Assembly: GCA_937981905.1 (NCBI GenBank)
Contig: CALJMY010000004.1
Coordinates: 1-40,431, forward strand
Origin: an uncultured Enterobacterales bacterium
Lineage (GTDB): Bacteria; Pseudomonadota; Gammaproteobacteria; Enterobacterales; Psychrobiaceae
Length of the DNA stretch: 40,431 bases
Direction: 5' to 3'
Shown: positions 1 to 40,431 of the stretch, piece after piece
Numbering within the stretch: position 1 is the stretch's first letter
Layout: every line of letters starts with the position of its first letter
The notes under the pieces: model-generated
What the model was told of the DNA's origin: nothing
The model's database searches: none
The model's input: only the letters and a program-made list of their open reading frames with translations
Position numbers and translations under genes: made by a program

Positions 1-377
1 CGAGAATAACTATGAATTGCAGCTGAGCCGCTATACAAAAGCGGAATTAATAATAAACAGCAACAAGCTCCTACAATGGTTAAATAACGATTATAAATAA
101 ATGAGCGTGTTTTTATTATTTGAATAAGCCCCAGTGCAACAAGGCAAGACACAATAATCCAACCTAATGGATTAATAGGTACATCGAGTCCACTGCCACC
201 ATAGTTATGCTGAAAGTAATGCATAACAGCAAAGTAATAAAAAGCGATTAATCCTAGAAATAGTAATTTAGGTTCTTGTACAGCAAGTAATAATTGTGAT
301 CTTATTGATGGGGCACCATCATTATGTTTTGTAGAAATAGCTGTATTAAGTACGGTTTTCATTGATTCATTAATCAT
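1..377 (-). CDS. Partial polytopic membrane protein, N-terminus; PglL/O-antigen-ligase-like
   Basis: This is the first 125 codons of a minus-strand gene whose 3' end lies beyond the left edge. The translation shows hydrophobic segments at about residues 38-54, 72-88 and 100-116. Between the first two lies a His-Asn-Tyr-Gly-Gly-Ser-Gly-Leu stretch ending in Pro-Ile-Asn (57-69). That pattern resembles the start of PglL-type protein O-oligosaccharyltransferases, inner-membrane enzymes that move lipid-linked glycans onto pilin and other periplasmic proteins; the assignment is from memory of the family. The catalytic Wzy_C region is not in the window. The upstream protease gene ends at 370, so the two genes overlap by 8 bases if the ATG at 377 is used; another in-frame ATG lies at 362. 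Neither has a strong ribosome-binding site, which suggests translational coupling. It could also be another O-antigen ligase relative. Confidence 0.55.
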   Translation of the reverse strand, partial: MINESMKTVLNTAISTKHNDGAPSIRSQLLLAVQEPKLLFLGLIAFYYFAVMHYFQHNYGGSGLDVPINPLGWIIVSCLVALGLIQIIKTRSFIYNRYLTIVGACCCLLLIPLLYSGSAAIHSYS

Positions 378-876
378 AAGTAGGCGTCGATATCGTTAAT
401 GTATTATTTCTTTGAATGAGTTCTAAATGCTTTAGTGCGTTCATGCCCAACAGAATAGTGTTGCCTTGCATGCCCGGATTTAAATGGCCTTTTAAATCTT
501 TAAAACCAAGTGCGCCAATTTTTAATGATGAAATATCTGTGGAATAAACCGTTACTTTCCCATTAGCAGTAGATACAGGATAGCTTTTACCTTTGGCTAA
601 GTTCAGCCTATTAGCTAAATTTAACGGAATAGAAATTAGAGTAGCACCTGTGTCTAATAAGAAATTTACAGGTTCGTCATTAATAAAACCACTAGCGACA
701 TAATGCCCTTGATTATTTTGTTTCAATATAATGGATGTTTGCTGTGAATTGACGATTGATTCTATATATTGATTAGGATTTGTTTTTTCAGTTATTTTTT
801 GATTGAAATAATAAGTAAGTGCGGCTAATGCTAAACAGCAAAATATCCCCCACATTATTTTACCTGTTTTTTCCAT
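370..876 (-). CDS. Membrane-anchored retropepsin-like aspartic protease (clan AA)
   Basis: A 168-residue protein with one N-terminal membrane segment (about 8-24) and a soluble domain carrying the aspartic protease signature Leu-Leu-Asp-Thr-Gly-Ala-Thr (Asp75-Thr76-Gly77). The later Leu-Leu-Gly-Met-Asn-Ala-Leu motif near the C-terminus is also typical of bacterial retropepsin-like proteins (TIGR02281 type), which carry one catalytic Asp per chain and presumably act as dimers. The topology places the active domain in the periplasm. Substrate is unknown. It is followed without a gap by the PglL-like gene and is divergent from ampD, with an 86-base shared upstream region. The Met at residue 8 is an alternative start, but the ATG at 876 has a purine-rich stretch (gagaaaag) in front of it. 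Confidence 0.8.
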   Translation of the reverse strand: MEKTGKIMWGIFCCLALAALTYYFNQKITEKTNPNQYIESIVNSQQTSIILKQNNQGHYVASGFINDEPVNFLLDTGATLISIPLNLANRLNLAKGKSYPVSTANGKVTVYSTDISSLKIGALGFKDLKGHLNPGMQGNTILLGMNALKHLELIQRNNTLTISTPTYD

Positions 877-910
877 GATGCTTTTCTCAAGCTTTAAGTC
901 AAAAATTGAA

Positions 911-938
911 TTGAGTTAGTGTACACTAAAATTATAAT
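911..938 (+). promoter_or_regulatory. Predicted sigma-70 promoter of ampD with a palindrome in its spacer
   Basis: A -35 box TTGAGT (911-916) and a perfect -10 TATAAT (933-938) are separated by 16 bases, 25 bases upstream of the ampD start. A perfect 14-base palindrome TTAGTGTACACTAA (916-929) fills the spacer, a placement expected of a repressor operator. The regulator is unknown. Confidence 0.6.
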
Positions 939-962
939 CATATTGAGTGAAAGTAATTTGTT

Positions 963-1514
963 ATGTTTGAAGTAGATAGTCAAGGTTGGTTAACTAAGTT
1001 TAATAAATGTCCATCTCCAAATTTTAATCAGAGACCATCAAAAAATAATATTTCTTTGTTAGTCATCCACAACATTAGTCTACCAGCAGGGCAGTTTGGT
1101 ACTGGCTACATTTCACAATTATTTACTAATACTCTCGATTGTTGCGTTCATCCTTCTTTTGGCGATTTAAAAGACTTAACTGTATCTGCACATTGTATGA
1201 TTGATCGACATGGTTTAATTACTCAATACGTTTCATTTGACGATCGTGCGTGGCATGCTGGGTTATCTTCGTTTAGCGGGGTTGATAATTGTAATGATTT
1301 TTCAATTGGTATTGAATTAGAAGGGACGGATGATTTGCCCTATACAGATGAACAATACCAATCATTAGTTAATCTTACTCAATTGATACAGCAACATTAC
1401 CCAATGGTTAAAGATAATATAGTAGGGCATTGTGATATTGCACCCGGCAGAAAAACTGACCCGGGTAATGCCTTTAACTGGTCGGGCTATTTTTCGATGT
1501 TAGCTGAAAAGTAA
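963..1514 (+). CDS. ampD: 1,6-anhydro-N-acetylmuramyl-L-alanine amidase AmpD
   Basis: A cytosolic zinc amidase (183 residues, the usual length) that removes the stem peptide from 1,6-anhydroMurNAc muropeptides during cell-wall recycling. Its activity keeps the levels of the AmpC-inducing muropeptide low in species with AmpR/AmpC. The Amidase_2 fold is recognisable: His36 in Val-Ile-His-Asn, Ser-Ala-His at 75-77, Trp-His at 97-98, Glu118 in Gly-Ile-Glu-Leu-Glu, His156 in Gly-His-Cys-Asp-Ile-Ala, Lys164 and Asp166. His36, His156 and Asp166 correspond to the zinc ligands of E. coli AmpD (34, 154, 164) with a constant offset of two, and Glu118 and Lys164 correspond to its catalytic residues. There is no signal peptide, consistent with a cytoplasmic enzyme. 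ampE follows 67 bases downstream, as in many gammaproteobacteria. Confidence 0.96.
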   Translation: MFEVDSQGWLTKFNKCPSPNFNQRPSKNNISLLVIHNISLPAGQFGTGYISQLFTNTLDCCVHPSFGDLKDLTVSAHCMIDRHGLITQYVSFDDRAWHAGLSSFSGVDNCNDFSIGIELEGTDDLPYTDEQYQSLVNLTQLIQQHYPMVKDNIVGHCDIAPGRKTDPGNAFNWSGYFSMLAEK

Positions 1515-1581
1515 GCATGATAAACTTTAGTTATTACCGTAATGATTGTATTACGTTTTCATTTTAAGAGATTGATTATTC

Positions 1582-2448
1582 ATGGCGTTATTTGCACTAT
1601 TATTAGCATTACTCATTGAACGAACTGTTACGTTGTCTAGTTACTGGCAATTTCAATATTGGTTTGACGGTGCTGTCTCGTCAACACGAAGTTATTTAGA
1701 GCCAACGAGTGCATGTTTTCAAATCGTATTAGTTTTTCTCCCTGCATTGATTACCTATCTATTTCTTGATTTAGTTGAAGGCGTTTTATTTGGGTTAGTG
1801 TCATTAGTAAGTTGGGTAGTTATCGCACTTTTTTGTGTGGGCTGTGTTCATTATCGGGATTTATATAAACGTTATCTTTTATCTGTCTGTAAAGAAGATA
1901 CTGCCACAAGTTATGCTTTGGCTGCAGAACTTAGTGATTTAAAAGAAATTATTGTTGAAGATGAAACGTGCTTAGGTTCAAGAGTTGGTAGACAACTATC
2001 ATGGATTAATTATCGATTTTATTGCTCAATTGTTTTTATGATGATTATTGGTGGTGATTTTGCGCCTGTTGCAGTTATTTTTTATGCTAGTTTAAGACAC
2101 TTAGATTTAATGATGTATAAGAAAAAAATTCCAACAATGAGTTTTGTCTCTAAATTATTATTTATTATAGATTGGTTGCCAGCGCGTCTCGTCGCTCTTG
2201 CTTATGTACTAGTTGGTAATTTTTCAAATGCGATTAATGTATGGCTAAGTCTTACACTTAATATTAAAGCCCCTGCTTATGATGTAGTGAGTAAAGTTGC
2301 CATGGCTGCAGAACAAATGTCTAAATCGCATGGCGAAGAAGGTGTCTGTATGCAAAGTACCTGTCGATTAGTTAATTTAGCGAAGCGCACATTAGGCTTA
2401 TTAGTAGTTGGTGTATCAGTATTAACTATTTTTGGCTTTTTATTATAA
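1582..2448 (+). CDS. ampE: Regulatory-signalling inner-membrane protein AmpE
   Basis: A 288-residue integral membrane protein of the AmpE/CobD-like family, encoded directly behind ampD. Hydrophobic segments lie near residues 2-15, 48-64, 68-90, about 150-170 and at the C-terminus (about 269-288). The N-terminal Leu-Ala-Leu-Leu-Ile-Glu-Arg stretch and the central Trp-Ile-Asn-Tyr-Arg-Phe segment are typical of AmpE. The family is linked genetically to beta-lactamase induction, but its biochemical role is not settled. The ATG at 1582 is preceded by an AAGAG ribosome-binding site. Family and position make the call secure; the function is known only by association. Confidence 0.9.
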   Translation: MALFALLLALLIERTVTLSSYWQFQYWFDGAVSSTRSYLEPTSACFQIVLVFLPALITYLFLDLVEGVLFGLVSLVSWVVIALFCVGCVHYRDLYKRYLLSVCKEDTATSYALAAELSDLKEIIVEDETCLGSRVGRQLSWINYRFYCSIVFMMIIGGDFAPVAVIFYASLRHLDLMMYKKKIPTMSFVSKLLFIIDWLPARLVALAYVLVGNFSNAINVWLSLTLNIKAPAYDVVSKVAMAAEQMSKSHGEEGVCMQSTCRLVNLAKRTLGLLVVGVSVLTIFGFLL

Positions 2449-2796
2449 ATATTTAACTTATTAATGGTGGCGATTTTTTCTATACTCTTCCAATAATAAT
2501 TTAATAGTCTTTTTAATATATTGTAACAAATAATCCATAATGGTCTAACCACGAGCATTATGGTGCATTTTTCCTTTCTGTTTATTTTTTGTATAAATAT
2601 TATTCATTTTTTATCTGTTTTTCATTCTTCTTAGTTGACGTATAAGTATGCTAGGCATCTTTAGCACCATATTGGTGCCTTGTGTTTTTTATCTGCTATT
2701 TTTATTTCAATCAACCTCGATTCCTAGACAATTGTCTGGAAATTTGTTAGATTTATGCCTTGTGGTTAATTGGTAATACCAATTTAAGGAACGTAA
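2449..2796. other. Intergenic region between ampE and pdhR (348 bases)
   Basis: No credible ORF is present. The left part holds an 8-bp inverted repeat (2535-2542 with 2556-2563) followed by a T-rich stretch, and a short hairpin GCACC/GGTGC (2664-2668 with 2674-2678) followed by TTGTGTTTTTT. Either could terminate ampE transcripts. The right part is the pdhR control region, with a perfect palindrome AGACAATTGTCT (2726-2737) and the PdhR operator listed separately. Confidence 0.5.
2768..2784. promoter_or_regulatory. PdhR operator in front of pdhR
   Basis: AATTGGTAATACCAATT is a perfect inverted repeat (AATTGGT-AAT-ACCAATT). It matches the known PdhR recognition sequence of enterobacteria, AATTGGTnnnACCAATT. 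It ends four bases before the pdhR ribosome-binding site (AAGGA, 2786-2790). Bound PdhR would therefore sit at the transcript start or early leader and repress its own gene and, by read-through, the pyruvate dehydrogenase genes until pyruvate releases it. Confidence 0.88.
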
Positions 2797-3564
2797 ATGG
2801 TTTATCATAAAATCAAGCAGCCTAAATTATCAGACGCGATTGTTGATGCGCTTGAAACAATGATTTTAGAAGGAACGTTACGCCCAGGTGAAAAAGTACT
2901 ATCGGAGCGTGATTTAGCAAAGCAATTTGAAGTGTCTCGTCCGTCAATACGTGAAGCAATTCAAGTGTTAGAAGCTAAAGGGTTACTTAGTCGCCGTCAA
3001 GGTGGTGGAACTTATGTACAAGAACAGTTGTGGAAAAGTTTAAGTGATCCAGTATTAGAGCTTATTGCTAAAGATCCTGAAAGTCAGTATGACTTACTTG
3101 AATTTCGTCATGCTACTGAAGGTATGTTAGCTTTCTACGCCGCAATACGAGGCACCGCAACAGACTTTGAAAGTTTACGACAAAGTCAAAATGCTATTGA
3201 AGTTGCTCAGAAAAAAGAATGTATTGAGCAAGAGGCTGATGCCATTGTTGAACTATATAAAGTGATTGCTGAAGCGTCTCATAATGTCGCTATGCTACAT
3301 TTAGTACTGAGTATGAGTGAGTTATTAAGACAAAATATTGAACAAAACTTAACATTGTTATATCGTTCTGATCACGGTGTAAAAATGAGTAATAAACATC
3401 GAAGTGCATTAATAGAGGCGATAATCTCACGAGATTCAGAGAAAGCCCGTAATGCTTCAAACGCCCATTTGGCGTTCATTGAAGATGTTTTATTATCAGT
3501 AAGACAAGAGGACTCTCGAGTGCAACGAGCACTGCGAAGAATTCAAAACAACGACCCTGCTTAA
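2797..3564 (+). CDS. pdhR: Pyruvate-responsive GntR/FadR-type repressor PdhR
   Basis: A 255-residue transcription factor with an N-terminal winged helix-turn-helix (about residues 8-76; Leu-Ser-Glu-Arg-Asp-Leu-Ala and Ser-Arg-Pro-Ser-Ile-Arg-Glu-Ala are GntR hallmarks) and a C-terminal FCD ligand domain (about 95-235) with conserved His residues. In E. coli this protein represses pdhR-aceEF-lpd and is inactivated by pyruvate. The gene has a matching operator directly upstream and aceE directly downstream, so the assignment is strong. The ATG has the ribosome-binding site AAGGA six bases ahead. Its stop codon lies in the loop of an intrinsic terminator, so read-through into aceE is probably partial. 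Confidence 0.95.
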   Translation: MVYHKIKQPKLSDAIVDALETMILEGTLRPGEKVLSERDLAKQFEVSRPSIREAIQVLEAKGLLSRRQGGGTYVQEQLWKSLSDPVLELIAKDPESQYDLLEFRHATEGMLAFYAAIRGTATDFESLRQSQNAIEVAQKKECIEQEADAIVELYKVIAEASHNVAMLHLVLSMSELLRQNIEQNLTLLYRSDHGVKMSNKHRSALIEAIISRDSEKARNASNAHLAFIEDVLLSVRQEDSRVQRALRRIQNNDPA

Positions 3565-3578
3565 ATAGCGGGGTTTTT
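3555..3578 (+). terminator. Intrinsic terminator overlapping the pdhR stop codon
   Basis: CCCTGCT (3555-3561) pairs with AGCGGGG (3567-3573), including one G-U pair, around a five-base loop. Five T residues follow (3574-3578). The stop codon TAA (3562-3564) is in the loop, so ribosomes finishing pdhR would cover the hairpin. It can act as an attenuator between regulator and enzyme genes. Confidence 0.75.
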
Positions 3579-3671
3579 ACGTAAAAGCGCGCTAAAAGAA
3601 GCTGCGTTACAAAATTAAAAACGTCATCAATGCATTGCAAGATGGCAAAAACAACCATAAAGGATAAGATT

Positions 3672-6341
3672 ATGTCAGGCATAAATCTTCATGATATCGA
3701 TCCGCTAGAAACAACAGAGTGGATTGAATCACTTGATTCAGTGTTAAAAGAAGAAGGGCCAGAACGTGCTCATTTTCTTCTTGAAAAGTTAATTGATAAT
3801 GCACGTCGTAAATTAGGTCATTTACCATATAACGCGACTACCGCTTATGTAAACTCGATTGATACTAACAGTCAACCACAAATGCCTGGCGACCCGCATA
3901 TCGAACGTAACATTCGTTCTATGATCCGTTGGAATGCACAGGCAATGGTATTACGTGCGTCTAAGAAAGATTTAGATCTTGGTGGTCATATTGCTAGTTT
4001 CGCATCTTCTGCGACATTATATGATGTAGGCTTTAACCATTTCTTCAAAGCACCTAATGATGTTGACGGTGGCGATTTAGTTTATTTCCAAGGTCATATT
4101 TCTCCAGGTATCTACGCGCGTTCTTTCCTTGAAGGTCGTTTTACTGAAGCGCAAATGGATAACTTCCGTCAAGAAGCATTTGACGATGGTTTATCTTCAT
4201 ACCCGCATCCTAAATTAATGCCTGAATACTGGCAGTTCCCTACGGTATCTATGGGTCTTGGTCCAATTCAAGCAATTTACCAAGCACGTTTCCTAAAATA
4301 CCTTACAGATCGCGGCATTAAAGATTGTTCTGGCCAAACGGTATATTGTTTCATGGGCGATGGTGAGTGTGATGAGCCGGAATCATTAGGTGCTATCGGT
4401 CTTGCTTCACGCGAAGGCTTAGATAACTTATGTTTCATCATCAACTGTAATTTACAGCGTTTAGATGGTCCTGTTCGTGGTAACAGCAAAATCATCCAAG
4501 AGCTTGAAGGTGAATTCCGCGGCGCAGGCTGGGATGTAATCAAGGTTATTTGGGGGCATCATTGGGAGCCACTACTTAAGAAAGACAAGTCTGGTAAATT
4601 ACAGCAATTAATGGAAGAAACCGTTGATGGCGAATACCAAAACTGTAAGCAAAAAGGCGGCGCGTACACACGTGAGCATTTCTTCGGTAAATACCCAGAA
4701 ACAGCTGAACTTGTAAAAGACATGACAGATGAAGACATCTGGCGTTTAAACCGTGGTGGTCACGATCCAGCAAAAGTTTATGCAGCATACGCACAAGCTA
4801 AAGCAACTAAAGATCGTCCAACAGTAATCCTAGCCAAAACTGTAAAAGGTTACGGCATGGGTGATTCTGCTGAAGGTAAAAACATCGCTCACGGTGTTAA
4901 GAAAATGGATCTTGAAGTTCTTAAAGAATTCCGAGATCGTTTCAACATTCCTGTATCAGATGAAGATTTACCAAATCTTCCATACTATCGCCCAAGCGAA
5001 GATAGTGTAGAAATGAAATACATGAAAGCACGTCGTGATGCACTTGGCGGTGTAATGCCTAAGCGTTTACCTAAGTTTACTGAAAAGCTAGCTATCCCAG
5101 CTTTAAGTATTTTTGATGCAATTACTAAAGGTAGTGGCGAACGTGAAGTTTCAACAACCATGGTTATGGTTCGTTTGATGACGGCGTTAGTAAAAGACAA
5201 AGGTATTGGTAAGCGTATCGTTCCTATCGTTCCTGATGAAGCACGTACTTTCGGTATGGAAGGTATGTTCCGTCAAGTAGGCATCTACGCGCACGAAGGC
5301 CAAAAATATACACCACAAGATCGCGATCAAGTAGCTTACTACCGTGAAGATACAACGGGTCAAGTTTTACAAGAAGGTATTAACGAGCTTGGTGCAATGG
5401 GTTCTTGGGTATCGGCAGCTACGTCATACTCTGTGAACGATTGTCCAATGATTCCTTTCTACATCTACTACTCAATGTTTGGTTTCCAACGTATTGGCGA
5501 CATGGCATGGGCAGCTGGTGATATGCAAGCACGTGGTTTCATGGTTGGTGGTACTGCTGGTCGTACAACGCTTAATGGTGAAGGTCTGCAGCATCAAGAT
5601 GGTCACAGCCACATTCAAGCTGGTACTATCCCGAACTGTATTTCTTACGATGCAACTTACGGTTATGAGCTGGCAGTTATTGTTCAAAACGGTATCGAGC
5701 GTATGTACGGTGAGAACCAAGAGAACATTTACTACTACCTAACGGTGCTTAATGAAAACTATAAGCAGCCTGCACTTCCTGAAGGTGTTGAAGAAGGTAT
5801 CATTAAAGGTATCTACCCATTTGCTACTGTTAAAGCTGGTGCTAACACAGTTAAATTACTAGGTTGTGGTACTATTTTTGAACAAGTTCGTGCTGCTGCA
5901 GAAATTCTTGCAAGTGATTATGATGTTACATCTGAACTATTCAGCGTAACGTCATTCAACGAATTAGGTCGTAACGGTCAAGATGTTGAACGTACAAACA
6001 TGCTTAACCCTACTGCTGAAGCTAAAGTTGCTTACATTACTGAAGTACTTGGTAAAGACGAAGATAACGTTGTTATCGCGTCAACGGATCACATGAAATC
6101 GTTCGCTGAACAAGTTCGCGCTTACATTCCTGGTTCGTACAAAGTATTAGGTACTGATGGATTTGGTCGTAGTGATAGCCGTGCTAACTTACGTTCACAT
6201 TTCGAAGTTGATGCTGCACATGTTGTTGTTGCTTCACTGTCTGAACTTGTTAAACGTGGCAAGCTTGAGCAATCAGTATTATTAGACGCTATGAAACGCT
6301 TCAATATTGATGGCGACAAAATTAACCCGCTTTACGCATAA
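3672..6341 (+). CDS. aceE: Pyruvate dehydrogenase E1 component (homodimeric type)
   Basis: A thiamine-diphosphate-dependent enzyme that decarboxylates pyruvate and transfers the acetyl group to the lipoyl arms of AceF. The start is set at the ATG at 3672, which has AAGGATAAG in front and gives 889 residues, against 887 in E. coli. An in-frame ATG at 3630 would add 14 atypical residues. The thiamine/Mg motif runs Gly-Asp-Gly-Glu from residue 229, with Asp230 and Asn260 (in [10 protein letters not shown]) at the metal-ligand positions known from E. coli. Most homologues have Met where this one has Cys in Gly-Asp-Gly-Glu-Cys-Asp-Glu. The transketolase central and C-terminal domains are intact. 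aceF follows 11 bases downstream. Confidence 0.97.
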
Positions 6342-6352
6342 GGATAAATATT

Positions 6353-8311
6353 ATGTCTGAATTAAAAGATATCTTAGTCCCTGATGTTGGCGGCGAAGAA
6401 GTTGAAATTATTGAAATCTGTGTTGCTGTAGGCGACACAGTTGAAGAAGAAGCAGCAATTGTTACTGTTGAATCTGATAAAGCGTCAATGGATATTCCAG
6501 TACCATTTGCTGGAACAATTAGCGAGTTAAGCATTAGTGTTGGTGATAAAGTGTCTGAAGGCTCACGCCTTGGCGCTATGTCAGTTGTTGGTGCTAGCGC
6601 GCCAGTAGCTGAGCCTGCACCTGTTGCTGCCCCAGCACCTGTTGTTGAAGCGCCTGTTGCAGTTGCTGCACCAGTTGTTCAAACAACGTCAGAAGTGAAA
6701 GAAGTTCACGTTCCTGATATCGGTGAAGACGGTCAAGTTGATATCATCGACGTACTAGTAAAAGCTGGTGATGTTGTTGCTGAAGAAGACGGCTTAATAA
6801 CGCTTGAAACTGACAAAGCGACAATGGACGTTCCTGCACCATTCGCTGGTACTGTTGTTGACGTTAAAGTAGTTGTTGGCGATAAAGTTGGCGAAGGTTC
6901 ACTTATCGTTACTATCGAAACAGCTTCTAGTACGCCAGTTGCAGCTCCTGTTGCTGCGGCGGCGGTTGCTGCTCCAGTAGCACAAGCGGCTCCTGTGGCT
7001 GCACCAGTTGTTGCTGCTGCACCAAGCATTCAAGAAGTTGCTGTGCCTGATATTGGCGAAGACGGCGAAGTTGATGTTATCGACGTATTAGTTGCTGTCG
7101 GCGACACTGTTGCTGAAGAAGACGGATTAATTACGTTAGAAACAGACAAAGCGACAATGGATGTGCCTGCACCATTTGCTGGTGTAATTAAAGAATTACG
7201 CATAGCGTCAGGCGGCAAAGTTGCTACTGGTACTGTTATTGCTACTATTGAAACCGTTGGTGCTGAAGTTGCTACGATTACAGCGCCTGCACCAGTTGCT
7301 GCTGCACCTGCTCCGGTAGCTGCTCCTGCACCGGCTGCTAAGCCTGCTCCTGTTCAAGCTGCAGCGCCTGTTGCTAGTGGTTCAAGCCATGCAAGCCCAT
7401 CAGTTCGTCGTATTGCACGCGAATTTGGTGTTGATTTAACATTGGTTGCTGGTACTGGTCGTAAAGGTCGTATACTTCGTGATGACGTACAAAACTACGT
7501 GAAAGCTGAATTAGCTAAACCTAAAGCAAGCGCATCAGCGGCTGCTCCAGCTGGCGATGGTAATTACCTTGAAGTGGTAAAAGGCCGTCCTGTAGATTTC
7601 TCGAAGTTTGGTGAAATTGAAGAAAAGCCATTATCACGCATTCAAAAGATCTCTGGTCCATTCCTTCACAAAAACTGGGTAACGATTCCACATGTTACAC
7701 ATTTTGACGAAGCTGATATCACTGATCTTGAAGTTTTCCGTAAAGAGCAAAACGCTGTTGCTGAAAAGCAAAAGCTAGGCCTGAAAATTTCACCATTAGT
7801 ATTCATCATGAAAGCTGCTGCGAAAGCACTAGCGGCTCACCCAACGTTTAACTCATCACTGAGCAGCGATGGCGAAAGCTTAATCTTGAAGAAATACATC
7901 CACATTGGTATTGCAGTTGATACACCAAACGGTTTGGTTGTTCCTGTTGTTCGTGATGTTGATAAAAAAGGCATTTACGATATTTCACGTGAACTTGGTG
8001 AAATATCTAAGAAAGCACGTGACGGCAAATTAAAAGCTACTGACATGCAAGGCGGTTGTTTTACAATTTCTAGCCTTGGTGGTATCGGCGGCACAGCATT
8101 TACACCAATTGTAAATGCGCCTGAAGTTGCTATCTTAGGTGTATCGAAGTCTGAAATGAAACCAAAATGGAATGGTAAAGAATTCTTGCCAAGACTAATG
8201 GTTCCGTTATCAACGTCATATGATCATCGTGTTATCGATGGTGCAGAAGCTGCGCGCTTTAGTGCAACGCTTGCTGGCGTATTATCAGACCTTCGCCGTT
8301 TGTCACTGTAA
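6353..8311 (+). CDS. aceF: Dihydrolipoamide acetyltransferase (E2 of pyruvate dehydrogenase), three lipoyl domains
   Basis: The structural core of the pyruvate dehydrogenase complex, moving acetyl groups from E1 to CoA. Domains in order: lipoyl 1 (about 3-78, Lys43 in Ser-Asp-Lys-Ala-Ser), lipoyl 2 (about 115-190, Lys155) and lipoyl 3 (about 226-301, Lys266), both in Thr-Asp-Lys-Ala-Thr. Ala/Pro/Val-rich swinging linkers follow each. Next come the E1/E3-binding domain (about 347-385, Ser-Pro-Ser-Val-Arg-Arg-Ile-Ala) and the catalytic domain (about 420-652) with the active-site His625 and Asp629 in Asp-His-Arg-Val-Ile-Asp-Gly. Lipoyl 2 and 3 are nearly identical and more alike than either is to lipoyl 1, which indicates internal duplication. 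The ribosome-binding site is AAGGATAA. Confidence 0.97.
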
Positions 8312-8329
8312 CTTACATCAGTGGTATTT

Positions 8330-8361
8330 AAGTTAGCTACTTTTTAAAGGGTAGTTAACTT
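8330..8361 (+). promoter_or_regulatory. Stem-loop in the aceF-lpdA gap
   Basis: AAGTTAGCTAC (8330-8340) pairs with GTAGTTAACTT (8351-8361), including one G-U pair. The ten-base loop can pair further. No T tract follows, so this is more likely an RNA-processing or stability element than a terminator. It lies 18 bases after the aceF stop codon, in a 154-base gap that may also hold an lpdA promoter. Confidence 0.5.
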
Positions 8362-8465
8362 TGAACAAATAAAGTAAACAGTTTAAGTATATATTATGTA
8401 ATTAGACTGTTTTTAAAAATTCATCATTTATGCAAAAGTATGAATGAACCCATATCGAGGTTAAA

Positions 8466-9890
8466 ATGAGCAACGAAATTAAAACACAAGTTGTAGTATT
8501 GGGCGCAGGCCCTGGTGGTTATTCAGCAGCGTTCCGCGCAGCAGATTTAGGACTAGATGTAGTACTTGTAGAAAAATATTCAAGTCTAGGCGGCGTTTGT
8601 TTAAACGTTGGTTGTATCCCTTCTAAAGCACTTTTGCATGTAGCAAAAGTAATTGGTGAAGCTAAGCACATTGATGCTCACGGTGTTAGCTTCGGCGAAC
8701 CAGAAATCAATCTTGATAAAGTTCGTGGTTATAAAGATGGCGTTGTAAACAAGCTAAGTGGCGGCGTTGCTGGCATGGCTAAAATGCGTAAAGTTAAAAC
8801 GGTTACTGGTACAGCTAAATTCGGTAGCACTACAAGCTTAATCGTTGAAGGCGAAGAAACGACAACAATTAACTTTGAACACGCTATTATCGCTTGTGGT
8901 TCACGCCCAATTGAATTGCCGTTCATTCCACATAGCGATCCACGCATCTGGAATTCAACTGACGCACTTAAACTTGATAACGTGCCTAAGAAATTACTTA
9001 TCATGGGCGGTGGTATCATCGGTCTAGAAATGGGTTCAGTATATGAATCTTTAGGTAGTGAAGTTGATGTTGTTGAAATGTTCGATCAACTAATTCCTGC
9101 TGCTGATGCTGACATGGCTAAAATCTACACTAAAGCTAATGCAAAGCGTTTCAACATCATGTTGTCTACGAAAGTTACAGCTGTTGAAGCAAAAGTTGAT
9201 GGTATTCACGTGTCTGTTGAAGGTGCTAAAGCACCAACTGATCCAATTCGTTATGATGCTGTATTAGTAGCGATTGGCCGTGCGCCAAACGGTTTACAAA
9301 TCGGTGCTGAAGGCGCTGGTATTGCTGTTGATGAACGTGGTTTCATTAACGTTGATAAGCAAATGCGTACTAACGTTCCTAACATTTTCGCTATCGGTGA
9401 CGTTGTTGGTCAACCAATGCTTGCACATAAAGCGGCTCATGAAGCACACGTTGCTGCTGAAGTTATTGCTGGTCAGAATCACTTCTTCGACCCTAAAGTA
9501 ATTCCTTCAATTGCTTACACGTTCCCAGAAGTTGCTTGGGTTGGTCTAACTGAGAAAGAAGCTAAAGAGCAAGGAATCAACTTTGAAGTTGCTAAATTCC
9601 CTTGGGCTGCAAGTGGTCGTGCTATTGCGTCAGACGTATCTGACGGTATGACTAAGCTTATTTTTGATAAAGACACTGATCGTCTTATCGGTGGTGCTTT
9701 AGTTGGTGATAATGCTGGTGAATTACTAGGTGAACTTGGTCTAGGAATTGAAATGGGTTGTGATGCTGAAGATATCGCATTAACTATCCATGCTCATCCT
9801 ACATTGCATGAGTCAGTTGGCCTAGCTGCTGAAATGTATGAAGGTTCAATTACTGATTTACCTAACCCTAAAGCGGTTAAGAAAAAGTAA
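8466..9890 (+). CDS. lpdA: Dihydrolipoamide dehydrogenase (E3)
   Basis: A FAD-dependent disulfide oxidoreductase that reoxidises lipoyl groups of the pyruvate and 2-oxoglutarate dehydrogenase complexes and reduces NAD. It has 474 residues, the usual size. The FAD-binding Gly-Ala-Gly-Pro-Gly-Gly lies at 13-18 and the redox disulfide at Cys45 and Cys50 (Gly-Gly-Val-Cys-Leu-Asn-Val-Gly-Cys). The NAD-binding Gly-Gly-Gly-Ile-Ile-Gly lies near 180, and the catalytic His444-Glu449 pair in His-Pro-Thr-Leu-His-Glu, matching E. coli numbering. The 154-base gap after aceF suggests it can be transcribed separately, as in E. coli, to serve several complexes. The strong terminator behind it ends the unit. 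Confidence 0.97.
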   Translation: MSNEIKTQVVVLGAGPGGYSAAFRAADLGLDVVLVEKYSSLGGVCLNVGCIPSKALLHVAKVIGEAKHIDAHGVSFGEPEINLDKVRGYKDGVVNKLSGGVAGMAKMRKVKTVTGTAKFGSTTSLIVEGEETTTINFEHAIIACGSRPIELPFIPHSDPRIWNSTDALKLDNVPKKLLIMGGGIIGLEMGSVYESLGSEVDVVEMFDQLIPAADADMAKIYTKANAKRFNIMLSTKVTAVEAKVDGIHVSVEGAKAPTDPIRYDAVLVAIGRAPNGLQIGAEGAGIAVDERGFINVDKQMRTNVPNIFAIGDVVGQPMLAHKAAHEAHVAAEVIAGQNHFFDPKVIPSIAYTFPEVAWVGLTEKEAKEQGINFEVAKFPWAASGRAIASDVSDGMTKLIFDKDTDRLIGGALVGDNAGELLGELGLGIEMGCDAEDIALTIHAHPTLHESVGLAAEMYEGSITDLPNPKAVKKK

Positions 9891-9908
9891 TTAGCATTTA
9901 TGCATAAT

Positions 9909-9938
9909 AAAAAGGCAGCTTATAAGCTGCCTTTTTTT
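9909..9938. terminator. Bidirectional intrinsic terminator after lpdA
   Basis: GGCAGCT (9914-9920) and AGCTGCC (9925-9931) form a perfect stem with a TATA loop. It is flanked by five A residues on the left and seven T residues on the right, so it can terminate both lpdA and the convergent sensor gene. Confidence 0.92.
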
Positions 9939-9963
9939 ATGCTTGTTATTTGTAATGATGGTA

Positions 9964-10923
9964 TTAACGTTTACCAATAATTTTAGTGGCTAATGAGGAT
10001 ATAGATACTGTGATATCTTCAATCGGTTTAAACATGCGATTGACAAATAACATAATGAAAATTAAACCAACTAAAGCAATTAATGTTCCCCACAATAAAT
10101 TAGTTTTAATTGCGCTATCAATCGGTCCATATAATTCTTGAGAGGGAATCTCAGCAACGAGATGCCAATTTAAAGAGGTTAGTGGGATACTAGACACAAT
10201 ATACTCCTCTTGACCTTTTAAGCGTGTGCTTTGATGCCCATACATAATATTATTGAGTGAAACAACAGACCCTATTAATTCTTGATTAGGATGAAGCTTT
10301 ATCAATCCATTTTGGTCAACTAAATAAACAATGCCCGATTGCCCAATAGTTTGATTTTCTATCATGTCGTTCATTGAATTTAGTGAATGTGATATGCCTG
10401 CAATACCTACTTTTAAACCATTCACTTCAATTGCATAATTGATATAAATCTTTGCTTTATTTATTTCTTTATTAATATCGAAGCTAAGTTCATAAGGTTT
10501 ATTTGAATATAAAAAATCGTTGAACCAATTATCAGATGGGAAAGTTAAGTTACGTATCTCTGAGCTACTTGAATAATATTTTTTAGTCTTATCAGATACT
10601 ATATACGCCGTTATGGCATCGTCATTATTTTTAATATGATCTAGGTATTCAATAAAATTATCTGTTGAATTTTCGGGTTCGCCACTTTCAATCCACTGCT
10701 CTATAAATAAATTTTTTGCGATAGCACGTGATGTTGCAATCGGTGCAGCTAATTGCCATTCAATAGCATTCTTAACATTGCTTAAAGCGGTAGGAAGTTC
10801 AGTATTTTCTAATCTTTGTACGGAGTTTTCTCTAATATTATTAGAAAATAACAAGGTTGAAATAGTTAATGGCAATAGAGTCGCCATTATAAGACTGGCG
10901 TATAATTTATGTTTAAGTAGCAA
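9964..10923 (-). CDS. Membrane-anchored dCache sensor protein without an output domain
   Basis: A 319-residue protein with a membrane segment near its N-terminus, a periplasmic double-Cache-like domain of about 230 residues, a second membrane segment near the C-terminus and only about 20 further residues. The periplasmic part includes Gly-Ile-Val-Tyr-Leu-Val-Asp-Gln-Asn-Gly and Trp-His-Leu-Val-Ala-Glu-Ile-Pro, typical of chemoreceptor ligand domains. The tail resembles the first helix of a HAMP domain (Phe-Lys-Pro-Ile-Glu-Asp-Ile) and then stops; there is no methyl-accepting, kinase or GGDEF domain. The start is set at TTG (10923), because AAGGA lies seven bases ahead. The upstream ATG (10986) lacks a ribosome-binding site and would add 21 residues unlike a receptor N-terminus. 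It is either a truncated chemoreceptor or a stand-alone sensor partner. Confidence 0.75.
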   Translation of the reverse strand: MLLKHKLYASLIMATLLPLTISTLLFSNNIRENSVQRLENTELPTALSNVKNAIEWQLAAPIATSRAIAKNLFIEQWIESGEPENSTDNFIEYLDHIKNNDDAITAYIVSDKTKKYYSSSSEIRNLTFPSDNWFNDFLYSNKPYELSFDINKEINKAKIYINYAIEVNGLKVGIAGISHSLNSMNDMIENQTIGQSGIVYLVDQNGLIKLHPNQELIGSVVSLNNIMYGHQSTRLKGQEEYIVSSIPLTSLNWHLVAEIPSQELYGPIDSAIKTNLLWGTLIALVGLIFIMLFVNRMFKPIEDITVSISSLATKIIGKR

Positions 10924-11177
10924 CGTTTCATCCTTGAATATAAAGTTATGCTTAACTTCTAATCTAATGAAAATAACATATTCCATTAATTATTTATACT
11001 TTATATGTATTACCTAATAAGTTAATAAAATTATTACTTTATCGTATATTTAATATCTAAGAGGAAGGATAAAAATGAAATAATGAGAAGGGGTATTATT
11101 TATATAATTAATGCAAATTATTTAAAATCGTTGGATAAAATGAGTTGAAATACACGTTATTAATAATACTTTAAAAT

Positions 11178-11209
11178 ATTCCCCAACTATTTTTTAACAG
11201 CTGGGGAAT
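11178..11209 (-). terminator. Intrinsic terminator of the CorC-family gene
   Basis: An 11-bp stem (11199-11209 with 11178-11188, one G-U pair) lies just after the stop codon at 11215. On the minus strand it is followed by ATTTT. The T tract is short but the stem is strong. Confidence 0.75.
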
Positions 11210-11214
11210 AATCA

Positions 11215-12516
11215 TTATTCATCGTCGTCTTCGTCATCTTCATTTTGTGAAGAATACATTGCAGGAATAATACGTATAGATTGAACCATATTATTTTTTA
11301 CGCTAATAATTTCAACAGGGTAGCCCGCTAATCGAACACTAAGACCTTCAGATGGGATATCTTGGAAATATTCTAATAGCAAACCATTAAGTGTTTTAGG
11401 GCCATCTATAGGGAAGCTCCAATCCATCTCGCGATTCATTTCACGGATATTCATTGAGCCTTCTACAATATAACTACCATCTTCTTGCAATTGAATTTCT
11501 TCATTAATCGTTGGAGATACATTAGTTGTAAACTCACCAACTATTTCTTCTAAGATATCTTCAAGTGTAACTAATCCTTGAATATCACCATATTCATCAA
11601 CGACTAATCCAATGCGTTCTTTGTTTTCTTGGAATTTCAACAATTGAACGTTCAACGTTGTTGCCTCGTGAATAAAATATAATTCACGAACAGCACGGAT
11701 TAAATTTGATTTATCAAACTGTTCTTTTGATTGAAGGTGCATTAAATCACGAGCATGAATAAAACCAACAGCGTCATCAATTTTATCTCTATAGAGTAAA
11801 ATGCGTGTGTGCTGTAAATGTCCTAACTGCTTTTGAATATGTTTCCATTCATCATTAATATCAATACTGCCAATTTCACTGCGCGGTATCATAATGTCTT
11901 CAACGGTTACTTTTTCAAGATCAAGAATGCTGGTTAACATTTGTTGATGTTTAACAGGGATCATGCCTGATGTTTCACTAACAATAGAACGTAATTCTTC
12001 ACTGTTTAATTGATTGCTATTTTGTTGCGCTGAGCTCACTCCTAATATTCTTAATAAGCCATTAGTGATCATATTCACTAACCATACAAATGGATAAAGA
12101 ACTTTCATTAGTGGTAATAAAATTAAAGAGCTCGGAAAAGCAACACGCTCAGGATGAAGTGCAGCAATAGTTTTAGGAGTAACTTCAGCAAATATAAGCA
12201 CGACTAACGTTAAAGCTACAGTGGCAACAGCAGGACCTACAGAAGGACCATACAATCTTATTGCAATAATAGTAGATAATGAAGCAGCCGCTATATTAAC
12301 TAAGTTATTACCAATCAAAATTAAACCAATAAGACGATCTGGCCGTTTTAATAACTTATCTACACGCTTTGCTGCTTTATTTTTATTTTTAACCTGATGA
12401 CGTAATCTGTAACGATTGATAGACATCATGCTTGTCTCTGAGCTGGAAAAGTAAGCGGATAGCAAGACAAGTCCGAACAGGATCCCAAATAACGTTAGGG
12501 TCGATATACTGTCCAA
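11215..12516 (-). CDS. CNNM/CorC family membrane protein (YfjD/CorB-like), TTG start
   Basis: A 433-residue protein of the hemolysin C/CorC family. A DUF21 (CNNM) transmembrane domain of about 180 residues is followed by a CBS pair (about 205-330) and a CorC_HlyC domain (about 345-420), ending in a very acidic tail. Family members are implicated in magnesium and cobalt efflux or homeostasis, with the CBS pair sensing Mg-ATP. The start codon is TTG (12516). The resulting N-terminus aligns with the family in front of the conserved Ser-Ala-Tyr-Phe-Ser-Ser-Ser-Glu-Thr motif, and GAGGA lies about ten bases upstream. The next ATG would remove the first membrane helix. ypjD lies immediately upstream, the same pairing as ypjD-yfjD in E. 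coli. Confidence 0.88.
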   Translation of the reverse strand: MDSISTLTLFGILFGLVLLSAYFSSSETSMMSINRYRLRHQVKNKNKAAKRVDKLLKRPDRLIGLILIGNNLVNIAAASLSTIIAIRLYGPSVGPAVATVALTLVVLIFAEVTPKTIAALHPERVAFPSSLILLPLMKVLYPFVWLVNMITNGLLRILGVSSAQQNSNQLNSEELRSIVSETSGMIPVKHQQMLTSILDLEKVTVEDIMIPRSEIGSIDINDEWKHIQKQLGHLQHTRILLYRDKIDDAVGFIHARDLMHLQSKEQFDKSNLIRAVRELYFIHEATTLNVQLLKFQENKERIGLVVDEYGDIQGLVTLEDILEEIVGEFTTNVSPTINEEIQLQEDGSYIVEGSMNIREMNREMDWSFPIDGPKTLNGLLLEYFQDIPSEGLSVRLAGYPVEIISVKNNMVQSIRIIPAMYSSQNEDDEDDDE

Positions 12517-12597
12517 GTAGGGTGTTCCTCATAGTGATTAATAGCTCGTTATACGGTGATAACAGGTGAGCGTCAAGTAGGCATAAATTAGAGTAAA

Positions 12598-13395
12598 TTA
12601 TTTTATAAGTATTTCACTAATAAAACGACTACCAAAATAAGCCAGTGTGAGTAAGCTTGCGCCTACAATAGTGATTTGTACTGATGTTTTAATCTTTACA
12701 CCTTGTTGATGATGTTTCCATAATAAGTAAACATAACTACACCAAGATATAATTGATAACACTGTTTTATGGGCTTGTCCGTGGGCTAGCATTTCTTCTA
12801 AAAAGAAAAAACCACTCATTAAAGACAGCGTTAATAAAATAGTACCCGTTAAAATAAGTTGATATAGCTGTTTTTCAACAGTTAATAATGGGGGTAAAGG
12901 CGTGCTAGATATATTTAATTTTTTACTTTTTAAACGTGTATTAATTAAGTGTAATTGAATAGCATAAAATGCAGCAATAACTAAGGTACTGTAAGCGTTT
13001 AGGGCAATAGTAATGTGTAGTAGTAAACCGGGGCGTGCCTCAAAATGAGTAATATAACTAGATGGTACAAGCCACACTCCCAGAACGGCTAAGGCTGCAA
13101 AACCGTAAACAACGGGTAATAAGGTGACGATAGCAAATTTTGGAATAGCAATAGTAAGTAAGGTGGCAATTAGCCAACTGACAATTGAAGCAACAACTAA
13201 AATACTCAGATTTTGCCCATCACTACTTAAAATAACGTGACCTAATGCAATAGCATGAAAACCTATACCAATAATTGCACAACCAAAAATTAATTGTTGG
13301 TTAAGCGTTGCATGTGCAAACAAGCTTTTTAGTACTAGCGTTAAGCAAATACCATAACTTAGAATAGCACCTAATGATGAAATATCAGTCCACAT
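12598..13395 (-). CDS. ypjD: YpjD family inner-membrane protein (CcsA/CcmC-like)
   Basis: A 265-residue protein with about eight hydrophobic segments, belonging to the cytochrome c assembly (CcsA/CcmC-like) superfamily. It keeps His residues in membrane-proximal positions (Leu-Leu-His-Ile in the middle, and His in Ala-His-Gly-Gln-Ala-His-Lys near the C-terminus) of the kind that bind haem in relatives. The E. coli homologue YpjD is encoded next to the CorC-family gene yfjD, as here. No biochemical role is firmly established; haem handling is an inference from the superfamily. The start ATG at 13395 follows an AT-rich 5' region that contains the repeat CTTTTAAA/TTTAAAAG (13435-13442 with 13451-13458). 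Confidence 0.82.
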   Translation of the reverse strand: MWTDISSLGAILSYGICLTLVLKSLFAHATLNQQLIFGCAIIGIGFHAIALGHVILSSDGQNLSILVVASIVSWLIATLLTIAIPKFAIVTLLPVVYGFAALAVLGVWLVPSSYITHFEARPGLLLHITIALNAYSTLVIAAFYAIQLHLINTRLKSKKLNISSTPLPPLLTVEKQLYQLILTGTILLTLSLMSGFFFLEEMLAHGQAHKTVLSIISWCSYVYLLWKHHQQGVKIKTSVQITIVGASLLTLAYFGSRFISEILIK

Positions 13396-13527
13396 AATTA
13401 TCTATATAAATTTTTTGATGTAGCATTGAAATATCTTTTAAAACACTTGCTTTAAAAGCGTGAAATTAAACGCATTATATCGTACAACGAAAGAAATAAT
13501 GTGTTTTATGTATCGCATAAGTATCAT

Positions 13528-13698
13528 TTATGCATAATAATTGGAATAAATAACAACAACAATTATTGCCCACAAGACTATAGCCCTAATTTTTCGACAC
13601 CTTGGGCATTGCGTCCAGTGAGGTTCTGATTCTTTCTCTGTTTTATTATCTACTTTATCACTCTTTTTATTAAAGAAATCTAAACGTCGTTTATACAT
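13528..13698 (-). CDS. Small hypothetical protein with CPxC motif and C-terminal membrane segment (56 aa)
   Basis: An ORF of 56 codons in an otherwise empty 371-base gap. The protein starts with a basic segment (Met-Tyr-Lys-Arg-Arg) and continues with a Lys/Asp/Glu-rich linker. It then has Cys-Pro-Arg-Cys at 31-34, as in half a zinc ribbon, and ends with a hydrophobic stretch (about 38-51). The layered composition is unlike random translation. The ribosome-binding site is weak, and I do not recognise a family. It lies upstream of ypjD on the same strand and divergent from the dehydrogenase gene. It could be a small membrane protein that binds metal or dimerises through its cysteines; this is inference. 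Confidence 0.5.
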   Translation of the reverse strand: MYKRRLDFFNKKSDKVDNKTEKESEPHWTQCPRCRKIRAIVLWAIIVVVIYSNYYA

Positions 13699-13766
13699 GA
13701 TAACTAGTGTTGTAATGTCGTTATCGGTAGACTAACAATAAATTTAGACATTGGCATTAAATAGTT

Positions 13767-14699
13767 ATGATAAACGGTGTATTACTCGATCAAGCTGCAT
13801 TAGGACATGATATTGATTTATCGTGTTTATCTCAAAAATTCGATCATTGGCAAACTCATGAATTAACAAATGAGGGTGATGTAATTACACGTTGTCAAAA
13901 TGCACAGGTCATTATTACCAATAAAGTGCAAATAACGGCTGTTCATTTACGTGCATTACCTTCACTTAAAATTATTGGCGTTGCTGCAACGGGTATTAAT
14001 AATATTGATGTAGATTGTGCTGACGAATTAGGTATTAAAGTTGTTAATGTTAAAGGTTATGGTAATAGCGCTGTAGCCCAGCATACGTTTAATTTAATAT
14101 TACAATTGGCTGGTCGCAGTACTGCATATCATCAATTTATTAAACAAAATGAGTGGCAAAAAAGTCCATTTTTTAGCAATCTTGATTTTCCGACCATGGA
14201 ATTAGCAGGTAAAACATTAGGTATTATTGGTTATGGTGGATTAGGCCAAGCGACAGCTAATATTGCAAAAGCATTTGGTATGTCGGTGATAGTTAGTGAA
14301 CATAAAAGTGCAACCACCGTTCGAGAAGGGCGCGTTAGCTTTGAGTCTTTATTAGCACACAGTGATGTTATTAGCTTACATTGCCCGTTAGTTGACGATA
14401 ACCATCAATTGATTGATTCATCAGCATTATCTTTAATGAAATCAACTGCGTTTTTAATTAATACGGCGCGAGGCCCATTAATTGATGAGAATGCGTTGGT
14501 TGAAGCATTAAAAAATCAAACTATCGGCGGTGCTGCTTTAGATGTTTTGTCTCAAGAACCACCAGTAAATGGTAATGTATTATTAGACTATCAAGGGCAC
14601 AATTTAATATTAACGCCTCATATTGCTTGGGCTGCTGTAGAAGCTAGGCAACGTTTAGTTGAAATGTTGGCTAATAATATTCAACAAGCAATAAATTAA
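13767..14699 (+). CDS. D-2-hydroxyacid dehydrogenase (glycerate dehydrogenase/hydroxypyruvate reductase-like)
   Basis: A 310-residue NAD(P)-dependent dehydrogenase of the D-isomer 2-hydroxyacid family. The nucleotide-binding Gly-Tyr-Gly-Gly-Leu-Gly lies at 155-160. The catalytic Arg235 is in Asn-Thr-Ala-Arg-Gly-Pro, Glu264 in Asp-Val-Leu-Ser-Gln-Glu-Pro-Pro, and His285 in Pro-His-Ile-Ala-Trp-Ala. The Ala-Trp after the catalytic His and the overall length favour the HprA (glycerate dehydrogenase) subgroup over the SerA or lactate dehydrogenase groups, but exact substrate choice cannot be read from sequence. It stands alone between divergent and convergent minus-strand genes. The start ATG lacks a clear ribosome-binding site. 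Confidence 0.88.
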   Translation: MINGVLLDQAALGHDIDLSCLSQKFDHWQTHELTNEGDVITRCQNAQVIITNKVQITAVHLRALPSLKIIGVAATGINNIDVDCADELGIKVVNVKGYGNSAVAQHTFNLILQLAGRSTAYHQFIKQNEWQKSPFFSNLDFPTMELAGKTLGIIGYGGLGQATANIAKAFGMSVIVSEHKSATTVREGRVSFESLLAHSDVISLHCPLVDDNHQLIDSSALSLMKSTAFLINTARGPLIDENALVEALKNQTIGGAALDVLSQEPPVNGNVLLDYQGHNLILTPHIAWAAVEARQRLVEMLANNIQQAIN

Positions 14700-14763
14700 A
14701 CATAAACAATTAATAACATTAATAACTACTGATTAATCAGCCATGTATTTATTATAATTTTTA

Positions 14764-15096
14764 TTACATGGTTGTTTTAGCTATTCGGTAAGAATCTATC
14801 ATGCTCACTATCCATAAAACCAATAATGCATAATATGCTAAATTTATAGATTGCGTATCAGTGCTATTAGCTAATAAGTATTCCTGCATAGCTGATAGTG
14901 TAGGTGCAATTTCCCGAGCGATAATTTTCTCTAATAATGACAATGTTTGATGATAAGTATAATCAATGATGGGATAGATAATAACGCAAAATAATATACC
15001 AAATATTACTCCTGTCTTTGTGTGCTTTAACAGTAAATGTCCCGCACCTGGAAAAGCGAATGTAGATAATAAAATTACTTTCGTTGTGTTTTTCAT
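14764..15096 (-). CDS. Small integral membrane protein of unknown function (110 aa)
   Basis: A short protein with hydrophobic segments at about residues 5-20, 28-45 and 85-100. It begins with the Phe-Pro-Gly-Ala-Gly-His-Leu motif found in TM2-like small membrane proteins and ends with Trp-Ile-Val-Ser-Met-Ile-Asp-Ser-Tyr-Arg. The layout (glycine-rich motif in helix 1, Asp-Ser-Tyr-Arg near the end) is that of small bacterial proteins annotated only as membrane proteins. The start is set at ATG (15096); an upstream in-frame TTG (15108) would add four residues. Neither has a good ribosome-binding site. It converges on the dehydrogenase gene. No function can be assigned. Confidence 0.65.
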   Translation of the reverse strand: MKNTTKVILLSTFAFPGAGHLLLKHTKTGVIFGILFCVIIYPIIDYTYHQTLSLLEKIIAREIAPTLSAMQEYLLANSTDTQSINLAYYALLVLWIVSMIDSYRIAKTTM

Positions 15097-15108
15097 GAAA
15101 TCTAACAA

Positions 15109-15536
15109 TTAATTTAATCGAATAGCATTTTAGCTAGCGTTTTTAATCCTATGCAATGGTTTTTCATTTTTTTATAAATATAAACCTTTAATGGTACATA
15201 TTTTTAAGTGTTCTACAACACAGCTACCCTAGGTATTACAATTCCAATAGACATTCCTTTTTAATTTTATAAGTATTTTTTCTTCAGGTTGTATTCCAAT
15301 ATTTATTAAAAATTGATGCTCTATAAATATTATTTAATTTCGTTCTTTCATTATTTATGCAAATATAATTAAAACTTTTATAGTAGTTTTTGCTTGTTGT
15401 AGCGTCTATATAATAAGTTCTTATTTAAATCGGTCATTTAGCGATGCAACCCATAGGATTATGTATTGATAAAATAAAATAATTTGTAGAAGTATCACCT
15501 TTAAAATAAAAATAATAAAGTGTCATTGGAGATACG
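15109..15536. other. Intergenic control region upstream of the sigma factor operon (428 bases)
   Basis: Very AT-rich with no credible ORF. A perfect -10-like TATAAT (15409-15414) lies 123 bases before the GTG start, but its -35 region (TTTTTG) is poor. This would fit a promoter that needs help, or one read by the encoded sigma factor. I see no recognised operator or riboswitch. Confidence 0.4.
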
Positions 15537-16136
15537 GTGAATTTAAAAAATAATAATAATAATAAACAAGAGACTACTGATAGCGAATCGATTGAAGGTG
15601 TTTTTAATAGATTAAAATTGTCATTAAAATACTTTATTTCTAGCTATGTCATTAATCCGCAAGATGTGGATGATGTATGCCAAGAAACTTTCTTACGTAC
15701 TTATAAAGTATCACTTGAGAAAGATATTCAATCCCCAAAATCATTTATGTTTCGTGTGGCAAAAAATTTAATTTTTTCCAACTTTAGAAAAGTATCTACA
15801 CAATTAAATGAATACGTTGAAGATATAGATATAGTTGATTCCACCATCGAAATAGAAGAGTTAGAAAGTAATGTTCTCGCACAAGAAAAATTAGGGGTTA
15901 TGTGTAAAGCTATTGCAGCTTTGCCTAATAAATGTCGACAGGTGGTTATTATGAGGAAAGTCTACGGGCTTTCGACTAAAGATATTGCAGTTAGAATGAA
16001 TCTTAGTACCAGTACAGTTAGTAATTACATTACCAGAGGTATGTGCGCTTATAACGACGCTATTACTCACTACAATAATGAAAATGAAAATGAAAATGAA
16101 AAAGATAGCCCTACTAAAAAAAGGGGAGTTTTATGA
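15537..16136 (+). CDS. ECF sigma factor, FecI-like
   Basis: A 199-residue extracytoplasmic-function sigma factor. Region 2 (about 25-90) contains Asp-Val-Asp-Asp-Val-Cys-Gln-Glu-Thr-Phe. Region 4 (about 125-175) contains Leu-Pro-Asn-Lys-Cys-Arg-Gln-Val and a helix-turn-helix around Leu-Ser-Thr-Lys-Asp-Ile-Ala. The start is GTG (15537) with GGAG five bases ahead. The N-terminus carries a run of five Asn from five AAT repeats, and the C-terminus an Asn-Glu repeat from four copies of a hexanucleotide. The stop overlaps the FecR start (ATGA). With FecR and an STN receptor downstream it forms a cell-surface signalling set: ligand binding at the outer membrane releases the sigma factor, which presumably transcribes this operon or the receptor. 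The inducing substrate is unknown. Confidence 0.93.
   Translation: MNLKNNNNNKQETTDSESIEGVFNRLKLSLKYFISSYVINPQDVDDVCQETFLRTYKVSLEKDIQSPKSFMFRVAKNLIFSNFRKVSTQLNEYVEDIDIVDSTIEIEELESNVLAQEKLGVMCKAIAALPNKCRQVVIMRKVYGLSTKDIAVRMNLSTSTVSNYITRGMCAYNDAITHYNNENENENEKDSPTKKRGVL
15549..15563 (+). repeat. (AAT)5 microsatellite in the sigma factor gene
   Basis: Five perfect AAT units encode five consecutive Asn at residues 5-9. Copy changes would alter length without shifting frame. Confidence 0.9.
16077..16100 (+). repeat. (AATGAA)4 hexanucleotide repeat near the sigma factor stop codon
   Basis: Four perfect copies of AATGAA encode an alternating Asn-Glu tail just before the overlap with the FecR gene. 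Six-base units keep the frame, so slippage would change tail length only. Confidence 0.92.
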
Positions 16137-17320
16137 GCACTACCATTAAAGGTTTTACGAATAAAACAATGATTAATCAAGAAGCTGCTCAATGGATTTT
16201 ACTCCTTGAAGATACACCTAAACTATCTAAAAAACAGGTGGAAGAACTTAATGCTTGGGTGTCAACGAGTAGTGTGCATAGAGAATGTTTGGAGTCTATG
16301 GTTCAGTCGTGGGGTGAGATGGATTTGTTGTCCAAAGTAATGCTTCCGCTTGAAGTCAAAAGTCCATCCATGATCTCTATAATGATGAGATATTTATTAA
16401 TGCCACTTGTTGCTTCATACCATATTATTTTAGGCTGTATACAACAGAGTAAAAAACTATTTAATGCCGCGATTTATACGCCAATATTGTTAAGTGGCTT
16501 AGTCGCTACTGTTATATTTATTGTACAACCGCTAGATGAAAACAATAATTTAATATTAAGCACGAATATGGGTGAACACCAAAGTCATACAATGCCTGAT
16601 GGTTCAATATTATGGTTAAACAGTAGTACAGCCATTAAAGTAAATTATACTGAAACCTTCCGCCGTATAAAACTGATGACTGGTGAGGCTCACTTTGAAG
16701 TAGCAAAAGATGCAACGAGACCTTTTGAGGTCTATGTAAATGATAGACTTGTTCGTGCAATAGGAACGGCTTTTTCTGTCCATAAGTTGAATAACAATAT
16801 TGAAGTGATTGTCAGTGAGGGTGTTGTAGAATTAGCTGTTATTGATGATATGTTAGTCGTAATTCCTGATGACGTGAAAGCAGTAAAAATTGTTGATGAT
16901 CTCAATAACAAAAAATCAGAGAAACGTAATAATGTTCCTGACAGTCTTGATAATAAGCCTACTAATATTAAAAAATTATTAGGTAAGCTGAGTGCTGGCC
17001 AGCGAATTTCAATTCCTATTGAAATTGAAAACATAAACGAAGTGGTTGAGCTTGATAGTAGTGAAATAACCCGATCACTTTCTTGGAGACAAGGAAAACT
17101 AGTGTTTGCTGGAGAATCATTAGAGGACGTTATTGAAGAAATAACTCGCCATACGACAGTTAAAATAGATGTGTTAGACCCTCAATTAAAATCAATGCGA
17201 ATTGGCGGGCAATTTCAATTAGGTGAAACGGATACTTTATTCTACGTTTTAGAGTCTGGCTTTGGTATTAAGGTCAATAAATTGAATAGCCGTCATGTAC
17301 AACTTTTGTTAAAAGAATAA
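16133..17320 (+). CDS. FecR-type anti-sigma/sigma regulator
   Basis: A 395-residue single-pass inner-membrane protein. The cytoplasmic N-terminus (about 1-75) begins with a DUF4880-like helix (Gln-Glu-Ala-Ala-Gln-Trp-Ile-Leu) expected to bind the sigma factor. A membrane helix lies at about 113-132. The periplasmic FecR domain (about 145-235) contains Pro-Asp-Gly-Ser-Ile-Leu-Trp-Leu-Asn and Gly-Glu-Ala-His-Phe-Glu-Val, followed by an STN-like C-terminal domain (about 320-395). The stretch between about 235 and 320 is longer and more charged than in typical FecR. The gene overlaps the sigma gene by four bases and ends three bases before the receptor ORF, so all three are almost certainly co-transcribed. 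It relays the receptor signal to the sigma factor. Confidence 0.9.
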   Translation: MSTTIKGFTNKTMINQEAAQWILLLEDTPKLSKKQVEELNAWVSTSSVHRECLESMVQSWGEMDLLSKVMLPLEVKSPSMISIMMRYLLMPLVASYHIILGCIQQSKKLFNAAIYTPILLSGLVATVIFIVQPLDENNNLILSTNMGEHQSHTMPDGSILWLNSSTAIKVNYTETFRRIKLMTGEAHFEVAKDATRPFEVYVNDRLVRAIGTAFSVHKLNNNIEVIVSEGVVELAVIDDMLVVIPDDVKAVKIVDDLNNKKSEKRNNVPDSLDNKPTNIKKLLGKLSAGQRISIPIEIENINEVVELDSSEITRSLSWRQGKLVFAGESLEDVIEEITRHTTVKIDVLDPQLKSMRIGGQFQLGETDTLFYVLESGFGIKVNKLNSRHVQLLLKE

Positions 17321-17323
17321 TAA

Positions 17324-20300
17324 ATGTACTTTTTGAGTAGTAGATTTATCTTATTCATACGTCTTATTAATCGACAGGTTAATAAGGCGTTTATATATAT
17401 TAGTTTATTAAGCTTTTTTTTGCTGACTCTAGAAGTATCAGCACAAGAAGATTTTAAGGTTACTCAGGTATATGATTTTAATATTCCAACTCAACCTTTA
17501 AATTTATCACTTAATGAGCTATCTGATATCGCTAAGATTTCATTTTTATTCCCTTATGACCTTGTCAATAATAAAAAAGGAAAGTCCGTTAGAGGTAAAT
17601 ACACGGTGCAACAGGCACTGACTGTATTGTTAAAAGATTCTGACCTTGAAGGAGAACTTTCTAAAAATAGTGCTTTTTTAATAAAGCCTTTTATCAAAAA
17701 AATAGGGAAAGAAGAAAAAATGAAATATCAAAAAACACTCCTAGCCACTATATTCTCATTAATGTTTACATCTACAACGAACGCTGAAGATGTAACGGTA
17801 GAAAAAGTAGAAGAAAAAAAAGTAGAAGTTATTGAAGTCACTGGTATTTTAGGAAGCTTAAAAAAAGCAGCGCTCCTTAAACGTACCGATGGCAGAATCA
17901 TGGATGCTATCGTTGCTGAAGATATTGGTAAATTACCAGATAACAATATTGCTGAAGCATTACAGCGTATTTCTGGTGTATCCATTAATACTGACTTTGG
18001 TGTTGGTAGTAGCGTATCTATTCGTGGTTTATCGCAAAATCGTGTGGAATTAAATGGTCGAACAACGATTGGTGATTCACGTGATGGTGTAAGTATGGAA
18101 GATTTTCCATCAAGTTTCTTAAAATCAGTATCTGTTATTAAATCGCCAACAGCTAACATGATTGAAGGGGCTTTAGGTGGAACTGTTAGTTTAGAAACTG
18201 TCCGTCCATTAGAATTTGAAGAGTTAACAGGAGCTGTTTCTTTAGATTTTGAATATGCTGATAAAACTGAGAATTGGGCGCCTATATTCAATGCTTCTGT
18301 TGGTAATAGCTGGGAGTTAGATAATGGCAGCAGTTTTGGTGCGATGTTCCTTGTGTCTTATCAAGATCGTGAGATTCGTCAAGATGAATACTCAAATCGT
18401 GTAAGAGTTATTCAAGAAGATGCTGGCGGTGCAGGTGGCATAGGTGAAGGTAATACGCCTAGCGGTGGTTTTGTCTTTAGGGATCAAAATAGAGTTGAGC
18501 AGTTTGTCGAAGATCGTGAACGTACGGCTTATAACCTCCAATTTGAATGGGCTCCAGCATCAGGTAATGGTAGTTTTTATGCTGATTTCGCCGTAACTGA
18601 TCGTGATGGTAAGCAATCAGGTAACTCTATTCTTGAAGTGGGTGGCGCTAGATCATTTGATGCTAATACAACTCAAGATAGTAATGGTCAGCTTAATAAT
18701 CATACTCTTACAGACGCTTTCGTTATCCCTAAAACATGGAGTAATTTTAGAACAACAGAATCATTCACTCATGCTTTAGGTGGTGAATGGTATGTTACCG
18801 ATAAAGTTAAGATCTCTGGTGAAGTCTCTATTGCTTCATCTGAAAGTTTTAATCCTACTTCTGAATTCAACCTGCGTCCTGTTAATAGAAGTAATTGGAC
18901 TGAGTGGGCAGAACAGTATGATCCTGCGACAATCGCTACAGATGTTGATGGTAATCCATTAAGAGATAGCGATGGTAATCTAACAGGAGAAACAATAACG
19001 TACGATAATGATTGTCGAGTAAACTTTGATTGTCGTCATACATCTGATGTGACTCTATCTCAAAATGGGAATAATCTACCGTCAGTCGTTTATTCTGATC
19101 CTAATGTCTATTTAGACCCTGAAAACCTAGCTTTACGTGCTTTTTGGTATGAAGGTAAATCTACTGACAACGAAGAGCTTGCAGCACGCTTTGATATAAC
19201 AGTTGATGAACCATTTGAGAGTGTTGAGTGGATTTCGTCCATAGACGCTGGTGTTCGTGTTACCGATCGTGAATACGAGTTTGACGAACAAACGTTCAGA
19301 TTTAATGATATATACAAAAATGCATTTACAGACGAAGGCACTGATGAAGAAAAACCAGCTACCTTCTGGATAGATGATTTTGAAGCATTATTCCCGGGTT
19401 CAATTGCTACAGTTAATCATAATAATTCTTTTGACCAAACAGGCCTAAGTGGACAAAACGATTTATTAACTTATCGTACTTATCGTGGTGATTTACTGTC
19501 TAATCCTGAAGCTACTTTTGATAGAGTTAATCAAATACTTGTAGGTACAAACTTAGAAAGAACAGGTGGTTTACATGATAATACTACGCTGATAGAAAAT
19601 TCTTTCCGTGATATTACAGAAGACACTGAAGCTATTTATGTTTCTGCTAATATAGAGTTTGATAACCTAACTGGTATCATTGGCGCACGTTATGTTACAA
19701 CTGACCTTCGTTCTGGTTTTATCGAAGATGGCCAATTTGCGGCTGACACTAATGATTATAGTGACTTTTTACCAAGTATAAATCTTAACTATTCATGGTC
19801 TGATGATACGCAAATACGTTTTGCTGCTGCGAAAGTTATGCGTCGTGCTGATTTTAATGATTTAAGTCCTTCACTTTTAATTGATGGGTTTAGTGTGTCA
19901 GCGACATCTGGTTCAGCAGATCTTGACCCACACCGTGCAACTCAATATGACTTATCTGTAGAGCATTATTATGGTGAGAGTAATATTGTATCGTTTGCAG
20001 TGTTTTATAAAGATATTGAATCATTCTTATCTCAAACGACTAATTGTGTTGCTAGTGGTCAAACATCAGGTCAAAACGTTACAGAATGGCAAAATATTTG
20101 TCATCTTGAAACGGCTGGCGTAGATAACGATAATCTTGTGTTATTTAATACATCACAATTTAGTGGATCTGCTGACCCTGAAGCTGCAGGTGAAAACGCT
20201 GTTGCTGCACAACGAGATCTTGGTCTAACGGGGATTAATACCGCTCGTACTTCAAACGGCGAAGATGGTTCAATTCAAGGTTTTGAAGCGTCTATTCAAC

Positions 20301-20770
20301 AAAGCTTAAATTTCTTACCTGGTTTAGGTTTCAGTGCCTACTGGACTTATGCCGATAGTGAGCAACCTAATGGAAGTACATTACTTGACGTATCTAGAAA
20401 TACCTTCAATGGTCAAATTTTCTGGGAAAAAGATGGATTTCAAGTTCGCTTAGCTTATAACTATCGTTCACGTTACTTAGCGACTGAAGATGAAAGACTA
20501 ATAGAAACTATTGGTGCTTTAGCGCTTGATAGCTCAACAGATGATGAAACAAGTCCGTTGTTTGATCCTACTTCGGGTAATAATTACCGTGAAGATCGAG
20601 GCCAGTTTGATTTTTCAGCAAGCTGGGATATCAATAAGAACGTTACGTTAGTGGCTAATGCAACTAATTTAACCGGTGAAGGACAAGAGTTTTCTACTGA
20701 GCTAGGTAGTTCATGGAAATTTACTGAAGCTGATAGTCGCTATACGTTTGGTATACGCACTAAGTTCTAA
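17324..20770 (+). CDS. TonB-dependent receptor with N-terminal STN domain and an internal second signal peptide
   Basis: A 1148-residue outer-membrane transporter. Order: signal peptide (1-40, cleavage after Val-Ser-Ala), STN domain (about 50-122), basic linker, then Met133 starting a second complete signal peptide (133-154, ending Thr-Thr-Asn-Ala). Next come a TonB box-like Val-Glu-Val-Ile-Glu-Val-Thr-Gly (167-174), a plug (about 185-300, Leu-Pro-Asp-Asn-Asn-Ile-Ala-Glu-Ala-Leu-Gln-Arg) and a beta-barrel ending in Phe. The part from Met133 (1016 residues) resembles the TIGR01782 group of marine carbohydrate-type receptors, which normally begin at such a signal peptide. The STN domain is what a FecR partner requires. 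A purine-rich stretch before Met133 (17720) could serve as a ribosome-binding site for a short form without the STN domain. The transported substrate cannot be inferred, because no enzyme genes are adjacent. Confidence 0.9.
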   Translation: MYFLSSRFILFIRLINRQVNKAFIYISLLSFFLLTLEVSAQEDFKVTQVYDFNIPTQPLNLSLNELSDIAKISFLFPYDLVNNKKGKSVRGKYTVQQALTVLLKDSDLEGELSKNSAFLIKPFIKKIGKEEKMKYQKTLLATIFSLMFTSTTNAEDVTVEKVEEKKVEVIEVTGILGSLKKAALLKRTDGRIMDAIVAEDIGKLPDNNIAEALQRISGVSINTDFGVGSSVSIRGLSQNRVELNGRTTIGDSRDGVSMEDFPSSFLKSVSVIKSPTANMIEGALGGTVSLETVRPLEFEELTGAVSLDFEYADKTENWAPIFNASVGNSWELDNGSSFGAMFLVSYQDREIRQDEYSNRVRVIQEDAGGAGGIGEGNTPSGGFVFRDQNRVEQFVEDRERTAYNLQFEWAPASGNGSFYADFAVTDRDGKQSGNSILEVGGARSFDANTTQDSNGQLNNHTLTDAFVIPKTWSNFRTTESFTHALGGEWYVTDKVKISGEVSIASSESFNPTSEFNLRPVNRSNWTEWAEQYDPATIATDVDGNPLRDSDGNLTGETITYDNDCRVNFDCRHTSDVTLSQNGNNLPSVVYSDPNVYLDPENLALRAFWYEGKSTDNEELAARFDITVDEPFESVEWISSIDAGVRVTDREYEFDEQTFRFNDIYKNAFTDEGTDEEKPATFWIDDFEALFPGSIATVNHNNSFDQTGLSGQNDLLTYRTYRGDLLSNPEATFDRVNQILVGTNLERTGGLHDNTTLIENSFRDITEDTEAIYVSANIEFDNLTGIIGARYVTTDLRSGFIEDGQFAADTNDYSDFLPSINLNYSWSDDTQIRFAAAKVMRRADFNDLSPSLLIDGFSVSATSGSADLDPHRATQYDLSVEHYYGESNIVSFAVFYKDIESFLSQTTNCVASGQTSGQNVTEWQNICHLETAGVDNDNLVLFNTSQFSGSADPEAAGENAVAAQRDLGLTGINTARTSNGEDGSIQGFEASIQQSLNFLPGLGFSAYWTYADSEQPNGSTLLDVSRNTFNGQIFWEKDGFQVRLAYNYRSRYLATEDERLIETIGALALDSSTDDETSPLFDPTSGNNYREDRGQFDFSASWDINKNVTLVANATNLTGEGQEFSTELGSSWKFTEADSRYTFGIRTKF
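17720..17722 (+). promoter_or_regulatory. Possible internal translation start of the receptor (Met133)
   Basis: The ATG at 17720 is in frame and preceded by GGGAAAGAAG. It opens a canonical signal peptide (Met-Lys-Tyr-Gln-Lys, hydrophobic core, Thr-Asn-Ala). Initiation here would yield a conventional 1016-residue receptor. Confidence 0.5.
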
Positions 20771-20795
20771 TATTTAATTATTCATAATAAATATA

Positions 20796-20825
20796 AAAAA
20801 CGAACCAATTAGTTCGTTTTTTTTT
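20796..20825 (+). terminator. Intrinsic terminator after the receptor gene
   Basis: AAAAACGAAC (20796-20805) pairs with GTTCGTTTTT (20812-20821) around a six-base loop and continues into nine T residues in total (20817-20825). Confidence 0.92.
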
Positions 20826-20966
20826 GCATATAATTTATTACACTTAATCATGCTATAAAATTAAACAGATTCAAAGTTTTTATACTGAAAATTTTTATTG
20901 GTCGGTCGCTGCTGTTATCCTATACATAATATTATGAGAAGAAAAACCGTAGCTGAGGAATAAAGA

Positions 20967-21572
20967 ATGACCAGTCGCATGGATACTCAATCAGAGTCTC
21001 AATTATCACAAGCCATTACATTGATTGATGAAATAAACCAACAAGATCCAAATAAAGTGTTAATCGATGATGTTTCAACACCTGTCGCGTTAATTTATGG
21101 CCAGCGGATGGCAAAAGTGCTGTCAGATTTCATACCCGACGCACCATTAGCATTATCAATCGCTTGTCGTGCACAACATATTAAACGTTGGACAATTTTA
21201 AGGGCTGATTATCCTATGGGACGAACAGGATATTTAACATGGCGTAAAGACTTAGGGGCAATGCATGCTGATTTAGCTATGGACGTTGCAAAATCAGTTG
21301 GTTGTAATGAACTTGAAATAGCATCTGTAGGTAAAATGATACGTAAAGAACAGCTAAAGCGTGAGCCTTTAGTTCAAGCCTTAGAAGATGTCGCATGTTT
21401 AGTTTTCCTTACGTATTACTTAACACCATTTTGTGAAAAGCATACGCCTGAAAAAATTATTTCTATTGTTCAAAAAACGTGGAAAAAAATGTCTGACGCG
21501 GGTCATGAAGCAGCACTTAAGTTACCATTTACACCGGCTCAAACTCAATTATTAACAAAAGCATTAAGTTAA
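20967..21572 (+). CDS. DUF4202 domain-containing protein
   Basis: A 201-residue soluble protein matching the DUF4202 family over its whole length. Recognisable blocks are Ala-Cys-Arg-Ala-Gln-His-Ile-Lys-Arg-Trp (about 66-75), Tyr-Pro-Met-Gly-Arg-Thr-Gly-Tyr-Leu-Thr-Trp-Arg (about 82-93), Leu-Glu-Asp-Val-Ala-Cys-Leu-Val-Phe-Leu and Lys-Met-Ser-Asp-Ala-Gly-His-Glu-Ala-Ala. The conserved His, Glu and Asp residues suggest a metal-dependent HD-like helical fold; this is inference, as no activity is established for the family. The ATG has GAGGAATAAAG ahead. It is monocistronic, following the receptor terminator and converging on cdd. Confidence 0.85.
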   Translation: MTSRMDTQSESQLSQAITLIDEINQQDPNKVLIDDVSTPVALIYGQRMAKVLSDFIPDAPLALSIACRAQHIKRWTILRADYPMGRTGYLTWRKDLGAMHADLAMDVAKSVGCNELEIASVGKMIRKEQLKREPLVQALEDVACLVFLTYYLTPFCEKHTPEKIISIVQKTWKKMSDAGHEAALKLPFTPAQTQLLTKALS

Positions 21573-21619
21573 TAACAGTAAAATATCCCACCTAAATAAT
21601 CAATATTTATGAAAAGTTA

Positions 21620-22558
21620 TTAAATATTGATTATTTCTAATGGCACATCACTGATTATTTTTAATAAATTAAAACTAGTTTGATACTGAGAGACCAAAGT
21701 ATTGTTGGACTCTACTAACACGCCACGTGTTATATCATTTATATTGTCACCTGCTAAATTAAGCGCAATTAAAGCCGCTTGTAATGGTGATAAACTAGGA
21801 TTGTAAGCACAATTTTCAGCGTAACTACCTCTATAAATATTTGTTGATGTTTGGAGTGAAATTCCGCTTGGGCTATTGGTATAAGGACTATAACTATTAT
21901 TAGCCGCTTGGAATGCTTGTCGAACTAAAGAGTCATTATGTGTCGTTATTAATGAATTATTTACCGCCATCATTAAACGTTCATTAATGTCTAATTCTTC
22001 TGGCCCAAATGGTTGTGGCAATAGCGTAGAAAAGCTTTCTGCAGGTTTATCGTTAACTAATATTTGTATTTGAGACGCGCTTTCTAATTCATTAATAAAT
22101 TGACGGCAATGTCCACATGGTGGCGCGCTAACAGCTAACATGATTATATTAGATTCTTTATGTGACCATGCATTTGAAATAGCAGATTGCTCAGCATGTA
22201 CCGATTGCCCTAATGAAACACCTTTAAATTCCATATTAGCACCTAAATAAATAGCCCCTGTATTACCTAATGCAACGGCTCCTACATGATAATTTGATAT
22301 TGGTGCAAGACTGTAATATTGCGCTAAAAGAATTAAATCGCGGCATAACTGTTGTTTAGCCATATCAGCAGAGAGGTCATAACAAGCTAATAAAGCGTTC
22401 ACTTGGGACGTGGTGAAGTAACCATGGAATAACTGATCTAGTTCTATCTCATTATTTCTATCGATAATAATATCAATAATAACCTGCTGAGCAGCACTAG
22501 GCAGCTGTGCTATGCGTGTTGTTAAATCGGAAAGTGTAATTATTTTTAAAGAAGCCAT
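21620..22558 (-). CDS. cdd: Cytidine deaminase (two-domain enterobacterial type)
   Basis: Hydrolytic deamination of cytidine and deoxycytidine to uridine and deoxyuridine in pyrimidine salvage. The N-terminal catalytic domain has His121-Ala-Glu123 and Pro-Cys148-Gly-His-Cys151, corresponding to zinc ligands His102, Cys129, Cys132 and catalytic Glu104 of E. coli Cdd. The C-terminal half is the degenerate second deaminase domain (Ser-Pro-Ser-Gly-Ile-Ser, Gly-Ser-Tyr-Ala-Glu-Asn) that is typical of the large homodimeric class. The start is set at ATG 22558 (312 residues). The upstream ATG at 22606 lies inside a palindrome and would add 16 residues not seen in the family. Two inverted repeats lie in the upstream region. 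Confidence 0.94.
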   Translation of the reverse strand: MASLKIITLSDLTTRIAQLPSAAQQVIIDIIIDRNNEIELDQLFHGYFTTSQVNALLACYDLSADMAKQQLCRDLILLAQYYSLAPISNYHVGAVALGNTGAIYLGANMEFKGVSLGQSVHAEQSAISNAWSHKESNIIMLAVSAPPCGHCRQFINELESASQIQILVNDKPAESFSTLLPQPFGPEELDINERLMMAVNNSLITTHNDSLVRQAFQAANNSYSPYTNSPSGISLQTSTNIYRGSYAENCAYNPSLSPLQAALIALNLAGDNINDITRGVLVESNNTLVSQYQTSFNLLKIISDVPLEIINI

Positions 22559-22590
22559 AATGTATCTTTTAAAGTGAATTAATGGCGATG

Positions 22591-22636
22591 GAATGAAAGC
22601 TTTCATTCATAATGACTTCAATTATTTGAAGTCATT
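22591..22636 (-). promoter_or_regulatory. Two adjacent inverted repeats upstream of cdd
   Basis: GAATGAAAGCTTTCATTC (22591-22608) is a perfect 18-base palindrome. Beside it is a perfect 11-bp stem with a TTAT loop (22611-22621 with 22626-22636). No T tract follows on the minus strand, so the pair may be an operator plus an RNA hairpin separating ygfZ from cdd. Confidence 0.5.
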
Positions 22637-22696
22637 AATTATGGTTATGAATTAATAGTATTAATTACTTAAGTTTAAGCGTTAATACAAGTGAGG

Positions 22697-23665
22697 TTAA
22701 TCGATATAGTAGGCGGGTTTAGTTACAGTGAAATGTAAATCGTCCCCGTTTTTTACACGAACAACATCTGTTAATTCAAAATCACTAGGTAATACAGCAC
22801 AAGCAATTGTTTGATCGTTTATATGTTCAACACTAACAATTGTCCCTGCATTACGCCAGTTTTCGCCAAGTTGTTTTTCAACATTATCACCGACATTACA
22901 AGCAATGTGTGATGATGATTGCAAAATAAACATAGCGCGCTTATTTAGCCCTCTAAAATGCATTCTTGCTACAGTTTCTTGGCCAATATAACACCCTTTT
23001 TTGAAACTTATAGCATCAACCATTTGTAAATTAAGCATTTGCGGTACAAATTCAGCTTGGGTTGCTGGTGCTACTAGTGCTGTTCCTGACAAGCAATCTA
23101 ACGCAAACCAAATGTTGTTTGATAAAACATTATGCTCGATATTTGCTAGTGTAGTGATTAATGTTTTTTTCTGCTGTTCGTTTGAAATGACTAGATAACG
23201 AGGAGATTGAACATTATCATCAACATTAATCACACAACCATACGGTGTATTGATAGCGTCATCTTTTTTACTTAATAATGCGTCTGACGTAAGTTCTAGC
23301 GATTGGGTTAACCATTCACGAACTTTGTTACCTGATAAACCTGTACAAAAATAATCTACGGTATTGTCTGTAATCGTTACTTTTGAAAAGACAGCATATT
23401 TAGCCAATTGAGGTAAATGACTTGCAGTATTTTCTTTTGCTTGTAGCGCTAAAATTTCATTCTCAGTATCGACTAAACGTAGCACTGCAATCATTTTACC
23501 TTTGGCATCACAGTGTGCGCCTAATTGGCTGTGTGTTGTAGTTAATGTATCAATATTACAGGTTAATTGACCTTGTAAGAATTGACGATTGTCTACGCCA
23601 TCTAATTTGGTAACACCAATAGCTAAATCTGAAAATACATCGAATGTTGATAATGAGTTAAACAT
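22697..23665 (-). CDS. ygfZ: tRNA-modifying/Fe-S maintenance protein YgfZ (folate-binding)
   Basis: A 322-residue member of the YgfZ/IBA57 (GcvT-like) family, a folate-dependent factor needed for the activity of some iron-sulfur enzymes, including the tRNA methylthiolase MiaB. The diagnostic Lys-Gly-Cys-Tyr-Ile-Gly-Gln-Glu motif is present at 223-230, with the essential Cys225. The N-terminal Gln-Phe-Leu-Gln-Gly-Gln-Leu-Thr also matches the family. The protein is cytosolic with no signal peptide. The ATG is preceded by AAAGG. It is separated from serA by a strong hairpin, so it is probably transcribed from its own promoter in the 121-base gap. Confidence 0.93.
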   Translation of the reverse strand: MFNSLSTFDVFSDLAIGVTKLDGVDNRQFLQGQLTCNIDTLTTTHSQLGAHCDAKGKMIAVLRLVDTENEILALQAKENTASHLPQLAKYAVFSKVTITDNTVDYFCTGLSGNKVREWLTQSLELTSDALLSKKDDAINTPYGCVINVDDNVQSPRYLVISNEQQKKTLITTLANIEHNVLSNNIWFALDCLSGTALVAPATQAEFVPQMLNLQMVDAISFKKGCYIGQETVARMHFRGLNKRAMFILQSSSHIACNVGDNVEKQLGENWRNAGTIVSVEHINDQTIACAVLPSDFELTDVVRVKNGDDLHFTVTKPAYYID

Positions 23666-23726
23666 TGATAGATAACCTTTAATGACGATAATAATTAGGA
23701 TGAGTTTAAGTAGTTATTTAAACAAT

Positions 23727-23759
23727 AATGGCGCAATAATCAAAGATTATTGCGCCATT
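23727..23759 (-). terminator. Long perfect hairpin downstream of serA
   Basis: A 15-bp perfect stem (23727-23741 with 23745-23759) with a three-base loop lies 27 bases beyond the serA stop codon and about 60 bases before the ygfZ start. The T tract on the minus strand is weak (TTGTTT), but the stem strength suggests termination or transcript-end protection. Confidence 0.75.
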
Positions 23760-23786
23760 TAACGATGTTATATTCGGTTATTCTTC

Positions 23787-25022
23787 TTACGAAGAATGTA
23801 ATGTACGCACTCGAATTGTACCATCAATTTTTTGTAATTCATCAAGAGCAATTTCAGCATCTTTCGCTTCAACTTCCATCACAACATAACCAATATCAGC
23901 GGTTGTTTGTAAGTATTGAGCAGTAATGTTAATACCTTTTTGAGCAAACGCCATATTTATTTGATTCATAATACCTGGTTGGTTTTTATGAATGTGTAAT
24001 AAGCGTGTAGAACCTGCATGCTGTGGTAGTGATACTTCAGGGAAGTTAACAGCAGATAATGTTGAACCGTTATCTGAATATTTTACCAATTTACCTGACA
24101 CTTCAAAACCAATGTTTGCTTGTGCTTCTTGCGTGCTACCACCAACATGCGGTGATAAAATAACATTGTCGATTCCACGTAATGGCGATTGGAATTCTTC
24201 ATTGTTAGATTTTGGTTCAACAGGGAATACATCAATTGCTGCACCGCTAACATGTTTTGCGTTTAATGCATCAGCTAGGTCTTCAATATTAACAACCGTT
24301 CCGCGAGAAGCATTAATGAAAATAGCGCCTTTTTTCATTAAATCGAACTGAGACTTAGCAAACATGTATTTTGTTTGAGGTGTTTCTGGTACATGTAAAG
24401 AAATTACGTCTGAAGTTGCTAATAAGTCATCTAATTTAGCGACTTGACTAGCATTACCTAGCGGTAACTTATCTTCAATATCATAGAACTTAACTCGCAT
24501 ACCTAAGTTCTCAGCTAAAATACCTAGTTGAGTACCAATATGACCGTAACCAATAATACCTAGCTGTTTACCACGCGCTTCAAAAGAACCAACAGCAGAT
24601 TTTAACCATTCACCACGATGAGCTTTCGCACTTTTCTCTGGAATACCACGTAAAAGTAGTAAAACTTCGCCTAACACTAATTCAGCTACTGAACGAGTAT
24701 TAGAAAACGGTGCGTTAAATACTGGAATACCACGCAGTTCAGCTGCTTTCAAATTAACTTGATTAGTACCAATACAAAAACAACCAATAGCGACTAGTTT
24801 TGATGCTGCAGCGATTACTTTGTCATTCAAATCTGAACGAGAACGAATACCAACAAAATGAACATCTTTAATTTTTTCAATTAATTCGTCTTCTGGCAAT
24901 GATGTTTTTAAACACTCAACATTGCTATAGCCAGCATTTTCAAAAACTTCTAAAGAGCTTGGGTGTAAACCTTCGAGTAGTAATACTTTAATTTTGCTTT
25001 TTTCGAGTGAAAAATGAGCCAT
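23787..25022 (-). CDS. serA: D-3-phosphoglycerate dehydrogenase
   Basis: First enzyme of serine biosynthesis, oxidising 3-phosphoglycerate. It has 411 residues (410 in E. coli). A D-2-hydroxyacid dehydrogenase core with Gly-Tyr-Gly-His-Ile-Gly, Arg-Gly-Thr-Val-Val-Asn and Pro-His-Val-Gly-Gly-Ser-Thr is followed by a C-terminal ACT domain (about 340-411, His-Lys-Asn-Gln-Pro-Gly-Ile-Met) that binds serine for feedback inhibition in the E. coli-type enzyme. In E. coli serA lies beside rpiA; here a transporter gene has come between them. AGGAAA precedes the ATG, and a near-consensus promoter lies about 85 bases upstream. Confidence 0.96.
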   Translation of the reverse strand: MAHFSLEKSKIKVLLLEGLHPSSLEVFENAGYSNVECLKTSLPEDELIEKIKDVHFVGIRSRSDLNDKVIAAASKLVAIGCFCIGTNQVNLKAAELRGIPVFNAPFSNTRSVAELVLGEVLLLLRGIPEKSAKAHRGEWLKSAVGSFEARGKQLGIIGYGHIGTQLGILAENLGMRVKFYDIEDKLPLGNASQVAKLDDLLATSDVISLHVPETPQTKYMFAKSQFDLMKKGAIFINASRGTVVNIEDLADALNAKHVSGAAIDVFPVEPKSNNEEFQSPLRGIDNVILSPHVGGSTQEAQANIGFEVSGKLVKYSDNGSTLSAVNFPEVSLPQHAGSTRLLHIHKNQPGIMNQINMAFAQKGINITAQYLQTTADIGYVVMEVEAKDAEIALDELQKIDGTIRVRTLHSS

Positions 25023-25365
25023 TGTTAATTTTCCTAGCGAGTTTTAGTGTGGTATTTGTTAATTAGACTCAAACTATAGCGATTTAAGTAGCTAATTAGC
25101 CCTAAATATAAATTACACGCAGTATAGCAATCAAGAGTCGCGAGTTTAAAGCATTTTTAAGTATTATTTATAGTAATTTTAGCCTTAAGTTATCACTAGT
25201 AATGTTGGCGGAGTTTTAGGTTATTTAAGGTGGCAGTTAATGTTGTTTTCCTTGGTAACAAATAAAGATAATTCATGTCGCTGATTATTAATAATATAAA
25301 CATATACAACAATTAGTTGTGTGTAATATAGTCATTTTATATTTAGAGTATTAAAGGATTGTATT
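25023..25365. other. Divergent control region between serA and the BenE-family gene (343 bases)
   Basis: No ORF of note. It holds the serA promoter (listed separately), a palindrome GCTAATTAGC (25091-25100) near the expected serA transcript start, and an inverted repeat ACAAC-AATTA-GTTGT (25306-25320) 46 bases before the transporter start. The rest is AT-rich without recognisable sites. Confidence 0.5.
25106..25134 (-). promoter_or_regulatory. Predicted serA promoter
   Basis: On the minus strand TTGATT (25129-25134) and TTATAT (25106-25111) are spaced by 17 bases. The resulting leader would be about 75 bases. Confidence 0.5.
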
Positions 25366-26550
25366 GTGCGAAGTATTATTAAGGATATGAGCTTAAGTGC
25401 TGTGGTTGCAGGATTTGTTGCTGTACTCATCGGTTTTGCAAGTTCCGTTGCTATTGTATTTCAGGCTGCTCAAGCCGCTGGCGCTGATGCTGACATTATT
25501 ATCTCGTGGATCATGGCGCTTGGGTTTGGCATGGGGGCTACTTGTTTTTTTCTATCACTTTGGTCACGTACTCCTGTTATTACGGCGTGGTCTACACCGG
25601 GTGCTGCTTTACTTGCTACCAGTCTTGGTGCCATTAGTTATCCTGAAGCTATTGGCGTATTTATGTTTGCTGGTATTTTACTGCTATTAAGCGGTGTTTC
25701 TGGTTTAGTGGATAAAATAATGAAATTGGTTCCACTGCCTATTGCTAGTGCTATGTTGGCTGGAGTGCTGTTTAAGTTTGGTTTAGCAATTTTTGACTCA
25801 ATGATGAGTGATACATTTCTTGTCGGCGTCATGTTGGTTACATATTTGGTCAGTAAACGTTTTGTGCCTCGTTATGCTGTATTGTTCGTATTATTGGCTG
25901 GCGTTGTATTGGTATTAGCACGTGCAGATTCAAATCTTTTATCAGAAGTACCGATGGAAATAGGTTCGCTTGTCTGGGTTTGGCCTCAATGGAATATTAG
26001 CGCCCTAATTGGCATTGGTATTCCTTTATATATTGTCACGATGACTGCTCAAAATATTCCAGGGGTTGCGGTTATGCGAAGTAGTGGATATCAAACATCC
26101 GTATCGCCATTAATTAGTTGGACAGGTTTTACTTCGGTTGTTTTAGCGCCATTAGGCGGCTTTACTTTTAATTTGGCAGCTATTACAGCCGCTATATGTA
26201 GCGGTGAAGAATGCCATAAAAATCCGCAGCGTCGTTATATTGCTGGTTTGTCGGCAGGCATTTTTTATTTAGGTGCCGGTTTAGCGGGGACATCCGTTGT
26301 GGCGTTGTTTTCTATTTTTCCAGCAACAATGATTTCTGCTTTGGCTGGCATTGCATTGTTAGGCACTATTGGGATGAATTTGAAAAACGCGATAATTGAA
26401 GAGAGTAATAGAGAAGCGGCATTGGTCACTTTTTTAGTCACGGTTTCTGGCGTTTCGTTTGCGGGAATTGCGTCTGCATTCTGGGGAATTGTATTTGGTG
26501 CTATTTGTCTATTAATGTCGGCTAAATTACGTAAAAAGGATCAAGCTTAA
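25366..26550 (+). CDS. BenE family transporter (benzoate/H+ symporter-like)
   Basis: A 394-residue protein with about 11-12 membrane segments covering nearly its whole length. It matches the BenE family, with an N-terminal Ser-Leu-Ser-Ala-Val-Val-Ala-Gly-Phe, Thr-Ala-Trp-Ser-Thr-Pro-Gly-Ala-Ala-Leu-Leu, and central Gln-Asn-Ile-Pro-Gly-Val-Ala-Val. Family members are annotated as benzoate transporters, but many occur, as here, with no aromatic degradation genes nearby, so the substrate should be left open. The start is GTG (25366) with AAGGA eight bases ahead. It is divergent from serA and convergent with rpiA. Confidence 0.88.
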   Translation: MRSIIKDMSLSAVVAGFVAVLIGFASSVAIVFQAAQAAGADADIIISWIMALGFGMGATCFFLSLWSRTPVITAWSTPGAALLATSLGAISYPEAIGVFMFAGILLLLSGVSGLVDKIMKLVPLPIASAMLAGVLFKFGLAIFDSMMSDTFLVGVMLVTYLVSKRFVPRYAVLFVLLAGVVLVLARADSNLLSEVPMEIGSLVWVWPQWNISALIGIGIPLYIVTMTAQNIPGVAVMRSSGYQTSVSPLISWTGFTSVVLAPLGGFTFNLAAITAAICSGEECHKNPQRRYIAGLSAGIFYLGAGLAGTSVVALFSIFPATMISALAGIALLGTIGMNLKNAIIEESNREAALVTFLVTVSGVSFAGIASAFWGIVFGAICLLMSAKLRKKDQA

Positions 26551-26552
26551 AT

Positions 26553-26593
26553 TTAACGAGCACATTAAGTGTACACTTAATTGTGCTCGTTAA
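26553..26593. terminator. Long palindromic hairpin between convergent benE-like gene and rpiA
   Basis: A 41-base near-perfect palindrome has outer arms TTAACGAGCACA and TGTGCTCGTTAA around the perfect palindrome TTAAGTGTACACTTAA, with one bulged T. There is no real T tract. Position and symmetry suggest a bidirectional transcript end. Confidence 0.7.
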
Positions 26594-26611
26594 TCGTGCA
26601 AATAAAATATA

Positions 26612-27268
26612 TTATTTAACTTTCTTTACACCGTTTGGTGTTGCTAGTAATAATTCATCAGCAGGGCGCTGAGCAAAAAAACCATTGGTAACTACACCAA
26701 CGATGCTATTTATCTCACTCTCTAACTTCGTTGCATCTTCAACTGACCAATTGTAAACATCTAAAATCACATTACCATTATCTGTAACAACACCTTCGCG
26801 GTAAACAGGGTCACCACTAAGTTTTACAATTTGACGCGCTACGTATGAACGAGCCATAGGGACAACTTCAACTGGTAATGGAAATTGGCCAAGGTGAGTG
26901 ACGAATTTACTTTCATCAGCAATACATACGAATTTTTTAGCGACAGCAGCGATGATTTTTTCACGTGTTAACGCGGCGCCACCACCTTTAATCATTTGCA
27001 TTTTTTCGTTAATTTCGTCTGCGCCATCAACATAAACACTTAAGTCGTCAACGGTGTTTAGATCAAAAACAGGAATGCCATATTCTTTTAAACGACGAGT
27101 TGATTCTTCTGAACTAGAAACTGCGCCTTGAATGTCACCTTTGATAGAACCTAGAGCATCGATGAAATGATTAACGGTTGAGCCAGTTCCAACGCCAACA
27201 ATGGTGTCTTTTTCAATATATTCCAAGGCCGCCCAGCCTGCTGCTTTTTTCATTTCATTTTGGTTCAT
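26612..27268 (-). CDS. rpiA: Ribose-5-phosphate isomerase A
   Basis: Interconverts ribose 5-phosphate and ribulose 5-phosphate in the pentose phosphate pathway. It has 218 residues (219 in E. coli). Conserved motifs are Gly-Val-Gly-Thr-Gly-Ser-Thr (phosphate binding, about 25-31), Asp-Gly-Ala-Asp-Glu (about 81-85) and [11 protein letters not shown] (about 94-104), which carry the catalytic Asp, Glu and Lys residues. The ATG at 27268 is preceded by GAGAT. It is cytosolic and monocistronic, and probably ends at the palindromic hairpin shared with the transporter gene. Confidence 0.97.
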
Positions 27269-27334
27269 GTTTGGGATCTCAACTAGCGAATAATTAACAA
27301 GTGCGCATTGTAGCTAACGAGCCGTTAATTCGCA

Positions 27335-27565
27335 CTATTTTCTTCGGCATTTTATAATGAAATTATCTAAGCCTTTAGCGCTTTTAGATAACATGCGCTG
27401 TGCTGTTTTTACATGGCGTCGTGCCCACTGATATTCCAGCGCTAAAATAGTGAGGGCAATTAATAGCAGTAATATGGTGCCAGGCAATGCAATAAATATA
27501 ATGCTGAAGATTAATAGCGCGCCGCCAATTAAAGTGATTAATGTTTTTCGTAACGATTGCTTCAT
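27335..27565 (-). CDS. Small PGPGW-type transmembrane protein
   Basis: A 76-residue protein with two hydrophobic helices (about 9-27 and 28-44) joined by Leu-Pro-Gly-Thr. They are followed by Leu-Ala-Leu-Glu-Tyr-Gln-Trp-Ala-Arg-Arg and a basic amphipathic tail. This matches the putative transmembrane protein family named after its Pro-Gly-Pro-Gly-Trp turn, here reduced to Pro-Gly-Thr. The conserved Glu-Tyr/Phe-x-Trp-Ala-Arg after helix 2 supports the call. Function is unknown. It lies upstream of rpiA on the same strand with a 66-base gap. Confidence 0.75.
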   Translation of the reverse strand: MKQSLRKTLITLIGGALLIFSIIFIALPGTILLLLIALTILALEYQWARRHVKTAQRMLSKSAKGLDNFIIKCRRK

Positions 27566-27734
27566 TTTTTATAAGGCTCAAATTATTCTGATTACCTCTA
27601 AAAGCAATGTGTGCGCCATTATGTTAATCTATTGTTTTATATCGTTTTAAAAATCACTTCATTGAAACTAATGAGGAGTAATATTAAAAAATGGTAAAAT
27701 TAACCATCAAATAACATATGAAAGAGTAAAATAC

Positions 27735-27995
27735 ATGAGTGGTTGTAATCAATGGTATGTTTATTTATTAAGGTGTTGTGATAATTCATTATATTGTGGT
27801 GTTACAACTGATTTATCACGGCGTGTTATAGAGCATAATACCAGTATTAAAGGGGCTAAATATACTAAAGTTAGACGGCCTGTTTCATTGGTTTATAGTA
27901 CACTAGCAGAAGATCGTAGTAGTGCTTGTAAGTTAGAAGCTAAAATTAAAAAATTATCAAAAGCTAAGAAAGAGTTACTGGTTAATAATCATTAA
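27735..27995 (+). CDS. GIY-YIG nuclease superfamily protein (YhbQ-like)
   Basis: An 86-residue single-domain protein. The GIY-like strand is Tyr-Val-Tyr (8-10) and the YIG-like strand Tyr-Cys-Gly (20-22). The conserved Arg follows in Asp-Leu-Ser-Arg-Arg (26-30), and the candidate metal-binding Glu lies in Lys-Leu-Glu-Ala-Lys-Ile-Lys-Lys-Leu (about 68). Length and spacing match the stand-alone YhbQ/UPF0213 group, linked in E. coli to DNA cleavage and repair-related phenotypes but not well defined. It is probably transcribed alone; the next gene begins 60 bases downstream, so read-through is possible. Confidence 0.88.
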   Translation: MSGCNQWYVYLLRCCDNSLYCGVTTDLSRRVIEHNTSIKGAKYTKVRRPVSLVYSTLAEDRSSACKLEAKIKKLSKAKKELLVNNH

Positions 27996-28055
27996 AACAT
28001 CGTCTTCAATTTTATATCGGAGATGATACCAGTTGCATTAAAAGGGTAAGAATAG

Positions 28056-28559
28056 ATGTTGGATAAAGTAATGATAAAAATTAATAATGTTGCAACACGT
28101 TATATCGCTATAGCATTAATCGTCATGGGAAATATGACTATGGCGAATGCGTTTGAACATCAACATTCGGATGAGGCATCTATTGTTATTGAGCATGCTT
28201 GGTCACGATCTTTACCACCTGTTGTTCCTAATGGTGCAGCTTATTTGTCGATTATTAATAATGGACAACCAGATACGCTTATTAAAGTAAGCAGTTCAAT
28301 AGCGGCTAATAGCATGGTGCATGAAAGCTATATCGATGACGATAAAATATCAATGCGCCATGTTGGTAAAGTTGATATAGCACAAGCACAGCATGTTGAA
28401 TTTAAGCCTGGTGGTTATCACATTATGTTAATGGGGCTAAAGAAACCTTTATCTTTAGGTAGACAATTCACCTTAACGTTAACCTTTGAACATGCAGGTG
28501 AGATTGAAGTTAAGGTTCCTGTTATTAAAGATAAGGCAACTATTAAGATGCACCATTAG
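28056..28559 (+). CDS. Periplasmic PCu(A)C copper chaperone
   Basis: A 167-residue exported protein. A long N-region leads into a signal peptide with cleavage predicted after Ala32 (Met-Ala-Asn-Ala), and the PCu(A)C cupredoxin-like domain follows. The copper site follows the family pattern exactly: His89, Met100 ten residues later, His122 twenty-one residues later, then Met124. Such proteins deliver Cu(I) to the CuA or CuB site of cytochrome c oxidase, often with Sco proteins. No Sco or oxidase gene is adjacent here. AAGGGTAAG precedes the ATG. A later start at Met24 or Met27 is unlikely because it would remove the signal peptide core. Confidence 0.9.
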   Translation: MLDKVMIKINNVATRYIAIALIVMGNMTMANAFEHQHSDEASIVIEHAWSRSLPPVVPNGAAYLSIINNGQPDTLIKVSSSIAANSMVHESYIDDDKISMRHVGKVDIAQAQHVEFKPGGYHIMLMGLKKPLSLGRQFTLTLTFEHAGEIEVKVPVIKDKATIKMHH

Positions 28560-28675
28560 TTTATGGTGAAACTGATTTTTCGTGTCTCCTTCTTATCAAA
28601 GTAATAATCAATTATTTAGTCGTTCTATTTTAACATGGTAAAGTAGCGCCGATTTTAACTCTTGGAACAATATTC

Positions 28676-29803
28676 GTGAATAATGACGCTTTTTATCAGC
28701 AACTAGCTGATCAAATAAAAATTTGGGCTCTTGAGCTAGGTTTTGCGGATATTGGTATTTGCGATACGGATTTATCTCGCCATGAAGAAACGTTTCTTAA
28801 ATGGATAGACAATGGCTATCACGGTGAAATGGATTATATGGCGCGTCATGGATTGATGAAAGCAAGACCTCATGAATTATTACCTGGTACATTAAGAGCT
28901 ATTAGTGTCCGACTAGATTACTTGCCACCTGAAGCACTTATAGTGTCTACCATGGGGGATAGCAATGCTGGTTATATTAGTCGTTATGCAACAGGCCGTG
29001 ATTATCACAAGATGATGCGTAATCGGCTTAAGAAACTACAACAAAAAATAGAAACACAGGTTAGTGATTTAATTGCTCGCCCTTTTGTTGATTCTGCCCC
29101 AATCATGGAACGCCAATTGGCTGAAAAAGCTGGTGTCGGCTGGGTCGGTAAAAACTCATTAATTTTAAATAAAGACGCAGGTTCTTTTTTCTTTTTAGGA
29201 GAGCTGTTAGTTAATCTTCCTTTACCAGTTTCAGCGCCTGTTGAAGAACGATGTGAAAAGTGCGTGGCTTGCTTAACTATTTGTCCAACTGGCGCTATTG
29301 TTGAACCTTATGTTGTCGATAGTCGTCGTTGTATTTCTTATTTAACGATTGAAAAATTTGGTGCTATTCCGATTGAATTTCGTGAGGCTATTGGTAATCG
29401 TATTTATGGCTGTGATGATTGTCAGTTAATATGCCCGTGGAACAAGATGGCAGAGGTAAGTAATGAAGATGACTTCAAACCACGCAAGGATATTCACTCC
29501 CCACAGCTACTTGATTTATTTGGTTGGACCGAAGAGTTTTTTTTAAAAAATACAGAAGGCTCAGCGATAAGACGTATTGGCCACGAACGTTGGTTGCGTA
29601 ATATTGCTGTTGCATTAGGTAATGCCGATTATGATGAGAATATAGTAATGGCGCTTGAAGCTAAAAAAGAAGTCACTAGTGAAATGGTCAATGAGCATAT
29701 TGATTGGGCGTTAACACAGCAAATGAAAAAAACACCGCGTGTTGACCGAAAAACAGATCGCTTATTAAAAGCTGTTGAACGTGGCATGCCTAATCATAGT
29801 TAA
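28676..29803 (+). CDS. queG: Epoxyqueuosine reductase QueG
   Basis: Cobalamin-dependent iron-sulfur enzyme for the last step of queuosine synthesis, reducing epoxyqueuosine in tRNA. It has 375 residues. The N-terminal cobalamin-binding half contains Arg-Pro-Phe-Val-Asp139-Ser-Ala-Pro, carrying the likely proton donor. Two [4Fe-4S] motifs follow: Cys193-x2-Cys-x2-Cys-x3-Cys203-Pro and Cys-Asp-Asp-Cys-x3-Cys-Pro-Trp-Asn near 250. A HEAT-like C-terminal tail (about 290-350) completes the long form. The start is GTG (28676) with a GGAA ribosome-binding site. It converges on the DUF2999 gene. Confidence 0.96.
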   Translation: MNNDAFYQQLADQIKIWALELGFADIGICDTDLSRHEETFLKWIDNGYHGEMDYMARHGLMKARPHELLPGTLRAISVRLDYLPPEALIVSTMGDSNAGYISRYATGRDYHKMMRNRLKKLQQKIETQVSDLIARPFVDSAPIMERQLAEKAGVGWVGKNSLILNKDAGSFFFLGELLVNLPLPVSAPVEERCEKCVACLTICPTGAIVEPYVVDSRRCISYLTIEKFGAIPIEFREAIGNRIYGCDDCQLICPWNKMAEVSNEDDFKPRKDIHSPQLLDLFGWTEEFFLKNTEGSAIRRIGHERWLRNIAVALGNADYDENIVMALEAKKEVTSEMVNEHIDWALTQQMKKTPRVDRKTDRLLKAVERGMPNHS

Positions 29804-29838
29804 TAACGCACAGTAGTTTTTATATGAACTTCTCTTCT

Positions 29839-29871
29839 AGCTATCTCTATAGCATGATTATAAAGATAGCT
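29839..29871. terminator. Weak inverted repeat between queG and the DUF2999 gene
   Basis: AGCTATCT (29839-29846) and AGATAGCT (29864-29871) are perfect complements separated by 17 bases, midway between convergent genes. There is no T tract, so terminator function is uncertain. Confidence 0.35.
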
Positions 29872-29908
29872 TAGTCATTAAGTTAATTATAGATAAGTAT
29901 AATTAATT

Positions 29909-30157
29909 TTATATCAGTTGTTCTTTGGCTTTCTCTAGCGCGTCAAAATCTAATCCTAACGCTTCAACAGCTTCTTTAATCAATGTAGGTTGTGTCATAA
30001 CTTGCATCATAACAGCTTGTAATTTATCAGGGGCAATACCTAATTTACCGATAGTTGTCATCGCCATCAATGGGTTTTCAACTAACATTTGAAACACTTC
30101 TTTAGTCTTTTCATCACTAATATTAGCGTCTTTTAATAACTCAATAATTGGATTCAT
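29909..30157 (-). CDS. DUF2999 family protein (82 aa)
   Basis: A small, soluble, mostly helical protein. The sequence begins Met-Asn-Pro-Ile-Ile and contains Glu-Asn-Pro-Leu-Met-Ala-Met and Met-Thr-Gln-Pro-Thr-Leu-Ile-Lys-Glu-Ala-Val. It ends Gly-Leu-Asp-Phe-Asp-Ala-Leu-Glu-Lys-Ala-Lys, which is the layout of DUF2999, found in Vibrio, Shewanella and relatives. There are no cysteines, signal peptide or membrane segments. Function is unknown. It is convergent with queG and divergent from the DAHP synthase gene. Confidence 0.8.
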   Translation of the reverse strand: MNPIIELLKDANISDEKTKEVFQMLVENPLMAMTTIGKLGIAPDKLQAVMMQVMTQPTLIKEAVEALGLDFDALEKAKEQLI

Positions 30158-30500
30158 AATTTTTCCATTAAAATAATTTTCTAAATTATAACGTTAATCA
30201 ATATTAAATACCTGTTAATCAATAGTGAATATCTGTAGCGAATATTTATAACGTTTAGACAAACTACATAAAATGATTACTGTGCAATATAAAAACCACC
30301 AATGGATCCTAATACTTTTCTGTTTCATTTATATAATCTGATTATGCCTACTGTGTGTTTTGACTTTAATTAAGTCAATATGTGATGTGTAAAATAAAAT
30401 CATTCAAAAAATTGATGGTTCTTAATCTAATTATTGCATTATGTTTTTGTTGGTGTTACAAATACACCATACTAATAAATTAATACCGTAGGACAAACTA
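30158..30500. other. Intergenic region upstream of the DAHP synthase-tyrA operon (343 bases)
   Basis: It contains two inverted repeats that may be operators: TGACTT-TAATT-AAGTCA (30361-30377) and TGGTGT-7-ACACCA (30451-30469), the second 32 bases before the aroF-like start codon. I see no convincing TyrR box. A 23-codon ORF (30302-30373) rich in Phe has no ribosome-binding site. Confidence 0.45.
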
Positions 30501-31577
30501 ATGAGCAGCCAATCAATCGAAAATACACATATAACTTCTGAAAAGGTGTTAACAACACCACATGAATTAAAACAAGAAATACCATTAAGTGATGCCGGTA
30601 AAAATTACATTGCAGGTGCTCGAGAAATTATTTCGAATATTATTCATGGTAAAGATCATCGCTTATTAGTTGTTACTGGCCCATGTTCAGTACACGATAT
30701 TAAAAGTGTTAAAGAATATGCTTTAAAGTTGAAGAAATTACATGAAGAATTAAAAGACGACATGTATCTTGTTATGCGTATTTACTTTGAAAAACCACGT
30801 ACAACCGTTGGTTGGAAAGGGCTGCTTAACGATCCTAATATTGATGATTCTTTCGATGTTGAAGCTGGTTTAAGATTAGGTCGTGAATTGTTAGTTTGGT
30901 TAGCTGATTTAGGCCTGCCAGTTGCTACTGAAGCGCTTGATCCTATTAGCCCACAGTATTTATCAGAATTATTTAGTTGGTCTGCAATTGGCGCAAGAAC
31001 CACTGAATCACAAACGCATCGTGAGATGGCGAGTGGTTTATCTATGCCAGTAGGTTTCAAAAACGGTACCGATGGTAAAATTAACGTTGCTATTAACGCT
31101 ATGGAATCAGCGATGCATTCACATCGTTTCATGGGTATCAATACCAAAGGTCAAGTTGCTTTATTGCAAACGCAGGGTAACCCTGACGGTCATGTAATAT
31201 TACGTGGTGGTAAAACACCAAATTACAGTGCAAATGATGTAAAAGACGTTGAACAACAAATGGAAAAGGCTAAATTAGTACCTAAATTGGTTGTTGATTG
31301 CTCTCATGGTAACTCAAGTAAAGATCATACAAGACAACCGATTGTTGCAAGTGATATATTTGACCAAATATGTGACGGTAATCAGTCTATTATGGGTATT
31401 ATGTTAGAAAGTCATTTAGTTGAAGGCAACCAACCTAGTTCGTTACCTAAAGATGAAATGCGTTACGGCGTTTCGATTACTGATGCTTGTATTAACTGGG
31501 CTGATACTGAGCAATTACTTGAACAAGGCGCGTCACAAATTCGTGATGCATTACGTTTAAGAAACCAAAATAAATAA
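30501..31577 (+). CDS. aroF: 3-deoxy-7-phosphoheptulonate (DAHP) synthase, class I
   Basis: Condenses phosphoenolpyruvate and erythrose 4-phosphate, the first step of the shikimate pathway. It has 358 residues, close to E. coli AroF/AroG/AroH. Hallmarks are Thr-Gly-Pro-Cys-Ser-Val-His-Asp (metal-binding Cys), Lys-Pro-Arg-Thr-Thr-Val-Gly-Trp-Lys-Gly, Lys-Asn-Gly-Thr-Asp-Gly, Leu-Arg-Gly-Gly-Lys and Val-Asp-Cys-Ser-His-Gly-Asn-Ser. An N-terminal extension of about 45 residues, needed for feedback control in the family, is present. tyrA follows after 14 bases, the same order as the E. coli aroF-tyrA operon, which argues for the tyrosine-regulated isozyme; that choice is inference. The ribosome-binding site is TAGGA. 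Confidence 0.93.
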   Translation: MSSQSIENTHITSEKVLTTPHELKQEIPLSDAGKNYIAGAREIISNIIHGKDHRLLVVTGPCSVHDIKSVKEYALKLKKLHEELKDDMYLVMRIYFEKPRTTVGWKGLLNDPNIDDSFDVEAGLRLGRELLVWLADLGLPVATEALDPISPQYLSELFSWSAIGARTTESQTHREMASGLSMPVGFKNGTDGKINVAINAMESAMHSHRFMGINTKGQVALLQTQGNPDGHVILRGGKTPNYSANDVKDVEQQMEKAKLVPKLVVDCSHGNSSKDHTRQPIVASDIFDQICDGNQSIMGIMLESHLVEGNQPSSLPKDEMRYGVSITDACINWADTEQLLEQGASQIRDALRLRNQNK

Positions 31578-31591
31578 AGAGGAAAACTTTA

Positions 31592-32728
31592 ATGTCCGAG
31601 AAGTCATGTGACGCGTTAGATAAGTTACGAGATGCTATTGACGATGTGGATGGTAAGCTTATTGATTTACTGGCTAAGCGACTAGCTTTAGTTGCTGATG
31701 TCGGTGAAGTTAAAAGTGAAGCTGGTGTACCAATTTACGCACCAGAACGTGAAGCTATAATGTTAGGTAAACGTCGTGCTGAAGCTGAAATTGCGGGTGT
31801 TGGTGGTGATCTGATTGAAGATATTCTTAGACGTTTAATGCGTGAATCTTACCATCGCGAAAAGGATGTTGGTTTTAAGTGCTTAAATCCTCAATTGCGT
31901 GATGTTGTAATTATTGGTGGTAACGGTAAGCTTGGCACAGTGTTTAAGCGTATGCTTGAGTTGTCGGGATATAACGTTAAAGTTCTTGAAAAAGAACAGT
32001 GGGATCAAAGTGATGCATTATTATCTAATGCTGGTTTAGTTATCGTATCAGTGCCAATTAATTTAACATTAAGCATTATTGATAAGCTGACTAATTTACC
32101 TGATGATTGTATTTTAGTTGATTTAACATCGACTAAATCAAAACCACTAGCGCATATGTTAGCTGTTCATCAAGGGCCTGTTTTAGGATTGCATCCAATG
32201 TTTGGACCTGATATTGCTAGTTTGGCTAAACAAGTCATTATTTACTGTGACGGCCGAGATAGCGATAAGTACCAATGGTTATTAGAACAAATATCTATTT
32301 GGGGTGCTAAATTAACGTTAGCTGATGCAAACGAACATGATGGTGCGATGACCTTAGTACAAGGTATGAGACATTTTACAACTTTTGTATACGGCCAACA
32401 TTTAGCCGCTGAAAACCCTAACATGGATAAACTACTTGAATATAGCTCGCCTATTTATCGATTAGAACTTGCTATGGTAGGGCGTCTGTTTGCTCAAGAT
32501 TCTCAGTTATATGCAGATATTATATTTTCATCTAATGAAAATACTAAAATGTTTTCACGTTATTTAGCACGCTTTGAAATGGCTAATACGATGCTGTTAA
32601 GTGGTGATAGAGAAGGCTTCATTAATGCGTTTCAAGAGGTATCACAGTGGTTTGGTGATTACTCACAACAATTTCTTGATGAATCTAAGAATTTACTAAT
32701 GAAAGCACACGATAGTAGAGCCGTTTAA
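31592..32728 (+). CDS. tyrA: Bifunctional chorismate mutase/prephenate dehydrogenase (T-protein)
   Basis: Converts chorismate to prephenate and then to 4-hydroxyphenylpyruvate for tyrosine synthesis. It has 378 residues (373 in E. coli). The N-terminal AroQ chorismate mutase domain (about 5-88; Leu-Arg-Asp-Ala-Ile-Asp and Lys-Arg-Leu-Ala-Leu-Val) is followed by a dehydrogenase domain with the NAD-binding Gly-Gly-Asn-Gly-Lys-Leu-Gly (109-115). It also has the substrate-site Gly-Leu-His-Pro-Met-Phe-Gly-Pro-Asp (about 200). AGAGGAAA precedes the ATG. It is co-transcribed with the upstream DAHP synthase gene and ends at a strong bidirectional terminator shared with pheA. Confidence 0.97.
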   Translation: MSEKSCDALDKLRDAIDDVDGKLIDLLAKRLALVADVGEVKSEAGVPIYAPEREAIMLGKRRAEAEIAGVGGDLIEDILRRLMRESYHREKDVGFKCLNPQLRDVVIIGGNGKLGTVFKRMLELSGYNVKVLEKEQWDQSDALLSNAGLVIVSVPINLTLSIIDKLTNLPDDCILVDLTSTKSKPLAHMLAVHQGPVLGLHPMFGPDIASLAKQVIIYCDGRDSDKYQWLLEQISIWGAKLTLADANEHDGAMTLVQGMRHFTTFVYGQHLAAENPNMDKLLEYSSPIYRLELAMVGRLFAQDSQLYADIIFSSNENTKMFSRYLARFEMANTMLLSGDREGFINAFQEVSQWFGDYSQQFLDESKNLLMKAHDSRAV

Positions 32729-32746
32729 ATATTAAATTGCTTAATC

Positions 32747-32778
32747 AAAAAAGCCGTATCAATTGATACGGCTTTTTT
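32747..32778. terminator. Bidirectional intrinsic terminator between tyrA and pheA
   Basis: GCCGTATC (32753-32760) pairs with GATACGGC (32765-32772) around AATT. Six A residues precede and six T residues follow, giving a perfect 32-base palindrome that works in both directions. Confidence 0.95.
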
Positions 32779-32807
32779 ATTTATAGCATTTATTTAGCCA
32801 ATGTAGC

Positions 32808-34001
32808 TTACACTGGAGTATTACTTTCTAACAATACCTTTGGAACAGGCGTAGCTTGAATACTTTCAGAAGGATAACATCCTAAGATTTTGATTTGCTT
32901 AGCGATACTATTTAACTTGTTAAGCGCTGATTGCATATCTGTATGATGCAGGTTGCAATCGACATCGATGTAAAACATCTCTTCCCAAGGATTACCTTGA
33001 ATAGGTCGTGATTCTAATTTTTTAATGCCAATATTATTTTCTTTCAAGACTAGTAAAGCATCAACCAATGCACCTGTTTGCTGGTGGGTAGACATTATAA
33101 ATGTCGTTTTTGCTGGGATTTGAACAGCAACATCAACAGCTTTTCTTGCAACAACAATAAATCGACTATGGTTTTCTTTTTGATTAGCAACCTTATCTTT
33201 TACTGAAATAAGATCATATAAAACTCCACCTTCTTGCGAACCAATTACTGCACAATTGGGTGTGTTTAATTCTTGAACTTTAGCCATCGCCGCCGCAGTA
33301 CTATCTACAAACTCAAATTTAACATTGTTAAGTTGTGATAAAAACTTAGCACATTGTTGATAAGGCTGTGCATGACAATAAATAGTATCAATAGCTTCTA
33401 TGCTTGTCTTTTGACTTGTTAATAAGCAATGCTCTACAGGCTGAGTTAATTCACCAACAATTGATAATGAAGTATGCTGAAGTAAATCATAAACTTCATT
33501 GATACTACCTGAACTTGTGTTTTCAATAGGTAGCATACCGAATTCAGCTTGGCCTGATTCTACAGTATTAATGATAGAGTCGAATGAATCACAACCTATT
33601 TCAACAATACTGTCTACACGTCGTGAGAAGTATCTGTGGCTTGCTAGATAGCTATATGAACCTTTGGCACCTAAAAAAGCAACACGTGTAATTGGTGATT
33701 CGTGTTGAACGTTAGCACGTTCTTGTAACCAAGCTTGCTGATTCAATACTGAATCTTCAATAATGACATGGAATAGTTTTGCTACGTAATGCGCATCTAA
33801 TCCAAGCTTGTGGCCACGTTGAATAAGATCTATTAAAAGTTCTTCTTCACGAGTTTCATCACGAACATTTTTTACCGTATCAATTTTTGATTGCGCTACG
33901 CTTAAGCTCAGTTGACGTCGTTCGCCAAGTAGTTTTAGTAGCTCTTGATCTAACGCGGTTATTTTTTCCCGTACTTGAGATAGCACGACTACCTTACTCA
34001 T
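32808..34001 (-). CDS. pheA: Bifunctional chorismate mutase/prephenate dehydratase (P-protein)
   Basis: Converts chorismate to prephenate and then to phenylpyruvate for phenylalanine synthesis. It has 397 residues. An AroQ chorismate mutase domain (about 5-90) is followed by prephenate dehydratase (about 105-285), with Gly-Ala-Lys-Gly-Ser-Tyr-Ser, Glu-Asn-Thr-Ser-Ser-Gly-Ser and Asn-His-Ser-Arg-Phe. A C-terminal ACT domain (about 298-378) contains Glu-Ser-Arg-Pro-Ile-Gln-Gly-Asn-Pro-Trp-Glu, the phenylalanine-sensing motif. AAGGTGAG precedes the ATG. A 13-codon ORF overlaps the start, but no classical Phe-rich leader with an attenuator is visible. Confidence 0.97.
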   Translation of the reverse strand: MSKVVVLSQVREKITALDQELLKLLGERRQLSLSVAQSKIDTVKNVRDETREEELLIDLIQRGHKLGLDAHYVAKLFHVIIEDSVLNQQAWLQERANVQHESPITRVAFLGAKGSYSYLASHRYFSRRVDSIVEIGCDSFDSIINTVESGQAEFGMLPIENTSSGSINEVYDLLQHTSLSIVGELTQPVEHCLLTSQKTSIEAIDTIYCHAQPYQQCAKFLSQLNNVKFEFVDSTAAAMAKVQELNTPNCAVIGSQEGGVLYDLISVKDKVANQKENHSRFIVVARKAVDVAVQIPAKTTFIMSTHQQTGALVDALLVLKENNIGIKKLESRPIQGNPWEEMFYIDVDCNLHHTDMQSALNKLNSIAKQIKILGCYPSESIQATPVPKVLLESNTPV

Positions 34002-34404
34002 TATTACTCACCTTAAAACACTTGTAGATATACATATAACCCTTAAATTTAGGGGGTGCGGGCTTAAGAGTCAATAGATATTTGCATATGGCTATATTCT
34101 CTTGTTATATCATCAAAGATAATAGATAAATTGGTGTGTATTTATAATAAATTTAGAATTTTATTCAATAGATTTATATAAACATTAAATTTTTTTCATC
34201 AAAAAATTATTATCTTATAATCAATGGGATAGGAGGTAGATATAGATTATCTTATTGTTTTTAATCTGTTTTAATTAGTGTTTATTGATTGGTAATTAAT
34301 AATTTATTACGTTATAAATAATAACGCTATATTACTAATAATTGCTGTATAGGAATATTGACGTTTAATGAGTTGTTAACACTATTTATTAATAAGGAGC
34401 TACT
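34002..34404. other. Divergent control region between pheA and the exported-protein gene (403 bases)
   Basis: It holds the pheA promoter (listed separately), a 6-bp inverted repeat CGTTAT-AAATA-ATAACG (34310-34326) and very AT-rich sequence. A perfect AGGAGGT at 34231-34237 is not followed by a start codon. Nothing else is recognisable. Confidence 0.5.
34046..34074 (-). promoter_or_regulatory. Predicted pheA promoter
   Basis: On the minus strand TTGACT (34069-34074) and TAAATT (34046-34051) are spaced by 17 bases. Transcription would start only about 35-40 bases before the pheA ATG. Confidence 0.6.
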
Positions 34405-34767
34405 ATGGATAAAGTTCTGTTAATTGTTTTTTCGTTATTTAGTACAACCGTAAGTGCAGTCTCAATGGAAAATAGGATATTTTCATTGGATGCTAATCAA
34501 ATCAATTTCAAAGTAGGTGAAATAATAGCAAAGGATAATGTTTTTTTAAGAATAAAGTCCTTTGATGATATTTATAAACTAACCAATAAAAGTAATGTTG
34601 CTTTGTCTGAAATTACTAAAAATAATGGTATTTTAAATATTGCATTATCTGATGGTTGGATTATGAAAGGGAGGATTATTGCAATATCGATCGGTAAAGA
34701 CACAGCCATTATTGAATCTGATGAGTTATATTTAATTAGTACCCGGTTAAAAACACAGCAACTATAA
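34405..34767 (+). CDS. Hypothetical exported protein (120 aa)
   Basis: A 120-residue protein with a short signal peptide (1-18, cleavage after Val-Ser-Ala). The roughly 100-residue remainder is of mixed alpha/beta character, with no cysteines and no membrane segment. Beta-prone stretches such as Gly-Trp-Ile-Met-Lys-Gly-Arg-Ile-Ile-Ala-Ile-Ser-Ile-Gly occur near the C-terminus. I do not recognise the family. An excellent ribosome-binding site (AAGGAG) precedes the ATG, and a clear terminator follows, so it is a real single-gene unit. It is convergent with the Lap operon, which offers no firm functional clue, though an envelope role is possible. Confidence 0.75.
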   Translation: MDKVLLIVFSLFSTTVSAVSMENRIFSLDANQINFKVGEIIAKDNVFLRIKSFDDIYKLTNKSNVALSEITKNNGILNIALSDGWIMKGRIIAISIGKDTAIIESDELYLISTRLKTQQL

Positions 34768-34789
34768 ATTATTAATAATCTGTAATATA

Positions 34790-34817
34790 AAAAAGGGCCT
34801 ATATATAGGCCCTTTTT
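34790..34817. terminator. Bidirectional intrinsic terminator between the exported-protein gene and lapD
   Basis: AAAAAGGGCCT (34790-34800) and AGGCCCTTTTT (34807-34817) form a perfect stem with an ATATAT loop and T tracts in both directions. Confidence 0.95.
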
Positions 34818-34828
34818 CTTTGTGTAAA

Positions 34829-36760
34829 TTAAGTTGTATGAGGATCAATTTCAACAGGTGGATAAATGAATCCTTGATATCCATTTGGTTTAAGTGATCT
34901 AAAGTTAGTTAATTGTGCCTCATCTTCAATTGCTGTCACAATAACTTCAATACCTAACCCTTTAGCAACGTTAACTAAAGCACGGCATAACTCACTATTT
35001 TGCTCTGTTTTATTATAAAACGAGAAGGATTGATCAAGTTTCACATATGTTGGTTTTATCTGTTGTAAATAATTTAATGAACCAATACGTCGACCACACT
35101 GATCAATACCAAAATTAGAACCATATTCTTTAATCGTTTCACATAATGCTATACATTCAGCTAGATTACTGCTCACTACTGATTCTGGTATCTCAAATTG
35201 AATCTTGTGTGAATTTTTTGCACTCTGTAAAAATAGTTCCAACCATTGGTGGAATGTAGTGTCTTTAACACTGTCACTTGTTAAGTTAACTGCGATAGGT
35301 TCGTGAGTCTTTGCAAGAACATTATTATTAATAATCGATTTTAATATATATTTATCTAATTGATTCCCTAATGATAATAATTCTACATAAGGCATGAAAA
35401 CACCAGCATTAAGTACTTGGCCATCAATATTTAATCGGCAATATACTTCACGCTGAATAACCTCATTACTATTCATTTTATGAACTGGCTGCCACTGAAA
35501 AACAAATCGATTATTGTTAATAGAATGAGTTAATTTGGTGCGCCATTCTTCACGAGAAAATTTATGTTGTTTCTTACTATCAAACCATTGAATCGTGTTC
35601 TTTTCTTTAGTTGCTTGTTGAAGTGCATTATCTGATTGTGACATGAGTTCAGATGGCTTCATATCTCCATCACGCGAGCTAACGCCTAAATAGAAATTAT
35701 TATTTGGCTCACAACCAGCTTTAGACATTTCTTGGTTGATAACACGTACTAATGTTTGAACATAGCTAGTGATTTGTTCTTGTTCACCTTTCGTTATTAA
35801 GAAAGCAAATTCATTATTAGCGATACGCGCAATAATTGATTCGGCTACTTTAGGTAGTTGTTGTTGCATAGTTTCAGCTAGAACTTTAATTGTTTCATCT
35901 CTAACTTGATATCCATACTTACTATGGATCTCTTCCAACCAATCGAATTTAGCGAGTATTAAACCGCCATATCCGGGTTCGTTTAACCAACCATTAAGCT
36001 GTGCTGATAAATATTGGCGATTAGGTAGGTTAGATACACGATCAACTAAGCTATCTTTACGTAATGAATCAACTTCATTATCTAATGTTGTAAATACTTT
36101 CTTTAATTGTGTGGACATTGAATTAATTGAGATTACAACATCTTTCAATTCTGACGTTGAAGGTAGTGGCATGTCTTTATGAAATTTTTGTTCAGCAATA
36201 CCCTTTGCATGCTCAGCAATTTCATTTAATGGTTTAAGTATCCGTGCCAATCGTAAACGTAAAACAATAAGCGATAATATGAACAATATAGATAATATAA
36301 GTAGAGTATCGTTCATGATACGCCATAATTCTCTATAGCCTAATCCAGGATGAGCTTCTATTTCTAGTGTAGCTAATTGCATCCAACCTGATGTAATTAA
36401 GCTTTCTTTTGTTTGGGCTTCAAATAACCCGAGATTAGAAAACCAAGATGGAACACCTTCAAATGTAATCGGATTTTCCCAAGTTTGAGTTTGGTTATCA
36501 ACTAGCCATGTTAATGTTACACGACGATAAAAACCACCTTCAAAAATAACATTAATTAATGTTTCTGCACCTACTAAGTCACCAGTTTCTAGATGTGGCT
36601 TAAGCATTAAACTTAATGATGTGCTTGTATTATTAAGGTCAGATGTCATCTGCTGGGTCATAAAGTCTTTTGTTTCACTAAACTGAAAGTAGACTATACT
36701 CGACATAACAAGTAAAAATAATCCAAATAACAGTGAATTGATTTGTTGAAACAAGGTCAT
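34829..36760 (-). CDS. lapD: LapD-like c-di-GMP receptor with degenerate GGDEF and EAL domains
   Basis: A 643-residue inner-membrane protein: membrane helix (about 9-25), periplasmic LapD/MoxY-type sensor domain (about 26-150), second helix (about 151-170), HAMP (about 170-222), GGDEF-like (about 235-395) and EAL-like (about 405-635). The GGDEF motif reads Ala-Asn-Asn-Glu-Phe (314-318). The EAL motif is replaced by Glu-Val-Tyr (438-440) in Arg-Glu-Val-Tyr-Cys-Arg-Leu. Both catalytic functions are therefore very likely lost, as in Pseudomonas LapD, which binds c-di-GMP through its EAL domain and then holds LapG away from the adhesin. It is the last gene of the operon, seven bases after lapG, with GGAG ahead of its ATG. 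Confidence 0.93.
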   Translation of the reverse strand: MTLFQQINSLLFGLFLLVMSSIVYFQFSETKDFMTQQMTSDLNNTSTSLSLMLKPHLETGDLVGAETLINVIFEGGFYRRVTLTWLVDNQTQTWENPITFEGVPSWFSNLGLFEAQTKESLITSGWMQLATLEIEAHPGLGYRELWRIMNDTLLILSILFILSLIVLRLRLARILKPLNEIAEHAKGIAEQKFHKDMPLPSTSELKDVVISINSMSTQLKKVFTTLDNEVDSLRKDSLVDRVSNLPNRQYLSAQLNGWLNEPGYGGLILAKFDWLEEIHSKYGYQVRDETIKVLAETMQQQLPKVAESIIARIANNEFAFLITKGEQEQITSYVQTLVRVINQEMSKAGCEPNNNFYLGVSSRDGDMKPSELMSQSDNALQQATKEKNTIQWFDSKKQHKFSREEWRTKLTHSINNNRFVFQWQPVHKMNSNEVIQREVYCRLNIDGQVLNAGVFMPYVELLSLGNQLDKYILKSIINNNVLAKTHEPIAVNLTSDSVKDTTFHQWLELFLQSAKNSHKIQFEIPESVVSSNLAECIALCETIKEYGSNFGIDQCGRRIGSLNYLQQIKPTYVKLDQSFSFYNKTEQNSELCRALVNVAKGLGIEVIVTAIEDEAQLTNFRSLKPNGYQGFIYPPVEIDPHTT

Positions 36761-36767
36761 TGCTGTA

Positions 36768-37469
36768 TTACTCCAATTTTAACTTAGGTTGTTTTAAGTT
36801 TTTTACACCAAGGCGTTGTTTTAAGCTTGTCCAACGTTTCAATCGTTTAGAGTTACCAGCTAACACACCACGTCCTTTTTCTTTGTTTAACCATAACTGT
36901 GTACCGTTAAAACTATACACAGGTAATAAGTCATTTCTTTTAGTTGCTGGTTTAATTTCACCATCAATATTATCTAATATCAGAGGTATAGAACCAGGGG
37001 TATCATAATAAGCAAGCACCATATGATATTGATTAAGCTTCAATGCTTTAACCATTGTAATTCTCATTTTTTTATCAGGAACACCAAGTTGTAATAGTGT
37101 GTAATACTTTGCGATCGAATAATCTTCACAATCACCACCACTTGCCCCAATAAACTCTACTGGTGTTGCCCAATAATTTTTAACTCCCCATAAAGTAATA
37201 TCATCGACAAAACGGAATAAATTAAAAAATTTATTTACCTTTTTTAATTTATCAACTTCTGATAATGCTTTACTCTGGGTAAGTATTTTTATCCAAGCGT
37301 TTCCTCGTTTTTCTGCTCTAGCGCCATAAACTTTTTTAAGCGCAGAAATTATCTCTTTATTTTCAATTTCATTAGATAGTTTTGCAGAGGTATTATTAGT
37401 TAAGATAGCCATTACAATAAATATTTGTAATGACCACTTTACAGATAAGGTTAAGGATTTATAGCCCAT
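36768..37469 (-). CDS. lapG: LapG-like periplasmic transglutaminase-type cysteine protease
   Basis: A 233-residue exported protein with an N-terminal signal sequence (about 1-29) and a bacterial transglutaminase-like cysteine protease domain. The catalytic triad is visible as Cys114 in Gly-Gly-Asp-Cys-Glu-Asp, His149 in Tyr-His-Met-Val and Asp166 in Leu-Asp-Asn-Ile-Asp. The Asp-Cys-Glu-Asp acidic cluster is the calcium-binding site described for LapG. In the known system it clips a giant surface adhesin near its N-terminus, releasing cells from the biofilm when c-di-GMP is low; LapD restrains it. The gene is eight bases after the OmpA-like lipoprotein gene and seven before lapD. Confidence 0.94.
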   Translation of the reverse strand: MGYKSLTLSVKWSLQIFIVMAILTNNTSAKLSNEIENKEIISALKKVYGARAEKRGNAWIKILTQSKALSEVDKLKKVNKFFNLFRFVDDITLWGVKNYWATPVEFIGASGGDCEDYSIAKYYTLLQLGVPDKKMRITMVKALKLNQYHMVLAYYDTPGSIPLILDNIDGEIKPATKRNDLLPVYSFNGTQLWLNKEKGRGVLAGNSKRLKRWTSLKQRLGVKNLKQPKLKLE

Positions 37470-37477
37470 ATTCGGAA

Positions 37478-38074
37478 TTAGAAACCGCTAGCAGTATAAA
37501 TAGTCCATTTCATCGCCGTTGATTGCTCTGTACCTGATAATGCTGCAACAATTCGGCGATTTTCTGAATGTGCTTGTGGTGTATCATTTTTATTTAATAA
37601 GAAATCAAATCCATAACCTATAGCCGCCACTCTAAACGGTGCTATTCCGTATTTCGTTTTAAGAACATTTGCTACTGCATTCGCTCTATTCTCTGATAAT
37701 ATTTGATTTAGTTCTTGTGAACCTTGTTGACTACAATGCCCTTCAATCGTGACGTGGCTTCCTGGAAATTTATTCATGAAATCACTGATTTCGCGAATTT
37801 TTTCGTAATCTATTTGATTAATTTCCGCTGAGTTATTAAGGAAATTTATTTTTAGCGTAATACTATCTTCAATACGTTTAACACTACTACATCCATTATT
37901 ATCGATATTAGCACCTAAGAATGTATCAGCACATTTTTCACGTGCTTCAATAATACCGTCATGATCTAAATCTTCTAAGTTATATTTTTGAACTACAGTT
38001 TGTTCAATATCAACAATATCGTTTGCACAACCAGTTAGTATAATTGTGCTCAATAACAGCATAATTAATTTCAT
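37478..38074 (-). CDS. OmpA-family lipoprotein of the adhesin secretion operon
   Basis: A 198-residue lipoprotein with lipobox Leu-Thr-Gly-Cys16. A short segment with Asp-Leu-Asp-His-Asp-Gly and Asp-Asn-Asn-Gly-Cys (about 35-62) resembles a thrombospondin type 3 calcium-binding repeat, and an OmpA-like peptidoglycan-binding domain follows (about 72-185). The usual Gly-His-x-Asp reads Gly-His-Cys-Ser (112-115), so the aspartate that contacts diaminopimelate in OmpA is missing. The partner Arg130 in Leu-Ser-Glu-Asn-Arg-Ala is kept. It overlaps the start of the next gene's context tightly (its ATG abuts the lapE stop) and probably ties the secretion channel or adhesin to the cell wall. That role is inferred from operon position. 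Confidence 0.88.
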   Translation of the reverse strand: MKLIMLLLSTIILTGCANDIVDIEQTVVQKYNLEDLDHDGIIEAREKCADTFLGANIDNNGCSSVKRIEDSITLKINFLNNSAEINQIDYEKIREISDFMNKFPGSHVTIEGHCSQQGSQELNQILSENRANAVANVLKTKYGIAPFRVAAIGYGFDFLLNKNDTPQAHSENRRIVAALSGTEQSTAMKWTIYTASGF

Positions 38075-39486
38075 TATTTAATACCCCCTTCATAATATTG
38101 CTCACCTTTCCATAAATTGGAGCGGGTAACTCTTAATGAATCAAGCAATTGGCCTGTTGCATTAAGTAAACGATATTGTGCATCAATGTTTTGATACTTT
38201 GCTTCAAGGTAGTCTGTTCGTGCTTCAAACAATTCATTTTCAGTATCAAGCAAGTCTAAAAGGCTACGTTGGCCTAATTTAAATTGTTGTTCATAAGCTG
38301 CTTGAGTTTGTTTAGATGAATCAACATGCTGTTGAATATATTGTAACTGCATTGTTAACAGTTCAAATGCATTCCAAGATAAATTAAATCCTTCAGTGAG
38401 ATCTCTATGGGCTTTTCGGTTTAACTCAACAGCTTCACTGATTTGATAAGCCGCTGCACGAGTTTGAGCATTATTACTACCACCTGAATACAGATTATAT
38501 CTCAATCGAATCATAGCAGAAGCTGTATTATTATGGCTGTGATCATTATTACCAAAGCTATCAATACCATCTTCACCTGCTATATTATTATTAGCCGTTG
38601 CATCTACTTCAAAGGTAATTGTAGGATAAAGACTCGATTTAAACGTTTCTTTTGCATACCGTGCAGCTTTTATATCATTTAAAGATGATTTAATCACCGG
38701 ATGATATGTGGTTGCCATTTGTAACCCTTCGCTACGTGCAGTTGGAAGCATCTCTGCATCAGGGATTGGTACAATTAACTCTTCAGGTTGATGATTAACC
38801 AGTTTAACAAATGATGAAACCGTATCTCTGTAGTTATTTGTGGCAGAAATTAAGTTAACATTTGCACGTGCTAAACGGCCTGTAACTTGAGATAAATCAG
38901 CTATACTTCCAAGCCCTGATTCAGTTCTTTCTTTTATTTGTTCGTAAATATTTTGATGTGTTTGTAGGTTTTTTTCAGATAACGATAAGATTTCTTTATT
39001 TCGAAGAACTTCACTATAAACTTGTGCAACATCTAATGCTAAATCTTCAGCTGTTGAAAATAATGTCCATTGTTCAGCACTTGCTTCATGTTCTGTTCGC
39101 GAACTATCATTACTTGTATTAAAACCATCGAACAACATTTGTCTTAAAGATAGACTAAATTCACCGCGATTTAAATTAGTTTTACCGTCATCATTTAGAG
39201 TATCACGACGTGTCGATGGACTATTAGTTTCTTCTACTCCATAACCTGCAGTTAAATCGATTGTTGGAAAATATCCTGCATTAGCTTGATTATGACGTTC
39301 TTCAAATACTTTAAATCTAGTCAGAGCTATACGTAGGTCAGGGTTATTATCTAACGCTTGCGCAACAGCTTGTTCTAATGTTTGAGCATTGGTTACAGAC
39401 GTAAATAACAAACCACTTAAAATAGCACAAGCAATAAATGAAAATTGCTTAGTAGTATTTATCTGTAACATTTTTATGAATCTCAT
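38074..39486 (-). CDS. lapE: TolC-family outer-membrane channel (LapE-like)
   Basis: A 470-residue outer-membrane efflux protein for type I secretion. The signal peptide ends at Val-Thr-Asn-Ala, followed by Leu-Glu-Gln-Ala-Val-Ala-Gln-Ala-Leu-Asp-Asn-Asn-Pro-Asp-Leu, a hallmark TolC N-terminus. Two coiled-coil repeats of the OEP domain follow, with Arg-Leu-Arg-Tyr-Asn-Leu-Tyr-Ser-Gly-Gly and Gly-Gln-Arg-Ser-Leu-Leu-Asp-Leu-Leu-Asp-Thr-Glu-Asn-Glu-Leu. The start is set at ATG 39486 with GAAAGGG six bases ahead; an in-frame TTG at 39501 is less likely. The gene sits 17 bases after the membrane fusion protein gene, and its stop touches the start of the OmpA-like gene. Confidence 0.93.
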   Translation of the reverse strand: MRFIKMLQINTTKQFSFIACAILSGLLFTSVTNAQTLEQAVAQALDNNPDLRIALTRFKVFEERHNQANAGYFPTIDLTAGYGVEETNSPSTRRDTLNDDGKTNLNRGEFSLSLRQMLFDGFNTSNDSSRTEHEASAEQWTLFSTAEDLALDVAQVYSEVLRNKEILSLSEKNLQTHQNIYEQIKERTESGLGSIADLSQVTGRLARANVNLISATNNYRDTVSSFVKLVNHQPEELIVPIPDAEMLPTARSEGLQMATTYHPVIKSSLNDIKAARYAKETFKSSLYPTITFEVDATANNNIAGEDGIDSFGNNDHSHNNTASAMIRLRYNLYSGGSNNAQTRAAAYQISEAVELNRKAHRDLTEGFNLSWNAFELLTMQLQYIQQHVDSSKQTQAAYEQQFKLGQRSLLDLLDTENELFEARTDYLEAKYQNIDAQYRLLNATGQLLDSLRVTRSNLWKGEQYYEGGIK

Positions 39487-39503
39487 TCTAAACCCTTTCA
39501 AAA

Positions 39504-40431
39504 TTATTGTTCTCTTAACGCTGATTGCCTAGCTCGCAGTACAGGATTAAGTATATATTCCAGTACTGTGCGCTTTCCTGTAATAACATCAACAGTTGTC
39601 ATCATTCCCGGAATGATAGGAAGCTCAGTTTTATCTTTCTTTATTATACTAGATGAATCAGTTCTAACTCTAATTATATAAAAGCTATTCCCTTTTTCAT
39701 CTTGCGTTGTATCAGCACTAATATGTTCTACTTTACCCGCTAATCCACCATATTTTGCAAAATCGTAAGCTGTAATTTTTACAACAGCTGGTAATCCAGG
39801 ATGTAAAAATGCAATATCCTGTGGTTTTATTTTTGCTTCAATTAATAATTTATCTTCAGAGGGGACTATTTCTATTAATGCTTGTCCTGATGCAATTACT
39901 CCACCAAGAGTATTGATATGTATAGTTTTTATTGTCCCAACAACTGGAGAAACTATTAAAGCTTTTTCAAGTTTGTCTTGTACACCAACTTGAGCTTCAC
40001 TCATTCGAGATAACTCTGATTGCATTTTATTGAGGTCAGCACGAGTGTCTGTTCGATACTTTAATGCTGTTTCTCGGCGTTGAAGAATAGTTTCATTTAA
40101 TGACGAACTCGTTTGAGGTCGTAATAATTTCACTGCATTTAATTCACCTTGCAGGTCATTAACATTACGTTCTAATTTTAATAACTCAACAGCGGGTATT
40201 ATGTTTTTCTCAGCAAGTGGTCTAGTCAGTAATAACTCTTTATTTGCAAACTCATAACTTCTTTGTAAGGTCGCTATTTTAGAATCAAGTTCATCTATTT
40301 CATGAGATTTTTGCTCTATTTTAGCACCTTGTATAGCGAGTTGATTAACTAAACTATCTAATCTTCCATGATACTCTTGTTGTTGTCTTGCAACTAAATC
40401 GGGCATTTTTGATTTTAAGTCGTTAGTAAAA
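39504..40431 (-). CDS. lapC: Type I secretion membrane fusion protein (HlyD/LapC family), partial
   Basis: The C-terminal 308 residues or so of a periplasmic adaptor; the reading frame stays open through the right edge. A long coiled-coil hairpin (heptad-rich, with Glu-Leu-Leu-Leu-Thr-Arg-Pro-Leu at the turn) is followed by a lipoyl/barrel-sandwich segment (Ser-Pro-Val-Val-Gly-Thr-Ile). A beta-barrel domain comes next, and the family-typical end reads Pro-Gly-Met-Met-Thr-Thr-Val-Asp-Val-Ile-Thr-Gly-Lys-Arg-Thr-Val-Leu. It links an inner-membrane ABC exporter to the TolC-type channel. Because lapE, lapG and lapD follow, the cargo is expected to be a large RTX or repeat adhesin; the ABC transporter should lie just outside the window. 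Confidence 0.93.
   Translation of the reverse strand, partial: FTNDLKSKMPDLVARQQQEYHGRLDSLVNQLAIQGAKIEQKSHEIDELDSKIATLQRSYEFANKELLLTRPLAEKNIIPAVELLKLERNVNDLQGELNAVKLLRPQTSSSLNETILQRRETALKYRTDTRADLNKMQSELSRMSEAQVGVQDKLEKALIVSPVVGTIKTIHINTLGGVIASGQALIEIVPSEDKLLIEAKIKPQDIAFLHPGLPAVVKITAYDFAKYGGLAGKVEHISADTTQDEKGNSFYIIRVRTDSSSIIKKDKTELPIIPGMMTTVDVITGKRTVLEYILNPVLRARQSALREQ

Follow-up and report, generated by a model that had tools for sequence, protein, structure and literature searches.

Surface signalling is taught as the work of one receptor that performs both transport and signalling. The transducers with solved structures have no second signal peptide (SP) ahead of the TonB box, and the layout with a single SP and no hydrophobic segment between the STN signalling domain and the TonB box is a feature of these structurally known proteins, not a formal criterion. 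In FoxA of P. aeruginosa, the signalling domain is apparently cleaved off, CtpA being the proposed protease, and in its free state it protects FoxR (PMC11637429). As for two or internal SPs in TonB receptors, nothing relevant was found in the open-access literature, which was the scope of the search.

Here, we analysed a stretch of DNA of 40,431 nucleotides from a marine bacterium (the whole stretch is referred to as the window hereafter), in which one open reading frame (ORF) carries two SPs. Judging from the sequence comparisons described below, this is probably a nested dual-start gene, which would provide two forms of a TonB-dependent receptor, a long one that signals and a short one that does not.

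Gene organization and domain architecture

The features in and around the receptor gene are as follows.

15382–15407, + strand: P1, promoter-like AGTAG-N16-CGTCT upstream of fecI
15537–16136, + strand: fecI-like gene for an ECF sigma factor (PF04542, PF08281)
16133–17320, + strand: fecR-like gene for an anti-sigma regulator (PF04773, E 6.5e-19; PF16344, E 1.2e-5)
17324–20770, + strand: long ORF, SP1-STN-SP2-TonB-dependent receptor (1148 aa, ATG start)
17324–17443, + strand: SP1, residues 1–40, ending in VSA before QED (from the sequence; hydropathy 2.31)
17339–17364, + strand: P2, second AGTAG-N16-CGTCT, within the long ORF near its 5′ end (its L002 counterpart is at 2236–2261)
17359–17390, + strand: 14-pair hairpin overlapping P2 in the SP1-coding region, followed by a T/A-rich stretch (from a terminator-like scan)
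17459–17683, + strand: STN signalling domain, residues 46–120, with the PF07660 core at 73–121 (from profile, Pfam and predicted fold)
17705–17714, + strand: Shine-Dalgarno (SD)-like GGGAAAGAAG ahead of the internal start (anti-SD energy −5.9)
17720–17722, + strand: internal start codon ATG (Met133), a start codon in 37 of 38 double-SP homologues
17720–17785, + strand: SP2, residues 133–154, MKYQKTLLATIFSLMFTSTTNA followed by ED, with an A/E cleavage site after TNA
17720–20770, + strand: short ORF, a complete TIGR01782 receptor of 1016 aa (513.4 bits; cut-off 310)
17825–17845, + strand: TonB box EVIEVTG, residues 168–174 (from the sequence)

The order of SP1, STN, linker, Met133, SP2, TonB box and receptor, which the first-pass annotation had read from this ORF, was confirmed, and the same layout recurs in the homologue L002 and in 36 other loci. 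The STN was delimited to residues 46–120 by a purpose-built STN profile and to residues 73–121 by PF07660, which matched with E 2.4e-6 in the whole protein and, above the cut-off, with E 2.6e-7 when residues 1–132 were used alone. Its predicted structure (pLDDT of about 95, as compared with 54–63 around the SP2 helix in the same STN-to-TonB-box model) best matches the signalling domains of PupB (6ovm_B), FpvA, FoxA and FecA, and the match found in a sequence search against solved structures was limited to the STN. Between the STN and Met133 lies a hydrophilic linker of 12 residues, KPFIKKIGKEEK, whose codons contain GGGAAAGAAG. The remainder, residues 168–1148, belongs to the TIGR01782 (TonB-Xanth-Caul) subfamily with 512.7 bits against a cut-off of 310; the plug (PF07715, E 3e-14) and the β-barrel (PF00593, E 1.7e-33) were both found in the long ORF, and EVIE of the TonB box is invariant across five aligned receptors.

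The long ORF starts 3 nt past the fecR stop codon and has an alternative TTG start at 17333, which is present in L002 too. The C-terminus of the fecR-like product matches the PupR signalling domain (6ovk_R), and the TIGR02985 and FecI models score under their cut-offs on the fecI-like product. An Rfam scan of the window gave no match. The window gene thus has an STN between an SP and the TonB box, a plug and a barrel, and an adjoining ECF sigma factor gene and FecR gene, the latter with a periplasmic signalling domain; it departs from the single-SP layout in that SP2 lies at residues 133–154.

Occurrence among homologues

Seventeen relatives were found in the genome collection. One of them, L002 (Colwellia MAG-91), is 72% identical over the whole length and has the same operon, the double SP and the internal Met. 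The other 16 (44–57% identity) are devoid of the STN, and within their fetched flanks neither fecI nor fecR was found. Whether STN-less orthologues begin at Met133 was a check suggested by the first-pass annotation; the first residues of these 16 form an SP that corresponds to SP2 (read in all but L006).

To extend the set, a Pfam STN search across the order was tried and set aside: its matches were mostly ORFs of 690–740 aa, taken for secretins, so that profiles spanning the STN to the TonB box were used instead. The genomes covered were 394 from the order and 369 from the class, with two genera in addition. After the profile matches had been sorted by eye, 38 genes with an internal SP were obtained, counting the window gene and L002, from about eleven genus codes; the choice was made by eye, among the matches of a profile that had been seeded with genes of this kind. 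The set covers at least two receptor families unrelated to each other, namely TIGR01782 and a VGSR...PVPVDI-plug type, in addition to the divergent L079 and L086. The fecI and fecR genes adjoin nearly all double-SP genes of the first set, the exception being L066, where they were not found.

These data bear on the objection that an assembly or sequencing error had fused two genes. The window genome is indeed fragmented and 83% complete, but the identical in-frame join occurs in L002 and in independent genomes, including the single-contig G136 and G364, so that an artefact is ruled out for practical purposes. The double-SP architecture is neither an error of a metagenome-assembled genome nor unique to the window.

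Probable origin by fusion

In the receptor trees, double-SP genes are interspersed among STN-less ones, and the window gene and L002 nest among STN-less orthologues. The minimum numbers of changes on well-supported branches were four in the TIGR01782 tree and five in the VGSR tree; the trees, obtained by quick searching with no mixture model, do not distinguish gains from losses. On these sequence comparisons, an in-frame joining of a fecI-fecR-STN cassette to a receptor gene is supported, STN losses being the alternative. The proposal of a recent fusion therefore stands in part: the STN-less orthologues and the nesting in the tree favour the fusion, whereas the synonymous divergence between the window gene and L002, about 0.8 in the STN and 1.7 in the plug, indicates that it was not recent.

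A standalone STN gene directly ahead of a receptor, as expected of a split ancestor, was not established in the search. Three open frames of 200–253 aa that encode an STN-like domain but no receptor part were seen (L094, at 3530 of G703:C37, L095 and L096), L094 lying just ahead of a TonB receptor gene. They are other proteins or ambiguous; L094 has no continuous fusion.

Character and persistence of the second signal peptide

Three features were found for the internal hydrophobic segment. One is that it is indistinguishable in hydropathy from the SPs of plain receptors: the 10-residue values are 2.37 for the internal segments and 2.22 for the SPs of STN-less receptors (p = 0.18). Another is that the n-region is net positive, the h-region typical and an AxA-type site present in each of the 34 internal segments scored. 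The last is that 24 STN receptors without an internal SP score 1.19 (p = 6e-11), where the split into receptors with and without the SP had been made by eye ahead of the scoring. An STN-linker region without SP character, which the first-pass annotation had regarded as evidence against its reading, is thus characteristic of the classical transducers (24 scored) and is not found in the widespread double-SP subset. Between the window gene and L002, 16 of 24 residues at SP2 are conserved, as compared with 4 of 12 in the flanking linker.

The AxA-type sites and typical h-regions in all 34 segments are also what would be expected if only the long form were made and SP2 entered the membrane after the STN had crossed it, where signal peptidase I would cut. 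The products would be a separate STN, soluble or membrane-anchored, and a normal receptor, and a dual start could coexist with such processing. The first-pass annotation had raised this release of the STN from the long form as a possibility. The apparent proteolytic loss of the FoxA signalling domain points in the same direction, and the protection of FoxR by the free domain implies that a separated STN can act. Against this, a clade nested among double-SP relatives (L087, L089 and L210) has lost SP2, the start and the SD jointly while retaining the STN and the receptor. SP2 and the internal start are therefore dispensable for a transducer, and it has to be explained why they persist elsewhere.

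Internal start codon and Shine-Dalgarno sequence

Across the 38 double-SP genes, the internal codon is ATG in 33, GTG in three, TTG in one and ATC in one (L075). It is preceded by an SD sequence, as in AGGAGGAAGGGGAA-ATG (L086), GAGGAGATAGAA-ATG (L088) and GAGGAGAACCCC-ATG (L202); L079 has no SD ahead of its internal start. The SD is stronger than the synonymous expectation in 31 of 34 genes (Wilcoxon p = 6e-8, which, like the other pooled p-values, overstates independence because the homologues are related), the median anti-SD energy being −5.9 kcal/mol at the internal starts and −3.5 kcal/mol for synonymous recodings. In the first set, the internal start also surpasses the remaining in-frame ATGs of its gene in SD strength (p = 2e-6). 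In the window gene, the anti-SD energy is −5.9 at Met133 against a mean of −0.9 at its other in-frame ATGs. Taken alone, its SD is not above the synonymous/codon expectation (p = 0.35), so that the case for selection on the SD of this gene is carried by L002 (p = 0.02) together with the family.

The codons in front of the start were examined in pooled related pairs. The seven codons before it have the lowest amino-acid identity of any region, 0.37, and yet identical residues there are encoded by the same codon in 85 of 105 cases (81%). Elsewhere the rate is 42–47% (STN, 927/1985; SP2, 215/514; plug, 2763/6533). This combination of low amino-acid identity with high codon identity indicates selection at the nucleotide level for the internal start. 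When all 631 7-codon windows of cluster C5 are ranked by conservation, the top six are those at −10 to −5 relative to the internal start; for cluster C1, the 7-codon window preceding the start is conserved at 29 of 29. Clusters C3 and C6, taken singly, have too few informative codons and gave no significant constraint, and the pair of the window gene and L002 provides one informative codon in this test. For L074 against L077 and L076, dS is 0.0 in the linker versus 1.25–2.8 in the plug. The in-frame start is thus kept across diverged homologues, and its spaced SD is, at the family level, under nucleotide-level selection.

The processing described above requires neither a start codon nor an SD, nor any conservation of codons ahead of Met133, yet all of these were found, and we consider it quite improbable that cleavage of a sole long form explains the gene. 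The same data bear on whether SP2 and Met133 could be functionless leftovers of the fusion, the whole chain crossing as one transducer. Such an origin would fit the STN-less orthologues that begin at the matching SP, and relatives with a decayed SP2 do exist (L087, L089, L210 and L217). The start codon, the SD and SP2 have persisted, however, in spite of near-saturated synonymous sites, and in the two clusters that are informative, codon identity ahead of the start greatly exceeds the background of the gene; we give a relic little credence.

The starts of the long form present a different picture. Their SD is usually weak, the internal SD being stronger than most upstream candidates, and several double-SP genes are without any upstream ATG. 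Ahead of SP1 of L074 (G006), there is no ATG, and no ATG, GTG or TTG with an SD; the near-identical L077 has an ATG at the ATT of L074. The weak upstream SDs, together with the position of P2 within the long ORF, would suit a gene from which only the short form is made, the STN part being a decaying remnant or a 5′ untranslated region. This is very improbable: the STN retains its fold signature, is under purifying selection (dN 0.26, dS 0.80) and is in an open frame in all loci, and fecI and fecR nearly always accompany it. The proposal that the gene has two starts, one for a signalling and one for a non-signalling form, is well supported by the comparisons of starts, SDs and codons.

Promoter-like motifs and hairpin

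The window has two, and only two, copies of AGTAG-N16-CGTCT, against 0.08 expected, and L002 likewise has just two, against 0.01 expected, at 286–311 and 2236–2261 in the places orthologous to P1 and P2. The motif resembles the promoters of FecI/PvdS-type sigma factors and is a candidate sigma-FecI promoter with autoregulation. The copy within the long ORF suggests separate control of the short form; downstream of about 17370 up to the STN, there is no ATG or GTG, only an unsuitable TTG. The hairpin at 17359–17390 also forms in L002 (folds of −16.7 and −13.8 kcal/mol) and may be a terminator or attenuator of read-through from fecR.

When every locus was tested for 5+5-mers shared between the fecI and receptor promoters, the result was too noisy, shuffles often matching as well; only the exact spaced motif of the window and L002 and a GGAGG-N15-TCGTC pair in L071 stand out from it. 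Upstream of the STN, L065, L066, L068 and L071 have a common block, TGGAGGAAAAT...TCGTC, which in L071 is also found before fecI and which looks like the FecI-type promoter of this group. In L065, L066 and L068, the matching block precedes a usable long-form ATG, which would make the inner-promoter arrangement a refinement of the window's lineage. Another block, TAGAGGATTT-N11-CTGTTTA, is nearly invariant upstream of the STN in L072, L074–L077 and L080 (six genomes), in a stretch that has no clear start codons; it is probably a promoter whose translation in the open frame gives a conserved peptide, RGF.IL.CL.

Proposed expression of the two forms

That both proteins are made from the window gene is inferred from the sequence comparisons, in which the layout, its recurrence, the retention of the start codon, the strength of the SD, the codon constraint and the SP character were observed directly. 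A fecI-fecR-STN cassette would have been joined in frame to a receptor gene that retained its own start, ribosome-binding site and SP, and selection would then have preserved the internal start. Ribosomes starting at 17324 (or at TTG 17333), beside the fecR stop codon, would produce the long form, which SP1 would export and whose STN could contact FecR. Those starting at ATG 17720 by means of its own SD would produce the short form, to be exported by SP2 as an ordinary non-signalling TonB-dependent receptor. Translation of the long form may be coupled to that of fecR. A read-through transcript from fecI-fecR would serve the long form, and a transcript from P2, beginning near 17370 and thus past both long-form starts, would serve only the short form, with the STN region as a leader.

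The dual start may in addition be combined with the use of SP2 by signal peptidase in the long form. We regard this combination as possible, though on the unlikely side. If both mechanisms were true, the STN would be freed, or anchored in the inner membrane, next to FecR, and the transducer would be split genetically, with a signalling half and a transport half made in set proportions.

Comparison with known systems

The window gene shares SP1, the STN fold, the TonB box, the plug, the barrel and the ECF sigma and FecR-type neighbours with FecA, FpvA, PupB, FoxA and HasR. In contrast to the FecA-type transducers, a full SP with a start codon and an SD here lies between the STN and the TonB box. 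The STN-less TIGR01782 receptors (L003–L018) are the same receptor, 44–57% identical and starting at an SP that matches SP2, but unlike the window gene they have no STN and no adjoining fecI/fecR. The comparison suggests that receptors can gain signalling while retaining their own start. Several receptor lineages seem to divide the two roles by means of a second start, with a ratio of forms that would be tunable from one gene, and annotation with one start per gene would hide a product.

The cleavage of FoxA (PMC11637429) has in common with the window gene that the signalling domain may act apart from the receptor. The difference is that FoxA undergoes proteolysis as a single-SP transducer, whereas the window gene has a genetically encoded second start and SP. 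Such genes would be a natural test bed for the question raised by FoxA, whether contact with the anti-sigma factor across the periplasm requires the signalling domain to remain attached to the receptor. Bacterial in-frame internal starts with N-terminal proteoforms (e.g. PMC11005335) likewise let a single gene yield two products that share a reading frame. The type found in the window differs from the other internal starts in that the start opens with an export signal, drops a signalling domain and recurs in several receptor lineages. The parts and the pathway are known, and the nested layout with dual SPs and dual starts seems to be new so far as the open-access literature goes; we know of no other case in which an internal start with its own export signal removes a signalling domain.
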